From NCBI GenBank assembly GCA_037481695.1, contig JBBFLE010000021.1, positions 1-54,659 of the forward strand: a stretch of DNA of 54,659 nt, read 5' to 3'. The notes under the pieces were generated by a model that was not told the DNA's origin, ran no database searches, and saw nothing but the letters and a program-made list of their open reading frames with translations. Made by a program: the position numbers and the translations under genes. Shown here in pieces: positions 1-54,659 of this stretch. The DNA comes from a bacterium. Its GTDB lineage: Bacteria; Desulfobacterota; Desulfocorpusculales; Desulfocorpusculum. The number at the start of each line of letters is the position of its first letter. Positions within the stretch are counted from its first letter, which is position 1.

Positions 1-27
1 AGGAAGTACGGGATTTGATTCATGCTT

Positions 28-450
28 TCAAGTCCCTATAAACCAATCCCACCCACAAATTCGTGTATGGAGCCCCATTTTCTTGTCTGTTACCAGAATA
101 TGGGTGTCCAACCAGTCTTTGAGAAATTTACTTGTCTCGATGGGCACCGTGAGCTTTCCATTTTCCACCTGAAGGAGCAGCTCCTCGGCCTGTTTCGCCA
201 AGTCCTCATGTGCCTTCTTGTGAGACTGGAAGTTGGGATAGGAATGGGTTTTCATGTAATCTTCCTCGGTTTGAAAGTGGGTCTTGGTATAGTCTACCAG
301 GCCCCTCAGAACCCTCCTGGCCCCTTCCGAGCCTTTCCCAGATTTCATGGCTTCATGGAGCTCATCCACAAGGCTTACCAGTTTCCTGTGTTGCTGGTCC
401 ACCAATTTGACCCCCACCCTGTATTCATCTCTCCACTCAAAAAAGCCCAT
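28..450 (-). CDS. Bacteriohemerythrin
   Basis: This 140-residue protein is a single hemerythrin domain, the four-helix O2-binding fold with a non-haem di-iron centre. The iron ligands of the family are visible in order: His in DQQH near residue 22, His and Glu in HFQTEE near 58-62, the two His of HKKAH near 77-81, and His/Asp in the last helix (HILVTD). Length and ligand order are those of stand-alone bacterial hemerythrins, which store or sense oxygen in anaerobes and microaerophiles. A strong Shine-Dalgarno (GAGGAGG) lies just upstream of the ATG. It is monocistronic here. Its physiological role (oxygen scavenging or delivery) is inferred from the family. Confidence 0.93.
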   Translation of the reverse strand: MGFFEWRDEYRVGVKLVDQQHRKLVSLVDELHEAMKSGKGSEGARRVLRGLVDYTKTHFQTEEDYMKTHSYPNFQSHKKAHEDLAKQAEELLLQVENGKLTVPIETSKFLKDWLDTHILVTDKKMGLHTRICGWDWFIGT

Positions 451-784
451 CTCCTACCTCCTCATATATCCTGAGACTTACAATTTCATGTCGGCAGATG
501 AGCTCAGATCTTTAGCCAAAGTCATCCTTGGCTAACAAAAGGTTCGTGAAGCTTTTGCCTTGTTCACAAGATCACATGGGAAGTTGGTCCATGCCCTTTG
601 GGGTAAGCTCCTTATGAATGTTGTCCCCAAGACCAGAAGGAGTCAGCTTCTCCAAGGGCCAGGCTTGCGCCTGCCCGCAAGGTTTTGGCAGGGCTTAGGT
701 GCCATCATTCCCTGAGAGCTGGCACAAGCGCCTCCCTCTGGAAAAAATGAGGGCATTCCAAGGAGGAAAAGTTTGACTCATGCT
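451..784. other. Intergenic stretch without a recognised gene
   Basis: This stretch separates the bacteriohemerythrin start from the 3' end of the next leftward gene. I see no coding frame with a ribosome site, no RNA gene and no clear terminator. It presumably carries the bacteriohemerythrin promoter, but no convincing -35/-10 pair was found. Confidence 0.5.
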
Positions 785-1786
785 CTAGGCAGGCACAAAC
801 TCCTCTGGCCGGATCTCTTCCAGAGTCATGGCCTGGCTGGGACAACCTGCCACACAAAGCCCGCAGCCCATGCATTTGTGCTGATCCACCAAAGCCGCAT
901 TGTCCTCTCCCTCCATGGAGATGGCATCGAAATAGCACTTCTCCAGGCAGGTCTCACATCTGGTACAAAGCTTTGGGTCCACCTTGGCTGCAAAGCGACT
1001 TGGCACAACGAATCTCTTGACGCCGGCTTTCACAGGTGGCCAGTTCATGCAACAACACTTGCAGCAGTTGCAAATCACGTGATCCAGTTCTCTTCGATTG
1101 TCCACCACATGGACTAACCCAGCCTCTTCGCATTTCCTGAGGATTTCAAGGGCCTCCTCCTTGGAAACAGACCTGCCGGTACCCCTTGTCACCGCATAAT
1201 CAGCAGCCCTGTTGACCTGGATACAAACCTCCAAGGGCTTGTCGCATCTTTGGGCTATGACCCTGCATGTACATCTGGTCACGGCCAATGATCTGGCCTC
1301 CTCCACCAGATGTCTGACATCTTCGAAGGCCAGGATCCTGCTGGATGCGTCCAAGCTCACATTGACCGGGATCACCCGGATGGGAGCCTGGGGAACAAAG
1401 GCCTCTATCTTTTTGGCATAATCGGTCCACTCATGGTCTGTGTAATCCCTCCACAACTCCAGAAGCTCCTTGCTGGCATCCAAGGCAACGGCCGTGGCAT
1501 CGTGAAGCTGTGGCACATGCCTGACCCGGTAGTACTTGCGAGTCCCATTTTTTTCGCTAAAAAAAATTAGCCCCTTCTGAAAGAGGCGCTCCACCATTGG
1601 TCCTAACTCTTGGAGGGCCAAACCAGTGCGCTCTGCAAGCTGTTCCAAACTGGCCGGTGGGGACGCTGCCATGAGAACCCTCGCTTCCTGAGGATCGGCC
1701 AACATCCTGAATATGCGCTCTATTCTTTGGGAGCCTGAAGCCCCGATGCTGGCCGCCAGGCTCTGGTAAAGCTGTTCATCTTGCAT
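785..1786 (-). CDS. Winged-helix-like N-terminus fused to 2x[4Fe-4S] ferredoxin domain
   Basis: The protein has 333 residues. The N-terminal ~110 residues resemble a winged helix of the ArsR/MarR kind (MLADPQEARVL, LAERTGLALQELGPMVERL). A middle part holds two cysteine clusters (RCTCRVIAQRC and ICNCCKCCC). The C-terminus is a classical two-cluster ferredoxin (CTRCETCLEKC and CMGCGLCVAGC). Proteins with this architecture are common in deltaproteobacterial anaerobes and are annotated only as 4Fe-4S proteins; a redox-sensing or electron-transfer role is plausible but unproven. The ATG at 1786 was preferred over one 57 bases upstream because GGGAGG lies directly before it. No functional partner is adjacent. 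Confidence 0.85.
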   Translation of the reverse strand: MQDEQLYQSLAASIGASGSQRIERIFRMLADPQEARVLMAASPPASLEQLAERTGLALQELGPMVERLFQKGLIFFSEKNGTRKYYRVRHVPQLHDATAVALDASKELLELWRDYTDHEWTDYAKKIEAFVPQAPIRVIPVNVSLDASSRILAFEDVRHLVEEARSLAVTRCTCRVIAQRCDKPLEVCIQVNRAADYAVTRGTGRSVSKEEALEILRKCEEAGLVHVVDNRRELDHVICNCCKCCCMNWPPVKAGVKRFVVPSRFAAKVDPKLCTRCETCLEKCYFDAISMEGEDNAALVDQHKCMGCGLCVAGCPSQAMTLEEIRPEEFVPA

Positions 1787-2038
1787 TGGAATCCCTCCCC
1801 TTCTCATTCCTCTCTTTATGGACGCTCGAGCCAAGAGGGACAACCCTGCCCTCCCCCTTTATTGATCCCATCTTACCCATTTTTGTGCCAAAGCCATTTC
1901 AATGCTTTGAGCAAATCCGTCTTTACAGCATGCCCCAACCCCTGCTTCGGCCTGAAACAAGCTCAGAACTTCTCCTGGGCCCTTGTGGTAAAAGCATGGG
2001 GAGGCTATCTTCTTGTATGACATAGCCTCCTGGAAGCC

Positions 2039-3007
2039 ATGCTCATGGAACGGATAGTAATGCAGAGCTCCTTCGAAAATCAACCGCTTTTGCTTGTGGC
2101 CTTGGGCGGCAACGCTCTTATCCGCAAGGGGCAGTTGGGCACCATACAGGAGCAGTTCCAGAACCTCAGGGTCCCCATGTCCCAGATCGCCCGCCTATCG
2201 GGTTCCTACAGGTTGATAATAACCCATGGGAACGGTCCCCAAGTGGGGAATCTCCTTTTGCAGCAAGAATGCTGCGACTCATTGCCCAGGCTCCCTCTGG
2301 AAATTCTGGTGGCTCAAACCCAGGGCCAGATAGGGTACATGATAGAGTCCACTCTGGACTCGGAGCTCATGGCCTTGGGTATGGACCAGGAAAAGCTGCT
2401 GGTGAGCCTCATAAGCTATGTTGTGGTGGATCCAGGTGATCCTGCCTTCCAGAATCCCACCAAACCCATTGGCCCTGCTTATCCAGAGGAAAAGCCACTG
2501 CTTTTACCCTTTCCCACAAAGAAAACCCCCAAGGGCTACAGGCGGGTTGTGGCCTCTCCAAGACCTGTCACCATTGTGGAAAAAAGAGAGATCCGCCGCT
2601 TGAGCCAGATGGGTTTCATAGTGATCTGCTGCGGTGGTGGAGGAATTCCGGTGATCAGGGAGGGAAGGAGCTTCGCAGGTGTGGATGCTGTGATAGATAA
2701 AGATTTGGCCAGTGCCAGGTTGGCCCAGGAAGTGGGGGTGGATATCTTCCTCATAGCCACGGACGTGCCCGGAGTGGCCTTGGATTTTGCCACCTCCCAA
2801 GAGCGCTTCTTACGCAAGTTGGGAAGCCGTGAGGCAAAGCAGCTCCTGGCCGAGGGGCAATTCCCAGAGGGATCCATGGGTCCCAAGGTGGAAGCCTGCC
2901 TCCAGTTTCTGGAAGCAGGTGGAAAGAGGGCCCTGATCTGCGCCTTGGAGGATATCCAAGAAGCCCTGGAAGGAAGGGCCGGGACTGAATTTTTCCTGGA
3001 AAAATGA
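2039..3007 (+). CDS. arcC: Carbamate kinase
   Basis: A 322-residue member of the amino-acid-kinase fold that makes ATP from carbamoyl phosphate, or runs in reverse. Visible family motifs are VALGGNAL at the N-terminus, THGNGPQVGN, CCGGGGIPV and VDAVIDKDLASARLA, with the terminal GSMGPKVEA segment. Length matches the family (about 310-320). Three in-frame ATGs (2039, 2045, 2060) compete. The 2045 start has the better spaced GGAAG, and 2060 gives the most typical N-terminus. The gene stands alone: no ornithine carbamoyltransferase or arginine deiminase lies beside it, so the upstream pathway (arginine, agmatine or purine breakdown) cannot be told from this window. Confidence 0.93.
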   Translation: MLMERIVMQSSFENQPLLLVALGGNALIRKGQLGTIQEQFQNLRVPMSQIARLSGSYRLIITHGNGPQVGNLLLQQECCDSLPRLPLEILVAQTQGQIGYMIESTLDSELMALGMDQEKLLVSLISYVVVDPGDPAFQNPTKPIGPAYPEEKPLLLPFPTKKTPKGYRRVVASPRPVTIVEKREIRRLSQMGFIVICCGGGGIPVIREGRSFAGVDAVIDKDLASARLAQEVGVDIFLIATDVPGVALDFATSQERFLRKLGSREAKQLLAEGQFPEGSMGPKVEACLQFLEAGGKRALICALEDIQEALEGRAGTEFFLEK

Positions 3008-3238
3008 GCTGAAAAATGTCGGGAAAGACCATGCCCAAACTATTTTCGGGTGGCTAAGCCTCCTTTGACTATTTGGGTGCTGTTGCCCATTTCTTTAGAA
3101 TCTTTTCCTGCCAGATAAGGCAAGGGGCAATGGGTTTCCCCAACCTGCTCACCTGGGCCTGGGATGTCACCCGCAGTGTTGGCACTACCCGGCCTTTTAA
3201 GACAATGTGAGCCCAAGCTTTGCTCATCATGGCTGGAG

Positions 3239-3871
3239 CTAGTGCTCAGGAAGCCTGGGCTCTACCATGGGCGGCGCTTGAGGGCGTTTCAAGGGATGGT
3301 ATCTGTATTTCACCTGGCCCAAAACAGGGTACCAGTCCTCCCCTTCCCGCCAATGGGCAGGCTGGATTTCCCCTCCCAGTTCAGAGAGAAGCTCTTTGGT
3401 GACCAGCACATACTCCGGCTCGGCAACTGTATTTTTTAGCAGCCTGTGGGCTACTACCACGTCCAGGCCGGCTATCTTCTCGAAGTTCTTTATGCGATAC
3501 ACCCCAACCCGGCCCATGTGAAGCACGAACTTCAACCTTAGCTTCACAAGGCTCTGGCAGACCTGGCAGTCACACCTCTTGGGGCACTCGAAGGCCTCCA
3601 CAAACCACCTTTGCACACCCAAGAATCTCTCATACTGATGTTCCACCAATTGGAAAAGCTCCTTCAAAGATGGAGGCTCTTGCTGAAATGGGATCCAGCA
3701 AAAAAGTGCATCCCCTTCCACCTCCACTACCCTGAAATCCATAGGACTTCCCTCCAACATCGCCGAGAAGATGCTCATCATGACCATGTTGGCATGCTCT
3801 ATCTCGGTGCTTGTGAGAAACTCCGTGTAACCGCTTATGTCAGAAAGCCATATTATGCCCCTGGATTCCAT
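3239..3871 (-). CDS. DUF2652-type class III cyclase-fold protein
   Basis: A 210-residue protein opening with LSDISGYTEFL, the first beta-strand and helix of class III nucleotide cyclase domains, followed by VEGDALFCW, which corresponds to the second metal-binding strand. This is the pattern of the DUF2652 family, cyclase-like proteins of unknown activity. Six or so cysteines (CPKRCDCQVC) sit in the middle, which is unusual for a cyclase and may form a metal site. It faces the carbamate kinase gene convergently and follows tag on the same strand after about 40 bases, so the two may be cotranscribed. Catalytic activity is not established. Confidence 0.7.
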   Translation of the reverse strand: MESRGIIWLSDISGYTEFLTSTEIEHANMVMMSIFSAMLEGSPMDFRVVEVEGDALFCWIPFQQEPPSLKELFQLVEHQYERFLGVQRWFVEAFECPKRCDCQVCQSLVKLRLKFVLHMGRVGVYRIKNFEKIAGLDVVVAHRLLKNTVAEPEYVLVTKELLSELGGEIQPAHWREGEDWYPVLGQVKYRYHPLKRPQAPPMVEPRLPEH

Positions 3872-3912
3872 TTCAGGATTTCCCCTCTAGATCTCCTCCA
3901 ACCCCTTACAGT

Positions 3913-4527
3913 TTAATCCTGCTTCTGCCTCAGGCCCAAAGATCTTATCTGCTCATGGCGGAAGCAGCCCAGCTCGTGGTCGTTGACCATTCCCACGGCC
4001 TGCATGAAAGAATAACAGATTACAGGCCCAACAAACGTGAAACCCAGGGCCTTGAGTTGCCTGGCCATGGAAATGCTCTGAGCGCTGAAGCTGGGAATCT
4101 GCTCGTGGCTTGCCCATCTGTTCTGCAGGGGCCTGCCATCCACAAAGCCCCAAAGAAACTCAGAAAAAGAACCTGTGCGCTCTTTTATCCGCATGGCTGC
4201 CCTGGCGTTTTGCACCAAAGAAAGGATCTTGAGTCGGTTGCGCACAATAGCTTTGTCCCTGAGAAGCGATTCTATCCTGGCCTCATCAAAAAGGGCCACG
4301 CGGGTAAAATCAAAACCTTCAAGGGCTCTTCTATAAGCCTCCCGCTTCTTAAGGATGGTAAGCCAGCTAAGACCTGCCTGGGCCCCCTCCAGCACAAGCA
4401 TCTCGAAGAGCTTGAATTCATCGAAAACCGGCACTCCCCACTCCAGGTCGTGGTAGGCGAGATAGATGGGATCATCCGTACACCAGCGGCAACGTCTGAG
4501 CTTAGAAGATTCCCCTGCCCTTACCAT
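3913..4527 (-). CDS. tag: DNA-3-methyladenine glycosylase I
   Basis: A base-excision repair enzyme that removes 3-methyladenine from alkylated DNA. With the ATG at 4527 it has 204 residues. Recognisable features are the N-terminal zinc ligand region RCRWC, YHDLEWGVP, FEMLVLEGAQAGLSW (the helix-hairpin region with the conserved Glu) and a C-terminal zinc-ligand part with CFRH. A GTG at 4581 would add 18 residues; 4527 is preferred because AAGGGA is well spaced before it and the family normally starts close to the first cysteine. It is divergent from the caspase-fold gene. Confidence 0.95.
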   Translation of the reverse strand: MVRAGESSKLRRCRWCTDDPIYLAYHDLEWGVPVFDEFKLFEMLVLEGAQAGLSWLTILKKREAYRRALEGFDFTRVALFDEARIESLLRDKAIVRNRLKILSLVQNARAAMRIKERTGSFSEFLWGFVDGRPLQNRWASHEQIPSFSAQSISMARQLKALGFTFVGPVICYSFMQAVGMVNDHELGCFRHEQIRSLGLRQKQD

Positions 4528-4731
4528 TGCAATCCCTTCCCACCGAGCTTGGCCCAGGTCATCTGCTTTTTCAAAGCTCACCCCCCTCTGGCTTTTCCCT
4601 TGGTGAGAGCCAGCCCTTTGATCTTAAGCCTTATCGTGCAAAAATAGAATCTTAGTTTTCCTTAGAGGCAGAGCCTTTACGGCCTGCTAGAGATACCCTA
4701 GTTGATAGGCAAACTGGAGGTCTCGTAAGAG

Positions 4732-6270
4732 ATGAAAGACTGTGTTTTTCAAGTACCTAGGCCAGCAAGGACCGGGGCCTCGGTGCTGAAAATCTTGCTC
4801 TTGCTTTGGACGAGCCTATTGTTCTCCACAGCCGCTTTTCCACAGCAGCTTTACGACAGGAGCTGGGCGGTTGTCATAGGCATAGACAATTACCAACACT
4901 GGCCTCACCTTCAGGCTGCCGTGGCTGATGCCAAGGCCATGGCCCAGAGGCTCAGAGAAATGGGTTTCGAGCCCATCACCTATCTGGCCAATGCTGAGGC
5001 CACCAGGGACAGAATTCTCACAGAGATTGGGACCCGTCTTAGCAGGGACACTGGCCCCAATGACAGAGTCTTCATCTACTTTGCAGGCCATGGGTACACT
5101 GAAGAACTCCCCAACGGGGACCAGGTGGGTTATCTCATTCCGGCTGACTGTCCCCAGTCCAACTTCTTCACCTACGCCATCTCCATGCAACAAATAAGGG
5201 AGACTTTCAGCCGCATGAGGGCCAAACACATATACTATGTCATAGACGCATGCTTCTCGGGTTACGGTTTCACAAGGGGGGCGGGCATGGTCCCTGGAGC
5301 CAGGGGATATCTGCAGGTGGTGACCGAAAAGAGGGCGGTGCAGATGATCACCGCTGGCCGAAAAGGAGACCTGGCTCATGAAGAAAAGGGGCACGGCATC
5401 TTCACCCTTTATCTATTGAGGGGCCTGCGTGGGGAGGCAGATCTCAACGGGGACGGACTGGTCACTGCCACCGAGCTTGGTGGGTATGTGCAGCCCAATG
5501 TTTATCAGGCCTCTGGCCAGAGGCAGCTACCTCAATACGGCAGGTTGGAAGGGGAAGGGGAAGTGGTCTTTCTGGTGGGAGAAGCTCCTCGCGAAAAAGA
5601 GGCCAGGGAGAAGATTCAAGCCCTGGAGAAGGAACTCTCCCAGTTGCAACAGCAAAGAAAGAGCCTGGAAGGCAAGAAGGAACTCCTTCTCACGGATATC
5701 ATGAAGCTGGATGTGGAGATCAGACAGAACAGGGAGAAAGCCCAGATGCTGGAGAAGGAGCTGGAACAAGTGAGAGCAGCCATGGAGCCTCCCAGGCCTC
5801 AGGTGCAAAGCAGACCCTCTCCACCGCAGATCCAGCAAGGGGAAAGACCTCCTGTTGCTTCGCAGCCCCCCCAGTCTGTTTCCCGTTTCAAAGACATGGG
5901 AAACGGCACCGTGCTGGACAGCCGCACAGGCTTGCTCTGGGAGAAGGGGGGGTCCCCAAGGCCTGTGCGTTTCTCAGAAGCCCAAGCACATGTGGAAAAG
6001 CTCAACCAAGAAAGGTTTGGTGGGTACTCGGACTGGCGAGTCCCCAGGCTGGAGGAACTACAGAGCCTGCTTGTGGAGAAAAGCCATGAGGGCCTCAGGC
6101 TGGATCCTCTGTTTGACCGCAGGGTCCCGGCCTGTTGGTCTTCAACACAGTACGCTGTGGGGGCCCAGAAACACCACGCGGGTTTGGACTTCAAAGATGG
6201 CACAGTGCTGACCAGAAGTGAACTCACAGAGGGTTACCATGTCAGGGCCGTGAGGGGAAAGTCTGATTGA
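4732..6270 (+). CDS. Secreted caspase-fold protease with C-terminal DUF1566-like domain
   Basis: A 512-residue protein. Residues 17-36 form a hydrophobic signal peptide with a likely cut after TAA. Residues 43-285 are a peptidase C14 (caspase/orthocaspase) domain: WAVVIGIDNY, catalytic His120 in FAGHG and catalytic Cys174 in DACFSG. A DLNGDG loop (residues 237-242) resembles a calcium-binding turn. Residues 288-350 are strongly charged and predicted coiled coil; a Pro/Gln-rich linker follows. Residues ~383-508 form a DUF1566-like domain (GLLWEK, YSDWRVP, LEELQSL, CWSSTQY). Both catalytic residues are present, so it is probably an active exported cysteine protease. Its target is unknown. It is divergent from tag and no partner protein is adjacent. 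Confidence 0.85.
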   Translation: MKDCVFQVPRPARTGASVLKILLLLWTSLLFSTAAFPQQLYDRSWAVVIGIDNYQHWPHLQAAVADAKAMAQRLREMGFEPITYLANAEATRDRILTEIGTRLSRDTGPNDRVFIYFAGHGYTEELPNGDQVGYLIPADCPQSNFFTYAISMQQIRETFSRMRAKHIYYVIDACFSGYGFTRGAGMVPGARGYLQVVTEKRAVQMITAGRKGDLAHEEKGHGIFTLYLLRGLRGEADLNGDGLVTATELGGYVQPNVYQASGQRQLPQYGRLEGEGEVVFLVGEAPREKEAREKIQALEKELSQLQQQRKSLEGKKELLLTDIMKLDVEIRQNREKAQMLEKELEQVRAAMEPPRPQVQSRPSPPQIQQGERPPVASQPPQSVSRFKDMGNGTVLDSRTGLLWEKGGSPRPVRFSEAQAHVEKLNQERFGGYSDWRVPRLEELQSLLVEKSHEGLRLDPLFDRRVPACWSSTQYAVGAQKHHAGLDFKDGTVLTRSELTEGYHVRAVRGKSD

Positions 6271-6429
6271 AGGCCCTCCAAGGCCTGACAAGGCCAAGGA
6301 TCTTCTGAGCATGCCTAGAGAAGTACCTGGCTTGATTTGGCTTGGACCTGCACGGTTTCCTCGAGCTGGGGGCCTTATGAAAGACCCTCAAGCCTATAAA
6401 TCCATCATGCAGGTGAAACATCGCTACAG

Positions 6430-7743
6430 ATGATGATGGAATTGCAATTCCAGACACTGGTTCCCCTTCTTAAGGTTGGGGCTGTCTTTCTTCTCATCGT
6501 GCTTTTGCTCAGGAAATCTGTACAGGTGGGGCTAGCTCTGGGGGCAGGTGCACTGGCATTGGGAATTCTCTTTAGGCCTGATGCATGGGCCCTGCTTAGG
6601 ACAGCCTGGACCTCACTTAGCAATACCCGCTCCTTGATGCTTCTGGCCATGGTGAGTCTGATCCTGATACTTAGCAGTTCCATGGAGCGTTCAGGCCTCA
6701 TGGATCAGCTCCTCTCTGGGGTGAGGGACAGATTCTCCTCCAAGTCCTGGGCCATGGTCCTTCTGCCTGCCCTCATCGGGCTTCTTCCCATGCCCGGAGG
6801 TGCATACTTCTCGGCCCCCATGTTGGACAAGTTTGATCCTGAGGCAAGACTTTCCCCTGCCCTCAAGAGCTTCCTGAACTATTGGTTCAGGCACATATGG
6901 GAATACTGGTGGCCTCTTTTTCCGGCAGTGTTGCTTACCTGCACGGTGGCCGAGCTGGACTTGTGGAGGTACAGCCTGGCCAGCTTTCCCATGACTCTGG
7001 TGGCAGCGGCAGCTGGGATTCCCATCTTGGCCAAGGTGCCCAGAGCTCTTTTGTTGTTTGCTCCCGGGCCCTCTCATACCACCACCAATGCCCGCGGGTT
7101 TCAGGGTCTGCTGCCCATTCTCATGGCCTTGGTGCCAGGAGTCTTGATGGCGCCTGTTTTGGGTCTGGGGGCCGCAGGAGAAAAGCTCAAGCAGGCGCCC
7201 AGGGAGACATGGCTCCTGGTGGGTCTTGTGGCAGCCATCATCTGGATATGGAGGCATCCCCAAGAAGCAAGGCAACAACTCCCAGAGGTATTGATGGATC
7301 CAAAGCTTCCCAGAATGTGGCTTACCATAGCCGGGGTGCTGGTGTTCAAAGGAGTAATGGAGGCAAGCGGCGCCGCCTCTGAGGTGGGCCGCTCATTGAC
7401 GGAGCTTCAGATTCCTCTGGGCGGGGTGGCGGTGGTGCTTCCCTTGATAGTCGGCCTCATCTCAGGGCTCCCCATAGCCTTTGTGGGAGCGTGTTTTCCC
7501 ATTCTGCTGTCCATGCTGGCCGCCGCTGGAATTCTGCACCTGAAGCTGGTGTGGATCTTACTGGCCTTTGTCTCGGGTTTTGTGGGTAGCCTTCTTGCAC
7601 CAACACATCTTTGCCTCATCCTGAGCAATGAGTATTTCCACGCTCCCTGGCCCAAGGTGTACAGTTATCTGTGGATGCCTTGTGTCTTGCTCTTGGCCGG
7701 CTCTGCAGCCTATTTCTTCTTGCTAAGAGGCCTCTTGGAATGA
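6430..7743 (+). CDS. DUF401 family integral membrane protein
   Basis: A 437-residue, very hydrophobic protein with about ten predicted membrane segments and the layout of the DUF401 family, which is distantly related to the GntP/ion-transporter group. Characteristic stretches are LPALIGLLPMPGGAYFSAPM in the third to fourth segment and a re-entrant-like repeat near the C-terminus (GLISGLPIAFVG, FVGSLLAPTHLC). The start has three successive ATGs at 6430, 6433 and 6436 and no good ribosome site, so it is uncertain by a few residues. It is convergent with the UxaA-like gene. The substrate is unknown; an organic anion is a family-based guess. Confidence 0.75.
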   Translation: MMMELQFQTLVPLLKVGAVFLLIVLLLRKSVQVGLALGAGALALGILFRPDAWALLRTAWTSLSNTRSLMLLAMVSLILILSSSMERSGLMDQLLSGVRDRFSSKSWAMVLLPALIGLLPMPGGAYFSAPMLDKFDPEARLSPALKSFLNYWFRHIWEYWWPLFPAVLLTCTVAELDLWRYSLASFPMTLVAAAAGIPILAKVPRALLLFAPGPSHTTTNARGFQGLLPILMALVPGVLMAPVLGLGAAGEKLKQAPRETWLLVGLVAAIIWIWRHPQEARQQLPEVLMDPKLPRMWLTIAGVLVFKGVMEASGAASEVGRSLTELQIPLGGVAVVLPLIVGLISGLPIAFVGACFPILLSMLAAAGILHLKLVWILLAFVSGFVGSLLAPTHLCLILSNEYFHAPWPKVYSYLWMPCVLLLAGSAAYFFLLRGLLE

Positions 7744-7779
7744 TTCGGGCCCAGCCCCGCAAGATGTTGATTCTGTGGA

Positions 7780-9297
7780 TTACATCAAGGCACCCATGCG
7801 CCAAGGCACGAATTCCAGATCCCCGTATCCCAGCAGTTCGCTTTTGGTCCTTTTGCCAGAGGCCACATCCAATATGGCCCTGAAGATCCTCTGGCCTGCT
7901 TCCTCCAAGGACTCGAGACCTTCCAGAATAGTGCCGCAGTCGATGTCCATATCCTCTTCCATGGAAACGTAAAGACGGCTGTTGGTGGCCAGTTTCAAGA
8001 CAGGCACCGGCTTGCATCCAAAGGCAGAGCCTCTTCCAGTGGTAAAAGCCACAAGGTTGACACCTCCGGCCACCATTCCGGTCACGGAGGCTGGATCATA
8101 GCCGGGGGTGTCCATGAATACCAGGCCTTTTGCCGACACAGGCTGGGCGTAATCGTATACCTCGACTAGGTTGGTGGTGCCTCCTTTGGAGACAGCCCCA
8201 AGAGATTTCTCCAGTATGGTACTTAGCCCCCCGGCCTTGTTGCCTGGAGAGGGATTGTTGTCCATCTCACCATGGTTGCTTCGCACGTAGTCTTCCCACC
8301 AACTTATCTTTTCCAGGAGCTTGCGGGCCACTCTCTCATCCACTGCCCTTCGGGTAAGTAGATGCTCTGCCCCGTAGATCTCAGGGGTTTCCCCCAGCAC
8401 CACCGTGCCCCCATGGGCCACCAAAAGATCAGCCGCCACCCCCAGGGCAGGGTTTGCGCTGATGCCGGAATACCCGTCCGAGCCGCCGCACTCCACCCCC
8501 AGGATCAAATGATCAGCCGAGACACTCACCCGAGCCACCTGCCCTGCCTGTCTGAGCATCTCTCTGACCATCTCCACTCCCGCCTCCACGCTCTTGCGGG
8601 TCCCTCCCCTCTCCTGTATCACCAGGCCCTCCAAGGGCTTGTCCTGCTCCTGCTGCACTTCCCCTAAAAGATCCCCCACCTGATTCACCTCACACCCAAG
8701 GCCCACCAGGAGCACCCCGGCCAGATTGGGATGTGCCACAAGACCCTTGAAGACCCTCTGGAATGCCTCAAAACTCTCCCCTCTTCCCCCCATGCCGCAA
8801 CCTTCTGCGTGCACCAGGGCAACTACACCGTCCACACCAGGGTGATACTCTGTCTTGAATCTTTCGGCTATGGCTCTGGCCACAGTGGCCGAACAGTTCA
8901 CACTGGACAATATGGCTATGTAGTTGCGGGTTCCCACCTTTCCACTCTTTCTCAGGATCCCCTGAAATGTTACCCTTTTTTGGGGTGAGACAAACTCATG
9001 CTCTTTGAGGCAGGACCCGGGGGCGTAATCCTTGTGGTAATCGCCTACAACCAGGTTGTGGGTGTGCACATGAGCCCCCGGGGGGATCAGCCGGGAAGCC
9101 AGGCCTATTATCTGGTCATACTTTATTACAGGATCCCCCTTGGCAATCAGGGATACGGCCAGTTTGTGGCCAGCCTCCACTTTTTCCATGCATGTTATTT
9201 TCTCTTCTGGAACAAGATCTCCTGGGGCCAGGTTCCTCCTGGCTACCACCACATTGTCCCTGGGGTGCAATCTGATCACCGATGGCAGCTCGCCCAT
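7780..9297 (-). CDS. UxaA-family (altronate/galactarate-type) dehydratase
   Basis: A 505-residue protein with an N-terminal SAF domain (residues ~1-95, LHPRDNVVVARRNLAPGD) and the large UxaA C-terminal domain (ILSSVNCSATVARAIAE, LVHAEGCGMGGRG, VECGGSDGYSGISANPA, and a terminal CGTILEG). Enzymes of this family remove water from sugar acids such as altronate or galactarate to give 2-keto-3-deoxy acids. The full-length fused form argues against the split SuyA/SuyB sulfolactate lyases. It is the last gene of the leftward ABC operon, 39 bases after the ATPase, so its substrate is probably what that importer brings in. The ATG has GAGAGG upstream. Confidence 0.88.
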   Translation of the reverse strand: MGELPSVIRLHPRDNVVVARRNLAPGDLVPEEKITCMEKVEAGHKLAVSLIAKGDPVIKYDQIIGLASRLIPPGAHVHTHNLVVGDYHKDYAPGSCLKEHEFVSPQKRVTFQGILRKSGKVGTRNYIAILSSVNCSATVARAIAERFKTEYHPGVDGVVALVHAEGCGMGGRGESFEAFQRVFKGLVAHPNLAGVLLVGLGCEVNQVGDLLGEVQQEQDKPLEGLVIQERGGTRKSVEAGVEMVREMLRQAGQVARVSVSADHLILGVECGGSDGYSGISANPALGVAADLLVAHGGTVVLGETPEIYGAEHLLTRRAVDERVARKLLEKISWWEDYVRSNHGEMDNNPSPGNKAGGLSTILEKSLGAVSKGGTTNLVEVYDYAQPVSAKGLVFMDTPGYDPASVTGMVAGGVNLVAFTTGRGSAFGCKPVPVLKLATNSRLYVSMEEDMDIDCGTILEGLESLEEAGQRIFRAILDVASGKRTKSELLGYGDLEFVPWRMGALM

Positions 9298-9336
9298 TTT
9301 CCCAAATCCTCTCCATGGCTGTTTGAATGATATGAC

Positions 9337-10428
9337 TTAAGCGAGGGCCTTTTCGCTTCGGATGTGGAAAAGGTGTAGTCTCTCCAAAGAGGGCATGAGC
9401 ACGAGAGCCTCTCCAGGCCTTACCTGCACATTTCGTCCCACACCGGCAATCAAAGATACCCCTTCGGCATCCACGTCCACATAGGTCTCGTTCCCTATGG
9501 GCTCCACCACTTCCACCACCGAGCGAATTGTTCTGCCGGCCACGTGCTCCTGCACAGGCCTCAGATCCTCAGGCCGGATCCCGACTATGATCTCATCCTC
9601 CCTGTAACCATCCAGGGCTGCAAGCTTGTTCTGAGGCAGATCTATACGAACAGAACCCTTGCACAAACATACCGAGTCCCCCTGCCTTTTCACTGCAGCC
9701 TGAAAAAAATTCATGGAAGGGCTGCCCAGGAAACCGGCCACAAAGGTATTGGCCGGAAAGTTATAAAGCTCCAGGGGAGTCCCAACCTGCTGGATGAGCC
9801 CGTCCTTCATCACCACTATCCGGTCCCCCATGGTCATGGCTTCTACCTGATCGTGAGTCACGTACACGGCCGTGGTGGAAAGCCGGCTGTGCAGCTTCTT
9901 GAGTTCAAGTCTGGTCTGAACCCTCAACTTGGCATCCAGGTTGGACAGGGGCTCATCAAAGAGAAAGACCTGGGGCTTTCTCACTATGGCCCTTCCCAGG
10001 GCCACCCTTTGCCTTTGCCCTCCTGAGAGCTGTTTGGGCTTTCTATGGAGCAATTCTCCTATTCCAAGTATTTCCGCTGCCTCCTGGACTCTCCTGCGGA
10101 TCTCCTCCTTGGGGGTTTTTCTCATCTCCAGACCGAAGGCCATGTTCTCATAAACGCTCATGTGCGGATAAAGGGCGTAGTTCTGAAAGACCATGGCGAT
10201 GTTGCGATCCCTGGCGGGAACTCGGTTCACCAACCTCTCGCCTATGAATATCCTGCCGCTGGTTATTTCCTCCAGCCCGGCAATCATCCTCAGGGTTGTG
10301 GTCTTCCCGCAGCCACTTGGGCCCACCAAGACAACAAACTCCTTGTCCTGGATGAAAAGGTCGAAATCTTTCACGGCCACCACATCCTCAAATTTCTTGC
10401 AAACACTCTCGAGCCTGACCTCGGCCAT
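9337..10428 (-). CDS. Carbohydrate ABC importer ATPase (UgpC/MalK type)
   Basis: A 363-residue nucleotide-binding subunit. Walker A is GPSGCGKTT, the signature is LSGGQRQR, Walker B is VFLFDEPLSNLDAKLR, and the switch His is in YVTHDQVEAMTM. The C-terminal ~120 residues form the regulatory TOBE/OB domain of the MalK/UgpC class (IVGIRPEDLRP), which distinguishes sugar-type from amino-acid-type ATPases. The ATG at 10428 has AAGGAG about ten bases upstream. This ribosome site lies in the last codons of the preceding permease gene, so the two are probably translationally coupled. Confidence 0.95.
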   Translation of the reverse strand: MAEVRLESVCKKFEDVVAVKDFDLFIQDKEFVVLVGPSGCGKTTTLRMIAGLEEITSGRIFIGERLVNRVPARDRNIAMVFQNYALYPHMSVYENMAFGLEMRKTPKEEIRRRVQEAAEILGIGELLHRKPKQLSGGQRQRVALGRAIVRKPQVFLFDEPLSNLDAKLRVQTRLELKKLHSRLSTTAVYVTHDQVEAMTMGDRIVVMKDGLIQQVGTPLELYNFPANTFVAGFLGSPSMNFFQAAVKRQGDSVCLCKGSVRIDLPQNKLAALDGYREDEIIVGIRPEDLRPVQEHVAGRTIRSVVEVVEPIGNETYVDVDAEGVSLIAGVGRNVQVRPGEALVLMPSLERLHLFHIRSEKALA

Positions 10429-10435
10429 TTTTAAG

Positions 10436-11275
10436 TCACTCCTTGAGGGCACCGGTCATTCCGGCCACATAATGCTCCACAAAAAAAGAATACACCAGAG
10501 CCACAGGTACAGAGGCGCAAAGAGCACCTGCCATGAGCGGCCCCCAATGATAAACATCACCGCGAACCAGCTCTGTCACCAGTCCTATGGGCACGGTCTT
10601 GCTAGAGGTCTCAGATATGAAAGCCAGGGCATATATGTATTCATTCCATGACAGAGTAAAGCAAAAGATTGCGGCCGAAAGGATGCCGGGCAGACACAGG
10701 GGAAGGATGATGGTCCTGAATATACGCACCCGGCTGGCACCGTCTATCATGGCGCACTCTTCCATCTCCTTGGGAATGGACTTGAAATAGCCCATCAAGA
10801 GCCATGTGCAGAAAGGAATCAGAAAGGTGGGATAGGTCAGAACCAGAGACCAAAGGGAATCCCACAGCTTCAGTTGGAAGATCACGTGGGCTAGGGGGAT
10901 GAAGAGAATGGTCTGAGGTATGAGATAGCTCAAGAATATGCCCACACCCGTTGGCTGGGATGTTCTGAAACGTAGTCTTTGGATGGCATAAGCGGCAAGA
11001 AGGCTGGCCCCTAGGGCTATCAGGGTGGACAGTATGGCCACAAAGAAGGTGTTGGCCATCCACTTGAGAAAGATGGTCTTGGTGAAGAGGTGGACTATGT
11101 TGTCCAGAGTAGGACTGTGGATGTAAAAGGGATTCAGCTCCAAGTTGTACATTTCCTTGTCAGACTTGAAGACAGTGTTGACCATCCAGTAGAAGGGGAA
11201 GAGCAGGAAGAAGAGGTAGAGCGCCAGAGGAATGTAGAACTTCAGCGCCTTGGATCTGGCCCTCTCCCCAACCAT
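10436..11275 (-). CDS. Carbohydrate ABC importer permease, MalG/UgpE type
   Basis: A 279-residue inner-membrane permease with six predicted helices and the EAA loop that contacts the ATPase (KEMEECAMIDGASRVRIFRTIILPL). The N-terminus carries the LFPFYWMVNTVFKSDKE segment typical of the second permease of CUT1 importers. An in-frame TTG nine bases upstream overlaps the stop of the previous gene, but ATG 11275 has the better spaced GGGAGG. It pairs with the next permease upstream to form the channel. Confidence 0.94.
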   Translation of the reverse strand: MVGERARSKALKFYIPLALYLFFLLFPFYWMVNTVFKSDKEMYNLELNPFYIHSPTLDNIVHLFTKTIFLKWMANTFFVAILSTLIALGASLLAAYAIQRLRFRTSQPTGVGIFLSYLIPQTILFIPLAHVIFQLKLWDSLWSLVLTYPTFLIPFCTWLLMGYFKSIPKEMEECAMIDGASRVRIFRTIILPLCLPGILSAAIFCFTLSWNEYIYALAFISETSSKTVPIGLVTELVRGDVYHWGPLMAGALCASVPVALVYSFFVEHYVAGMTGALKE

Positions 11276-11280
11276 GCTTC

Positions 11281-12210
11281 TCAATCCTCCCTTCTGAGGT
11301 ACTTGAAGCTAATGAGCACGCACACCACCAGTATGGGCAGCATAAAATTGGAAATGGCTGCCCCCTCTCCGAAATGTCCCCCTGCCATGGCCCTCTGAAA
11401 GGAGAGTGTCCCGAAAACGTGAGTGGCCCCGGCTGGCCCTCCCTTGGTGATGATCCAGATCAACTGAAAGTCTGCAAAGGTCCATATGGTGGAAAAAGCT
11501 GTGACCACAGCCAGCAAAGGTGTTATGAGGGGAAGAGTGATCTTGCGGAACTTGGCCCAGGAACTGGCCCCATCCAGATCCGCGGCCTCGTACAGCTCCG
11601 GGCTTATGGTTTGAAGCCCTGCCAAAAGCCCTATGGTGAAAAATGGTATGCCCCTCCAAACATTGGCTGCGATCAAGGAGAACCTGGCATTCCAGGGATC
11701 ACCCAGGAAGTTGATCATGTTCTCTATGAGCCCGAGCCTCATGAGCACCCAAGAAATACCGCTAAAGGTGGAATCATAGAGCCACCAGAAACAAATGGCG
11801 CTCAAGGCTGTGGGCACTATCCAAGGCAACAGAACTATGGCTCTAACCAGGCCCTTGGCCTTGAAATCCCTGTTCAAAACCACTGCCAGTCCTATGCCCA
11901 GGATGGCCTTTAGAAGCACTGCCACCACGGTGTAAAGAAAGGTGTTGAAAACCGTGAGCCAAAAGGCCGGGTCATCTAGCAACTCTTGGTAGTTCTCCAG
12001 CCCCACAAAGGAGCCTTCCCGGCCCACGACCGTATCCGTGAAACCCAACCAAAGCCCCAGGATAAAAGGATACGCCAGAAAGATCAGAAGGATGAGCTCT
12101 GCCGGGGCCACGAACAAAAAACCCAGAACATTAGGATTCTCTAGAGCCCTGGAAAGCTTCCCTCTGATGCCTGAGTGGATCACAGAGGCTTCTGAAGCCG
12201 CAACTTCCAC
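11281..12210 (-). CDS. Carbohydrate ABC importer permease, MalF/UgpA type
   Basis: A 309-residue permease with six predicted membrane helices and the EAA motif (LYEAADLDGASSWAKFRKITLPLI). The frame is open another 90 bases upstream to a TTG, but GTG 12210 is preferred: AGAGGAGG sits at the correct distance, and the resulting length is normal for the family. Its stop overlaps the region before the MalG-type permease. It is separated from the binding-protein gene by about 250 bases holding a stem-loop. Confidence 0.93.
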   Translation of the reverse strand: MEVAASEASVIHSGIRGKLSRALENPNVLGFLFVAPAELILLIFLAYPFILGLWLGFTDTVVGREGSFVGLENYQELLDDPAFWLTVFNTFLYTVVAVLLKAILGIGLAVVLNRDFKAKGLVRAIVLLPWIVPTALSAICFWWLYDSTFSGISWVLMRLGLIENMINFLGDPWNARFSLIAANVWRGIPFFTIGLLAGLQTISPELYEAADLDGASSWAKFRKITLPLITPLLAVVTAFSTIWTFADFQLIWIITKGGPAGATHVFGTLSFQRAMAGGHFGEGAAISNFMLPILVVCVLISFKYLRRED

Positions 12211-12411
12211 CAAACCCTCCTCTGGCCAGATTACCTGCCCGGATCCTTGAGGCTTGGCCGCTACCCCAAACCAGTACCAGGATTCAGCCTGCTCCCCCAA
12301 GGCTTAACAAGAATCTCTTTGAAATCAAATAGAGTCATCCCAAGATGCAGCAAACTTAACCCGCGTTATTCACGGATCCCGAGCAAACCAGGCCAGGCTC
12401 GCAGAAAACCA

Positions 12412-12433
12412 GAGCCCGGGTTGCCCCGGACTC
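12412..12433 (-). other. Intercistronic stem-loop between binding protein and permease
   Basis: A 9-bp stem with one internal mismatch (arms 12412-12420 and 12425-12433) around a four-base loop, in the spacer after the binding-protein stop. It has no T-run. Such hairpins often protect the binding-protein mRNA or cause partial termination so that it is made in excess. The same arrangement recurs in the two other ABC operons of this window. Confidence 0.45.
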
Positions 12434-12458
12434 CGGCAAAAACTCCTGGCCCCTGTCT

Positions 12459-13823
12459 TCAACCCTTCTTCTTGGTCTTCACCTTGTAAGCCTTGACTAT
12501 TGCCTTTTCGGCTATGTCTATGGCTTTGTCAGCAGACATGCCTCTGGCGCAGTAATTGGCGAACAGGTCCACAACCACGTATTCGGCCATGACCGCTGCC
12601 GAGGCCGGCCCGATGGGACCTTCGTAACCATTCCAAAGCATGTTTTTCATGCAATCTCTGTAAACCGTGTGTTTTGGGTCTTCTGTCCATACCGGCAAAT
12701 CTCTGTAGGCCTTAAGAGAAGGCGTCACATAGCCTCTCATGGCGTTTATCCATGGCCCGCACTGCTCGGCCTCCAGCATGAACATGAGGTAATGCTTGGC
12801 TGCATTGGGAAAACGGGTGTGTTTGAATATAAAGGCCGGATCCATGAGGTGCAGTTCCGTGGGCTTCCCCACAGGCCCCTGTGGTGGATGCTGGTGATAG
12901 GTGTCCTCGGCAACCTTTGGGAGCTTCTCCTTGGCAGCATAATAAATGCTAATACCGTTGTTGGTGACCGAAATCTCCTCTGCCAGGAAGGCCTTGTTGT
13001 TGTGAGGATCCAGCCAGGAGGCGCAACCTGGGATCATGGCATTGTCATAAAGATCCTTCATGGCATCCAATGCCATGCGGGTCTCTTTGCTGTTGATGGC
13101 AGGAGAGCCATCCTTGTTCACGGTCTTGCCACCAAAGGCCCAGAGAAAGCCGTGGGCCCAGTTGTTCCCATCCCCCACGGCGTGGCCCAGGGCGAATCCT
13201 ACGGGATGCCCCTTGGCCTTGAGTTTCTTACAGCAATCAATGAACTTCTCCATCTGCACCGGCATCACATCGTAGCCCACTTCATTGACCCAGCTCTTTC
13301 TATAGCAGATGGCCTGCCCTGGTCCACCCATGGGGATGTCTATCCACTTTCCTGTCTTGGGATTTACACCATACTTGACACAAACATCCTCCCACCCACC
13401 GTATTTTTTGCCCAGATAATCTGCCACATCCGTCACATCCAGGAGCTTATCGGGATACAGGAAGGGATCGTCATGCCAGCCCAGCACTATATCATGACCA
13501 GCACCCACCGAGGCTTCCATGGCCGCCTTAGGCCTCACATCCTCCCAGGAAAGGTACTCTGTGGTGACCTTGCAGCCCGTAAGCTGTTCCCATTTGGCGG
13601 TGTTTTTCTCCCACATCTCCTTGTCAGAGCCCACAAAGGGGCTCCATCTGAGCACCTTGAGCTCAGCCCCTTTTTCCACAGAGAGTTTGGGTGGGGAAAC
13701 CTGAGCCATCACCTTTCCCGCAAGGGGGCCCAAAGCTCCGCCCAGAACCGCCGCACCGGCGACTCCAGCTCCTGTTGCCTTTATAAAGTCCCTTCTGGAG
13801 AGCTTTGCGTCATCTCTTTCCAT
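12459..13823 (-). CDS. ABC importer substrate-binding protein, CUT1 type, Tat-exported
   Basis: A 454-residue periplasmic solute-binding protein. It starts with a twin-arginine signal (SRRDFIKATG followed by an Ala/Gly-rich hydrophobic core and an AxA-like cut), so it is probably folded before export. The mature part has the extracellular solute-binding family 1 pattern (LKVLRWSPF, KWEQLTGCKV, GHDIVLGWHDDPF). It is the first gene of a leftward operon (binding protein, two permeases, ATPase, UxaA-like dehydratase). AGGAGG precedes the ATG. A sugar or sugar acid is the likely ligand, judging by the enzymes encoded on both sides; the exact ligand is unknown. Confidence 0.92.
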   Translation of the reverse strand: MERDDAKLSRRDFIKATGAGVAGAAVLGGALGPLAGKVMAQVSPPKLSVEKGAELKVLRWSPFVGSDKEMWEKNTAKWEQLTGCKVTTEYLSWEDVRPKAAMEASVGAGHDIVLGWHDDPFLYPDKLLDVTDVADYLGKKYGGWEDVCVKYGVNPKTGKWIDIPMGGPGQAICYRKSWVNEVGYDVMPVQMEKFIDCCKKLKAKGHPVGFALGHAVGDGNNWAHGFLWAFGGKTVNKDGSPAINSKETRMALDAMKDLYDNAMIPGCASWLDPHNNKAFLAEEISVTNNGISIYYAAKEKLPKVAEDTYHQHPPQGPVGKPTELHLMDPAFIFKHTRFPNAAKHYLMFMLEAEQCGPWINAMRGYVTPSLKAYRDLPVWTEDPKHTVYRDCMKNMLWNGYEGPIGPASAAVMAEYVVVDLFANYCARGMSADKAIDIAEKAIVKAYKVKTKKKG

Positions 13824-14118
13824 GTTCTCGCCTCCTGGGTTTACGCGCCTCTCAAGGGGCGCCTGTTGCCTGGGAAATTCATTGCATTCCCTTGAGCCCT
13901 ACCCTTCCTTTCCAAGATCTAGAGAACCTGGATCGCAGGGGTTCCCTCCCCCCCGGCCGTGGTGCAAGGATCACCTCCTTTCCAGCCAGACTCTGATGGT
14001 GAGTAAAAACAACATGCCTTAGTCCCCAGGCCCCTTGGCCGGGGAAAAATAGCCGGATCCGCAAACAACAGGAGCTGGAGGATCAGCGCTAAAGCCAACT
14101 TTTAGCTGGAACGCATCG

Positions 14119-14148
14119 AACATAAGTGAAAGCCCCTTGCTGTGTCAA
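14119..14148 (-). promoter_or_regulatory. Sigma70-type promoter for the CUT1 ABC operon
   Basis: On the minus strand, -35 TTGACA (14148-14143) is followed after 18 bases by TATGTT (14124-14119), a four of six match to the -10 consensus. It points at the binding-protein gene. Confidence 0.42.
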
Positions 14149-14180
14149 GGGTATATGAAAGGTTTTTTTCTTGATTTGGG

Positions 14181-14209
14181 TTGTTAATTGCACTCATGCT
14201 GGTATACCA
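14181..14209 (+). promoter_or_regulatory. Promoter with embedded palindrome upstream of the IlvD-type gene
   Basis: -35 TTGTTA (14181-14186), 16-base spacer, -10 TATACC (14203-14208). The -10 lies inside the perfect palindrome TGGTATACCA (14200-14209). This fits the TxGTxxACxA half-site rule of many FadR-subfamily GntR regulators, which often control sugar-acid genes. A repressor bound there would block the promoter. No regulator gene is in the window. Confidence 0.45.
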
Positions 14210-14307
14210 TCCCCTCGTCCGGAGATTGCCTTGATCCTGGGCCATGGCAGCTTCACCTCAGGTTGAGGCTGCCAAGGCATTTTCACCAAAGCGAAAGGAG
14301 AACGGCC

Positions 14308-15990
14308 ATGACTTGGAGAAGTCGCTCTATTCTTTCAAGGCCGGAGTGGTCCATGCACAGGGCCCTTTACAAGAGCATGGGGTACACAGACTACGATCTG
14401 GACAGGCCCCTCATAGGGGTGGCCAATTCCTGGAATCGGGTGGTTCCTGGCCATTACAACCTGAGGCTGGTCTCAGAATACGTGCAACAGGGGATACGCC
14501 AGGCAGGGGGCACACCCGTAGAATTCGGTGTCATAGGGGCCTGTGATGGCATAGCCCAGGGTCACCTGGGCATGCACTACATCTTGCCCACCAGGGACCT
14601 CATAGCCAATGACATAGAGATGATGGTACAGGCCCACAGGCTGGACGCTGTTGTCTTGTTGGGTTCTTGTGACAAGATAGTGCCTGGCATGCTCATGGCA
14701 GCAGCCAGGCTGGACCTTCCGGCCATATTGGTGGTGGGGGGCCCCATGGAAGGGGGATGCATGTTTGACAACAGAGCCTCTGATACCACATCTCTTACCG
14801 AAGGTCTGGGTATGCTCAAGGCCGGCAAGATAAGCCTTGAGACGTACCTGGAGCTGGAAGACTGTGCAGCCCCCACATGCGGCTCCTGTTCTTTCTTTGG
14901 AACAGCCAACAGCATGTGCTGTGTGGCCGAGGCCATGGGCATGTGCCTTCCCGGAAGCTCAACCATTCCGGCCACTAGGGCCCAGAGACTCAGAAGTGCT
15001 CAGGAGGCCGGAAGGCAGATCATGGAGCTTCTCCAACAGGGAATAACAGCCAGAAAGATCATAAACAGAAAAGGCATAGAGAATGCGGTAAGGCTCAGCT
15101 CCGCGGTGGGAGGGTCCACCAATGTGGCCCTTCATATTCCTGCCATTGCATATGAGGCGGAGCTGGATTTTGATATGGACACCTTTGATGAGCTTTGCCG
15201 CAGCACACCCCACCTGGCCCGAATCAACCCGGCTGCCCCTGCCAACACCCCTGACTTCCACGCTGCGGGGGGAGTCCCGGCGGTGATGAAGGAGATTTTG
15301 GGGCTGCTCAATGCAGATGCTCTAACGGTCACCGGAAAGAGCGTGGCCGAAAATGTGGCCAATGCCAGAATCCTGGACCCTCAGGTGATCAGACCCATTT
15401 CAGAGCCCTGGAGCAGCGAGGGAGGACTGGCGGTGCTGAGGGGGAATCTGGCTCCCCGCACGGCCATCACAAAACCGGCTGCCATTGCGCCACAGATGCA
15501 TCGCTTCACAGGTACAGCGAGGTGCTTTGACTCAGAAGAAGAGGCCAATGCTGCCATACTTGAGGGGAAGGTACAGGAGGGCGTGGTGGTGGTCATAAGG
15601 TACGAGGGCCCCAAGGGCGGGCCCGGCATGAGAGAGATGTACACGGCCATGAAGCTGCTCTACGGCCGAGGGCTGGCCCTCAAGACAGCCTTGGTGACAG
15701 ACGGCAGATTCTCAGGGACCAACAACGGCTGTTTTGTGGGGCATATTTCCCCAGAGGCTGCAGAAGGCGGTCCTTTGGCTCTGGTCAGGGATGGAGACTT
15801 GATAACCATCGACATTGCGGCACGAAGCCTGCATCTGCATGTAGAGGATGAAGAATTAGAAAAAAGGCGTTCCCAGTGGAAAAGGCCCAGAGCAAAGTTC
15901 ACAAGCGGGTACCTGGCCCTTTATTCCAGGCTGGCGGAGTCAGCGGACAGGGGAGCCATCATAAGACATCGCTTCCAGGATGAATCCTAA
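14308..15990 (+). CDS. IlvD/Edd-family dehydratase, probably sugar-acid dehydratase
   Basis: A 560-residue Fe-S dehydratase. The three expected cluster ligands are visible: Cys in GACDGIAQGH, Cys in GSCDKIVPG, and Cys in TCGSCSFFGTANSM. Also present are DNRASDTTS and the C-terminal TDGRFSGTNNG loop that carries the catalytic serine. The family includes dihydroxy-acid dehydratase (IlvD) and the arabonate, xylonate and gluconate dehydratases. Context favours a sugar acid: it is cotranscribed with a DHDPS-fold enzyme, divergent from a sugar ABC importer plus UxaA, and no other branched-chain amino-acid synthesis gene is near. ATG 14308 has AAAGGAG seven bases upstream; the frame is open further up, but without a good site. 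Confidence 0.88.
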   Translation: MTWRSRSILSRPEWSMHRALYKSMGYTDYDLDRPLIGVANSWNRVVPGHYNLRLVSEYVQQGIRQAGGTPVEFGVIGACDGIAQGHLGMHYILPTRDLIANDIEMMVQAHRLDAVVLLGSCDKIVPGMLMAAARLDLPAILVVGGPMEGGCMFDNRASDTTSLTEGLGMLKAGKISLETYLELEDCAAPTCGSCSFFGTANSMCCVAEAMGMCLPGSSTIPATRAQRLRSAQEAGRQIMELLQQGITARKIINRKGIENAVRLSSAVGGSTNVALHIPAIAYEAELDFDMDTFDELCRSTPHLARINPAAPANTPDFHAAGGVPAVMKEILGLLNADALTVTGKSVAENVANARILDPQVIRPISEPWSSEGGLAVLRGNLAPRTAITKPAAIAPQMHRFTGTARCFDSEEEANAAILEGKVQEGVVVVIRYEGPKGGPGMREMYTAMKLLYGRGLALKTALVTDGRFSGTNNGCFVGHISPEAAEGGPLALVRDGDLITIDIAARSLHLHVEDEELEKRRSQWKRPRAKFTSGYLALYSRLAESADRGAIIRHRFQDES

Positions 15991-16007
15991 GAAAAGGAGG
16001 CTTGGAG

Positions 16008-16925
16008 ATGTTTCGACCCCAGGGCGTGTACGTGGCCATGATGACCCCTTTTGCAAAGGACGGTCATGTGCAAGAGGATACTCTCAGAAGTCTGGTGGAT
16101 TTTTTGATCAGCAAGAAGGTTCACGGCCTCTTTCCAGTGAGTTCTGTGGGAGAAAGTGTGCACCTCACCCTGGAGGAGCGCCTGAGGGTCATGAAAATAG
16201 TGGTACAAGAAGCTGCCGGGAGAGTCCCTGTTACCCCGGGGGTGGGCACCTCCCGTCCTGCTCATTCCATAGAACTGGCAAGACAGGCTGCAGCTATGGG
16301 ATGCACGGCGGTGGTGGTCGCCCCTCCATATTTTTATCGCATATCAGAGGGCATGCTGGAGAGCTATTTCCTAGAAATCGCTCAAAACAGCCCTGTTCCT
16401 GTGATCCTGTACAACATCCCGCTCTTCACCCAACCCATAAGCCCTCAGATAGTTGGCCGTCTATCCCTGTTGGAAAATGTGGTGGGCCTCAAGGAAAGCA
16501 GCGGGAGCATGGTGGATCTGGTTCACTTCATGGACGAGGTCAGGCAGCAAGGAGGGGAGATCTCATTTCTTTCAGGCCGTGAGGATATATTCTTCCCTTC
16601 CCTGGCCGTGGGAGCCAGCGGCTGTATGACCGCCACTGCATGTGTGCTTCCAGAGGCCATGGTGGCCATTTACCAGGCGTGGGACAAAGGTGACTGGGCC
16701 CTGGCAAGAAGCCTTCAAATGCAGCTGGTCTCATTTATCAGGGCCTGCTTCTCGGTGCCCTTTCCCAGTGGCTTCAAACTGGCCATGGAGTGTAGGGGGT
16801 TTCCCATGGGGCCACCCCTACAACCCCTCTCCAGCCAGGAGGCTGCCCAGCTGGAAGTTGCCAGGGCCCGCATTGGCCAACTCATAGAGGCCGTCTTGCA
16901 GAAGCTCAAGGGCCCTGACTCCTGA
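16008..16925 (+). CDS. DHDPS/NAL-family aldolase or dehydratase
   Basis: A 305-residue TIM-barrel enzyme of the dihydrodipicolinate synthase/N-acetylneuraminate lyase family. The Schiff-base lysine is in VVGLKESSG and the catalytic tyrosine in ILYNIPLF. The arginine that follows the tyrosine motif in true DapA (YNVPxRT) is missing, as is the usual lysine-pathway context. A role as 2-keto-3-deoxy-acid aldolase or dehydratase acting on the product of the preceding IlvD-type enzyme is therefore more likely. AGGAGG lies seven bases before the ATG, and the gene follows ilvD-like after 17 bases. It is convergent with the PLP enzyme gene downstream. Confidence 0.87.
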   Translation: MFRPQGVYVAMMTPFAKDGHVQEDTLRSLVDFLISKKVHGLFPVSSVGESVHLTLEERLRVMKIVVQEAAGRVPVTPGVGTSRPAHSIELARQAAAMGCTAVVVAPPYFYRISEGMLESYFLEIAQNSPVPVILYNIPLFTQPISPQIVGRLSLLENVVGLKESSGSMVDLVHFMDEVRQQGGEISFLSGREDIFFPSLAVGASGCMTATACVLPEAMVAIYQAWDKGDWALARSLQMQLVSFIRACFSVPFPSGFKLAMECRGFPMGPPLQPLSSQEAAQLEVARARIGQLIEAVLQKLKGPDS

Positions 16926-16994
16926 GGGAGAAGCGCTCTGCATATGGAATCAGCCATTTCTGGCAAGGAATGGAGAGTCAGGCAGAACCTGGCA

Positions 16995-18005
16995 TCAAGA
17001 CTGAGCAGCCCTGAAAGCCTCCATGTAAGCAAAAAGTGCTGGGGAGCCCCCTGTGTGCACGAAAAGCACGTTTTCCTTCTTGGAGAAAAAACCTTTCCGC
17101 ACCAGATCCACAAGCCCAGCCATGGCCTTGCCCGTGTACACAGGATCCAGCAGTATTCCCTCGGTGCGAGCCACCAGCTCAACGGCCTCCACCATCTCTT
17201 TTGTGGGAATGGAGTAACCTGCACCCACATACTCCCCGAAACAGAGCACCTCTTGCCTGGGGATCTCTCCACGACATCCAGCCAGCAGAGCCGTCTCCTT
17301 GGCCAACTCCCAGACGATCTCCTCCTGCACCTGCTTGGGCCTGCTCACGTTTATGCCCACCACCGGGATCCCGCTTTGGTTGCCCCAAAACCCCACCAGG
17401 AGCCCTGCCTGGGTACCGGCGCTGCCGCTGGCGCAGACCACCCTGTCTATCTTGAGCCCTTCCTGAAAGGCCTGAGCCAGGATTTCCTCGGCGCATGCCA
17501 CATAGCCCAGGGCACCCAGCCCATTGGAAGCACCCCCTGGAATGATGTAGGGTTTCAGCCCCTTGCCCCGAAGTTCCATGCAAGTGGACTCCATCTCGGC
17601 CTTCATGTCAGAGCCCCCTGGCACGACCCGGATGGAGTCCGCCCCCAGGAGTTGGTACAGGAAGTGGTTGCCGCTTCCCTGAGGCTTGAAGCTGCCAGGG
17701 ACCCTCTCCTCCAAGACCAGGTGGCATTGAAGCCCTTCTTTTCTGGCCGCAGCCAGGGTCAGCCTGCAGTGGTTGGACTGCACCGCACCGCAGGTGACCA
17801 GGGTGTCGGCGCCTTTTTCCAGGGCATCTGCCACCACGAACTCCAGCTTGCGAACCTTGTTGCCCCCTGCAGCCAATAGCCCCAGCATATCATCTCTCTT
17901 GAAGTATATGGTGCTGCCCCCCAGGGCCTCTGTGAGCCTCTCCAGCCTTTGGATGGGCGTCCAGCCCAGCGTGTACCTCCTTCTTGGAAACCTAGCCAGA
18001 TTCAT
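16995..18005 (-). CDS. D-cysteine desulfhydrase / ACC deaminase-family PLP enzyme
   Basis: A 336-residue fold-type II PLP enzyme. The PLP lysine is in GGNKVRKLEF. Other family motifs are CGAVQSNHCR, ASGSAGTQAG, LDPVYTGKAMAGL and VHTGGSPALFAY, giving an overall pattern very close to bacterial D-cysteine desulfhydrase (pyruvate, sulfide and ammonia from D-cysteine). Known relatives of different specificity are ACC deaminase and L-cysteate sulfo-lyase (CuyA), which motifs alone cannot exclude. It is the last gene of the leftward amino-acid operon. AGGAGG precedes the ATG. Confidence 0.88.
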   Translation of the reverse strand: MNLARFPRRRYTLGWTPIQRLERLTEALGGSTIYFKRDDMLGLLAAGGNKVRKLEFVVADALEKGADTLVTCGAVQSNHCRLTLAAARKEGLQCHLVLEERVPGSFKPQGSGNHFLYQLLGADSIRVVPGGSDMKAEMESTCMELRGKGLKPYIIPGGASNGLGALGYVACAEEILAQAFQEGLKIDRVVCASGSAGTQAGLLVGFWGNQSGIPVVGINVSRPKQVQEEIVWELAKETALLAGCRGEIPRQEVLCFGEYVGAGYSIPTKEMVEAVELVARTEGILLDPVYTGKAMAGLVDLVRKGFFSKKENVLFVHTGGSPALFAYMEAFRAAQS

Positions 18006-18064
18006 CCCTTCCTCCTATGCCAAACATCTCCTATGTTGAACCCGCCTTTAAATGGAAGCTCTTT

Positions 18065-18778
18065 TCACAAAGGCTCCAGGCCGGCCTCACGTATGGCGGC
18101 CCTGGCCAGTGCCACCAGTGGATCCACCAATGGAACCGGCAGCTCCCCTGGCTCCAAAACCAGCGGGAGTTCCGTGCAACCAGCCACTATGAGCTGGGCC
18201 CCTCGCCTGGCCAATTCCAAGGCCGCCTCCCTGGCCAAGACCTTGCCTTCCTTTCTTTTTTCTAAGGCCTGAGATTCCTTGACCGAATATATTGCATACA
18301 TGATCTGCTCCTGGCTGCGGTCATCCGGCACCAGAGTCCTGAGCCCCGCCTGTTCCAGCCTGGCTTGGAACAGGCCTCCTCGAATGGTGCCCGTTGTTGC
18401 CATGAGCCCCACAATGCAAGCCCCGGCAAAGGAACTTTTTATCTCTGCCACCGTGGCATCCAAGATGGACACAATGGGAAGAGGACTGCGGGAAACCAGT
18501 TCTCCCAGAAAGAAGTGGGCCGACACGCAAGGAATCACTATGAAGTCAGCTCCGGCTCTCTTGAGGGCCTCGGCACTCTTTAGAAGGAGGGGCACCGGGG
18601 ATTCCCCTCCATGCACAATGGCGCTGGTGCGATCCGGCACCTTGGGGTTGGAATCGATGATGACCCTCAGATGCTCCTGGTCTGTTTTGGCAGGGGTGAG
18701 TCTGATGAGCTTTGCATAGAAATCCAGCGTGGCCTCTGGCCCCATGCCTCCCAGAACACCTATGGTCTTTTCTGCCAT
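18065..18778 (-). CDS. Aspartate/glutamate-type amino-acid racemase
   Basis: A 237-residue cofactor-independent racemase. The family start VLGGMGPEAT is present, and the two catalytic cysteines are in IPCVSAHFF and in AGCTELPLVL, so it should be active. Members interconvert L- and D-aspartate, glutamate or related acids. It lies between the importer ATPase and the D-cysteine-desulfhydrase-type enzyme in one operon, which suggests it supplies the D-enantiomer for that enzyme or prepares imported D-amino acids for use. The gap to the gene below is about 60 bases. Confidence 0.9.
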   Translation of the reverse strand: MAEKTIGVLGGMGPEATLDFYAKLIRLTPAKTDQEHLRVIIDSNPKVPDRTSAIVHGGESPVPLLLKSAEALKRAGADFIVIPCVSAHFFLGELVSRSPLPIVSILDATVAEIKSSFAGACIVGLMATTGTIRGGLFQARLEQAGLRTLVPDDRSQEQIMYAIYSVKESQALEKRKEGKVLAREAALELARRGAQLIVAGCTELPLVLEPGELPVPLVDPLVALARAAIREAGLEPL

Positions 18779-18822
18779 GGATGTGGATCTTCTCCTCTTC
18801 TTGCCTGTGCGGCTACTCGCTA

Positions 18823-19548
18823 CTATTTCAATATCTGGCTCAAGAATTCCTTGGTTCTCTGATGCTTGGGGTTCCTGAAGAATTCCTCTCCTGTACCCCT
18901 TTCCACTATCCTACCTGCATCCATGAAGATGATCTCGTCGGCCACCTCCCTGGCAAAGCCCATTTCGTGGGTGACCACCAGCATGGTCATTCCCTCCTTG
19001 GCCAGATCCATCATGACCTCCAGGACCTCCTGGATCATCTCTGGGTCCAAGGCAGAGGTGGGCTCGTCGAACATCATGTACTCTGGCTCCATGGCCAGGG
19101 CCCTGGCTATGGCCACCCTCTGTTGCTGTCCTCCCGAGAGATTGGCCGGGTACTCATGGGCCTTCTCTGGTATACCAACCCTTCTCAACAACTCCATGGC
19201 CTTTTCCTCGGCCTGTTTCCTGGGAATGTGCTTTACTTTCATGGGAGCCAAGGTGATGTTCTTGAGAACGTTCATGTGAGGATACAGCTCGAAACGCTGA
19301 AAAACCATCCCGATTTTCTGCCTCAGTTTATACAGGTTGGTTTTGGGATCCCCCACAGAGATCCCGTCCACTATGACTTCCCCCTGTTGGAAGGGCTCCA
19401 GTCCGTTTATGCAACGCAGAAGGGTGCTTTTGCCTGAGCCGCTGGGACCGCAAATCACCACTGTCTGGCCCCGCTGGATGGTCTCGTTTATATCCGTCAA
19501 GACCTGCAGTTTTCCATAACGCTTGCTTAAGTTCTTAATTTCTATCAT
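18823..19548 (-). CDS. Polar amino-acid ABC importer ATPase (GlnQ type)
   Basis: A 241-residue ATPase with Walker [11 protein letters not shown]-loop [10 protein letters not shown], signature LSGGQQQR, Walker [14 protein letters not shown] and switch His VVTHEMGF. The short length without a C-terminal TOBE domain is that of the GlnQ/HisP class. The ATG overlaps the stop of the permease gene (ATGA), which also rules out the apparent 190-residue N-terminal extension of the open frame, since that part is antisense-free shadow over the permease. Confidence 0.95.
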
Positions 19549-20201
19549 AGGAGGTTTGCCCTTCTTCCCTTCTCTTCGTAATAACGACTTATCCTGGATC
19601 CCACAAAACAGACAGCGAAGAACATCACTGCCACAAAACTGTAAAGCTCTATGGATCGAACCTCCATACTGTCCACTATGGTGGTGCGCCTTACCATCTC
19701 CTGCAACCCTATCACATATGCCAGGCTTGTGTCCTGAAAGGTTATTATGCTTTGGGTTATCATGCTGGGGAGCATCCTCCTGAAGGCTATGGGCACCAGG
19801 ATGTATCTTGCGGTCTGCCAATAGGTAAGGCCCGTGGAATAGGCCGCACTGACCAGATCCCGGCTTATGGACTGGAATCCGGCCCTGAAGATCTCCCCGA
19901 AATATGTGGCCTCGAACACAATGAAGGAAACCGCTGCCGAGACAAAGGGGTGCAGCGTCTTGCCCACCAAGATGGGCATGACGAAATAAAACCAGAAGAT
20001 GACCAAGATCAAGGGGATGTTGCGAAGCACATTCACATAGAGGGTGACAGGTCTGTACACCCATGGCTTTCTTGAGATCCTTCCCAGGCCCACCAGTATG
20101 CCCAGAAAGATTCCTCCCACCAAAGCGCACGCGGCAAGTTGCAGGTTGGTGAGAAAACCCGCCAATAGAAACGGAAGATTGCGCTGGACTGCCTCGAACA
20201 T
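19545..20201 (-). CDS. Polar amino-acid ABC importer permease
   Basis: A 218-residue permease of the HisMQ family with about five predicted membrane helices. The EAA loop reads [25 protein letters not shown] in outline (conserved Gly and the following Ile-Pro), the contact site for the ATPase. It starts three bases after the stop of the sister permease and ends in an ATGA overlap with the ATPase gene, so the three are translationally coupled. Confidence 0.93.
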
Positions 20202-20203
20202 CC

Positions 20204-20917
20204 CTATCTGCTCACAAGACCTGGAATGCGAAATCTGTTCTCTATGAATCCCATGAGCTTAACCACGGCAAATCCCAGCACCAGATAAACCGCCATGGCT
20301 CCGGTGGTGGCCTCTAGCCCGTGGAAGGTCTCGTTGTCTATCTTGTAACTGACAAAGGTGGTCTCGGCCACCCCTATGGTCATGGCTACCGAAGAATTCT
20401 TGAAGATGGTGAGGAACTCGGTGGTCAGAGGAGGGATTATGACCCTCAGGGCATAAGGTATTATGACGTATCTGTACATTTGAAGATGGGTCATACCTGT
20501 GGAAAGCACGGCCTGGTACTGGCCCTGGCCGATGGAGGCGAAACCAGCTCTCACATGCTCGGCCACCCGAGAGGCTGTGTAAAGTCCCAGGCCTATGACT
20601 GCCACATAGTAATTGAGCCCCGAAATGGCATTGATCTTAAACTGGATTTCCCTACCAAATAGCATGGGGCCAGCATAGAACCAGAAAAACAACTGTACCA
20701 GAAAAGGCACGTTGCGAAACACTTCCACATAGAGGGTCCCCAAGAATCTGAGCCAAGGCCATGGAGACACCCTAATTGTACCAAGGAAGATTCCCAGTAC
20801 CAGGGCTATGATCCAGGCCAAAAAACCAAGCTGCAAAGTAAGCCATATCCCCCCGAGGAGCCACTCCCCATAAGGCTGTCTCCAAAGTACACTCCAGTCA
20901 AACTTGTAAGCCAGCAT
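20204..20917 (-). CDS. Polar amino-acid ABC importer permease
   Basis: A 237-residue HisMQ-family permease, partner of the one downstream. Its EAA loop is [21 protein letters not shown], again with the conserved Gly. ATG 20917 is preferred over a TTG at 20953: AAGGG is about eight bases upstream, while the TTG has a ribosome site only two bases away. The start of hydrophobicity ([17 protein letters not shown]) fits the shorter form. Confidence 0.92.
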
Positions 20918-20965
20918 TACCTTTACCCTTGTTTTTCTCCCCTGATCAGCCAAATCCTTTGACGC

Positions 20966-21010
20966 GCCCAGCCCGCACCATTGCCATAGTCACAGTAGTG
21001 CGGGCTGGGC
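20966..21010 (-). other. Intercistronic stem-loop between binding protein and permease
   Basis: A perfect 13-bp GC-rich inverted repeat (arms 20966-20978 and 20998-21010) with a 19-base loop. It lies in the 228-base spacer after the binding-protein stop and before the first permease. It has no T-run, so an mRNA-stabilising or partial-termination role that raises binding-protein output is more likely than full termination. Confidence 0.6.
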
Positions 21011-21145
21011 AAAGCATTCCCAAAGGCTCGCTGGAGAAGCCACCCCCAAAAACCATCCAGCTCTCATTATCCAAGAGAAGGTTCAGAAGCCAAAGGATCC
21101 AACAGCCTCTACCCCCCAAAAAATCGGCCCATGATTAGGCCATGC

Positions 21146-22048
21146 TCATTTCTTCTTCCACCAATCTTCGCCCATGGGGTACACGATGAGCTGCAGGTAA
21201 TCCTTGTACGCCTGGGACATGGGGATGGGAGTATGCCCTTTGGGGCCCATCCACTTCTCGTATATCTCGTAAAACTTGCCGGTCTTTATGGACCATAGGA
21301 TGGTGTTATTCACAAAATCTCTGAAGTCAGAGTTGTTCTCCCTCATCATGTAACCGTAAGGTTCATAGGCTATTGCGAAATCCGTTGTACGCCAGTTCTC
21401 TGGCTTCTCGTCCTTGGAAGCCAAACCCATGAGAAGGCTTCTGTCAGTGGCATAGGCATCTATCTTGCCTGTCTTGAGGGCCAGGAAGCCCTGGGCATGT
21501 CCTTCCACGGTCACTATTTCCTTGGGTTTTATCTTACCTGCCTTGGCCATGTCCTCCATGGCCTTCAGGTTTGTGGTGCCCTGGGCGCCCCCCAACCTCT
21601 TGCCGTCCAGATCACTCAAGACCTTTATGGGGCTGTCTTTGGGCACCAGGAAGGCAGTTTCAGAGAAGAAGAAGATGAGGCTGAAGTCCACCACATCCTC
21701 CCTTTCCTGGGTATAGGTGGTGGAGCCCATCTCCACGTCTATGGTCCCGTTTACCAGCATGGGGATGCGGGTCTTGGTGGTGATGGTCACAGGTTCTATC
21801 TCTATCTTCTTCCCAAAACGTTTGGAGAGGTTCTCCACCAACAGTTGCGCCATGTCCACGGAGAACCCTACGTGTTTGCCCACCTTGGGGTCTATGAAGG
21901 CAAAGGGTATGGAATCCTCCCTAAACCCGATTCGTATCTTGCCGGTCTTCTCTATCTTGTCCATGGTTTCTCCGGCCCATGTCCAAGCACCCATGAAAAG
22001 GATCCAGCCCAAAATCAAGACTCCCATAGCCCATTTCCAGCGTTTCAT
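21146..22048 (-). CDS. Polar amino-acid ABC importer substrate-binding protein
   Basis: A 300-residue periplasmic binding protein of family 3. Residues 1-25 form a Sec signal peptide (MKRWKWAMGVLILGW, cut near TWA). The mature part carries the family pattern: GKIRIGFREDSIPFAF, VDMAQLLVENL, STTYTQEREDVVDFSLIFFF, LDGKRLGGAQGTT. ATG 22048 has AGGAGGTG at the right distance; the frame is open 75 bases further up without a site. It is the first gene of a six-gene operon with two permeases, ATPase, racemase and PLP lyase. The ligand is unknown; the downstream enzymes suggest a sulfur- or sulfonate-containing or D-configured amino acid. Confidence 0.94.
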   Translation of the reverse strand: MKRWKWAMGVLILGWILFMGAWTWAGETMDKIEKTGKIRIGFREDSIPFAFIDPKVGKHVGFSVDMAQLLVENLSKRFGKKIEIEPVTITTKTRIPMLVNGTIDVEMGSTTYTQEREDVVDFSLIFFFSETAFLVPKDSPIKVLSDLDGKRLGGAQGTTNLKAMEDMAKAGKIKPKEIVTVEGHAQGFLALKTGKIDAYATDRSLLMGLASKDEKPENWRTTDFAIAYEPYGYMMRENNSDFRDFVNNTILWSIKTGKFYEIYEKWMGPKGHTPIPMSQAYKDYLQLIVYPMGEDWWKKK

Positions 22049-22566
22049 CTCACACCTCCTAGATGGGATTATTCGCCGAGGCAGCCGCCTCCTGTGGCCC
22101 AGTTCCCCAGGAGCTTGAAACATCCTCCAATCTGTGCCGGCCCAATCTCTTTATCCAACAAGGCAAAAAAAGCCTCCCCTTCTAGAAACAGCAACGACCT
22201 GGCAATGGCCCCTCCTCAGGCATCGGGACTCAGACTTGCAAACTGTCTTTCTCTTCTTTGGGTTCCATGACCCAGGAAGCTCCAAGGATATCAGCCTTCG
22301 CCCGAGGATTCAGGCTTTTTTTTCATCTATATGATCTGGCTTTAGAAAAAAATTTAAAGGCCTGATTGCGCTGCCCAAATTATCCCAGCAAGGTTCCTCT
22401 GTCAATCTGAAAGCTTCTGGCTCTCTGCAGCCACGCTTCTGAGATCTCAGGATGGCCTCCTGGTTCTTGAACTTGGAATCAGCACAGCTCTTCTATCAAA
22501 ACTATGGCTCCTTCTCAAAGTGGGATAACATACTGTGGTAGGCTATAGAAAAGGAGACCATTGAGC
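22049..22566. other. Divergent intergenic region
   Basis: This 518-base spacer separates the binding-protein gene (leftward) from the PFK-2/FBPase-2 gene (rightward). It holds one good leftward promoter and A/T-rich stretches near 22315-22365. No coding frame or RNA gene was recognised. Confidence 0.5.
22377..22405 (-). promoter_or_regulatory. Sigma70-type promoter for the amino-acid importer operon
   Basis: On the minus strand, TTGACA (22405-22400) is followed after 17 bases by TAATTT (22382-22377). An alternative -10, GATAAT (22384-22379), gives a 15-base spacer. The implied leader to the binding-protein ATG is about 320 bases. Confidence 0.42.
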
Positions 22567-23775
22567 ATGCCCGAGAAACTGGTTCTGGCCATGGTGGGAT
22601 TACCTGCCAGGGGAAAGTCCACCATGGCAAGGAAAATAGCCCAAGCTTTCCAGATGGATGGACTCCGTGTCCGGGTCTTCAACAATGGAGAACTAAGAAG
22701 GCGCCTTACAGGCCCTGAGACCTCCCATCCTGATTTCTTTTCACCCACCAATCTCCAAGGTGTAAAGCTGAGGGAAAAGCTGGCCATCATAAATCTGGAG
22801 CTGGCAAAAGGATATCTTCAAGAGTCTGGTGATGTGGCCATAGTGGATGCAGCCAATGTGACCAAGTCAAGGCGCAAAATGATCCAGGAATTTTTTCAGG
22901 GGACCGTGGTATTGTTTTTGGAGTGTGTCAATTCGGACCGCGAGGTCTTGGAAGCCAATCTGGCTAGAAAAGCCGCACTAAAGGAATTCCAAAGCCTTCC
23001 GGCCACGGAGGCCATGGAGAGCTTCCGCTCGCGCATATCTCACTATGAATCCATTTACGAGCCCCTGGCAGAAGAAAAGAACCGTTTGGTGGTGGACTCC
23101 TTCGAGTGCTCTATTCTTCAGGAGGAGTTCGCCCAGGAGGTGCCCTATTATGAGAGGCTCAGAGATGTGATCCTCACCAGATATGTGAACCACCTCTACC
23201 TGGTGCGCCACGGTGAGACCATCTTCAACCTTCAAGATCGTATTGGAGGTGATCCTGAATTGACCCTCAGGGGCTGGCAGCAGGCAGAGGAGCTAGCCAA
23301 CCATTTCAAATCCCAGAGGATTCCGCTGATTTTTACCAGCTCGCGCAAAAGAACCCGTCAGACAGCCGTACCCGTGGCCAGAAGTCAAAAGGACTGTACC
23401 ATAATCGCCCTACCGGAGTTTGATGAGATCAACAGTGGAGTATGTGAAGAGATGACTTACAAAGAGATCAGGGAACGCTTCCCTCATGTGGCTGAGGCAA
23501 GGCGAAAAGACAAGTACGGCTACGTCTATCCAGGTGGAGAAGGCTATGCCACCATGGAGGCCCGCATCGAACGCGGCCTGCGCAAGGTGTTCTATCTCAG
23601 TAGGCCAGAGGACAGCATCATGATCGTAGGCCACAGGGCTGTGAACCGAATGATTCTTTCACACTTTGTTTTCAGAAGGAAGGAGGAAGTGCCTTACATC
23701 TACATGCCTCAGGACGGCTACTATCACATAGTGGTCACTGCCAATACAAAGCTCTTCGAGCTAAAGAGATTCTGA
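22567..23775 (+). CDS. Bifunctional 6-phosphofructo-2-kinase / fructose-2,6-bisphosphatase (PFKFB type)
   Basis: A 402-residue protein with both halves of the eukaryotic PFKFB enzyme, which makes and breaks the regulator fructose-2,6-bisphosphate. Residues 1-200 are a kinase domain: Walker A GLPARGKST (11-19), NNGELRRRL, DAANVTKSRR, RISHYESIYEPL. Residues 208-402 are a histidine-phosphatase domain: LVRHGET with phospho-acceptor His215, RIGGD, TSSRKRTRQTA, EINSGVCEEMTYKEI, YPGGEGY, and the second His (356) in VGHRAVNR. All key residues are present. ATG 22567 is preferred over a TTG six bases upstream because AAAGGAG is better spaced. It stands alone and is convergent with mqnA. Both activities are predicted, not shown. 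Confidence 0.85.
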   Translation: MPEKLVLAMVGLPARGKSTMARKIAQAFQMDGLRVRVFNNGELRRRLTGPETSHPDFFSPTNLQGVKLREKLAIINLELAKGYLQESGDVAIVDAANVTKSRRKMIQEFFQGTVVLFLECVNSDREVLEANLARKAALKEFQSLPATEAMESFRSRISHYESIYEPLAEEKNRLVVDSFECSILQEEFAQEVPYYERLRDVILTRYVNHLYLVRHGETIFNLQDRIGGDPELTLRGWQQAEELANHFKSQRIPLIFTSSRKRTRQTAVPVARSQKDCTIIALPEFDEINSGVCEEMTYKEIRERFPHVAEARRKDKYGYVYPGGEGYATMEARIERGLRKVFYLSRPEDSIMIVGHRAVNRMILSHFVFRRKEEVPYIYMPQDGYYHIVVTANTKLFELKRF

Positions 23776-23832
23776 GCCTCTTTAGTTGCATCATTGCCCA
23801 GGCTGGTCAGAGCATAAGGTCGTAGGCCACGC

Positions 23833-24702
23833 CTAGCTCACCCAAGCATTTTCATCATAAGGGAAGAAGCGCAAAACAGGCTTCTGCCCTATGAGGCCTG
23901 CCTTGAGAAGCTCTTCAAAGAAGCGATCCAGGCCTCTGATATGCTCCTCTTTCAGGTCAAAGTTAAGACCACGGAAGTAATCCAGGAAATCCAGATCCAA
24001 CCCCCCAAGCATCCCTGAGGCCTTGGCAGCGCATTGATCAAGTTTCTCCAAACCCAGATCTTTGGCCTTCAAGAGAGCCTGGTGAAGCCTGTAGAGTTGC
24101 ACGGGACTACTCCTTACAGCTTCCTCCCGCACCAGCCAGAGGGCAAAAACAAAAGGTAGGCCTGTCCATGCCAGCCAGGCCTCCCCCAGATCCCAGGCAT
24201 GCGCCCATTTCCCAGAGGCCATTTCTTCCAAAGCCCTGTCCCCGATTCGCAAAAAGGCCACGGCATCTATCCCGCTATCCTCATGGACCAAGCTTGCCTC
24301 CACTCCCCAGTAATTCTTTAGGAGAAGCTGCAGCAGTGCTACAGAGGTTTCAGATTCCCTGGGGCACTGAATCACAGCCTCCCTCCAATCCTCCATGGAG
24401 CTCCCAGAGAGCAACAAGACGCTTCTTACCTTTCCATGACAGGAAATGCTCAGGTCCCTCAAGATCCAATAAGCCTCGCCTGCCCTGGCATATTCCACCG
24501 AGGAGGCGGGGCTTACATCCAGCCGAGCTTCTCTGAGCATCTTGTTTAGCATTGAAGGTGTACCAGCAGTTTCCCTGAAAAGTGACCCATCCCTCTCCAG
24601 GAAAAGATAAACTGGAAGTACATTCACAAAACCAAGCCGACCAAGGCGAAGCGGATGGCTTTGCCCGATGCGGGAATTGCTCTTTGCTGCCCCTTGCTCC
24701 AA
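23833..24702 (-). CDS. mqnA: Chorismate dehydratase MqnA, futalosine menaquinone pathway
   Basis: A 289-residue protein with the periplasmic-binding-protein-like fold of MqnA, which dehydrates chorismate to 3-enolpyruvoyl-benzoate in the futalosine route to menaquinone. The family core is clear: LGRLGFVNVLPVYLFLE, then GTPSMLNKMLREARLDVSPASSVEYAR and the LRDLSISCHGKVRSVLL block. A TTG at 24702 is chosen as start because AAAGGAGG lies five to six bases upstream; the frame is open another 31 codons but that part does not resemble the family. The other mqn genes are not in the window. Confidence 0.85.
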   Translation of the reverse strand: MEQGAAKSNSRIGQSHPLRLGRLGFVNVLPVYLFLERDGSLFRETAGTPSMLNKMLREARLDVSPASSVEYARAGEAYWILRDLSISCHGKVRSVLLLSGSSMEDWREAVIQCPRESETSVALLQLLLKNYWGVEASLVHEDSGIDAVAFLRIGDRALEEMASGKWAHAWDLGEAWLAWTGLPFVFALWLVREEAVRSSPVQLYRLHQALLKAKDLGLEKLDQCAAKASGMLGGLDLDFLDYFRGLNFDLKEEHIRGLDRFFEELLKAGLIGQKPVLRFFPYDENAWVS

Positions 24703-25141
24703 ATGCCCCTCCTTTCCCACTGGCTCATGTGCCCTCGCACCCCAACAGATGCTCTCATCAAGGCCCAGGTCAGAGGGATGGTATGAAAAATCCAAGGGGA
24801 TGTAAACTTTGGAATGCTCATGGAGTCTTCTCTCATAAGTTGGGAAACGAAATTAGGAGGTGATAGGGTATCTGGCAGGCTACTATCCGTTGGGAAACAG
24901 GCGTGCTGGTTTTGACGAGTGGTTTTGGGCAGGACTCTATGCACTCCATTTCTCTCCCATAACTGGCCCATGCAGCAGCAAAGGTTGACTATATCTTAGA
25001 ATCTGATAACTTTGGCAGACGGACCGAAGCCTTGGCATAGCCCCAGCACAGGATGATTCCAAAGATATAGCCCGGGCAATACACGAAAAGGGTCCCCAAA
25101 TGCCCCCAGAATTTTTTAGAGAGGGGCCCCGGAGGTGCACC
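24703..25141. other. Divergent intergenic region
   Basis: A 439-base spacer between mqnA and the zinc-ribbon/SPOR gene. It contains one modest rightward promoter candidate and no supportable gene. Confidence 0.45.
24985..25012 (+). promoter_or_regulatory. Candidate promoter of the zinc-ribbon/SPOR gene
   Basis: TTGACT (24985-24990), 16-base spacer, TAACTT (25007-25012). The -35 is good and the -10 weak. Confidence 0.3.
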
Positions 25142-26185
25142 ATGACCATAGAGTTCCGTTGCGATTGCGGGGAACTTTTTCAGGTGGAGGACGAACTCGC
25201 AGGCCGCAAAGGCAGATGTCCCACCTGCAAGAGAATAATGGTAGTCCCTGACAAGGAACCTGAGCCCCTGGAACTCAGGGAGGAAATCAAGGAGGAAGAG
25301 GAGGAGTTTTTCAAGTCAGTGGCCCAAAGGGAACTTCCTCAGCCGGCTGCCGAGCCGCCCATGGGCAGCAGGGTGGAGGAGGAAGTGGAGGTCTTGAGGG
25401 GTTGGGAGGGCCCAGAACCAGATCTGGAAAGGATGGAGACTGCCCCCCACAGAGCCTCGGCCAGCCACTGGCCAAGAATTCCTAAGCCACTTCTACTGGG
25501 TGTTCCGGCCGCTGTGGTTGTTGTGGTAATTCTGATCTTGCTGCTTAGCCCATCTGGAAGAGCTCCTAAGCAAGAGGCTCTGGAAAGGGCCCCCTCCCCT
25601 TCACTGGCTGAGAAGCCACCAGCAATGCCTCAGATCAAGGAAGAGCCAGCTCCAAGCAAACCAGAGCCTCAGCCTTCCACCGAATCGCCCAAAGCCCAGG
25701 TGAGCTCGGGCTCTACTGGTACTGCCACCGGCGCCATCCAGTCTGAGAAACCGCTTCCGGCCAAGCCTGCCCCGGTTGCAGCAGGCAAGGAGGAGGAGAA
25801 ACGTTCGGCTGCTGTGCCTTCTGCTCCAGCAGGCTCTGCACCGCCCAAGCCCCAGGCTTCCACCAAAGAAGCCAAGCCCAAAGAACCTCCCCCAAAACCC
25901 CAGGTGCCACCAGCAGGAAGGGCACCGTCTCCAGCTTCTGAGAACTATACGGTGAACGTGGGAGCCTTCAAATCACAGGGCATGGCTGATGCCTACGCCG
26001 ATGTTTTGAGAAAAAAGGGTCTGGATCCCTTCGTATGGGCCACAGAGTTGACCAAGGGCCAGGGCAAGATGTACAGGGTCTCCCTGGGTAGATTCCCCAC
26101 CAAGAGGCAGGCCGATCTGTACGCCAAGGAGCTAAAAGAGAAGCACGGGCTCAACACCTATGTGGCCAAGAAGCCAGGAAGCTGA
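25142..26185 (+). CDS. Zinc-ribbon membrane protein with C-terminal SPOR domain
   Basis: A 347-residue protein. Residues 5-36 form a zinc-ribbon-like knuckle (CDCGELF and CPTCKR). An acidic stretch (EEIKEEEEEFF) follows. One transmembrane helix lies at about residues 118-137. After it comes a ~130-residue Pro/Ala/Lys/Glu-rich linker and a C-terminal SPOR domain (~residues 273-345, YTVNVGAFKSQGMADAYAD, RVSLGRFPTKRQAD). SPOR domains bind denuded peptidoglycan, so the C-terminus is periplasmic and the zinc ribbon cytoplasmic. A role in division or cell-wall-linked envelope function is inferred. GGAGGTG precedes the ATG. Confidence 0.82.
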   Translation: MTIEFRCDCGELFQVEDELAGRKGRCPTCKRIMVVPDKEPEPLELREEIKEEEEEFFKSVAQRELPQPAAEPPMGSRVEEEVEVLRGWEGPEPDLERMETAPHRASASHWPRIPKPLLLGVPAAVVVVVILILLLSPSGRAPKQEALERAPSPSLAEKPPAMPQIKEEPAPSKPEPQPSTESPKAQVSSGSTGTATGAIQSEKPLPAKPAPVAAGKEEEKRSAAVPSAPAGSAPPKPQASTKEAKPKEPPPKPQVPPAGRAPSPASENYTVNVGAFKSQGMADAYADVLRKKGLDPFVWATELTKGQGKMYRVSLGRFPTKRQADLYAKELKEKHGLNTYVAKKPGS

Positions 26186-26211
26186 AAGCTCAAAGGGTGA
26201 ACTGGCTAAAA

Positions 26212-27186
26212 ATGAGCAAAGCCATAGGCATATTCAGCGGCGGGCTGGACAGCATGCTGGCCGTGGAACTGCTAAGGCGTCAGGCAGTAGAGGTTTTGGC
26301 CCTGACCTTCGAGACCCCTTTCTTTGGAAGCTCCAGGGCAATAGAGTCCGCAAGGCGCCTTGGGGTAGACCACATGGTGATGGACATTACCCAGGAACAC
26401 CTTCAAGTGGTGAGAAATCCCCAATTCGGTCGTGGGAAGCACATGAATCCATGCCTGGACTGCCATGCCCTCATGTTCAAGAAAGCCGGGGAATTGATGC
26501 AAAAGGAGGGTTACGATTTCATCTTTTCAGGGGAGGTTCTGGGGCAGAGGCCCTTTTCACAGAATTTCAGAGCCCTGGAAAAAGTGGCCATGGCTTCTGG
26601 TTTCCCGGACAGAATCTTGCGACCTCTAAGCGCACTTAGGCTCCCGCCCAGCGGCCCGGAAAAACTGGGGTTTGTGGAGCGCAAAAAGCTTCTGGGCTTG
26701 AGGGGGAGATCCAGGAAAGCACAGATGGAGCTAGCAGAACAATGGGGGATCAAGGATTTCCCGAGCCCCGCTGGGGGATGTCTTTTGACTGACCCGGGAT
26801 TCTCGGCCAGGCTAAAGGACCTCTGGGAAAAAGAGGAAACCTGGGATGTCAGGGACTTGCATTTGCTCTCTGTGGGAAGACATCTTAGGGTCACCCCTTT
26901 CAAGAAACTTGTAGTAGGAAGAAACCAGACAGAAAACCAGAAACTAGCCTCCATGGCCACAGCCCAAGATCTACAGGTGGAAGCCCTGGACTACCCGGGC
27001 CCCCTGGTAATAGTTCCTCACGGCGGGCCTGAGGAGATTCTGGAGCTAGCAGCCTCGGTTTGCCTGAGATACAGTGATGCCCCATCCCATGGTCTTCACT
27101 GGGTGAAGGTGAGAAAAGCTGAAAACGAGTGGACCTTACAGGCAAGCCCCTGCAGCCCTGAACAGACAGACCTTTGGATCATCTGA
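26212..27186 (+). CDS. PP-loop ATPase of the tRNA-thiolation (MnmA/ThiI) superfamily
   Basis: A 324-residue protein. The N-terminal PP-loop SGGLDSML activates a substrate with ATP. NPCLDCHALMFKKAG and SGEVLGQRPFSQ follow, as in a deltaproteobacterial family often annotated as tRNA 2-thiouridylase-like or ThiI-like. A conserved AGGCLLTDPGFSARL motif and a ~100-residue C-terminal domain (PFKKLVVGRNQTENQKL) resembling NFACT-R/DUF814 complete it. The likely role is sulfur transfer to tRNA, but the modified base is unknown. ATG 26212 is chosen over a GTG at 26197. It is the last gene before the accessory patch. Confidence 0.75.
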   Translation: MSKAIGIFSGGLDSMLAVELLRRQAVEVLALTFETPFFGSSRAIESARRLGVDHMVMDITQEHLQVVRNPQFGRGKHMNPCLDCHALMFKKAGELMQKEGYDFIFSGEVLGQRPFSQNFRALEKVAMASGFPDRILRPLSALRLPPSGPEKLGFVERKKLLGLRGRSRKAQMELAEQWGIKDFPSPAGGCLLTDPGFSARLKDLWEKEETWDVRDLHLLSVGRHLRVTPFKKLVVGRNQTENQKLASMATAQDLQVEALDYPGPLVIVPHGGPEEILELAASVCLRYSDAPSHGLHWVKVRKAENEWTLQASPCSPEQTDLWII

Positions 27187-27600
27187 CTCCCATGATTGCA
27201 TGAAGAAGTTTGGCATTGAGCCTTGCACGTCTTTGCCAGGGCCTCACAAGTTAGCCTTGGCACAAAACCAATCCCAATGCGTCAGGTCCGGCGGATCTCA
27301 CCGCCTCTCACCCCACGCCGGGTGACGCCAAGGCGAAGGCGCTCCCTGGCACAATTCCATTGACAAGAAATTGAGGTCATGGTACAGGTTGCCACATGTC
27401 GAAGACACAATCTTGCGCTGGACTCCAGTCCCCGGCTTTGAACGTAATACACTCTTTACGGTGGGGGGACGGCAAGACTGAACCGGGCCAAGGCTAAGAC
27501 GCATGTAGGCCTTTGGTGAGTGCACTCGCCAGTGCCGAATGCTCGTTCAAAGTATGTTAGCCCACGAACAGATGGTACAATTGTCCAAGAGAATGCACCT
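27187..27600. other. Left flank of the accessory patch; possible small cassette
   Basis: No convincing gene. A 75-codon minus-strand frame (27525-27298) is followed by another ~17 open codons after its stop, and looks like a decayed or spurious reading frame. Two copies of GTTAGCC lie at 27250 and 27556, the spacing expected for a short integron cassette. A divergent attC-like palindrome ends at the second copy. Confidence 0.35.
27492..27562. repeat. Possible divergent attC-like site upstream of the first MNT gene
   Basis: Outer arms GGCTAA (27492) and TTAGCC (27557-27562) are complementary. A central near-palindrome TGGTGAGTGCACTCGCCA lies between them, plus a GCAT/ATGC pair in the middle zone. 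The 71-base size is right for attC, but the outer boxes fit the GTTRRRY rule imperfectly. The MNT start codon is 38 bases further on, as expected for a cassette gene. Confidence 0.3.
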
Positions 27601-27891
27601 ATGAACGCAAACGATATTGTCACCAAGCTAAAAGAATTAAAACCCACAATCGCTACGCGCTATAAAGTGCGAAAAATAGGTCTTTTTGGTTCTTTTGTTC
27701 GTGGAGAACAAGAAGTGAGCAGTGACATTGATCTGCTGGCAGAGTTTGAAGACAAGGCAGACTTGTTCGACTTGATCGGGCTGGCATTGTATTTGGAAGA
27801 AATATTCCAGCGTAGAGTAGATGTGGTTCCCAAGCAAGCTCTTCGCCCAGAACTGCAAGAATCCGTCCTCCAACAGGTTGTAACTTTATGA
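27601..27891 (+). CDS. MNT-domain nucleotidyltransferase antitoxin (MntA type)
   Basis: A 96-residue minimal nucleotidyltransferase. The GSx10DxD motif is complete (GSFVRGEQEV then SSDID), with the third acidic residue in RRVDVV. MntA proteins neutralise their HEPN partner by AMPylating a tyrosine. The ATG at 27601 fits the family start, though the ribosome site is weak. It overlaps the HEPN gene by ATGA. Base composition is more A/T-rich than in neighbouring core genes, consistent with acquisition by transfer. The pair sits in an integron-cassette-like setting. Confidence 0.9.
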   Translation: MNANDIVTKLKELKPTIATRYKVRKIGLFGSFVRGEQEVSSDIDLLAEFEDKADLFDLIGLALYLEEIFQRRVDVVPKQALRPELQESVLQQVVTL

Positions 27892-28226
27892 GAGACTATA
27901 CCCTTTATTTGAAGGATATTCTGGATGCCATAGGGAGTATTGAACGCTTTATCGCAGGAATGGATTTGGAGGCATTCCAAACAGACGATAAAACCGCCAG
28001 CGCGGTAATGCGAAAGCTTGAAATCATCGGGGAAGCAGTGAAACAGATACCTGATGAAATACGCGAAAAGTGCCCTCAAACTCCATGGAAAGAAATGGCG
28101 GGTATGGGAGACAAATTAATCCACTTTTACTTTGGGGTGGACTATCGTCTAGTTTGGAAAGCGATTACAGAACGATTGCCACAAGTCAAGCAAGAAATTG
28201 AGAAGATATTGCAAAAGGCGGACTAA
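27888..28226 (+). CDS. HEPN-domain toxin (HepT type) lacking the catalytic arginine
   Basis: A 112-residue HEPN protein, partner of the MNT gene it overlaps. HepT toxins are RNases with an R-x4-H-x-Y motif. Here the segment reads GMGDKLIHFYF: His79 and Tyr81 are kept, but the Arg is replaced by Gly74 (codon GGA at 28107-28109, one transition away from AGA). RNase activity is therefore probably lost or reduced, while the AMPylation target tyrosine is kept. The stop codon lies inside the first box of the attC-like site, a typical end of an integron cassette gene. Confidence 0.88.
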   Translation: MRDYTLYLKDILDAIGSIERFIAGMDLEAFQTDDKTASAVMRKLEIIGEAVKQIPDEIREKCPQTPWKEMAGMGDKLIHFYFGVDYRLVWKAITERLPQVKQEIEKILQKAD

Positions 28227-28283
28227 CGTCTCGCTTCAGCCGACGCCGCCTTGGGCGGCGCGGCTGAGCTCCACCGTTATGCC
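28222..28283 (+). repeat. attC-like integron recombination site
   Basis: The site starts with ACTAACG, overlapping the HEPN stop, and ends with CGTTATGCC. Inside, CTTCAGCCG pairs with CGGCTGAG leaving one unpaired base, and a central CGCCGCC/GGCGGCG stem has a TT loop. Complementary outer boxes, inner arms with one extrahelical base and a ~60-base total length are the hallmarks of attC. No integrase is in the window. Confidence 0.7.
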
Positions 28284-28498
28284 AAGGGATCGAAAACATT
28301 CTGTCTCATTGTTTCCATGCGGAATAGGTGCAAGCTTCGTCATTGTGAGTTTTCATGGAAATGACCCACTTTAAGGGCTGATTCTTTACGGATATGCCCC
28401 ACCTGATTTTCATGTAATTGACCCACCCTTGGGGTGTGGCGAAGTAGGGGCAGTGATGCGACCATGGTCCAGCTTTGAGCACAGAGGAGGCTGGGCCG

Positions 28499-28573
28499 AT
28501 GGCAAGGAGGAAGGTGACGGTGCGAGACATGGGGGAGATTTTGGATCATTGGCAGTCGGGGCGTGGGATCAGG
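28499..28573 (+). pseudogene. istA 5' remnant (IS21-family transposase)
   Basis: From an ATG with AGAGGAGG upstream, the frame encodes MARRKVTVRDMGEILDHW and a few more residues up to GRGIR. This is the characteristic N-terminus of IstA of the IS21 family, just before its helix-turn-helix. After GIR the similarity ends at the deletion junction near 28574-28587. Confidence 0.75.
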
Positions 28574-28587
28574 TTAGCGGTCTCTAG

Positions 28588-28785
28588 CTGCGACCCCAGG
28601 ATTGGTATCCGTTGTTTCCCAACCCGGTGTTGGCCGAGGGGGTCCTGGATCGCTTGATCAACAAGGCCCATCACATCATGATCAACGGCAAGAGCTACAG
28701 ACCTCGTCTGCGACCGGACAGGGAAAAAGGCCATCAACCACATCTGCCACGGGCGGAATCAGCGAGCGAGGCCCCACAGGCATGA
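28588..28785 (+). pseudogene. istB 3' remnant (IS21-family helper ATPase)
   Basis: In another frame than the istA piece, the sequence encodes LRPQDWYPLFPNPVLAE, VLDRLINKAHHI and NGKSYRPR. This is the C-terminal end of IstB-type ATPases with the terminal LDRL/NGxSYRP signature. The Walker motifs are missing. A stop at 28783-28785 ends the frame after a short low-complexity tail. Confidence 0.72.
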
Positions 28786-28987
28786 GGCAGGCCTCGCTAC
28801 GGCTGGGCTGCGCCTGCGTTCCTCCCCAGCACCCAAAAACACCAGGAAGGGAGGTGATTGCCTTCTCAGAAAACCCAAGCTTCCGGACAGGATAAAGGCG
28901 GTGTAAAATCCCAATTCGGGCACCCCCAGGGGTGGTCAATATCCGTGAAAAACCCCTGGGTCATATGCGCGAAAAGTGACACTGGCC

Positions 28988-29293
28988 ATGAACCCAGCTA
29001 TTGCGATACCAAAAGAAGAGATAGCCGAGTTCTGTCGCACCCATCACATTCGGCGCTTGGCCGTGTTCGGTTCGGCATTACGCGCCGATTTTCGGCCGGA
29101 CAGTGACATTGACATTCTTGTCGAGTTTGAGCCGGGACACATTCCGGGGCTGTTTGGCATGGCCCGCCTGGAGCGGGAACTCTCGGCATTGCTCGGCGGC
29201 CGCAAGGTGGATTTGCGTACCCCGGAGGATTTGAGCCGCTACTTCCGCCAGGAGGTGATGGAAGAGGCCGAGGTGCAGTATCCGCAAGGATGA
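28988..29293 (+). CDS. MNT-domain nucleotidyltransferase antitoxin, second pair
   Basis: A 101-residue MntA-type protein with a complete GSx10DxD ([10 protein letters not shown] then DSDID) and the third Asp in RKVDLRT. Sequence and codon use differ from the first MNT (G/C-rich here), so the pairs are separate acquisitions, not a recent duplication. The ATG lies six bases after the right end of the IS21 remnant, so any ribosome site and promoter must come from the element. Its stop overlaps the beginning of the HEPN frame. Confidence 0.88.
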
Positions 29294-29312
29294 TCTGGTT
29301 CGCCTGCGTCAC

Positions 29313-29621
29313 GTGCTGGATGCTGCCGAGGAGGCAATGGGATTCGCTCGGGGACGGAAGCGTTCAGACCTGAACCACGACAGGCAACTCGTGCTCGCTC
29401 TGGTCAAGGACATCGAAATCATTGGAGAGGCAGCCCACCAAACGTCCGACGAGACGAGAGCAAAACTACCGGAGATTCCCTGGGACGACATCATTGGGAT
29501 GCGCCATCGCCTGGTACACGCTTACTTCGACATCAACCTGGACATATTGTGGCAAACAGTCCAGAACGACCTCCCACCGTTGGTTGAACGTCTGGGCGCT
29601 TATTTGTCGGGCAGGGAATAG
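29313..29621 (+). CDS. HEPN-domain toxin, second pair
   Basis: A HepT-type RNase toxin of 102 residues from the GTG at 29313. The R-x4-H-x-Y motif is complete (Arg64, His69, Tyr71 in GMRHRLVHAYF), in contrast to the first pair. The family N-terminus ([10 protein letters not shown]) is encoded in frame upstream to about 29283, but no ATG, GTG or TTG exists there; only CTG codons at 29295 and 29304 or a non-canonical ATC at 29280 could serve. The true start is therefore uncertain, and the protein may be shortened by ~10 residues. Confidence 0.82.
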   Translation: MLDAAEEAMGFARGRKRSDLNHDRQLVLALVKDIEIIGEAAHQTSDETRAKLPEIPWDDIIGMRHRLVHAYFDINLDILWQTVQNDLPPLVERLGAYLSGRE

Positions 29622-29759
29622 GACTTTTCAAACGCATCTCGGCAATACTTCAAACTCGAACACAGCCTGTCCCCTCACGGGATGTCTTTCATTCTCCCAG
29701 TTGCTTTAGAAAGTCCTTTAGTTAAGGACCCATCCCATATTCACCCCGCTTTCAAGCAA

Positions 29760-30950
29760 TTATCCTTGACTGGTATCAGATTCAAGAACCTGATGGATAA
29801 AACTTCCCGAAACCACAGTTACCTTGTCAGTCAGGCGGTATGGGTGTGTAGTTCTTGACGCAATATATCCTGCAATAATATTTCTTTCCCCGTAGGACTT
29901 GATCAGGGAGCTAATTCCTTTCAAACTGGATTGGTCTACCTGCTCTGCATACTTACACTCAATGGCAATGAAACGCCCTCCCCGCTCAATAAGAAGATCT
30001 ACCTCTTCTCCCACTGAAGTCCTCCAGAACCAGATCGGCACTGCCTTCCCCTGTGAATAAAAATGCTTAACAACCTGCATGACTACGTGAGTCTCCCATA
30101 AAGCTCCAAGAATAGGATGCCTTGAAACTCCTTCCCAATTTTCAAAACCGATCAGAAAGGCAGCAAGTCCTGTATCACAAAGATAAAGCTTTGGAGACTT
30201 CACCAGTCGCTTGGTCATGCTCCTGTAATAAGGCTCCAGAAGAAAAACCTGTCCAGAGGCCTGCAACACAGAAATCCATTTTTTGGCTGTATTGGGAGCA
30301 ATACCAATGTCTCTGGCGAGGTCTGAATAAGAAAGAATTTGACCGGTCCGACTTGCAACAGCTCTCAAGAACCGATCAAAATCTCTAAGGTTGCCAACGT
30401 TTAATATGTTTCTAACATCTCGCTCCAGATAGGTGCTCAGGTATGACGTATACCAAAAAGAGGGATCTATCTCCGGTCTGGAATAAAGCTCAGGGTACCC
30501 ACCAAAGAAGAGATAACGGTTTTCATCGAAGTGATCGAAAGCATTCTTCAGTTCCACAGCAGATAGGTTCAGCATTTGTAACACAGCGCATCGGCCTGCT
30601 AAACTTTCGGACACCCCTTCCATCAAGAGAATATTCTGTGAGCCGGTCAGGATGTAGAGGCCAGGTCTTTTATCCTTGTCGATTATCACCTTGAGGTACC
30701 GAAAGAGGGATGGGGCATACTGCACCTCATCAATGATCAATGGAGGTTGATAACGCTGAAGGAATTCTTGAGGTAAGGTTTCGGCTTGGAAGGCTACAGC
30801 GGGCAAATCCAGGGATACATAATTCGCATTTGGAAAGACTTTTCGCACCAGTGCAGTTTTCCCCACCTGCCTCGGACCCGTCACCAAAACCGCCGGAAAT
30901 TGCCGAGACATGGCCTCTAAAGTCTTCTCATACTTTCTCGGTATCCACAT
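29760..30950 (-). CDS. AAA ATPase with DUF4143 domain
   Basis: A 396-residue protein of the ATPase/DUF4143 family. Walker A is GPRQVGKTAL near residue 25 and Walker B LIIDEVQYAPSLF. A winged-helix-like middle (ILSYSDLARDIGIAPNTAKKW) follows, then the DUF4143 part with a PD-(D/E)xK-like pattern GEEVDLLIERGGRFIAIECK. Such genes are frequent in accessory regions and often resemble mobile or defence-linked cargo; their biochemical role is unsettled. Starts at 30950, 30965 or further upstream are possible; none has a strong ribosome site. It faces the second HEPN gene convergently. Confidence 0.85.
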   Translation of the reverse strand: MWIPRKYEKTLEAMSRQFPAVLVTGPRQVGKTALVRKVFPNANYVSLDLPAVAFQAETLPQEFLQRYQPPLIIDEVQYAPSLFRYLKVIIDKDKRPGLYILTGSQNILLMEGVSESLAGRCAVLQMLNLSAVELKNAFDHFDENRYLFFGGYPELYSRPEIDPSFWYTSYLSTYLERDVRNILNVGNLRDFDRFLRAVASRTGQILSYSDLARDIGIAPNTAKKWISVLQASGQVFLLEPYYRSMTKRLVKSPKLYLCDTGLAAFLIGFENWEGVSRHPILGALWETHVVMQVVKHFYSQGKAVPIWFWRTSVGEEVDLLIERGGRFIAIECKYAEQVDQSSLKGISSLIKSYGERNIIAGYIASRTTHPYRLTDKVTVVSGSFIHQVLESDTSQG

Positions 30951-31963
30951 GCAAATATTTTGCATCTCTATTGCAATTATGTCAAGCAAGAGACTCACGC
31001 AGGACTTTAAAAGCTGTTTCCGTTTCCAAGCCTAAACCACCTCGCAGATCATCAGTTACCCATTCACCCTGTCCCCTTGAAGGTGTTGGTACTTTTCTGA
31101 TGGGAAAACCCTTTAGAACCAATGGGAGCATGGATGATGATGCACAAGGACTTGGCAGTAAGGGTTGTGGGGGGAAGCTGGCTTCTAGGCGAAGCCCAAG
31201 GGCCAGCTTAGGTGGCCCAAGCCAACCTGGGCGGTGTGGCGTGGATGAGCGAGCCAGGCCCATTTTGGAGCTACTGCCTGGCAAGACCAAGCTTGTGCAG
31301 ATATGCCAGGCCCTCAGGGTGTCGCCCAAGGCATATGGGCCCAGCAAACACAAGCTGCCTCAGGGCAGGCTGAAGAACATGGGTTTCAAAGTGGGAGCTT
31401 GTAGCCTGATGAAAGGGAGAGAGGCTTCCCATCAGAAAAAGTGTCTCGACAAAAAGGCTAAAGCGCAGAGAACTTACCCAAATGTGCTTTGAGCTGATTT
31501 GGGTAAAAATGGCACCCCCTTTCCCAAAATTTACCCAAAACAGCTTTGAGCGGATTTGGGTAAAAAAGCTTCCAGGGGTTTGGTTTTTGTAGATTTTTTA
31601 GCAAGTCGCAAAAGGCCTGGCCGTACAACATTACCACCTCCACCCTACCCTTGATGAGGACTTTACAACCTGACTTTGACGCCTGCGATGGTAACCTACT
31701 GTAATCATTGGGTTCAAGTTTGGTTTTCGTAGCTACAGGCCGTGTAAGTAGTTGAGACTTGCTGATTTTCTCCGGTATCGGTATCCTGGCCGCTAGAAGC
31801 ATCTGGCTCATGCGCTCCTGGGTTGCGGCAGTGGCCACAGACGCCCGGGGTACCAAGGCGATATTGTGTGGCCCATAGCTAAGAGAGGCTGGAGCCCGCC
31901 TCGGCCCAATGGCACACCAATACCTGGGCCAGGTTCACCGGAGCGTGCACATGGTCCCTGTAT
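30951..31963. other. Gene-poor stretch with tandem hairpin repeats
   Basis: About 1 kb without a supportable gene. Several open frames exist (for example 31856-31458 on the minus strand) but none has a ribosome site, a recognised motif or good codon structure, and the last runs through the hairpin repeats. It may be decayed mobile or cassette DNA. Confidence 0.45.
31474..31566. repeat. Two tandem copies of a ~36-base hairpin element
   Basis: Copy 1 (31474-31508) and copy 2 (31530-31566) each have TTACCCAAA and TTTGGGTAA arms around a loop containing GCTTTGAGC. The loop-plus-right-arm is almost identical in both (one T/G difference over 23 bases). The look is that of a REP-type palindromic repeat doublet. 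Confidence 0.6.
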
Positions 31964-32476
31964 TCAGCTCACTAGCCCCTTAATGACTTCTTCAGCGGCC
32001 TTGTTGATGGCGTCTTTAATATCAGATTTGCCAGAGAAAGGATGCGCTGCGGATTCACCAACAAATGAGAATGATCTGACTTTTTGTCCTGTCCTCACAT
32101 CGATTACTGTTACGTCGCCTGCGATCTTGTTACGTCCGGCTAGAGTGCCCCACAAAACACGAGATACTCCTGAAACCTCATCAATCGTTGTCAGGTTTAT
32201 GGAGATTTTGTAATCAGCATTTGGGTCACTTTCGTCCGTAATGCTTCTAAATAGGCCGGCTCCAAGCAGCTGTGCGGCCACTTGCCCCCTAAGTGGAATC
32301 ACTACGTCATTCCCGGAGGGGGTAACAACCAAGGCTACCGCCATTCCCTTGATTGCCTTTGCAGGTACAGAGGATTCGTGCATTGTAACGCTGCCAGTCG
32401 TACTGCAGCCAGTTATGATGCCTAGAACCAGTATCAGAATAAGCCTCCATGAAAGACTCATACTTGGGCCAGACAT
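31964..32476 (-). CDS. DUF4410-type outer-membrane lipoprotein
   Basis: A 170-residue lipoprotein. A signal peptide with a lipobox-like LGIITGC gives Cys near residue 24 as the lipid-modified N-terminus. The mature part alternates beta-rich segments (VALVVTPSGNDVVIPL, VTVIDVRTGQKVRSFSFVG) in the DUF4410 pattern, a family of unknown function. ATG 32476 is chosen because AAGGAGGTG is six bases upstream; an ATG 21 bases earlier lacks a site. It is the only well-formed gene between the DUF4143 ATPase and gspF. Confidence 0.7.
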   Translation of the reverse strand: MSGPSMSLSWRLILILVLGIITGCSTTGSVTMHESSVPAKAIKGMAVALVVTPSGNDVVIPLRGQVAAQLLGAGLFRSITDESDPNADYKISINLTTIDEVSGVSRVLWGTLAGRNKIAGDVTVIDVRTGQKVRSFSFVGESAAHPFSGKSDIKDAINKAAEEVIKGLVS

Positions 32477-33524
32477 TTTCCACACCTCCTTTATCATATC
32501 TTTGCTCTCAATGGACGGCTGATGCTGGAGCTAAACCGTGGCTCAAGTCCGCGGGACATGAAGTACCCACCTGTGGATGCGAGACATCCGCTTCAGCAAT
32601 GTTTTGGCCTCGCGCAAATCGCCACGCAAGGTAACTATTTTATGTTTCGGCCAGTGGCCTCTATCCAGGCTAAGTGCAACTGCCAATAAAGAACTCAAAG
32701 GCAAAAGCTTACTTTCGCCCTCACCAACTCCCGCAGCGCCGTGGCCACATATCTCTTACGGAGGTGAGCTTATTAGGCAGGCAAAGGTCTTGTCAACAAA
32801 TTTTTGGGTGCCAGGGTTACCATGGGACGGATGAGGCCCATAGGCTCCCAAGCACTGCAGTGTGGAATCGCCACAAGCTCAAAGACCCCTCATGCTTGCA
32901 TCCTCCAAAGAGCACCTCTTCACACATCACTTTACAAGTTAGCGTTGGCCGAAGAGGCTCATCAGGTTGATATCAGCCAGTAATCGGGTAAGTTGATCTG
33001 TAGGACCCTTTTGTCTTTGATCTGGAAGCCCAGGGTCTCGAGAATGGCAAGCTAGGTGGAAATGATCTCATTAAGGATGCGCATGGGTTTTCGCCTCTAG
33101 GCCATCAGTTACATGCCAGTGCGAACCCCATGAACTGCTCCGTGAGCCCCCGCGGGCAGAGCCCAAGGCCTGCTTGGACAAGGTGCTTTGGAGACCATCC
33201 CCTTTGATTAGCATAGGTTTGCCCACCATGCCTTGAGTCTTGCGGCATCATTGCCGGGAGTATCCCCTTTGATCTTCTTGAGCAGTTTGGCCAAGGAAAA
33301 GAATCAATGAGCTGTGTGCTGCTATCTTTCTGAGCAAATTCAAAAGATCATGAGAATACACTGCAAAAACAAGTTAATTCATTGGATATCCCAGGGTCCT
33401 GCCAGACAGGAGAGAAAAGCCTCTGTACTTGAGTGTCCCATGCGGTTCAAGGAGGCTTTCTTGCCATGGAAGGCCGGAAATGATAACTTCTTTGATATGA
33501 CTGTTTTTCTTGGGAAAAAATCGC
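32477..33524. other. Gene-poor stretch before gspF; decayed DNA
   Basis: About 1 kb with no intact gene. On the minus strand near 33105-32975 a reading frame (MRILNEIIST, then after a stop LAILETLGFQIKDKRV and LINLPDYWL-like residues) is interrupted by TAG and TAA codons. Each is one C-to-T change from a glutamine codon, suggesting a decayed gene of unknown family. gspE would normally lie here. Confidence 0.4.
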
Positions 33525-34766
33525 ATGCCTGTGTATGAGTACAAGGCCTTGGATTCCAGGGGTAAAAAGGTCTCAGGCATCCTGGATGCCGACAGCCCAC
33601 GCCTGGTCAGGGCCAAGCTGAGGGCAGACGGGCTTTATCTGGTAGAGATCCAGTCTGCATCCCATGTGGAGGCTGCTCCACAGGAACCTGTCAAAACCAC
33701 CCCCCTGCCCAGTTTGGAGAGAATCTTCAGAAGGGTCAGGCCCCAGGACAGGGCAGCCATCACCCGCCAGCTGGCTACCTTGGTGGGAGCCGGGATTCCA
33801 GTTGTCTCCGCCTTGGACACCATCATCCAGCAGATGTCCAACAAAACCTTGAGGAGAGCCCTGGTGGAAATAAGAGAGGCGGTGATGGGAGGGAGTTCCC
33901 TGGCCGAGGCCATGGGCAACCACAGGTGGCTTTTCTCTGACCTCTATGTAAACATGGTCCATGCAGGCGAGTCCAGCGGGGCCCTGGAAGCAGTGCTTCA
34001 CAGGCTGGCAGATCTCTTGGAGAGAACTGTCAAGCTGCGTAACCGGGTGCAGGCCGCCCTGTTTTACCCCATCACCATGATGGGTATCGGAGTGGTGGTC
34101 TTGGCTTTTCTGCTGACCTACGTGGTTCCCATAGTGACACGTCTTTTTGCAGAGGCCAAGCAACGTTTGCCGAGACCTACGGTAATACTCATAGGTGCCA
34201 GTGACTTTCTGATACATTGGTGGTGGGCGCTACTTTTGCTGGCGGCCATGGCCTTTTTTCTGCTCAACAGGATACTGGCTACATCAGGGGGCAAGCTCTG
34301 GTGGGACAAGATCAAGTTGAATCTACCCCTTTTGGGATCTCTTTACGGAAGGTTGGTCATAGCCCGATTTGCCAGAACTCTTGGGGTTCTGCTCCAGGGT
34401 GGGCTTCCTCTCACCTCCTCTTTGGCCATTGTCCAACACGTCATAGACAACAGCCACATGGCCCAACATGTGGAGAGGGCGATCCAAGATGTGAATGAAG
34501 GAGAGGATCTGACCGCAAGTCTGGAGAGAAGCAAGTCTTTTCCCGCCATGGTGATTCAAATGATATCTGCTGGGGAAAGAAGTGGAACCATGGAAGAGAT
34601 GTTACTCAGGATAGCCGAGGCTTACGAGGACGAGGTGGAAACAAGGGTTGCCGCCCTCACCTCCCTGCTGGAGCCTTTCTTGATATTGGTCATGGGTTTG
34701 ATGGTGGGATTTATTGTGCTTGCGATTTTGCTGCCCATCCTGCAGATGAGTAGACTTCTAGGCTGA
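33525..34766 (+). CDS. gspF: Type II secretion inner-membrane platform protein GspF
   Basis: A 413-residue polytopic platform protein of the T2SS. It begins MPVYEYKALDSRGKKVSG, the family start, and has two repeated T2SSF domains (DRAAITRQLATLVGAGIPV and FARTLGVLLQGGLPL) with three predicted membrane helices. The platform contacts the GspE ATPase and the GspL/GspM ring. It is the first gene of the surviving gsp operon. The ribosome site is weak (GGGA), and no gspE lies upstream, which is abnormal because gspE and gspF are usually adjacent. Confidence 0.95.
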   Translation: MPVYEYKALDSRGKKVSGILDADSPRLVRAKLRADGLYLVEIQSASHVEAAPQEPVKTTPLPSLERIFRRVRPQDRAAITRQLATLVGAGIPVVSALDTIIQQMSNKTLRRALVEIREAVMGGSSLAEAMGNHRWLFSDLYVNMVHAGESSGALEAVLHRLADLLERTVKLRNRVQAALFYPITMMGIGVVVLAFLLTYVVPIVTRLFAEAKQRLPRPTVILIGASDFLIHWWWALLLLAAMAFFLLNRILATSGGKLWWDKIKLNLPLLGSLYGRLVIARFARTLGVLLQGGLPLTSSLAIVQHVIDNSHMAQHVERAIQDVNEGEDLTASLERSKSFPAMVIQMISAGERSGTMEEMLLRIAEAYEDEVETRVAALTSLLEPFLILVMGLMVGFIVLAILLPILQMSRLLG

Positions 34767-34801
34767 AAAAATGGCATGGAAGAAATTTCAAGGAGGTTAG
34801 C

Positions 34802-35317
34802 ATGGAGCCTACCACTTGCTACGCAATGTCCTCAGGAGCCAGGAGGCATTCGGTTCCCAGTTGCCGGCAAGGGCAGTTTGAAAGCTCTGGGGGTTTTACC
34901 CTCATCGAGTTGATGGTTGTCATAGCCATCCTGGGTATTTTGGCTGCGTTGGTGGCCCCCTCTATCATAGGCAGGAAAGAAGATGCCATGAGGGCAGCTG
35001 CCAAGACCCAAATCAAGAACTTCGAACAGGCCTTGAAGCTCTTTTACGTGGACAACGGTTTCTACCCCTCTACCGAGCAGGGGCTCAATGCCTTGGTGGA
35101 GAAGCCCAGCATAGGACGCATTCCAGCGCGCTGGAGGGAGGGGGGCTACCTTGAGAGCAAGACCGTGCCCAAGGATCCCTGGGGCCATCCCTATGTTTAC
35201 ATATCCCCAGGGATCCACAACCGTGACTTCGATATCATTTCCTACGGAGCCGACGGTCAAGAGGGCGGGGAAGGAAAAGATGCGGACATCCAGAGCTGGG
35301 CCCTGGAGGAGAATTGA
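34802..35317 (+). CDS. gspG: Major pseudopilin GspG
   Basis: A 171-residue major pseudopilin of the T2SS. The prepilin-peptidase site is GG/FTLIELMVV, with Glu5 of the mature protein. The leader of ~31 residues before the site is unusually long. The C-terminal half shows the GspG calcium-site region (YVDNGFYPSTEQGLNAL, KDPWGHPY, DFDIISYGADGQEGGEGKDADI). AAGGAGG precedes the ATG. A peptidase (PilD/GspO) is needed but is not in the window. Confidence 0.96.
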   Translation: MEPTTCYAMSSGARRHSVPSCRQGQFESSGGFTLIELMVVIAILGILAALVAPSIIGRKEDAMRAAAKTQIKNFEQALKLFYVDNGFYPSTEQGLNALVEKPSIGRIPARWREGGYLESKTVPKDPWGHPYVYISPGIHNRDFDIISYGADGQEGGEGKDADIQSWALEEN

Positions 35318-35822
35318 AGGAGGTTTCACCCTCTTGGAGGTGACAGTGGTGGCCTCCTTGGCTGCCCTGGTTATAGTGCTGGCCCTGCCCAGACTTCAAG
35401 GGTTCCTGAGGCCGGATATGGATAGGGATGTCAGGGGGGAATTGGAGAATCTATTGGCCGCTGTCAGACAAGAGGCTGCATTGGGTAGAGTTCCCATGGC
35501 AGTCCTCTTTGATCTGAGGGAGGGCACTTACCGCTCGGCTGCAGTAGCCCCGGATGGCTCGCTGGAGCTTCAAAACGACCCCGTAGGCTGGCTGGGAAGG
35601 CTACCCAAGGGTGTGCGTTTCCAGGATATTTCCACCCCTAGGCAGGAACAAGTCCAGCAAGGACAGTGTGCAGTCGTGGCTTGGCCCACCGGGTGGGTAG
35701 ATCCTGCCACCATTCACCTCTTGGATGAAACCGGCAGGCCTTACACCATGCTCATTGAACCCCTCTCGGGCATGGTCAAGTTGGAAGAGGGTTACCTGGT
35801 AAGGAGGAAGGCTCCTCTGTGA
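35280..35822 (+). CDS. gspH: Minor pseudopilin GspH
   Basis: A 180-residue minor pseudopilin. The prepilin site is GG/FTLLEVTVV after a ~15-residue leader, followed by the hydrophobic helix and a beta-rich C-terminus (VPMAVLFDLREGTYR, TIHLLDETGRPY). ATG 35280 is preceded by AAGGAA and lies inside the last 38 bases of gspG, an unusually long overlap that makes coupled translation likely. Confidence 0.88.
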   Translation: MRTSRAGPWRRIEGGFTLLEVTVVASLAALVIVLALPRLQGFLRPDMDRDVRGELENLLAAVRQEAALGRVPMAVLFDLREGTYRSAAVAPDGSLELQNDPVGWLGRLPKGVRFQDISTPRQEQVQQGQCAVVAWPTGWVDPATIHLLDETGRPYTMLIEPLSGMVKLEEGYLVRRKAPL

Positions 35823-36265
35823 GCCCATACAATCGTTTGTGGAAGCTCAAAGTTTATCCGAGCCGCCTGGGAGGATCTTCAAGGCCCTCTAAACATTTGA
35901 TCCTGCAGACTGGGTTCACTCTCTTGGAGGTCACCCTCTCATTGGCTGTGCTTGCCCTGGCCCTGACTGCTCTGTCCACACTTCAGGCCAGGAATCTGAC
36001 CCTCACCGCTGAGGACAAACTCCTGACCGAGGCCACCTTGGCCGGACGTGACCTCCTCACCAGGATCCAGACCGGCCAGATCCCCCTGCAGGATCTGGAA
36101 GGAGACCTGGGAGAAGATCATCCTGGCTGGCGCTGGAGCCTTCGTTTGGAGGACCTGGGTACAGAAGGCCTGGCGCGCATGGAAATGACCCTTTTCAAAC
36201 CAGAGATGCCACCTGAAAGGGCTGTGAGGTTCTGGTTGGTGGTTTATAAGAAGCCTTTGCCATGA
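35819..36265 (+). CDS. gspI: Minor pseudopilin GspI
   Basis: A 148-residue minor pseudopilin. The prepilin cut site is TG/FTLLEVTLSLAV with Glu5 of the mature chain. The C-terminal part (WRWSLRLEDLG, RMEMTLF) resembles the T2SSI domain. It starts with GTG overlapping the gspH stop (GTGA). GspI is the core of the tip complex GspI-J-K, whose genes follow in this order. Confidence 0.88.
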   Translation: MSPYNRLWKLKVYPSRLGGSSRPSKHLILQTGFTLLEVTLSLAVLALALTALSTLQARNLTLTAEDKLLTEATLAGRDLLTRIQTGQIPLQDLEGDLGEDHPGWRWSLRLEDLGTEGLARMEMTLFKPEMPPERAVRFWLVVYKKPLP

Positions 36266-37119
36266 ACATAAGGGTCTTCACAGAAGCCTGGCAGAGAAAA
36301 CTGGGTAGGCTCTCCCTTTTCCGGGGTGAGCAAGGCCTTGGGGAGGGCAGGATGTGCAGGCCTGGGAAAAGGCAAGCCGGATTCACCCTTCTTGAGATCT
36401 TTGTGGCCATGTCACTGCTTTTGGTGGTTTTGGCAACAGTTTACAGTAGCTTCCAGGTGCATGTGAGCACCATGGAGAGAGCCATCCAGGTTCATCGCCT
36501 GAACCAGGTGGCTCGTATAAGCCTTTCCATGTTGGCTAGAGACCTGCAAAGGATCTTCTGGCCCGTGTTGTCGGCTCAGGAGGCTTTGGAGCTCTTTGAG
36601 GAAGATGAAGAAGAACTGGAGGAAGAGCTTGAAAAAATAGGGCCTGTGGACATGGAAAGCCTGGAAGATCAAGAGCTCTATTTCCTGGTTCAGCCCATCC
36701 AGGAAGCAGGCAGGCCATGGTACAGGATGATCTTTCTTTCCCAGAGCATACCTGGTGGCCTGCTGCCGGATCAGTATCCATGGGTCCACGCCGTGGAATA
36801 CCGCCTGGCCAAAGACCAGGATACAGGCAGGCCTGTGTTGGTTCGCAGGGAAGATCCGGCCCCCACCCGCGACATCCTTTCAGGGGGGGAGGAGTGGGCT
36901 CTTTCCGAGGCGGTGGTGGCCTTTGAGGTCTTATGTTTGAGCCCAACAGGAGAGCTGGTCCCCCAATGGGACTCGCGCGTCACCCGCACTTTGCCTGCAG
37001 CGGTTCTGGTGAAACTCTGGGTCCAAGACCCAGCGGATCCAGGCCAGGAGCCTGCGCTTTATACTTTGAGGGTGTCCTTGCCTCCATCCCCAGAACTCCC
37101 CGGCTCGGAGAGCCCATGA
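36262..37119 (+). CDS. gspJ: Minor pseudopilin GspJ
   Basis: A 285-residue minor pseudopilin with a ~40-residue leader and prepilin site AG/FTLLEIFVAMSLLLVV. The C-terminal region has the family pattern RMIFLSQSIPGG, AVEYRLAKDQDTGRPVLVRRE. An acidic insert (EEDEEELEEELEKIG, residues ~115-130) is not typical. It overlaps gspI by ATGA. Confidence 0.87.
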   Translation: MNIRVFTEAWQRKLGRLSLFRGEQGLGEGRMCRPGKRQAGFTLLEIFVAMSLLLVVLATVYSSFQVHVSTMERAIQVHRLNQVARISLSMLARDLQRIFWPVLSAQEALELFEEDEEELEEELEKIGPVDMESLEDQELYFLVQPIQEAGRPWYRMIFLSQSIPGGLLPDQYPWVHAVEYRLAKDQDTGRPVLVRREDPAPTRDILSGGEEWALSEAVVAFEVLCLSPTGELVPQWDSRVTRTLPAAVLVKLWVQDPADPGQEPALYTLRVSLPPSPELPGSESP

Positions 37120-38078
37120 AAAAGAGCAATGCCCAAAGAGACTCTGGCATGGCTCTGGTAGTGAGCCTTATGATCATCCTGTTGCTGGCAGTTCTGGTGC
37201 ATCGCTTTACATTTACTAGCAGGGTCCAGGTGGCTGCAGCAGCCAATCTCAGGGATCAATTCCAGGCAGAATGCATGGCTCTCTCGGGTCTGGAGGCAGC
37301 CATGGCAGTGCTGGCCATGGATGACACTGAGGAGGTGGATCACTTGGGGGAACCCTGGGCTCTCTTTAGAGGCAGCCCTGAGCTCTCACTTCCAGAAACT
37401 GAAGAAGGCGGATTCCTGGTATGGATCCAGGACGAGAACTCAAAGATAAACCTGAACCGTATAGTGGGCAAAGATGGCACCACAACCGATATGTTCATCA
37501 GAAGGCAGTTGGACAGACTCCTGAGTTTCTTCGGAGTTCCTTCAGATATGCGGGACTCCTTGTTGGATTGCCTGGAGGACTGGATCGACTCCGATGATCT
37601 CCAGAAGCTCAATGGTGCCGAGGACCAATACTACATGTCTCTGGAGAGGCCCTACCATGCTGCCAACAGACCCCTTAGGACAGTGGGAGAGCTGTACCTG
37701 GTAAAGGGGTGGCAGGAGGTATTGGAAGTGAAGCTGGAAAGCGGAGTCAAGATAACCGACTTGCTAACTGTGAACCCCACAGGAGGACGTATCAATGTTA
37801 ATACGGCCTCTGCCTTGGTGCTCCAAAGCCTTTCCCCTGAGATAGATGACTCTACTGCCTTGCAGGTCATAGCCCTTCGTGAAGAAGCTCCCCTGGCTGG
37901 CCCTCAGCTTCTTCCACCGCCTTTTAGAAGAGGTGGGGTCTCCACACACATCCAGTTCTCTGGTAGCCTGTTTCTAATTCAAAGCCAGGGCCTTTTCCGA
38001 AGGGCCGTGTCCAACGCACAGATGGTTGTGGCCAGGGGAGTCCAGCAATGGAAGGTCCTGGCCAGGAGGATAGAGTGA
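37116..38078 (+). CDS. gspK: Minor pseudopilin GspK
   Basis: A 320-residue tip pseudopilin. The N-terminal hydrophobic helix is preceded by a short leader (SGMALVVSLMIILLL) and lacks the Glu5 seen in G-J, as usual for GspK. The large C-terminal part has DENSKINLNRI, DCLEDWIDSDDL and the VNPTGGRINVNTASALVLQSLSP segment, a helix-hairpin-helix-like feature of the family. It starts in an ATGA overlap with gspJ; the longer open frame over gspJ is not used. Confidence 0.92.
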   Translation: MKKSNAQRDSGMALVVSLMIILLLAVLVHRFTFTSRVQVAAAANLRDQFQAECMALSGLEAAMAVLAMDDTEEVDHLGEPWALFRGSPELSLPETEEGGFLVWIQDENSKINLNRIVGKDGTTTDMFIRRQLDRLLSFFGVPSDMRDSLLDCLEDWIDSDDLQKLNGAEDQYYMSLERPYHAANRPLRTVGELYLVKGWQEVLEVKLESGVKITDLLTVNPTGGRINVNTASALVLQSLSPEIDDSTALQVIALREEAPLAGPQLLPPPFRRGGVSTHIQFSGSLFLIQSQGLFRRAVSNAQMVVARGVQQWKVLARRIE

Positions 38079-39520
38079 TGTGGGCCAGAAGAATCCTGGG
38101 GCTCGATCTTGGGACTTCCTCAGCCAAGGTGGTCCAGCTGACTATATCCCCCAAGGGAAAGCCCTTTGTGGCCAGGGCAGCCCTGGTGGAGGACAGGGCT
38201 GAACTGGCCTCTCTCCTTTCGGATAAACAGTGGAGAAGGCCATCGGATCCCATTCATGCAGCTCTACCCTCGGACAGGGTGATCCACAGGCCTCTGAGCC
38301 TGCCCTTCAAAGATTCCAGCAAGATTATCCAGGCCCTGCCTTACGAGTTGGAAGGTGAAGTTCCCTTTGCAGCAGAAGATATGGTTGCCGCCTTTTTCCC
38401 CCAGGGCCCATTCCGTCAGGAGTCCGGCCAGCCCTTGCTGGCCATGGCCGTGCCCAGGCAATCAATTCAGTCCCGACTCCAGGAACTAGGCGAGCTGGGC
38501 GTGGACCCCTGTGTGCTGGAGCCTGACGCTGCGGCCTTGGCCCGTTTGGTGCTTTGTTCGGGGCTGGAAGCATCTGGAGGCTTCGTTGTGATGGAAACAG
38601 GAGCCTCCAAGACCAACCTGCTATTCTTTCAGGAGGGATCCCTCAAGACCCTAAGATCAATACCCAGAGGAATGGCCGGCCAGGAAGGTGGCCTCCAACA
38701 GGAGCTGATCCTGGAGCTGGAACGCACTTTCTTGGCGTTTCAGAGCCGTGGGAAGGCTCAAGGGCTTCAAGCCCTTTATCTGTGTGGAGGAATTGTTCAG
38801 GACCCAAAAGCTATGGAACAGATCAGGGAGCGATGGAGGCTCCCTGTGGTGGTTTTGGACACATTGCCCGGATGGACTTCTCAGACCTCCATGGAGCAGG
38901 CAGTTTCTCCCAGCAGATTTGCCACAGCCTTGGGGCTGGCGCTTTACGGGCTGAACAAGGCCACCATGGGCTCCAACCTGCGCCTGGGAGAATTCCATTA
39001 CAGGCCTGGAATGGCTGCCATGAAGGGCAGGATCTTAGTTGCTGCAGCTCTAGTGAGTGCAGCTCTGGGGCTTGGCATTGCTGATATTGAAACCAAGGTG
39101 AGCCTCAGGCAAAAGCAACTATACGCTCTGCAGCAAGAAACCCGCGGGCTTTTTCGTCAAGCCTTTCCAGAGGTGACCCAAGTCGTGGATCCAGTGCTCC
39201 AGATGCAGCGGCTCTTGGAGGAAAGAAAGGCAAAGCATCTCAATTTCCTCTCACAGGACCCCAGAACCACGGTGCTGGAGCTCTTGAGGGAGATCAGCGT
39301 GAGGGAGCAGGCCCGCACATTGCGCATCACGGAGTTGGACATCTCGGGGGAGAATGTAAATATTAGGGGCGAAGCCACAGCCTATGACGTCATAGAGAAG
39401 GCCAAAGACCATTGGTCTGCTTCTCCTCTGCTGGATGCTGTGGAGGTGAAAAACGCCAAGAAGAATCCCAAGAGCCAACTATGGGATTTCCAGTGCAGTG
39501 CACGAAGGAAAGTCTCATGA
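38078..39520 (+). CDS. gspL: T2SS assembly protein GspL (PilM-like actin fold)
   Basis: A 480-residue protein. The N-terminal ~300 residues are an actin-like cytoplasmic domain (ILGLDLGTSSAKVVQL, GFVVMETGASKTNLLFF, ALYLCGGI) that in the family binds GspE. One membrane helix lies near residue 320 (ILVAAALVSAALGLGIA), and a periplasmic ferredoxin-like domain ends the protein. It starts by TGATG overlap with gspK, with AGGAGG upstream. The presence of GspL implies that a GspE exists elsewhere in the genome. Confidence 0.88.
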   Translation: MWARRILGLDLGTSSAKVVQLTISPKGKPFVARAALVEDRAELASLLSDKQWRRPSDPIHAALPSDRVIHRPLSLPFKDSSKIIQALPYELEGEVPFAAEDMVAAFFPQGPFRQESGQPLLAMAVPRQSIQSRLQELGELGVDPCVLEPDAAALARLVLCSGLEASGGFVVMETGASKTNLLFFQEGSLKTLRSIPRGMAGQEGGLQQELILELERTFLAFQSRGKAQGLQALYLCGGIVQDPKAMEQIRERWRLPVVVLDTLPGWTSQTSMEQAVSPSRFATALGLALYGLNKATMGSNLRLGEFHYRPGMAAMKGRILVAAALVSAALGLGIADIETKVSLRQKQLYALQQETRGLFRQAFPEVTQVVDPVLQMQRLLEERKAKHLNFLSQDPRTTVLELLREISVREQARTLRITELDISGENVNIRGEATAYDVIEKAKDHWSASPLLDAVEVKNAKKNPKSQLWDFQCSARRKVS

Positions 39521-40173
39521 TCAACAAAACCCTCGGCAGACTCAACAAAAGGGACTTGAGGGCCTTGTCGGCCGGAGCAGGGGTCTTGGCCATTGCCATG
39601 TTGATGTTTTTATGGCTTCTGCCCAGCCTGGAAAAGATTCGCCGCCTGGACAGAGCCATCGCCATGGAAACCAAGAAGTTGGAGCAGGTGAGAGAACTCC
39701 ACCAGGCTGTATCGGAGTTAAACGAACAAGAAGTCAAACTCCAGGAGCAGATAAGGCGTAGAACCACAGAGAGCTTTTCCGTGGCGTCTGTGGTGGAGGC
39801 CCTGGCAAGGGATTCTGGATTGATGGAGCAGGTTCAGTACCTCAAGCCGGAGCAGGGTAAACCCTCAGATCAGTTCAGAGAAGCCCTCGTTTCCTTGAAA
39901 ATAGTTGAAATCACCCCGGCTCAACTGGTGGACTTTCTATACCGCCTGGAATCCTCAGAGAGGATCCTGAGGGTCAGAAACCTGCAACTGAGACAAAATC
40001 CCAAGGAGGCTGGGAGATTGGATGCCACATTGACCGTCTTCACATTGCTTCCAGCCTCGGCCCCAGCCAGGCCCCCCCAGGAAGCCAAGGAATCACAGGC
40101 CTTGGAAGCAGCCCCCGAAAGTGAGCTGCAGGCTCCGGAGAATGTCCCGGGCCAGACGGACAAGCCCAAATGA
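39517..40173 (+). CDS. gspM: T2SS assembly protein GspM (PilO-like)
   Basis: A 218-residue membrane protein: short cytoplasmic N-terminus, one membrane helix (residues ~19-36, VLAIAMLMFLWLLPSL), a coiled coil, and a periplasmic ferredoxin-like domain, the layout of GspM/PilO. It pairs with GspL in the inner-membrane platform. A ~35-residue Pro/Ala/Glu-rich tail ends it. It begins in an ATGA overlap with gspL, with GAAGGAA upstream. Confidence 0.82.
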   Translation: MINKTLGRLNKRDLRALSAGAGVLAIAMLMFLWLLPSLEKIRRLDRAIAMETKKLEQVRELHQAVSELNEQEVKLQEQIRRRTTESFSVASVVEALARDSGLMEQVQYLKPEQGKPSDQFREALVSLKIVEITPAQLVDFLYRLESSERILRVRNLQLRQNPKEAGRLDATLTVFTLLPASAPARPPQEAKESQALEAAPESELQAPENVPGQTDKPK

Positions 40174-40292
40174 AGCTCCAGAAGAAGAATTCAGCCCAGC
40201 GCATTGCACGGGCCAAGCCCGAAGAATCGGCCAGGATGAGCCCCCCTTGGGGCCTGCTTTTCAAAGCCCCCTTGCCTTCTTTGGTCATCTGA
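40170..40292 (+). CDS. Small ORF coupled to gspM, 40 residues
   Basis: ATG overlaps the gspM stop (ATGA), and the frame runs 40 codons to TGA, four bases before the next gene. The product is basic at the N-terminus (KLQKKNSAQRIARAK) with a short hydrophobic end (WGLLFKAPLPSLVI). GspN or GspC would be expected in such a place, but nothing resembles them. It could be a truncated gspN-like gene, a small coupled protein, or chance. Confidence 0.35.
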   Translation: MKLQKKNSAQRIARAKPEESARMSPPWGLLFKAPLPSLVI

Positions 40293-40296
40293 TTCC

Positions 40297-40869
40297 ATGA
40301 GCGAGCAACCCATCATGCAGGCACCAAAGGCATTGGAACACTTAGAAAGGCTCTTGGAGGAGTTCAAGAAGGCGGCTTCAAGCTGTGCCTCCTGCGGGGC
40401 CCCGGCCGCAGCTCTTCTTTTCATGCTGAGCGCATCTGAATTCCTGGCACTATATTGGGCAGGAAGCAGAAGAACTGCCGGGCAGAGAGGCTCCAGGGCA
40501 CTTCAGGATTTTCTCAGGAATTATTTTCCCCGGTTCAACAGTGGAGCCAAGGATTCCAAGGGTCATTATTTCAAGGTCAGAATCCCCTTGCTGAGGCAAC
40601 AAGGTAAAGCGGCCAAGAAACTGAAATTGCCCTCTGCTTTGGTCCACCTTTTTCGCCGGGGTGTTATCGAAGACCTGGTGGCTCCTGGGGCAAAAGCCCA
40701 GCACAGCTGCGTGATCATGGGACAGGGTAGATGGGGTTTCCAGATAGAGCCCCAGCTTTTCCAACTGGACTTCATGGATTCCATGGACGCCTTGCTTGCT
40801 GATATAAGGGAAAACCCTGTACTCATGACAAGGTTCTTGAGAAGGTTCAACCACCTGCATGGGTGGTAG
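40297..40869 (+). CDS. Hypothetical protein, possibly HEPN-like
   Basis: A 190-residue soluble protein I do not recognise with certainty. It starts with a helical segment (LEHLERLLEEFKKAASSC), then LSASEFLALYWAGSR, LQDFLRNYFPRFN and ALVHLFRRGVIEDLVAPGAK. The last two recall a group of HEPN-like hypothetical proteins with an FRxGLVH motif, but the key arginine order differs here (LVHLFRRG). It is placed tightly behind the gsp genes (four bases after the small ORF), so it may be cotranscribed. Confidence 0.6.
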   Translation: MSEQPIMQAPKALEHLERLLEEFKKAASSCASCGAPAAALLFMLSASEFLALYWAGSRRTAGQRGSRALQDFLRNYFPRFNSGAKDSKGHYFKVRIPLLRQQGKAAKKLKLPSALVHLFRRGVIEDLVAPGAKAQHSCVIMGQGRWGFQIEPQLFQLDFMDSMDALLADIRENPVLMTRFLRRFNHLHGW

Positions 40870-40982
40870 TCTGCCTGGACCGCCAATACCAGCTCTTCAT
40901 GCGGCTTCCAGGTCTTGGGCAACTGGCATGGAAACGGTCCAATGGTCTTGAGCCTGGCCGGATATGGGAAGGCAAGACAGGG

Positions 40983-41894
40983 ATGATTCTCATTGTTTTG
41001 GGAGCAGGGATTGTTGCCATAAGCTGGTCGGCGATTTTTGTCAGGCTCTGCGAGGCCCCGGCCATGGTGATAGCCTCTTATCGGTTGGCGCTTTCTGTTT
41101 TTATGTTAACACCACTTTGGTTACTGGCCAGGTCCAAAGGGCCGGCAGTTTCCAACAGCAAGGAAATGAAATGGGTATTGCTTTCCGGATTTTGCCTGGC
41201 TTTGCACTTCTTGGCCTGGATAGAGGCTGTCCAGAGGGCTCCGGTGGCCATAGCAGTTACCTTATCCTCGACACACCCCATAATGGTGGGCCTTCTTTCC
41301 AGGCTCTTTTTGATGGAGCCCTTTGGGGTATGGAGAGCACTGGGGGCATCACTGGCAGTGGTAGGTGCAGCGGGCATTGCCTGGGAGACCAAAACCCAGG
41401 GGGTTCAAGGGATCGCAGGATACCTCTTGGCCCTGGGAGCAGCCTTCTTTTTTTCTGCATACATGATGCTGGGCCGAAAGCTACGGCCCAAGATGCAACT
41501 CATGGAATACCTTTTCTTCACGTACGGCTCAGCAGCCCTATGGCTTGTTATTGCCATGGGTTTGAGCGGATTACCCTTCACTGGTTACTCCCCCAGGACC
41601 TACCTCATGTTTGCATTGCTTGCCTTGGTCCCTACGGCCATAGGCCATTCCTGTCTGAACTGGGCCCTGAGGCATGTTTCAGCCACCTTGGTGGCGGTAA
41701 GTGTGCTGGGTGAACCCCTGGGAGCTTCATTTTTGGCATGGGCTTTCTTGGAGGAAAAGATAACCTTGTGGAGGATGGTGTTTGGCGCTCTGGTCCTGGG
41801 CGGTATCTATGCAGCTTCCAAAGCAGAGACATGGGAGGCCTCTAGACTCTTCAGGAGACAATCAGCTGGCAAGGCCGTGGCCGAGCGGCCATGA
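40983..41894 (+). CDS. EamA/DMT-family transporter
   Basis: A 303-residue inner-membrane protein with ten predicted helices in two EamA repeats (VRLCEAPAMVIASYRLALS and GHSCLNWALRHVSATLVAVSVLGEPLGASFLAW). DMT transporters export amino acids or metabolites; the substrate is unknown. The start is at ATG 40983, where hydrophobicity begins; a longer frame from GTG 40863 overlaps the previous gene and adds a non-family segment. Confidence 0.85.
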   Translation: MILIVLGAGIVAISWSAIFVRLCEAPAMVIASYRLALSVFMLTPLWLLARSKGPAVSNSKEMKWVLLSGFCLALHFLAWIEAVQRAPVAIAVTLSSTHPIMVGLLSRLFLMEPFGVWRALGASLAVVGAAGIAWETKTQGVQGIAGYLLALGAAFFFSAYMMLGRKLRPKMQLMEYLFFTYGSAALWLVIAMGLSGLPFTGYSPRTYLMFALLALVPTAIGHSCLNWALRHVSATLVAVSVLGEPLGASFLAWAFLEEKITLWRMVFGALVLGGIYAASKAETWEASRLFRRQSAGKAVAERP

Positions 41895-42106
41895 GCAACA
41901 GCATCCGGGCAAGGCACCAGAGGTGCTGGTTTCTGGGCCGTTTTTGCCTGCCACAAGAAACTCTCCAGGGCCAGTTACTTTGGCAAATGATCCAAGTTAA
42001 AATAAGTCTGAGTCTCATAACTCTGTACACTTTTTGTGGGTAGGCTTGCACCTCAAGGAGCCAAAGAAAGCCTGGGAAAACTGGCTTTTTCAAAGGAGAG
42101 TAAAGA

Positions 42107-42643
42107 TTGAACAGAGCACCTATTGTTTCGGTGGTGGGTACCTCTGACAGCGGCAAGACGACCTTGCTGGAACGTTTGATCCCGGAGCTTAAGGCCAGGG
42201 GCTACAAAGTGGCGGTGGTCAAGCATGATGTGCATGGTTTCGAGATGGACAAGGAGGGCAAGGATTCCTGGAGGCTGAAGCGGGCCGGAGCAGATGCAAT
42301 CATAGTCTCCTCTCCCACTCGCATGGCCCTGATACAGGATGTGGAAAAGGATCACACCCTGGAAGAAATCAGAGAAAAACTCTGCCTGGATGTGGATCTC
42401 ATTCTTTCAGAGGGATACAAGCGTGACATTCATCCCAAAGTGGAGGTGTACAGAAAAGCCCACAGAAGGGAGCTGCTGTGCACCCGGGAAGATAACCTCC
42501 TGGCTGTGGCTTCGGATGTGAGCCTGGATGTGGGAGTGCCCTGCGTGGACATAGAGGATCCCAAGGCCCTGGCTGATCTCCTAGAGGATAAGATCCTAAG
42601 ACCCGCCTTTAGTGGATCCCAAGACACCCAAGCTGCAAGCTGA
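42107..42643 (+). CDS. mobB: Molybdopterin-guanine dinucleotide biosynthesis protein MobB
   Basis: A 178-residue P-loop GTPase-like protein that helps MobA attach GMP to molybdopterin. Walker A is GTSDSGKTTL, followed by VVKHDVHGFEMDKEGKDSWR (the MobB signature His and the KDSxR motif) and ILSEGYKRD. It starts with TTG, supported by AAAGGAG eight bases upstream. mobA follows after about 140 bases, suggesting joint function for molybdenum or tungsten oxidoreductases. Confidence 0.94.
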   Translation: MNRAPIVSVVGTSDSGKTTLLERLIPELKARGYKVAVVKHDVHGFEMDKEGKDSWRLKRAGADAIIVSSPTRMALIQDVEKDHTLEEIREKLCLDVDLILSEGYKRDIHPKVEVYRKAHRRELLCTREDNLLAVASDVSLDVGVPCVDIEDPKALADLLEDKILRPAFSGSQDTQAAS

Positions 42644-42786
42644 CCCGGATTGGTTTCCAGAGCTTAAGACATGAAAAGCCCAGTTTTCAAAGAATCACCT
42701 TCAGCTTTGAGCAGGGGGAGAGGCCTTGATGGGTCCCCCCATGAGAATGCTCTTAGCTTAAAAGGCTTCAAGGCTGGAGGAGATCC

Positions 42787-43389
42787 ATGACAGGAGTGAT
42801 TCTGGCCGGAGGGCAAAGCCGCCGCATGGGCACAGACAAGGCCCTGGTGGATTTTCAAGGCAAACCCATGATCCAATGGGTGGTGGATGCCCTGTCAAAG
42901 GTTTGTGATCCTGTTTTGATAGTGACCAACTCCCCCTCTCTCTACTGCTTCCTGGGCCTGGAGATGGTGGGGGATCTGTTTCCCGGCAGGGGTGCTCTGG
43001 CTGGGATCCACGCCGGGCTTTTTTTCTCAAGGGGAGAAAAGGCCTTTGTGGCAGGTTGCGACATGCCTCTTATTTGCCCAGAGCTGATACACCACATGGC
43101 CCAGGTGCCAGGGTCATGGGATGTACTGGTTCCTAAGGTGGGTGAGTATCTGGAACCTCTCCATGCTCTTTATTCAAGGCGTTGCCTGAGTTTTCTGGAA
43201 AGACTTCTGGTCTCTGGGGCCAGTAGAATACTGGATCTATATCCTCTGGTGCGGGTGAGGGTCTTTCAAGAGCAAGAGACCAGGAAGCTGGATCCCCAGC
43301 TTAGATCCCTCCTCAATGTGAACACCCCTGAAGACCTCACAAAGCTTAACTCCCTGAGGAGCCAAACCTCTCCAGTATCCTCTGGATGA
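42787..43389 (+). CDS. mobA: Molybdenum cofactor guanylyltransferase MobA
   Basis: A 200-residue nucleotidyltransferase that makes molybdopterin guanine dinucleotide from GTP and molybdopterin. The signature LAGGQSRRMGTDKAL is at the N-terminus, with FVAGCDMPLI (metal-binding Asp) and LNVNTPEDL near the end. GGAGG lies before the ATG. The last 44 bases overlap convergently with the opposing adenylyltransferase gene. Confidence 0.94.
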   Translation: MTGVILAGGQSRRMGTDKALVDFQGKPMIQWVVDALSKVCDPVLIVTNSPSLYCFLGLEMVGDLFPGRGALAGIHAGLFFSRGEKAFVAGCDMPLICPELIHHMAQVPGSWDVLVPKVGEYLEPLHALYSRRCLSFLERLLVSGASRILDLYPLVRVRVFQEQETRKLDPQLRSLLNVNTPEDLTKLNSLRSQTSPVSSG

Positions 43390-43837
43390 TCAAACTGGTT
43401 GAGATCATCGGCCTAAGTGGAATTGTTTTCACCTCCCCACCTTGGGATCTGACAGACTCAGCTCCCACGATGGATTCCTCGGCCCAATCCGCCCCCTTTA
43501 CCAGAACATGAGGTTTTAGGAGCTCTATGAGGTTCAAGGGATCCGGCTCCTCAAAGGGTATGACCATGTCCACACAAGCCAGGGCTGCCAAGACCAGGCA
43601 TCTCTCCTCAAGGCCAAAGACGGGTCTGCCTGGCCCCTTCAGGTTGCGAACCGATGAGTCCGAGTTTATGCCCACAGCCAGCAGATCCCCCATTTCTCTG
43701 GCCTTCTGCAAATATTCCACATGTCCAGCATGGAGGATATCAAAGCAACCATTGGTGAAAACAATCCTTTTCCCTTGTGCCTTGGCCCTCTCAACCATTT
43801 CCAGTGCCTCTGTCAGATCCAGTATCTTTTGTCTCAA
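43346..43837 (-). CDS. HldE C-terminal-type heptose-1-phosphate adenylyltransferase (RfaE2)
   Basis: A 163-residue cytidylyltransferase-fold protein. The family motifs are FTNGCFDILHAGHVEYL (HxGH), VGINSDSSVRNLKG and LVKGADWAEESIVGAE. Its size corresponds to the stand-alone adenylyltransferase (RfaE2, the C-terminal half of HldE) that makes ADP-heptose for lipopolysaccharide core. The separate kinase is not in the window. It starts with TTG supported by GGAGGAAAG, and its 3' end overlaps mobA by 44 bases. Confidence 0.9.
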   Translation of the reverse strand: MRQKILDLTEALEMVERAKAQGKRIVFTNGCFDILHAGHVEYLQKAREMGDLLAVGINSDSSVRNLKGPGRPVFGLEERCLVLAALACVDMVIPFEEPDPLNLIELLKPHVLVKGADWAEESIVGAESVRSQGGEVKTIPLRPMISTSLIIQRILERFGSSGS

Positions 43838-44166
43838 GGACTTTCCTCCGCTTCACTCATACGGTTTTGCTGTCCTGCATAATCGCTCAACAGAGCAGGT
43901 GCTCTAGATGATATCCCAACCCAAAACATTGACCAAGCCCGGCTTCTTGTTGAGAAGTTGAGAAAGCGCCTGGCTTTTTCTAAGGCTGCAAAGAGCCTCC
44001 CATCCCACAAGGGCCCCTTGCCACTTTACAAGAGGCCTATGTTTGCCATAATTTAGGACTAATCCATGGCCCATTGATTTCATGGGGCAATTACAGGGAA
44101 TCACCAGGAGAGACTTAGCCTAGAGGATTGAAAGATCCTCCCAGTTTTTTTAGTGGAGTAAGCTCC
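43838..44166. other. Intergenic stretch without a recognised gene
   Basis: A 329-base spacer between two divergent genes. It presumably holds both promoters, but I could not single out a convincing pair. No gene or hairpin was recognised. Confidence 0.4.
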
Positions 44167-44634
44167 ATGGCAGTGGAAGAAAGCAGAGCGCTTTATCTAC
44201 AGGGCATCTCATGGTGGAACAAGAGGCGTTTCGACAACGCCTTGGTTTGTTTCCAGAAGGCGCACGAACTGGCCCCGGAGAATCCCTTCATCATGTCTTA
44301 CCTGGGGCTGGCACGCATAAAGATGAAAGCCGTGGCCGAGGGCCTGGAGCTTTGTCAGCAGGCCGCGAAAAAGAGGCCATTTAACGAAGACCTGCTGTAC
44401 AACCTGGGAGTGGCCTACCAGATGGCCGGAAACCGCCAGGAGGCAAGAAAGACCTTTCTTCTGGGAGCCAAAGGCTGCCACGATACCCAGAGATTCTTAA
44501 GCGCCCTCAAAGAGATGGGAGTGAGAAGAAAACCATTGATACCATTCCTTTCAAGGGACAACATCCTGAATCGATGGCTGGGCAAGGTTACATACAAGCC
44601 CGGAAACTTCCGGATAGAAGATATAGAGAATTGA
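44167..44634 (+). CDS. TPR-repeat protein
   Basis: A 155-residue helical protein with about three tetratricopeptide repeats: ALYLQGISWWNKRRFDNALVCFQKA, AYLGLARIKMKAVAEGLEL and LYNLGVAYQMAGNRQEARKTF in outline. They form a short superhelix for protein-protein contact. No signal peptide was seen, so it is cytoplasmic. ATG 44167 with GGAG upstream was preferred over a TTG at 44128. No partner is evident. Confidence 0.82.
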   Translation: MAVEESRALYLQGISWWNKRRFDNALVCFQKAHELAPENPFIMSYLGLARIKMKAVAEGLELCQQAAKKRPFNEDLLYNLGVAYQMAGNRQEARKTFLLGAKGCHDTQRFLSALKEMGVRRKPLIPFLSRDNILNRWLGKVTYKPGNFRIEDIEN

Positions 44635-44838
44635 TGCCCCACAGCTTGTGGGCCATGGCCCCAACTTCATGGATCCTGGGAAATGGGCCTGTCTCATATT
44701 TAAGTCTTGGCCAGACCCCTGGGGGTAAATACTAACCTGCTCAAAGGGACCTACCTGCCCTTAGCAAATGATGAAAGTCATCCCACATCTTCGACTGATC
44801 TTCCATGCTTTGGAGCTCGAAAATAGCTCTTAACTTTT

Positions 44839-44869
44839 GGGCCTGGGATGTGCACTTCACCCCAGGCCC
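44839..44869 (-). terminator. Stem-loop after the Hdr-like operon
   Basis: A perfect 9-bp inverted repeat (GGGCCTGGG 44839-44847; CCCAGGCCC 44861-44869) with a 13-base loop, 16 bases after the last stop of the leftward operon. In that strand it is followed by CAAAAG, not a T-run, so termination would be factor-dependent or it is a 3' stability hairpin. Confidence 0.4.
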
Positions 44870-44884
44870 GCCCAGGAGCAGATC

Positions 44885-46045
44885 TTAGAGGGATTCCAGG
44901 AGTAATTCAGAGAGATCCAATATCGGGAGTTCTTCTTCCTTGCCCATGGTCTTGGTTGAGGCCTCCAGCATCACCACACAATAAGGACAGGCCGTGACCA
45001 TAGCCTGCGCCCCTTTGGCAAGAGCTTCCTCCACCCTCAGGTCCCCAAATCTTTCCCCGGGGGCAGTCTCCATCCAAATTCGGCCCCCACCGCCTCCACA
45101 GCACAGGCTGTTGGCGCGAATGCGATCCAGCTCTTGGAATTCACCGTTTGCCACGGCCTGAATCAGAGCCCTGGGCTCATCGAAGACCTCGTTGTGCCGT
45201 CCCAAGTAGCAGGGATCATGATACGCTATTTTTCGGCCTGAAGACTTGCTTGGTTTCAGCTTCCCTTGCTTCACAAGCTGGGCCAACATCTGGGAATGGT
45301 GCGCCACCTCGAACTCCCCACCCAACTCTGGGTACTCCTTGGTGAAGGTAAAAAGACAGTGGGGGGAGGTGGTAATTATCTTTTTTACTCCCTTGGACTG
45401 GAAAAGCGAGATGTTTGCCTGGGCCAATTTCTGGAAAAGATCTTCGTCACCGATCTTCCTCACTGATTCACCACAACAGCTCTCCTGCTCTCCTATCACA
45501 CCAAAGCTAACACCGGCTTTCTTCAGAAGCTCCACCACCGAACGAGCTATCTTCTGACTGCGCACGTCGTAGCAGGATGTACAACAAACAAACAGAAGGT
45601 ACTCGGTCCCCTCTGAGAAGACAGGCACATCAAGCCCTTTCATCCATTCGGTGCGTTTGTCCCTCTCTCCAGACCAGGGATTCCCATGGCTGTGCAGACT
45701 TCCGATCACAGGCCTGTAGCTTCCAGGCACTGTTCCCACAGAGGCCAGCATGCTTCTCATGCCCCTTACGTTGTCAATTATTTTCACCTGCCTGGGGCAT
45801 CGCACCACGCACTGACCGCAGGTGCTGCAAGCGTAGATGACCTCCTCAGACTCGAAACCCTCCAAGCCCAGTTGTCCCAGTCTCTGCACCTTGCGGATAT
45901 TGAAAGACTGGGAGATGTGACCAGGCACCAGTCTCCAGGGACATGAGCCAGTGCAAAGCCCGCACTGCATGCACCAATAGAGAGTTTCTGCTCCCGAGGC
46001 CACTATGGCCTCGCTGACTTCCAGAAAAGGTGTTCTAGCTTCCAT
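44885..46045 (-). CDS. Fused HdrC/HdrB-like (HdrD-type) Fe-S protein
   Basis: A 386-residue cytosolic protein. Residues 22-90 hold two [4Fe-4S] motifs as in HdrC (CMQCGLCTGSC and CSTCGQCVVRC). Residues ~150-386 have two CCG domains as in HdrB (CCTSC with ESCCGE and SPHCL; YHDPCYLGRHN with NSLCCGGGGG and TACPYC), which bind the noncubane clusters of thiol/disulfide chemistry. No membrane helix is present, so it is not QmoC. It is cotranscribed with qmoB-like and qmoA-like genes, so it probably replaces QmoC as electron partner. GGAGG precedes the ATG. Confidence 0.88.
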   Translation of the reverse strand: MEARTPFLEVSEAIVASGAETLYWCMQCGLCTGSCPWRLVPGHISQSFNIRKVQRLGQLGLEGFESEEVIYACSTCGQCVVRCPRQVKIIDNVRGMRSMLASVGTVPGSYRPVIGSLHSHGNPWSGERDKRTEWMKGLDVPVFSEGTEYLLFVCCTSCYDVRSQKIARSVVELLKKAGVSFGVIGEQESCCGESVRKIGDEDLFQKLAQANISLFQSKGVKKIITTSPHCLFTFTKEYPELGGEFEVAHHSQMLAQLVKQGKLKPSKSSGRKIAYHDPCYLGRHNEVFDEPRALIQAVANGEFQELDRIRANSLCCGGGGGRIWMETAPGERFGDLRVEEALAKGAQAMVTACPYCVVMLEASTKTMGKEEELPILDLSELLLESL

Positions 46046-46085
46046 GTCTTTTTTCCTCCAATGGGGGAGCGCAGCCTCCTGCCCC

Positions 46086-48314
46086 CTAAAATCCTTTGTA
46101 TGGATTGGGTCCTATCTCCTGTATTCGCTCCATAAAACTCTCCACCAGGGAGGGGATCCTGGTGTAATCCCTTATCTCCACCTGCTCCAGACGCACCCTG
46201 TCCGACTCCAAGGCCAATCTGTCAAGGGTCTCCGAGACCTTGGAAAGCCTGTACTGGGCCAGCTCACTTCCCTTTATCATGTGACACTGGTAGTCGTCCC
46301 CATGTTTGCAGCCCAACAAAAGCACCCCATCTATTCCTTTGGAAAGGGCGTCCGCCACCCATATCAAGTTGAGGGAGCCCAGACATCTAACGGGAATGAC
46401 CCTCACATACGGATTCCATCGGAGCCTGCGCTGTCCCAGCATATCCAAAGCCGGATATGCATCGTTTTCACAGGCCAGCACCACCACCCTGGGCTTCTCC
46501 TCGTCCTCTTCTGGCACCTCTATGGCCTTGATCATGGCCCCTATCATGTCCACAGAATAATCCTTGAAAGAGATGATACGCTCAGGACAAGACCCCATGC
46601 ATATGGAACATCGCCTGCAGCGGGTTGGATTGGGAAGGGGATTGGCCTTCTCATCCTCGTTGATTGCACCAAAGGGGCACTCCTCTGTGCATCTCTTGCA
46701 CTGGGTGCAACGCTGCATGAAGAACTCCGGATATGAACGATCTCCTGCCCTGGGATGTACAGCCTCCCCCCTCGCGGTCATCTCCAGACACTGGATGGCC
46801 TTCAGGGCAGCCCCCCTGCCATCCTCTTCTGCCCCCAAGGTGTCCATGGGCTGCCTCACGCATCCTGCCGCATAAATGCCAGTGCGACGTGTTTCGTAAG
46901 GAAAACAGATGAAGTGGGAATCCGGCATGCCGTAACGCAGCTTGGGTAGCTCCGGTCCCTGCCTGTATTCCAAGAAAAGAGCCATTCCCTCTTTTTGCCG
47001 ATCTGTCACCGAAGTAGGTTCAGCCTGGGCTTCCTGGGAACCCTGGGCCACATCTGGGCCACCTGCCATGTCAGCATCCAAAGCCATGGAAGGCACCATA
47101 CCGGTGGCCAGCACCACCATGTCTCCTTCCAAGCTCAGTCTCTCTCCGGCCAGGACATCATCCACCTCCACCACCAGCTTGCCTGAACCATCCCCGGCCA
47201 CAGAGGCCACCTCACCCTTGAGGAAAACACATCCCTGTTTTTGAAGCTTTCTGTAGAACTCCTCATATTGGCCTGGAGTTCTCATGTCCTTATATACAAT
47301 ATACACTGCCGTAGAGGGTTCTTGCTGCTTCAGATAAAGGGCCTGTTTGAGGCTCACCATGCAGCACACAGAAGAACAATAGGGCAGATGCTGTGGATCC
47401 CTGGATCCTGCACATTGGATGAATATCACACTGCCTGGAACGCTCTGGTCCGAAGGCCTTGTTATCTTCCCTTCCCTGGCCGCACGCTCCTCCAATTCCA
47501 CATTGGTGACCACATCCGGACTGAGCCCATAACCCAGGTGACCAAGGCGGGCAGGATCATATGGCCTCCAGCCTGTGGCCTGCACGATGGAGCCGGCTTT
47601 GAAGCTGTCTTGCCCCTCTGCTCCATTGACCGTCACCTGGAACATGCCCGGTGCGCCTTGAATGGACTTAATTTGGGTGGAGCACAAGACCTTGATGTTA
47701 GGGTGGGATTTCACCTGGGAGACCACGGCATCCAGTTCCACCTCCTCCAGTTCCCCGTAAGGTGGGTGCACAGGGTATCGCTTCCATTGCCTGGCCAGCC
47801 ATCCCCCCAGCTCCTGCTCCTTTTCCACTAGGGTGACCTGATAGCCCGCCTTGGCAGCCTCCAGGGCAGAGATCATTCCCGAAATCCCTCCTCCCACCAC
47901 CAAAACGCTCTTTTCCACTTCCGCCTGGTAAGGCTCCAGAGGCTGGGACTTCTGAACCCTCACTATCCCCATACGGATGTAATCCTCGGCCATCATCTGG
48001 GTATCTTCGTCCCCTGCAGGAAGCCCCCATACGACCTGTTCCCTGAGATTAACCCTCTCCACAACCAAATTATCCGGGAATCGAAACACATCGGTAAGCG
48101 CCCTGGGCGAACAAGCTGCAAGCACCACACCGTTTACTCCCGCCTTCTCCACATCCTCAAGGATCAGACTCATTCCTTCCTGGCTGCAGTAAGCCTGGTG
48201 GCTGCGGCACACAGAGGCCTTCATCTCGCCTGTGGCCACCTTGGCCAGCCCATCCAGGTTCAGCGCTTCACCGATCCCACATCCTGAGCACAAATACACC
48301 CCTATCTTATCCAT
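46086..48314 (-). CDS. QmoB-like flavoprotein with MvhD-type C-terminus (HdrA family)
   Basis: A 742-residue HdrA-family protein. Domains in order: an N-terminal SGCG-type segment (residues ~1-130, LCSGCGIGEAL), a FAD domain (VLVVGGGISGMISALEAAKAGY), QmoB-specific region IQCAGSRDPQHLPYCSSVCC, two [4Fe-4S] motifs (CTQCKRCTEECP and CRRCSICMGSCP), and a MvhD-like C-terminal ~140 residues (VRCLGSLNLIWVADAL, GVLLLGCKHGDDYQC). This is the build of QmoB in sulfate reducers, where Qmo passes electrons between menaquinone and APS reductase. No aprAB genes are here, so the partner may differ. Confidence 0.9.
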   Translation of the reverse strand: MDKIGVYLCSGCGIGEALNLDGLAKVATGEMKASVCRSHQAYCSQEGMSLILEDVEKAGVNGVVLAACSPRALTDVFRFPDNLVVERVNLREQVVWGLPAGDEDTQMMAEDYIRMGIVRVQKSQPLEPYQAEVEKSVLVVGGGISGMISALEAAKAGYQVTLVEKEQELGGWLARQWKRYPVHPPYGELEEVELDAVVSQVKSHPNIKVLCSTQIKSIQGAPGMFQVTVNGAEGQDSFKAGSIVQATGWRPYDPARLGHLGYGLSPDVVTNVELEERAAREGKITRPSDQSVPGSVIFIQCAGSRDPQHLPYCSSVCCMVSLKQALYLKQQEPSTAVYIVYKDMRTPGQYEEFYRKLQKQGCVFLKGEVASVAGDGSGKLVVEVDDVLAGERLSLEGDMVVLATGMVPSMALDADMAGGPDVAQGSQEAQAEPTSVTDRQKEGMALFLEYRQGPELPKLRYGMPDSHFICFPYETRRTGIYAAGCVRQPMDTLGAEEDGRGAALKAIQCLEMTARGEAVHPRAGDRSYPEFFMQRCTQCKRCTEECPFGAINEDEKANPLPNPTRCRRCSICMGSCPERIISFKDYSVDMIGAMIKAIEVPEEDEEKPRVVVLACENDAYPALDMLGQRRLRWNPYVRVIPVRCLGSLNLIWVADALSKGIDGVLLLGCKHGDDYQCHMIKGSELAQYRLSKVSETLDRLALESDRVRLEQVEIRDYTRIPSLVESFMERIQEIGPNPYKGF

Positions 48315-48320
48315 GGGCCA

Positions 48321-49580
48321 CTACCTCCCCAACAAGGACTGGATGGCCAGAAGTGCCGCACCGGTGGCGTCCTGAACGCTGTGCGCCACATCCACGGGTT
48401 TCTTGACACATCCTGCTGGAATTATCCCAGAAGACACAGACTCGGTCAGAAAGCCGTAATCGTCGTAAGATACCTGGCCTGGAACCTGCCGATTCACACT
48501 GGTGGGCACCATTCCAGTGGCCAGAACCACCAGATCGGCCTTTGCCTTCATAGCCTTCCCCTGCTCCACATCCTCCACGGTCAGAACCAGCTCTTTGCTT
48601 TCTTTGTCAGCTACTATGTCGGCCACCTTTCCCTTGACCAAGGAAATCTTTTCGTCAGACTTCACACGATTGTAAAAATCCTCCAGCCGCCCCAATGCCC
48701 TTACATCAATGTAGAAGATCGTGATCTCTGCATCGGGATATTGTTCCCTCACATAAAGGGCCTGTTTGAGTGAAGCCAGGCAGCATACTCCAGAGCAATA
48801 AGGCAGGTGGTTCTCGTCTCTGGAGCCAGCACACTGCACAAAGGCCACCTTGTTCACTGCAGATCCATCCGAGGGTCTGAGAATCTTCCCCCCAGTAGGT
48901 CCATTTATGGAAGAGAGCCTTTCCATCATCACATTGTTGATGACATTGGGATGCTCTCCAAAGCGATAGTACGGGACCCTGGAGGCATCGAAAGGATCCC
49001 AGCCAGTGGCCCAAATCGCAGCCCCCACCTCTAAACTCAGGCTCTTCCCCTTCATCTCCAATTCCACTGCTTGAAAGGGGCATACTTCTTTGCATTTCCC
49101 GCAATCAGGCCCCAGGCAGGCTCCAGGATCTATGACATACCTGGCCGGAAAGGCCATCTCATGTGGCAGATATATGGCTTTTGTCTTATCCAGTCCATAG
49201 TTGAACTCATTGGGCCTTTCCACAGGGCAGACCTTTTCACACTCCCCGCAGGCAGTGCACCTCTCATTGACTAGTCTGGGATGCACTTCCACCTTGGCCG
49301 TCATGTGCCCTGGTTCTCCCTGGAGTTCCACAACCTCGGCCATGGTGTATACCTGGATCTTGGGATTCTTCCTGATCCTGCGGAAATTGATCTCCAAACC
49401 GCATTGGGGCGGACACATCTTGGGAAAATAACGATTGCTGCGAGCCACCCTGCCCCCCAAGTAAGGGGCCTTTTCCACCAGGTAAACGGGAAAACCCACT
49501 TCAGCGGCTTCCACAGCGGCCGTAAGCCCGCTTATCCCGCCACCCACCACCAGGATCCCCCTCTGTGCTGCGCCTGACAT
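48321..49580 (-). CDS. QmoA-like flavoprotein (HdrA family)
   Basis: A 419-residue HdrA-family protein. FAD binding: ILVVGGGISGLTAAVEAAEVG. Conserved parts near the N-terminus are CPPQCGLEINFRRIRKNP; two Fe-S motifs follow, CTACGECEKVCP and CGKCKEVCP; then FVQCAGSRDENHLPYCSGVCC, the same pattern as in QmoB. It ends with a second FAD contact (VLATGMVP) and GCVKKPVDVAHSVQDATGAAL. Length and motifs match QmoA. It is first in the operon, six bases before the qmoB-like gene, behind a strong promoter. Confidence 0.9.
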   Translation of the reverse strand: MSGAAQRGILVVGGGISGLTAAVEAAEVGFPVYLVEKAPYLGGRVARSNRYFPKMCPPQCGLEINFRRIRKNPKIQVYTMAEVVELQGEPGHMTAKVEVHPRLVNERCTACGECEKVCPVERPNEFNYGLDKTKAIYLPHEMAFPARYVIDPGACLGPDCGKCKEVCPFQAVELEMKGKSLSLEVGAAIWATGWDPFDASRVPYYRFGEHPNVINNVMMERLSSINGPTGGKILRPSDGSAVNKVAFVQCAGSRDENHLPYCSGVCCLASLKQALYVREQYPDAEITIFYIDVRALGRLEDFYNRVKSDEKISLVKGKVADIVADKESKELVLTVEDVEQGKAMKAKADLVVLATGMVPTSVNRQVPGQVSYDDYGFLTESVSSGIIPAGCVKKPVDVAHSVQDATGAALLAIQSLLGR

Positions 49581-49630
49581 CTGGCTCCACCTCCAAATTG
49601 AACTGTGTTCCAGCCTGGCAAATTCTAAGC

Positions 49631-49659
49631 ATTTTAGCCACCTGACCTCCTTGTGTCAA
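49631..49659 (-). promoter_or_regulatory. Strong sigma70-type promoter of the qmoA-like operon
   Basis: On the minus strand, -35 TTGACA (49659-49654), exactly 17 bases, -10 TAAAAT (49636-49631), a six of six and a five of six match. It is ~50 bases before the qmoA-like ATG. The best promoter seen in the window. Confidence 0.65.
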
Positions 49660-49721
49660 GGAATTCCACATCTGCTCAATACGGGAATTCCTTGTCCTGA
49701 GTTGAGCTCTCGTGAAATCAC

Positions 49722-49751
49722 TTGACAATGAATCTAGGCTTTTTCTAAGAT
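49722..49751 (+). promoter_or_regulatory. Promoter of the livKHM-type operon
   Basis: -35 TTGACA (49722-49727), 18-base spacer, -10 TAAGAT (49746-49751). It is divergent from, and ~60 bases away from, the qmo-like promoter, so both units may share regulators. Confidence 0.45.
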
Positions 49752-49820
49752 GCCAAGCGATCCTGGATAGCTTAGCAAGGCTTGTTGCCCAAAATAAACG
49801 CTCTGCGTGAGGAGGGAGCC

Positions 49821-51092
49821 ATGAGAAGAGGTGTGTTCCTGGCAGCAGCGGCTTGGGTGTGGGTCCTGGTCTCAATGGCGGGATCCGGTTGGGGAGCTGA
49901 TGAGATCAAGGTGGGGGTGGTGGGGCCCATGGCCTTTACCCAGGGGGAAGGACACTGGAATGGAGCCACCATGGCGGCGGAGGAGATAAATGCCAAAGGG
50001 GGTGTGCAGGTAGGAAAGAAGAAATTGCCTATAAAACTAGTTAAAGTTGACTCCAACGAATTCTTGAACGTAACCGATGCCACCAATGCCATGGAGAGGG
50101 CCATCACGTATGACAAGGTGGATTTCTTGATGGGCGGTTTCCGCACAGAGGCTGTGTTGGCCATGCAGGACATAGCCATGGAGTACAAGAAGATATTCCT
50201 GGGTTGCGGAGCAGCCCACCCTGAGCTGTGCGCCAGGGTGGCCAAGGATTACGAGAAGTACAAGTACTGGTTCCGAGTGACCCCCATAAATTCTACCTTT
50301 TTGGTGAAGGTGGATTTCCTGCTTCTGGAAATGGTGGCCAAGAAGATGGCCACTGAACTTGGGATCTCCAAGCCCAAGGTGGCCATAGTGGCCGAGAAGG
50401 CCGTCTGGGCAGATCCCATAGTCAATATTGCCCAGGAAAACCTTCCCAAGATGGGCATGGAAATAGCCGGGGTTTGGAGACCTTCGCCTGTGGCCACTGA
50501 TGTCAGCGCTGAGCTTTCGGCAGTGCAAAGTGCAGGAGCCCACATCATATTCACTTCTTTTTCCTCCTCGGTGGGAATCCCCTTTGCAAAACAGTGGGGA
50601 GAGCTGCAGGTGCCCGCTGCTGCGGTGGGTATCAACGTGGAGGCTCAGAAAGACGGATTTTGGGCGGCCACGGGTGGCAAAGGCAACTACACCCTCACCA
50701 TGAACACCTACGCCAGGGTGAAAATGACCGATTCCACCATACCTTTCTTTGACAAGTACAAGGAGCGCTTCAAGGAAGCCCCCAACTACACTGCTGGCAC
50801 TTACGATGCCCTTCACATACTGGTCCAGGCCATAGAGAGGGCAGGCACTCTGGACTCTGCCAAGGTGGTTCAAGAATTGGAGAAGACACAGTACATGGGG
50901 GGAGCCGGAAAAATAGTCTTCAGCAAAGACCATGACGTGACCTGGGGACCTGGGTTTGTCACAGCCATAGGCACCCAGTGGCAGGACGGCCAGAACCTCT
51001 GTGTTTGGCCAGACGGATGGCAGGGCATCAAGTACGAAGGTTGTGTGGATTATAAGATACCGCCTTGGGTGAGAGCCCATTACAAGAAGTAG
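49821..51092 (+). CDS. Branched-chain-amino-acid-type ABC importer binding protein (LivK-like)
   Basis: A 423-residue periplasmic type I binding protein. A signal peptide covers residues 1-26 (VFLAAAAWVWVLVSMAGSGWG with cut near WGA). The mature part starts DEIKVGVVGPMAFTQGEGHWNGATMAAEEINAKGG, a typical LivK-family start. Later come VDFLMGGFRTEAVLAM and AGTYDALHILVQAIERAG. ATG 49821 has GAGGAGG upstream. Ligands of this broad family include branched-chain amino acids, amides, and aromatic or aliphatic acids; the acyl-CoA-synthetase-type gene in the operon hints at an organic acid. Confidence 0.9.
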   Translation: MRRGVFLAAAAWVWVLVSMAGSGWGADEIKVGVVGPMAFTQGEGHWNGATMAAEEINAKGGVQVGKKKLPIKLVKVDSNEFLNVTDATNAMERAITYDKVDFLMGGFRTEAVLAMQDIAMEYKKIFLGCGAAHPELCARVAKDYEKYKYWFRVTPINSTFLVKVDFLLLEMVAKKMATELGISKPKVAIVAEKAVWADPIVNIAQENLPKMGMEIAGVWRPSPVATDVSAELSAVQSAGAHIIFTSFSSSVGIPFAKQWGELQVPAAAVGINVEAQKDGFWAATGGKGNYTLTMNTYARVKMTDSTIPFFDKYKERFKEAPNYTAGTYDALHILVQAIERAGTLDSAKVVQELEKTQYMGGAGKIVFSKDHDVTWGPGFVTAIGTQWQDGQNLCVWPDGWQGIKYEGCVDYKIPPWVRAHYKK

Positions 51093-51106
51093 AGTCAGGT
51101 ACATGG

Positions 51107-51139
51107 GCCTCATGGGGCTGGTGAGCTGCCCCATGAGGC
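51107..51139 (+). other. Intercistronic stem-loop between binding protein and permease
   Basis: A perfect 11-bp inverted repeat (arms 51107-51117 and 51129-51139) with an 11-base loop, in the 77-base spacer after the binding-protein stop. It has no T-run. It is the counterpart of the hairpins in the two other ABC operons of this window. Confidence 0.55.
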
Positions 51140-51169
51140 TATCAAGACCTGGGAAGGGAGGAATGGTGT

Positions 51170-52039
51170 TTGGCTTCTGACATAATAGTCAACGGCCTCA
51201 TCTCAGGGAGCATATATGCTCTTTTGGCCATTGGTTTCTCCCTCATCTTCGGGGTGGCCAGAATAGTCAACATAGCACATACCGCCTTTTACATGGTGGC
51301 TGCCTACGCAATTCACTTCGCGCTTCACAATTTGGGCGTTCCTTACCTTCTGGCCATGCCTCTGGCCATTGTCTTGGTGGTCGGCTTGGGGCTTGCCTGC
51401 TACAGGCTCTTCATAGACCCCATCCGTGAGCACGAGGCTGCAGTGCTCATTGCCACCATAGCCTTGGCCATGGTTTTCCAGGAAGTGACCCTGATGCTCT
51501 TCAAGGGGCATTACAGAGGCACACCTCCTCTGCTGGAGGGTTTTCTTACGGTGGCTGGGGTCAAGGTGGCTTACCAGCAACTGTTGAGCTTTGTGGTAGT
51601 GCTCTTGGTGTTGGGCCTGGTTTGGCTTTTCCTGGGACACACACGCCTGGGCTTGGCCATAAGAACCACTGCCCAGGACAGGGAAGTGGCCAATCTGATG
51701 GGCATGGATGTGGCCAGGATAGCCATGCTCACCATGGCCATATCAGTGGGCATGGCCGGGGTGGCCGGAGCCGTGGTGGTCCCATTGTTCGTGCTGGACC
51801 CCTTCATGTGGCTGGCCCCCCTGATAATGATCATGGCTGTGGTGGTGCTGGGGGGGTTGGGAAGCATTAAAGGAAGCTTCCTGGGTGCTTACATTCTGGG
51901 CTTTGCCGAAAGCCTTGTGGTGTTTCTGCTGCCCATGGGATCTTTCTTGAAGGGATCCGTGGCCCTTTCGGTGATGATAGTGGTTTTGCTTATAAGGCCA
52001 GAGGGGCTCTTTGGTATCGCCTTTGAGGAAGAAAGGTAG
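51170..52039 (+). CDS. Branched-chain-amino-acid-type ABC permease LivH-like
   Basis: A 289-residue inner-membrane permease with about eight predicted helices. The family start is IIVNGLISGSIYALLAIGFSLIFGVARIVNIAHTAFYM, and the EAA-like loop is IRTTAQDREVANLMGMDVARI. It starts with TTG, supported by GGGAGG at the right distance; an ATG six bases upstream is out of frame. It pairs with the LivM-like permease downstream. Confidence 0.93.
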   Translation: MASDIIVNGLISGSIYALLAIGFSLIFGVARIVNIAHTAFYMVAAYAIHFALHNLGVPYLLAMPLAIVLVVGLGLACYRLFIDPIREHEAAVLIATIALAMVFQEVTLMLFKGHYRGTPPLLEGFLTVAGVKVAYQQLLSFVVVLLVLGLVWLFLGHTRLGLAIRTTAQDREVANLMGMDVARIAMLTMAISVGMAGVAGAVVVPLFVLDPFMWLAPLIMIMAVVVLGGLGSIKGSFLGAYILGFAESLVVFLLPMGSFLKGSVALSVMIVVLLIRPEGLFGIAFEEER

Positions 52040-52198
52040 GAAATGGATCCAGAGAACTTTGGAGTCCCAGAAGGCAAAGGCAGTCTTGAGCATGGCCCTT
52101 GCCTTGCTCTTGGGCCCCTGGAACCCAGATACCAGAAGTCAAATTTCAGGCCTCTGAAAACGGAAATATAAGGCAAAAAAGGAAAGGAAATCAGGGGA

Positions 52199-53233
52199 AT
52201 GCTCCTGGCTCAACTAAGAAGGATCCAGGTGGTGATCAAAACAGAGGTCTTAGTTTTGCCCAGCAGAATAGCAGTCATGCTCTTTGCTTTGTTTCTGCTC
52301 ACAGTGCCTTTTTACTGGCCTGACCCGTACCTGCTTCGTATCCTGACTCTGGCAAGTATTTTTGCCATCTTTGCCGCCAGTTGGGATCTGCTTTCGGGAT
52401 TCACAGGACAGGTGAATTTCGGACATGCTCTTTTTTTCGGGGTGGCGGCCTATTGTGCTGCTCTTCTCAATCTTCATCTGAAGTTCCCACCCTGGGTCAC
52501 GGTTCCCCTGGGCGCAGTGGCGGCCGTTGGTACAGGTCTTTTGGTGGGCATACCCTGCTTGAGACTAAAAGGCACATATCTGGCCCTCACAACTTTGTCT
52601 TTTCCCATCATCCTCATGGGACTGGTGTTTGCCTTTCCAGACCTGACCGGAGGGGAGTTGGGGGTCTCTGGCTTGAGCAGACTGGCAGGCAGCCGTGTGG
52701 GGGAATACTATGTCTGCTCGGTGCTCATGCTGGGGGCCGGTTTTCTCATGTGGAAAATAGGGGACTCCAAGACCGGCATCATATTTCATGCCATCAGGGA
52801 AGACGAACTGGCAGTTCGCACCGCCGGGATCAATACCACCAAGTACAAGATTCTGGCCTTCTGTTTGAGCGGATTTTTCGCCGGGGTGGCAGGAGGCCTC
52901 TACGCCCACGTGATGCGTATAGCTGGCCCCTCCACCCTGGAGGTCTCCTTGTCTTTCCAAGCCGTGATATGGGCTGTTTTTGGTGGAATGGTCTCCATCT
53001 ATGGGCCCATGGCAGCCGTGTTCATATTGTTTCCCCTACTAGAGTTGCTGCGAGTGGTGCCGCAGCTTAGAAATCTGGCCTTTGCGCTGATCATCTTGCT
53101 CATCCTGCTTTACATGCCCGAGGGCCTGATTCCCTGGATAAGAGACAGGATCGAAAAGCTTTGCCCCAGGTGCAAGGCCAGGAACTTTACCAGGAGAAGC
53201 CACTGCCGGATATGCGCGGCCCATATGCATTAG
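52199..53233 (+). CDS. LivM-like ABC permease with C-terminal zinc-ribbon-like tail
   Basis: A 344-residue permease with about nine predicted helices and the LivM pattern (AASWDLLSGFTGQVNFGHALFFGVAAY, FHAIREDELAVRTAGINTTKYKILAFCLSGFFAG). The last 23 residues form an extra cytoplasmic tail with Cys322-x2-Cys325 and Cys336-x2-Cys339, plus His342 and His344, a small zinc-binding-like knuckle not normal for LivM. Start ATG 52199 with GGGGA before it. The usual livG and livF ATPase genes are not in the window and may follow beyond its end. Confidence 0.88.
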   Translation: MLLAQLRRIQVVIKTEVLVLPSRIAVMLFALFLLTVPFYWPDPYLLRILTLASIFAIFAASWDLLSGFTGQVNFGHALFFGVAAYCAALLNLHLKFPPWVTVPLGAVAAVGTGLLVGIPCLRLKGTYLALTTLSFPIILMGLVFAFPDLTGGELGVSGLSRLAGSRVGEYYVCSVLMLGAGFLMWKIGDSKTGIIFHAIREDELAVRTAGINTTKYKILAFCLSGFFAGVAGGLYAHVMRIAGPSTLEVSLSFQAVIWAVFGGMVSIYGPMAAVFILFPLLELLRVVPQLRNLAFALIILLILLYMPEGLIPWIRDRIEKLCPRCKARNFTRRSHCRICAAHMH

Positions 53234-53273
53234 AAAGCCCCAGTAAAATGGCATAGGAAAGGAATGGAATCCC

Positions 53274-54590
53274 ATGAGCTATAGATCCGCTTATCTGTCC
53301 AGGCCTTGGCTTCAGTGGTACCCCCCAGGCGTTCCGCAGGAGGTGGAAATCCCAAAGGAGTCTGTTCCCGAGCTCTTTGAAAAGATTGTGCGCAAGTACG
53401 GGGATAGGACGGCCTTGATCTTCCATGGCAGAAAGATCTCGTACAGGGAGTTGGGGGAACTGGTAAATCGTTTTGCCACAGCCTTGACCGATCTGGGTCT
53501 TTCCAAGGGGGATCGGGTAGGTCTTTACATGGTCAACTGCCCTCAGTACGTGATCGCCTATTTCGGGGCCCTCAGGGCTGGCGGCATAGTCACTCCCATA
53601 AGCCCCGTGTATACAAGCAAGGAGGTGGCACACCAGATCCGTGACAGTGGTGCCAAGATCCTGGTCTGCCAGGACATACTCTTCGAGAATGTGGAAAGAT
53701 CTCAGGTGTCCCTGGCCAGCATCATAGTGACCAATGTGGGGGACTTCCTTCCTGCCATCAAAAAGATTCTGGGAAAAAGCTTCCTGGGAAAGATCTCCAG
53801 AAAGATGGAGCTGCAGATCCCTGAAATCCCCAAGACTTCCGATGTCCACAACCTGATGGAGCTTCTAAGAAAATATCCTCCCAGGCCTCCGGAGGTGCTC
53901 ATTGAACCAGACAAAGATCTGGCTGCGCTGCCTTACACTGGAGGCACCACCGGTCTACCCAAAGCAGCCATGCTCACCCACAGGAACCTGGTGGCCTGCC
54001 AGAAGCAGGGCACCTCTTTCTGGCCCATCCTTGAGGAAGGCCGGGAGGTGATCCTGGCCTTTCTGCCCTTTTTCCATATTTATGGTCAGGTAGTGGTTAT
54101 GCTGAGCGGCCTGGTTCAGGGCTTCACCCTGGTGCTTTACACCACTCCGGACATGGATGAGATCCTGGCCGCCTTGGAGAAGTACCAGGCCTCTGTTTTC
54201 TACGGAGTGCCCACCCTGTACGAATATCTGAAAGAGCATGAGAAGACAGATCAGGTGAACTGGAAAAGACTCAAGATGATAGCCTGCGGCGCAGACACCC
54301 TTCATGACTCCACCATGAAGGACTGGGAAAGACGAACCTCCACCAAGATAATGGAAGGCTATGGCATGACCGAGACCAGTTCCCTTTGTCACGCAAGTCC
54401 GCACCATCGCCCCAAGCCGGGCACATTTGGAGTTCCCATCCCCAATGTAATGGCGGCCATTGTGGATCCAGAGGGGACCGAGTTTCTGCCTCCAGGAGAG
54501 GTGGGAGAGCTTTTGGTGAGCGGGCCCAACATCATGGAAGGTTACTGGGAGAGGCCTCAGGAAACCAAGGACACTTTTGTCCGTATCTGA
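53274..54590 (+). pseudogene. AMP-forming acyl-CoA synthetase-type gene, truncated
   Basis: A 438-residue adenylate-forming enzyme (FadD-like), lacking the C-terminal ~110 residues of its ~550-residue family. Motif A3 is YTGGTTGLPKAAML near residue 222 and A5 is EGYGMTETS near 363. The reading stops just after GYWERPQETKDTFVRI, where family members continue with the conserved DGWFRTGD motif and the small domain with the catalytic lysine. The stop at 54588-54590 is followed by A/T-rich, apparently non-coding sequence. It is probably inactive in CoA ligation, or the break marks an element, a frameshift or an assembly edge. Confidence 0.75.
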
Positions 54591-54659
54591 TCACAGGGTC
54601 GTAGATGCTAGTTGAAGAATTTTCATTCAAGGGTTTGTTTTTCTGGCATTTTATGGGTT
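54591..54659. other. A/T-rich end of the window
   Basis: Seventy bases after the premature stop of the acyl-CoA synthetase gene. Composition changes abruptly from the G/C-rich coding sequence before it and no family-like reading continues in any frame. It could be the edge of an inserted element or a misjoined contig end. Confidence 0.4.

Follow-up and report, generated by a model that had tools for sequence, protein, structure and literature searches.

A PFKFB-like protein family in Desulfobacterota that probably makes and hydrolyses fructose 2,6-bisphosphate

A gene from the desulfobacterial genus Desulfocorpusculum quite likely encodes a genuine bacterial PFK-2/FBPase-2, a single protein that would both make and hydrolyse fructose 2,6-bisphosphate, and the family to which it belongs is an established bacterial one in this phylum. 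Fructose 2,6-bisphosphate is generally viewed as a signal of eukaryotes, and the passages found in a 2025 glycolysis review describe it for mammals and plants. A sequence-only reading of this DNA had likewise regarded it as a eukaryotic system. While this is indeed the customary view, an exception had already been published, since one paper (PMC9721465), with reference to Rider et al. 2004, gives Desulfovibrio desulfuricans as the sole bacterium with this compound. Both the kind of enzyme and one bacterial case are thus already known, and what we add here is the breadth of the family, the analysis of its residues and its link to class I fructose-1,6-bisphosphatase (FBPase). D. desulfuricans reduces sulfate and belongs to the group which, we believe, makes up this phylum; the relatives that we label family f40 may include its family, while the protein described here belongs to family f1. 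Our literature search, which had most subscription journals outside its reach, found no paper on the distribution of the bacterial enzyme or on a purified one.

Results

The window, by which we mean the whole stretch of 54,659 nucleotides that was analyzed, carries an intact open reading frame on the forward strand (22561/22567-23775), with the following features.

22549..22566, + strand: Shine-Dalgarno-like sequence AAAAGGAG, a few bases 5' of the ATG; the sequence is seen, its function is putative
22567..23775, + strand: predicted PFK-2/FBPase-2 (PFKFB-like bifunctional enzyme), 402 aa, ATG start, alternative TTG at 22561
22576..23085, + strand: 6-phosphofructo-2-kinase domain (Pfam 6PF2K, residues 4-173, E 4.6e-42)
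23194..23745, + strand: fructose-2,6-bisphosphatase domain (His_Phos_1, residues 210-393, E 6.7e-38)

As defined by Pfam, a single chain has the 6PF2K kinase at its N terminus and the histidine phosphatase at its C terminus, which is the order of domains in eukaryotic PFKFB (rat PFKFB4, 3bif; human PFKFB1 and PFKFB3, 1k6m and 2axn). Catalytic and substrate-site residues of the eukaryotic proteins are conserved in both halves. In the kinase domain, these are the Walker A motif GLPARGKS and equivalents of PFKFB4 R78, R102, D128, R136, K172, R193 and Y197; in the phosphatase domain, they are the catalytic histidines of RHG and GHR, the glutamate of DEINSG and equivalents of Y338, R352, K356, Y367 and R397 (liver numbering). 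The RIGGD, CEEMTYKEI and YPGGE blocks are present as well. Mammalian PFKFB isoforms have an N-terminal regulatory extension, which the window protein does not possess, its first kinase strand following after only about five residues. It also differs from PFKFB at the positions of Thr130 (Ala) and Gln393 (Arg).

Searching sequences in the PDB, we found that the 12 best matches of the window protein were all PFKFB1-4, with E values from 5e-61 to 6e-58 and alignments running from residue 5/6 to residue 382/388. Two more PFKFB entries, consisting of the phosphatase domain alone, matched with E about 3e-32. In contrast, plain phosphatases (phosphoserine phosphatase, CobC and PhoE) reached 5e-12 at best and aligned to the phosphatase half only. 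Identity to rat PFKFB4 is about 36% over 365 positions, end to end. No NCBIfam profile for PFK-2 matched the protein; the best NCBIfam match was alpha-ribazole phosphatase (TIGR03162), which at 96.8 bits falls below the model cutoff of 162.9. CobC, the alpha-ribazole phosphatase, shares the phosphohistidine fold and the RHG/His core with the window protein, as do PspA, TIGAR and other histidine phosphatases, but proteins of the CobC, PspA and TIGAR types have no kinase domain. An AlphaFold model computed from the single sequence had a mean pLDDT of 34 and was not used. Since the Pfam domains and the whole-length matches to PFKFB1-4 agree with the motif check, the earlier description of a PFKFB-like kinase followed by a PFKFB-like phosphatase with intact motifs was correct. 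By sequence, the window protein is most likely a true PFK-2/FBPase-2.

We searched 394 sampled genomes of the phylum with Pfam 6PF2K and obtained strong matches in 58 of them (about 15%, roughly one in seven), with scores of 105-176 bits in open frames of 326-585 codons. Because 57 other genomes of the phylum thus encode the same family, the pattern seen in the window is not a product of chance. The carriers fall into ten families (f1, f15, f30, f32, f33, f39, f40, f49, f58 and f64 in our labeling). Forty-seven relatives were extracted, which align end to end except for one (L135) cut by a contig end. Those of the main clade mostly share 45-63% identity with the window protein. Two f58 proteins, with about 36% identity to the window protein and about 39% to PFKFB4, represent a second, divergent bacterial type.

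L099 9022-10221, - strand: predicted f58-type PFK-2/FBPase-2
L100 4754-6013, + strand: predicted f58-type PFK-2/FBPase-2

Presence is patchy, since the nearest sampled relative from the host's own family with a near-complete genome (G001) has no PFK-2/FBPase-2 gene. Fourteen well-known control genomes gave no 6PF2K match above the cutoff, and a scan of named genomes with the single window protein returned plain phosphatases only (37 loci, nearly all in Streptomyces). In plasmid and phage collections no place covered 80% of the query, the matches listed hitting only the phosphatase half, and a scan of viral contigs confirmed no relative of the window protein.

We then surveyed residues in an alignment of 47 bacterial family proteins with rat PFKFB4. 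The roles of the surveyed positions as catalytic or substrate contacts are those of the mammalian enzymes, in which Asp128, Lys172, Tyr197 and the arginines form the kinase/fructose-6-phosphate site, His258, Glu327 and His392 the phosphatase site, and Arg352 and Lys356 bind fructose 2,6-bisphosphate by its C6 phosphate. Equivalents of kinase K51, R78, R102, D128, R136, R137, K172, R193 and Y197 are invariant in all 47 bacterial sequences. In the phosphatase half, R257, H258, N264, E327, R352, K356, Y367, H392 and R397 are kept in every sequence that covers them, and Y338 has an equivalent in 44 of 47. R307 appears as Leu in one of the 47 rows, but it is Arg throughout once the 46 uncut rows are realigned. 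The pair R352 and K356 (rat liver numbering) occurs in 46/46 family members; among plain histidine phosphatases, which come almost entirely from the same phylum, the count is 0/26. For the full set of five C6 contacts (Y338, R352, K356, Y367 and R397), the counts are 43/46 and 0/26. The two PFKFB positions altered in the window protein vary differently across the family: Thr130 is retained as Thr in 39/47 members, and Arg replaces Gln393 in 35/47. As read from the alignment, the substrate sites are compatible with fructose 6-phosphate in the kinase and fructose 2,6-bisphosphate in the phosphatase.

In a tree of the phosphatase half, the main bacterial family, the f58 type and vertebrate PFKFB group together at 100/100, apart from the 26 plain phosphatases. 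The kinase-half tree also clusters PFKFB with the bacterial family, in a topology where most forks are unsupported and the outgroup branches are very long. When full-length proteins were used, a deep main bacterial clade split from PFKFB plus f58, so that, of the two bacterial types, f58 is the nearer to vertebrate PFKFB. Branches within the main clade largely track host families (f15, f64, f33, f40 and f30), and the window protein adjoins f64 and f15. Such a pattern is that of an old gene, which would have been passed down vertically, with losses in many lineages. The label "eukaryote-type" given in the sequence-only reading therefore holds in the sense of a PFKFB homologue, but not in that of a borrowed eukaryotic gene, since the tree is that of an old bacterial family following its hosts.

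In eukaryotes, fructose 2,6-bisphosphate inhibits class I FBPase. A class I FBPase gene is present in all 58 carrier genomes versus 178 of the 336 noncarriers. Counted by genome, Fisher's test gives p 5e-15, a value inflated by kinship; an estimate by families, using a hand-counted list of about 105 of them, gives p of about 0.005. Ten genomes of f33/f49 have the FBPase gene on the same strand as PFK-2, 2.7-4.8 kb upstream of it. The genes in between are on the opposite strand, which makes this a conserved neighborhood rather than an operon, and it may be one inherited arrangement because f33 and f49 are close in the tree. The gene in the window stands alone, and no neighbor is common to the whole family. 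Phosphofructokinase (PF00365) was found in all carriers except one. This genome (G236, locus L124), which is 95% complete, has PFK-2/FBPase-2 and class I FBPase and no detectable PF00365 phosphofructokinase. In the genome of the window, the closest solved structure to the class I FBPase is 2gq1, which we take to be the E. coli enzyme. Two of its three phosphofructokinases were read, one having GGDGS and the other GGDDT, presumably the signatures of the ATP and PPi types, respectively. FBPase in every carrier, the f33/f49 neighborhood and the lack of PF00365 in G236 make inhibition of FBPase the best-supported candidate role for the signal, whose probable target would thus be class I FBPase.

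Other parts of the window offer a glimpse of the host. Within 16995-22123 (- strand), genes for the D-cysteate sulfo-lyase CuyA (518 bits, cutoff 450) and the cysteate racemase CuyB (249 bits, cutoff 190) adjoin those for the ATPase, the two permeases and the binding protein of an ABC transporter for polar amino acids, a cluster that probably serves cysteate uptake and desulfonation. Three genes at 44885-49580 (- strand), encoding CCG/Fer4, FlpD plus FAD-oxidoreductase, and FAD-oxidoreductase proteins, resemble QmoCBA of sulfate reducers, and it is only because of them that we call the host sulfate-reducing-type. Adjacent small ORFs at 27520-28226 (+ strand) look by eye like an MNT nucleotidyltransferase/HEPN pair, another MNT-like ORF lies at 28976-29293, and the protein encoded at 4732-6270 (+ strand) combines a caspase domain (Peptidase_C14) with an Lcl_C domain at its C terminus.

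Discussion

We propose that the N-terminal domain would phosphorylate fructose 6-phosphate at carbon 2, with ATP as the donor, yielding fructose 2,6-bisphosphate, and that the C-terminal domain would take this C2 phosphate off again via a phosphohistidine intermediate. One protein making and destroying the compound would set the level of the signal, which may act mainly by inhibiting class I FBPase, and hence on gluconeogenesis or carbohydrate storage, with phosphofructokinase as a possible second target.

How likely is it that the gene has a different origin? Domain order and motifs match those of vertebrate PFKFB, as would be expected if a eukaryotic gene had recently been transferred or had contaminated the assembly. 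We rejected both versions and consider them very improbable, because carriers are spread through the phylum and the branching of the tree mostly agrees with host families, the window gene lying beside f64/f15. Moreover, identity is about 36% to PFKFB4 versus up to 63% to bacterial relatives, GC3 is 0.61 versus 0.62 in a neighboring gene, a ribosome-binding site of bacterial type precedes the start and there are two deeply separate bacterial types. Even less credible is a chimera, suggested by the top NCBIfam match of the phosphatase half, in which a cobalamin-type (alpha-ribazole) phosphatase would have been joined by chance to an unrelated P-loop kinase. That match falls well short of its cutoff, the PFKFB alignment spans the whole protein, and the phylogeny places the phosphatase half with vertebrate PFKFB at 100/100, apart from the plain histidine phosphatases. 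Trees separating the halves among unrelated kinases and cobalamin-type phosphatases had been named as grounds for abandoning the original reading, and the identification as a PFK-2/FBPase-2 homologue withstands that check. This candidate was rejected too.

Departures from the proposed activities carry somewhat more weight. It is unlikely, though conceivable, that only one activity operates in vivo, e.g., that of the fructose-2,6-bisphosphatase, the kinase being weak, or the other way round. PMC9721465 reports that some eukaryotic isoforms, including two fungal ones, are monofunctional despite having both domains, and the Thr130 to Ala change lies in the kinase half. However, catalytic residues are intact in both halves and are kept across the family. 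Slightly less plausible to us is that the same fold and chemistry serve another sugar phosphate, the two domains forming a kinase/phosphatase pair for a different sugar bisphosphate. The changes at Thr130 and Gln393 would fit such a shift, and no conserved operon names the pathway. The remaining contact positions for fructose 6-phosphate and the C6 phosphate are nevertheless invariant or nearly so, the C6 pair does not occur in plain histidine phosphatases, and co-occurrence with class I FBPase is constant. A PFK-2/FBPase-2 acting on fructose 2,6-bisphosphate thus remains the reading that we prefer.

Taken together, a family in about 15% of sampled genomes, a substrate site that has been kept and a class I FBPase that is always present make bacterial use of this signal directly testable. 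The bacterial family also has a bearing on the origin of the eukaryotic enzyme. The eukaryotic side of our trees consists of vertebrate PFKFB, and with this sampling descent may have run in either direction between the two domains of life; the trees and the 58 carriers among 394 genomes speak against a recent eukaryotic transfer. We tentatively raise the possibility that many families of this phylum have kept fructose 2,6-bisphosphate by vertical descent as an ancient regulator, chiefly a brake on class I FBPase, and that the eukaryotic system descends from it or shares an ancestor with it. If so, the system would not be a eukaryotic invention, and the f58 type would be the nearest to the vertebrate enzymes.
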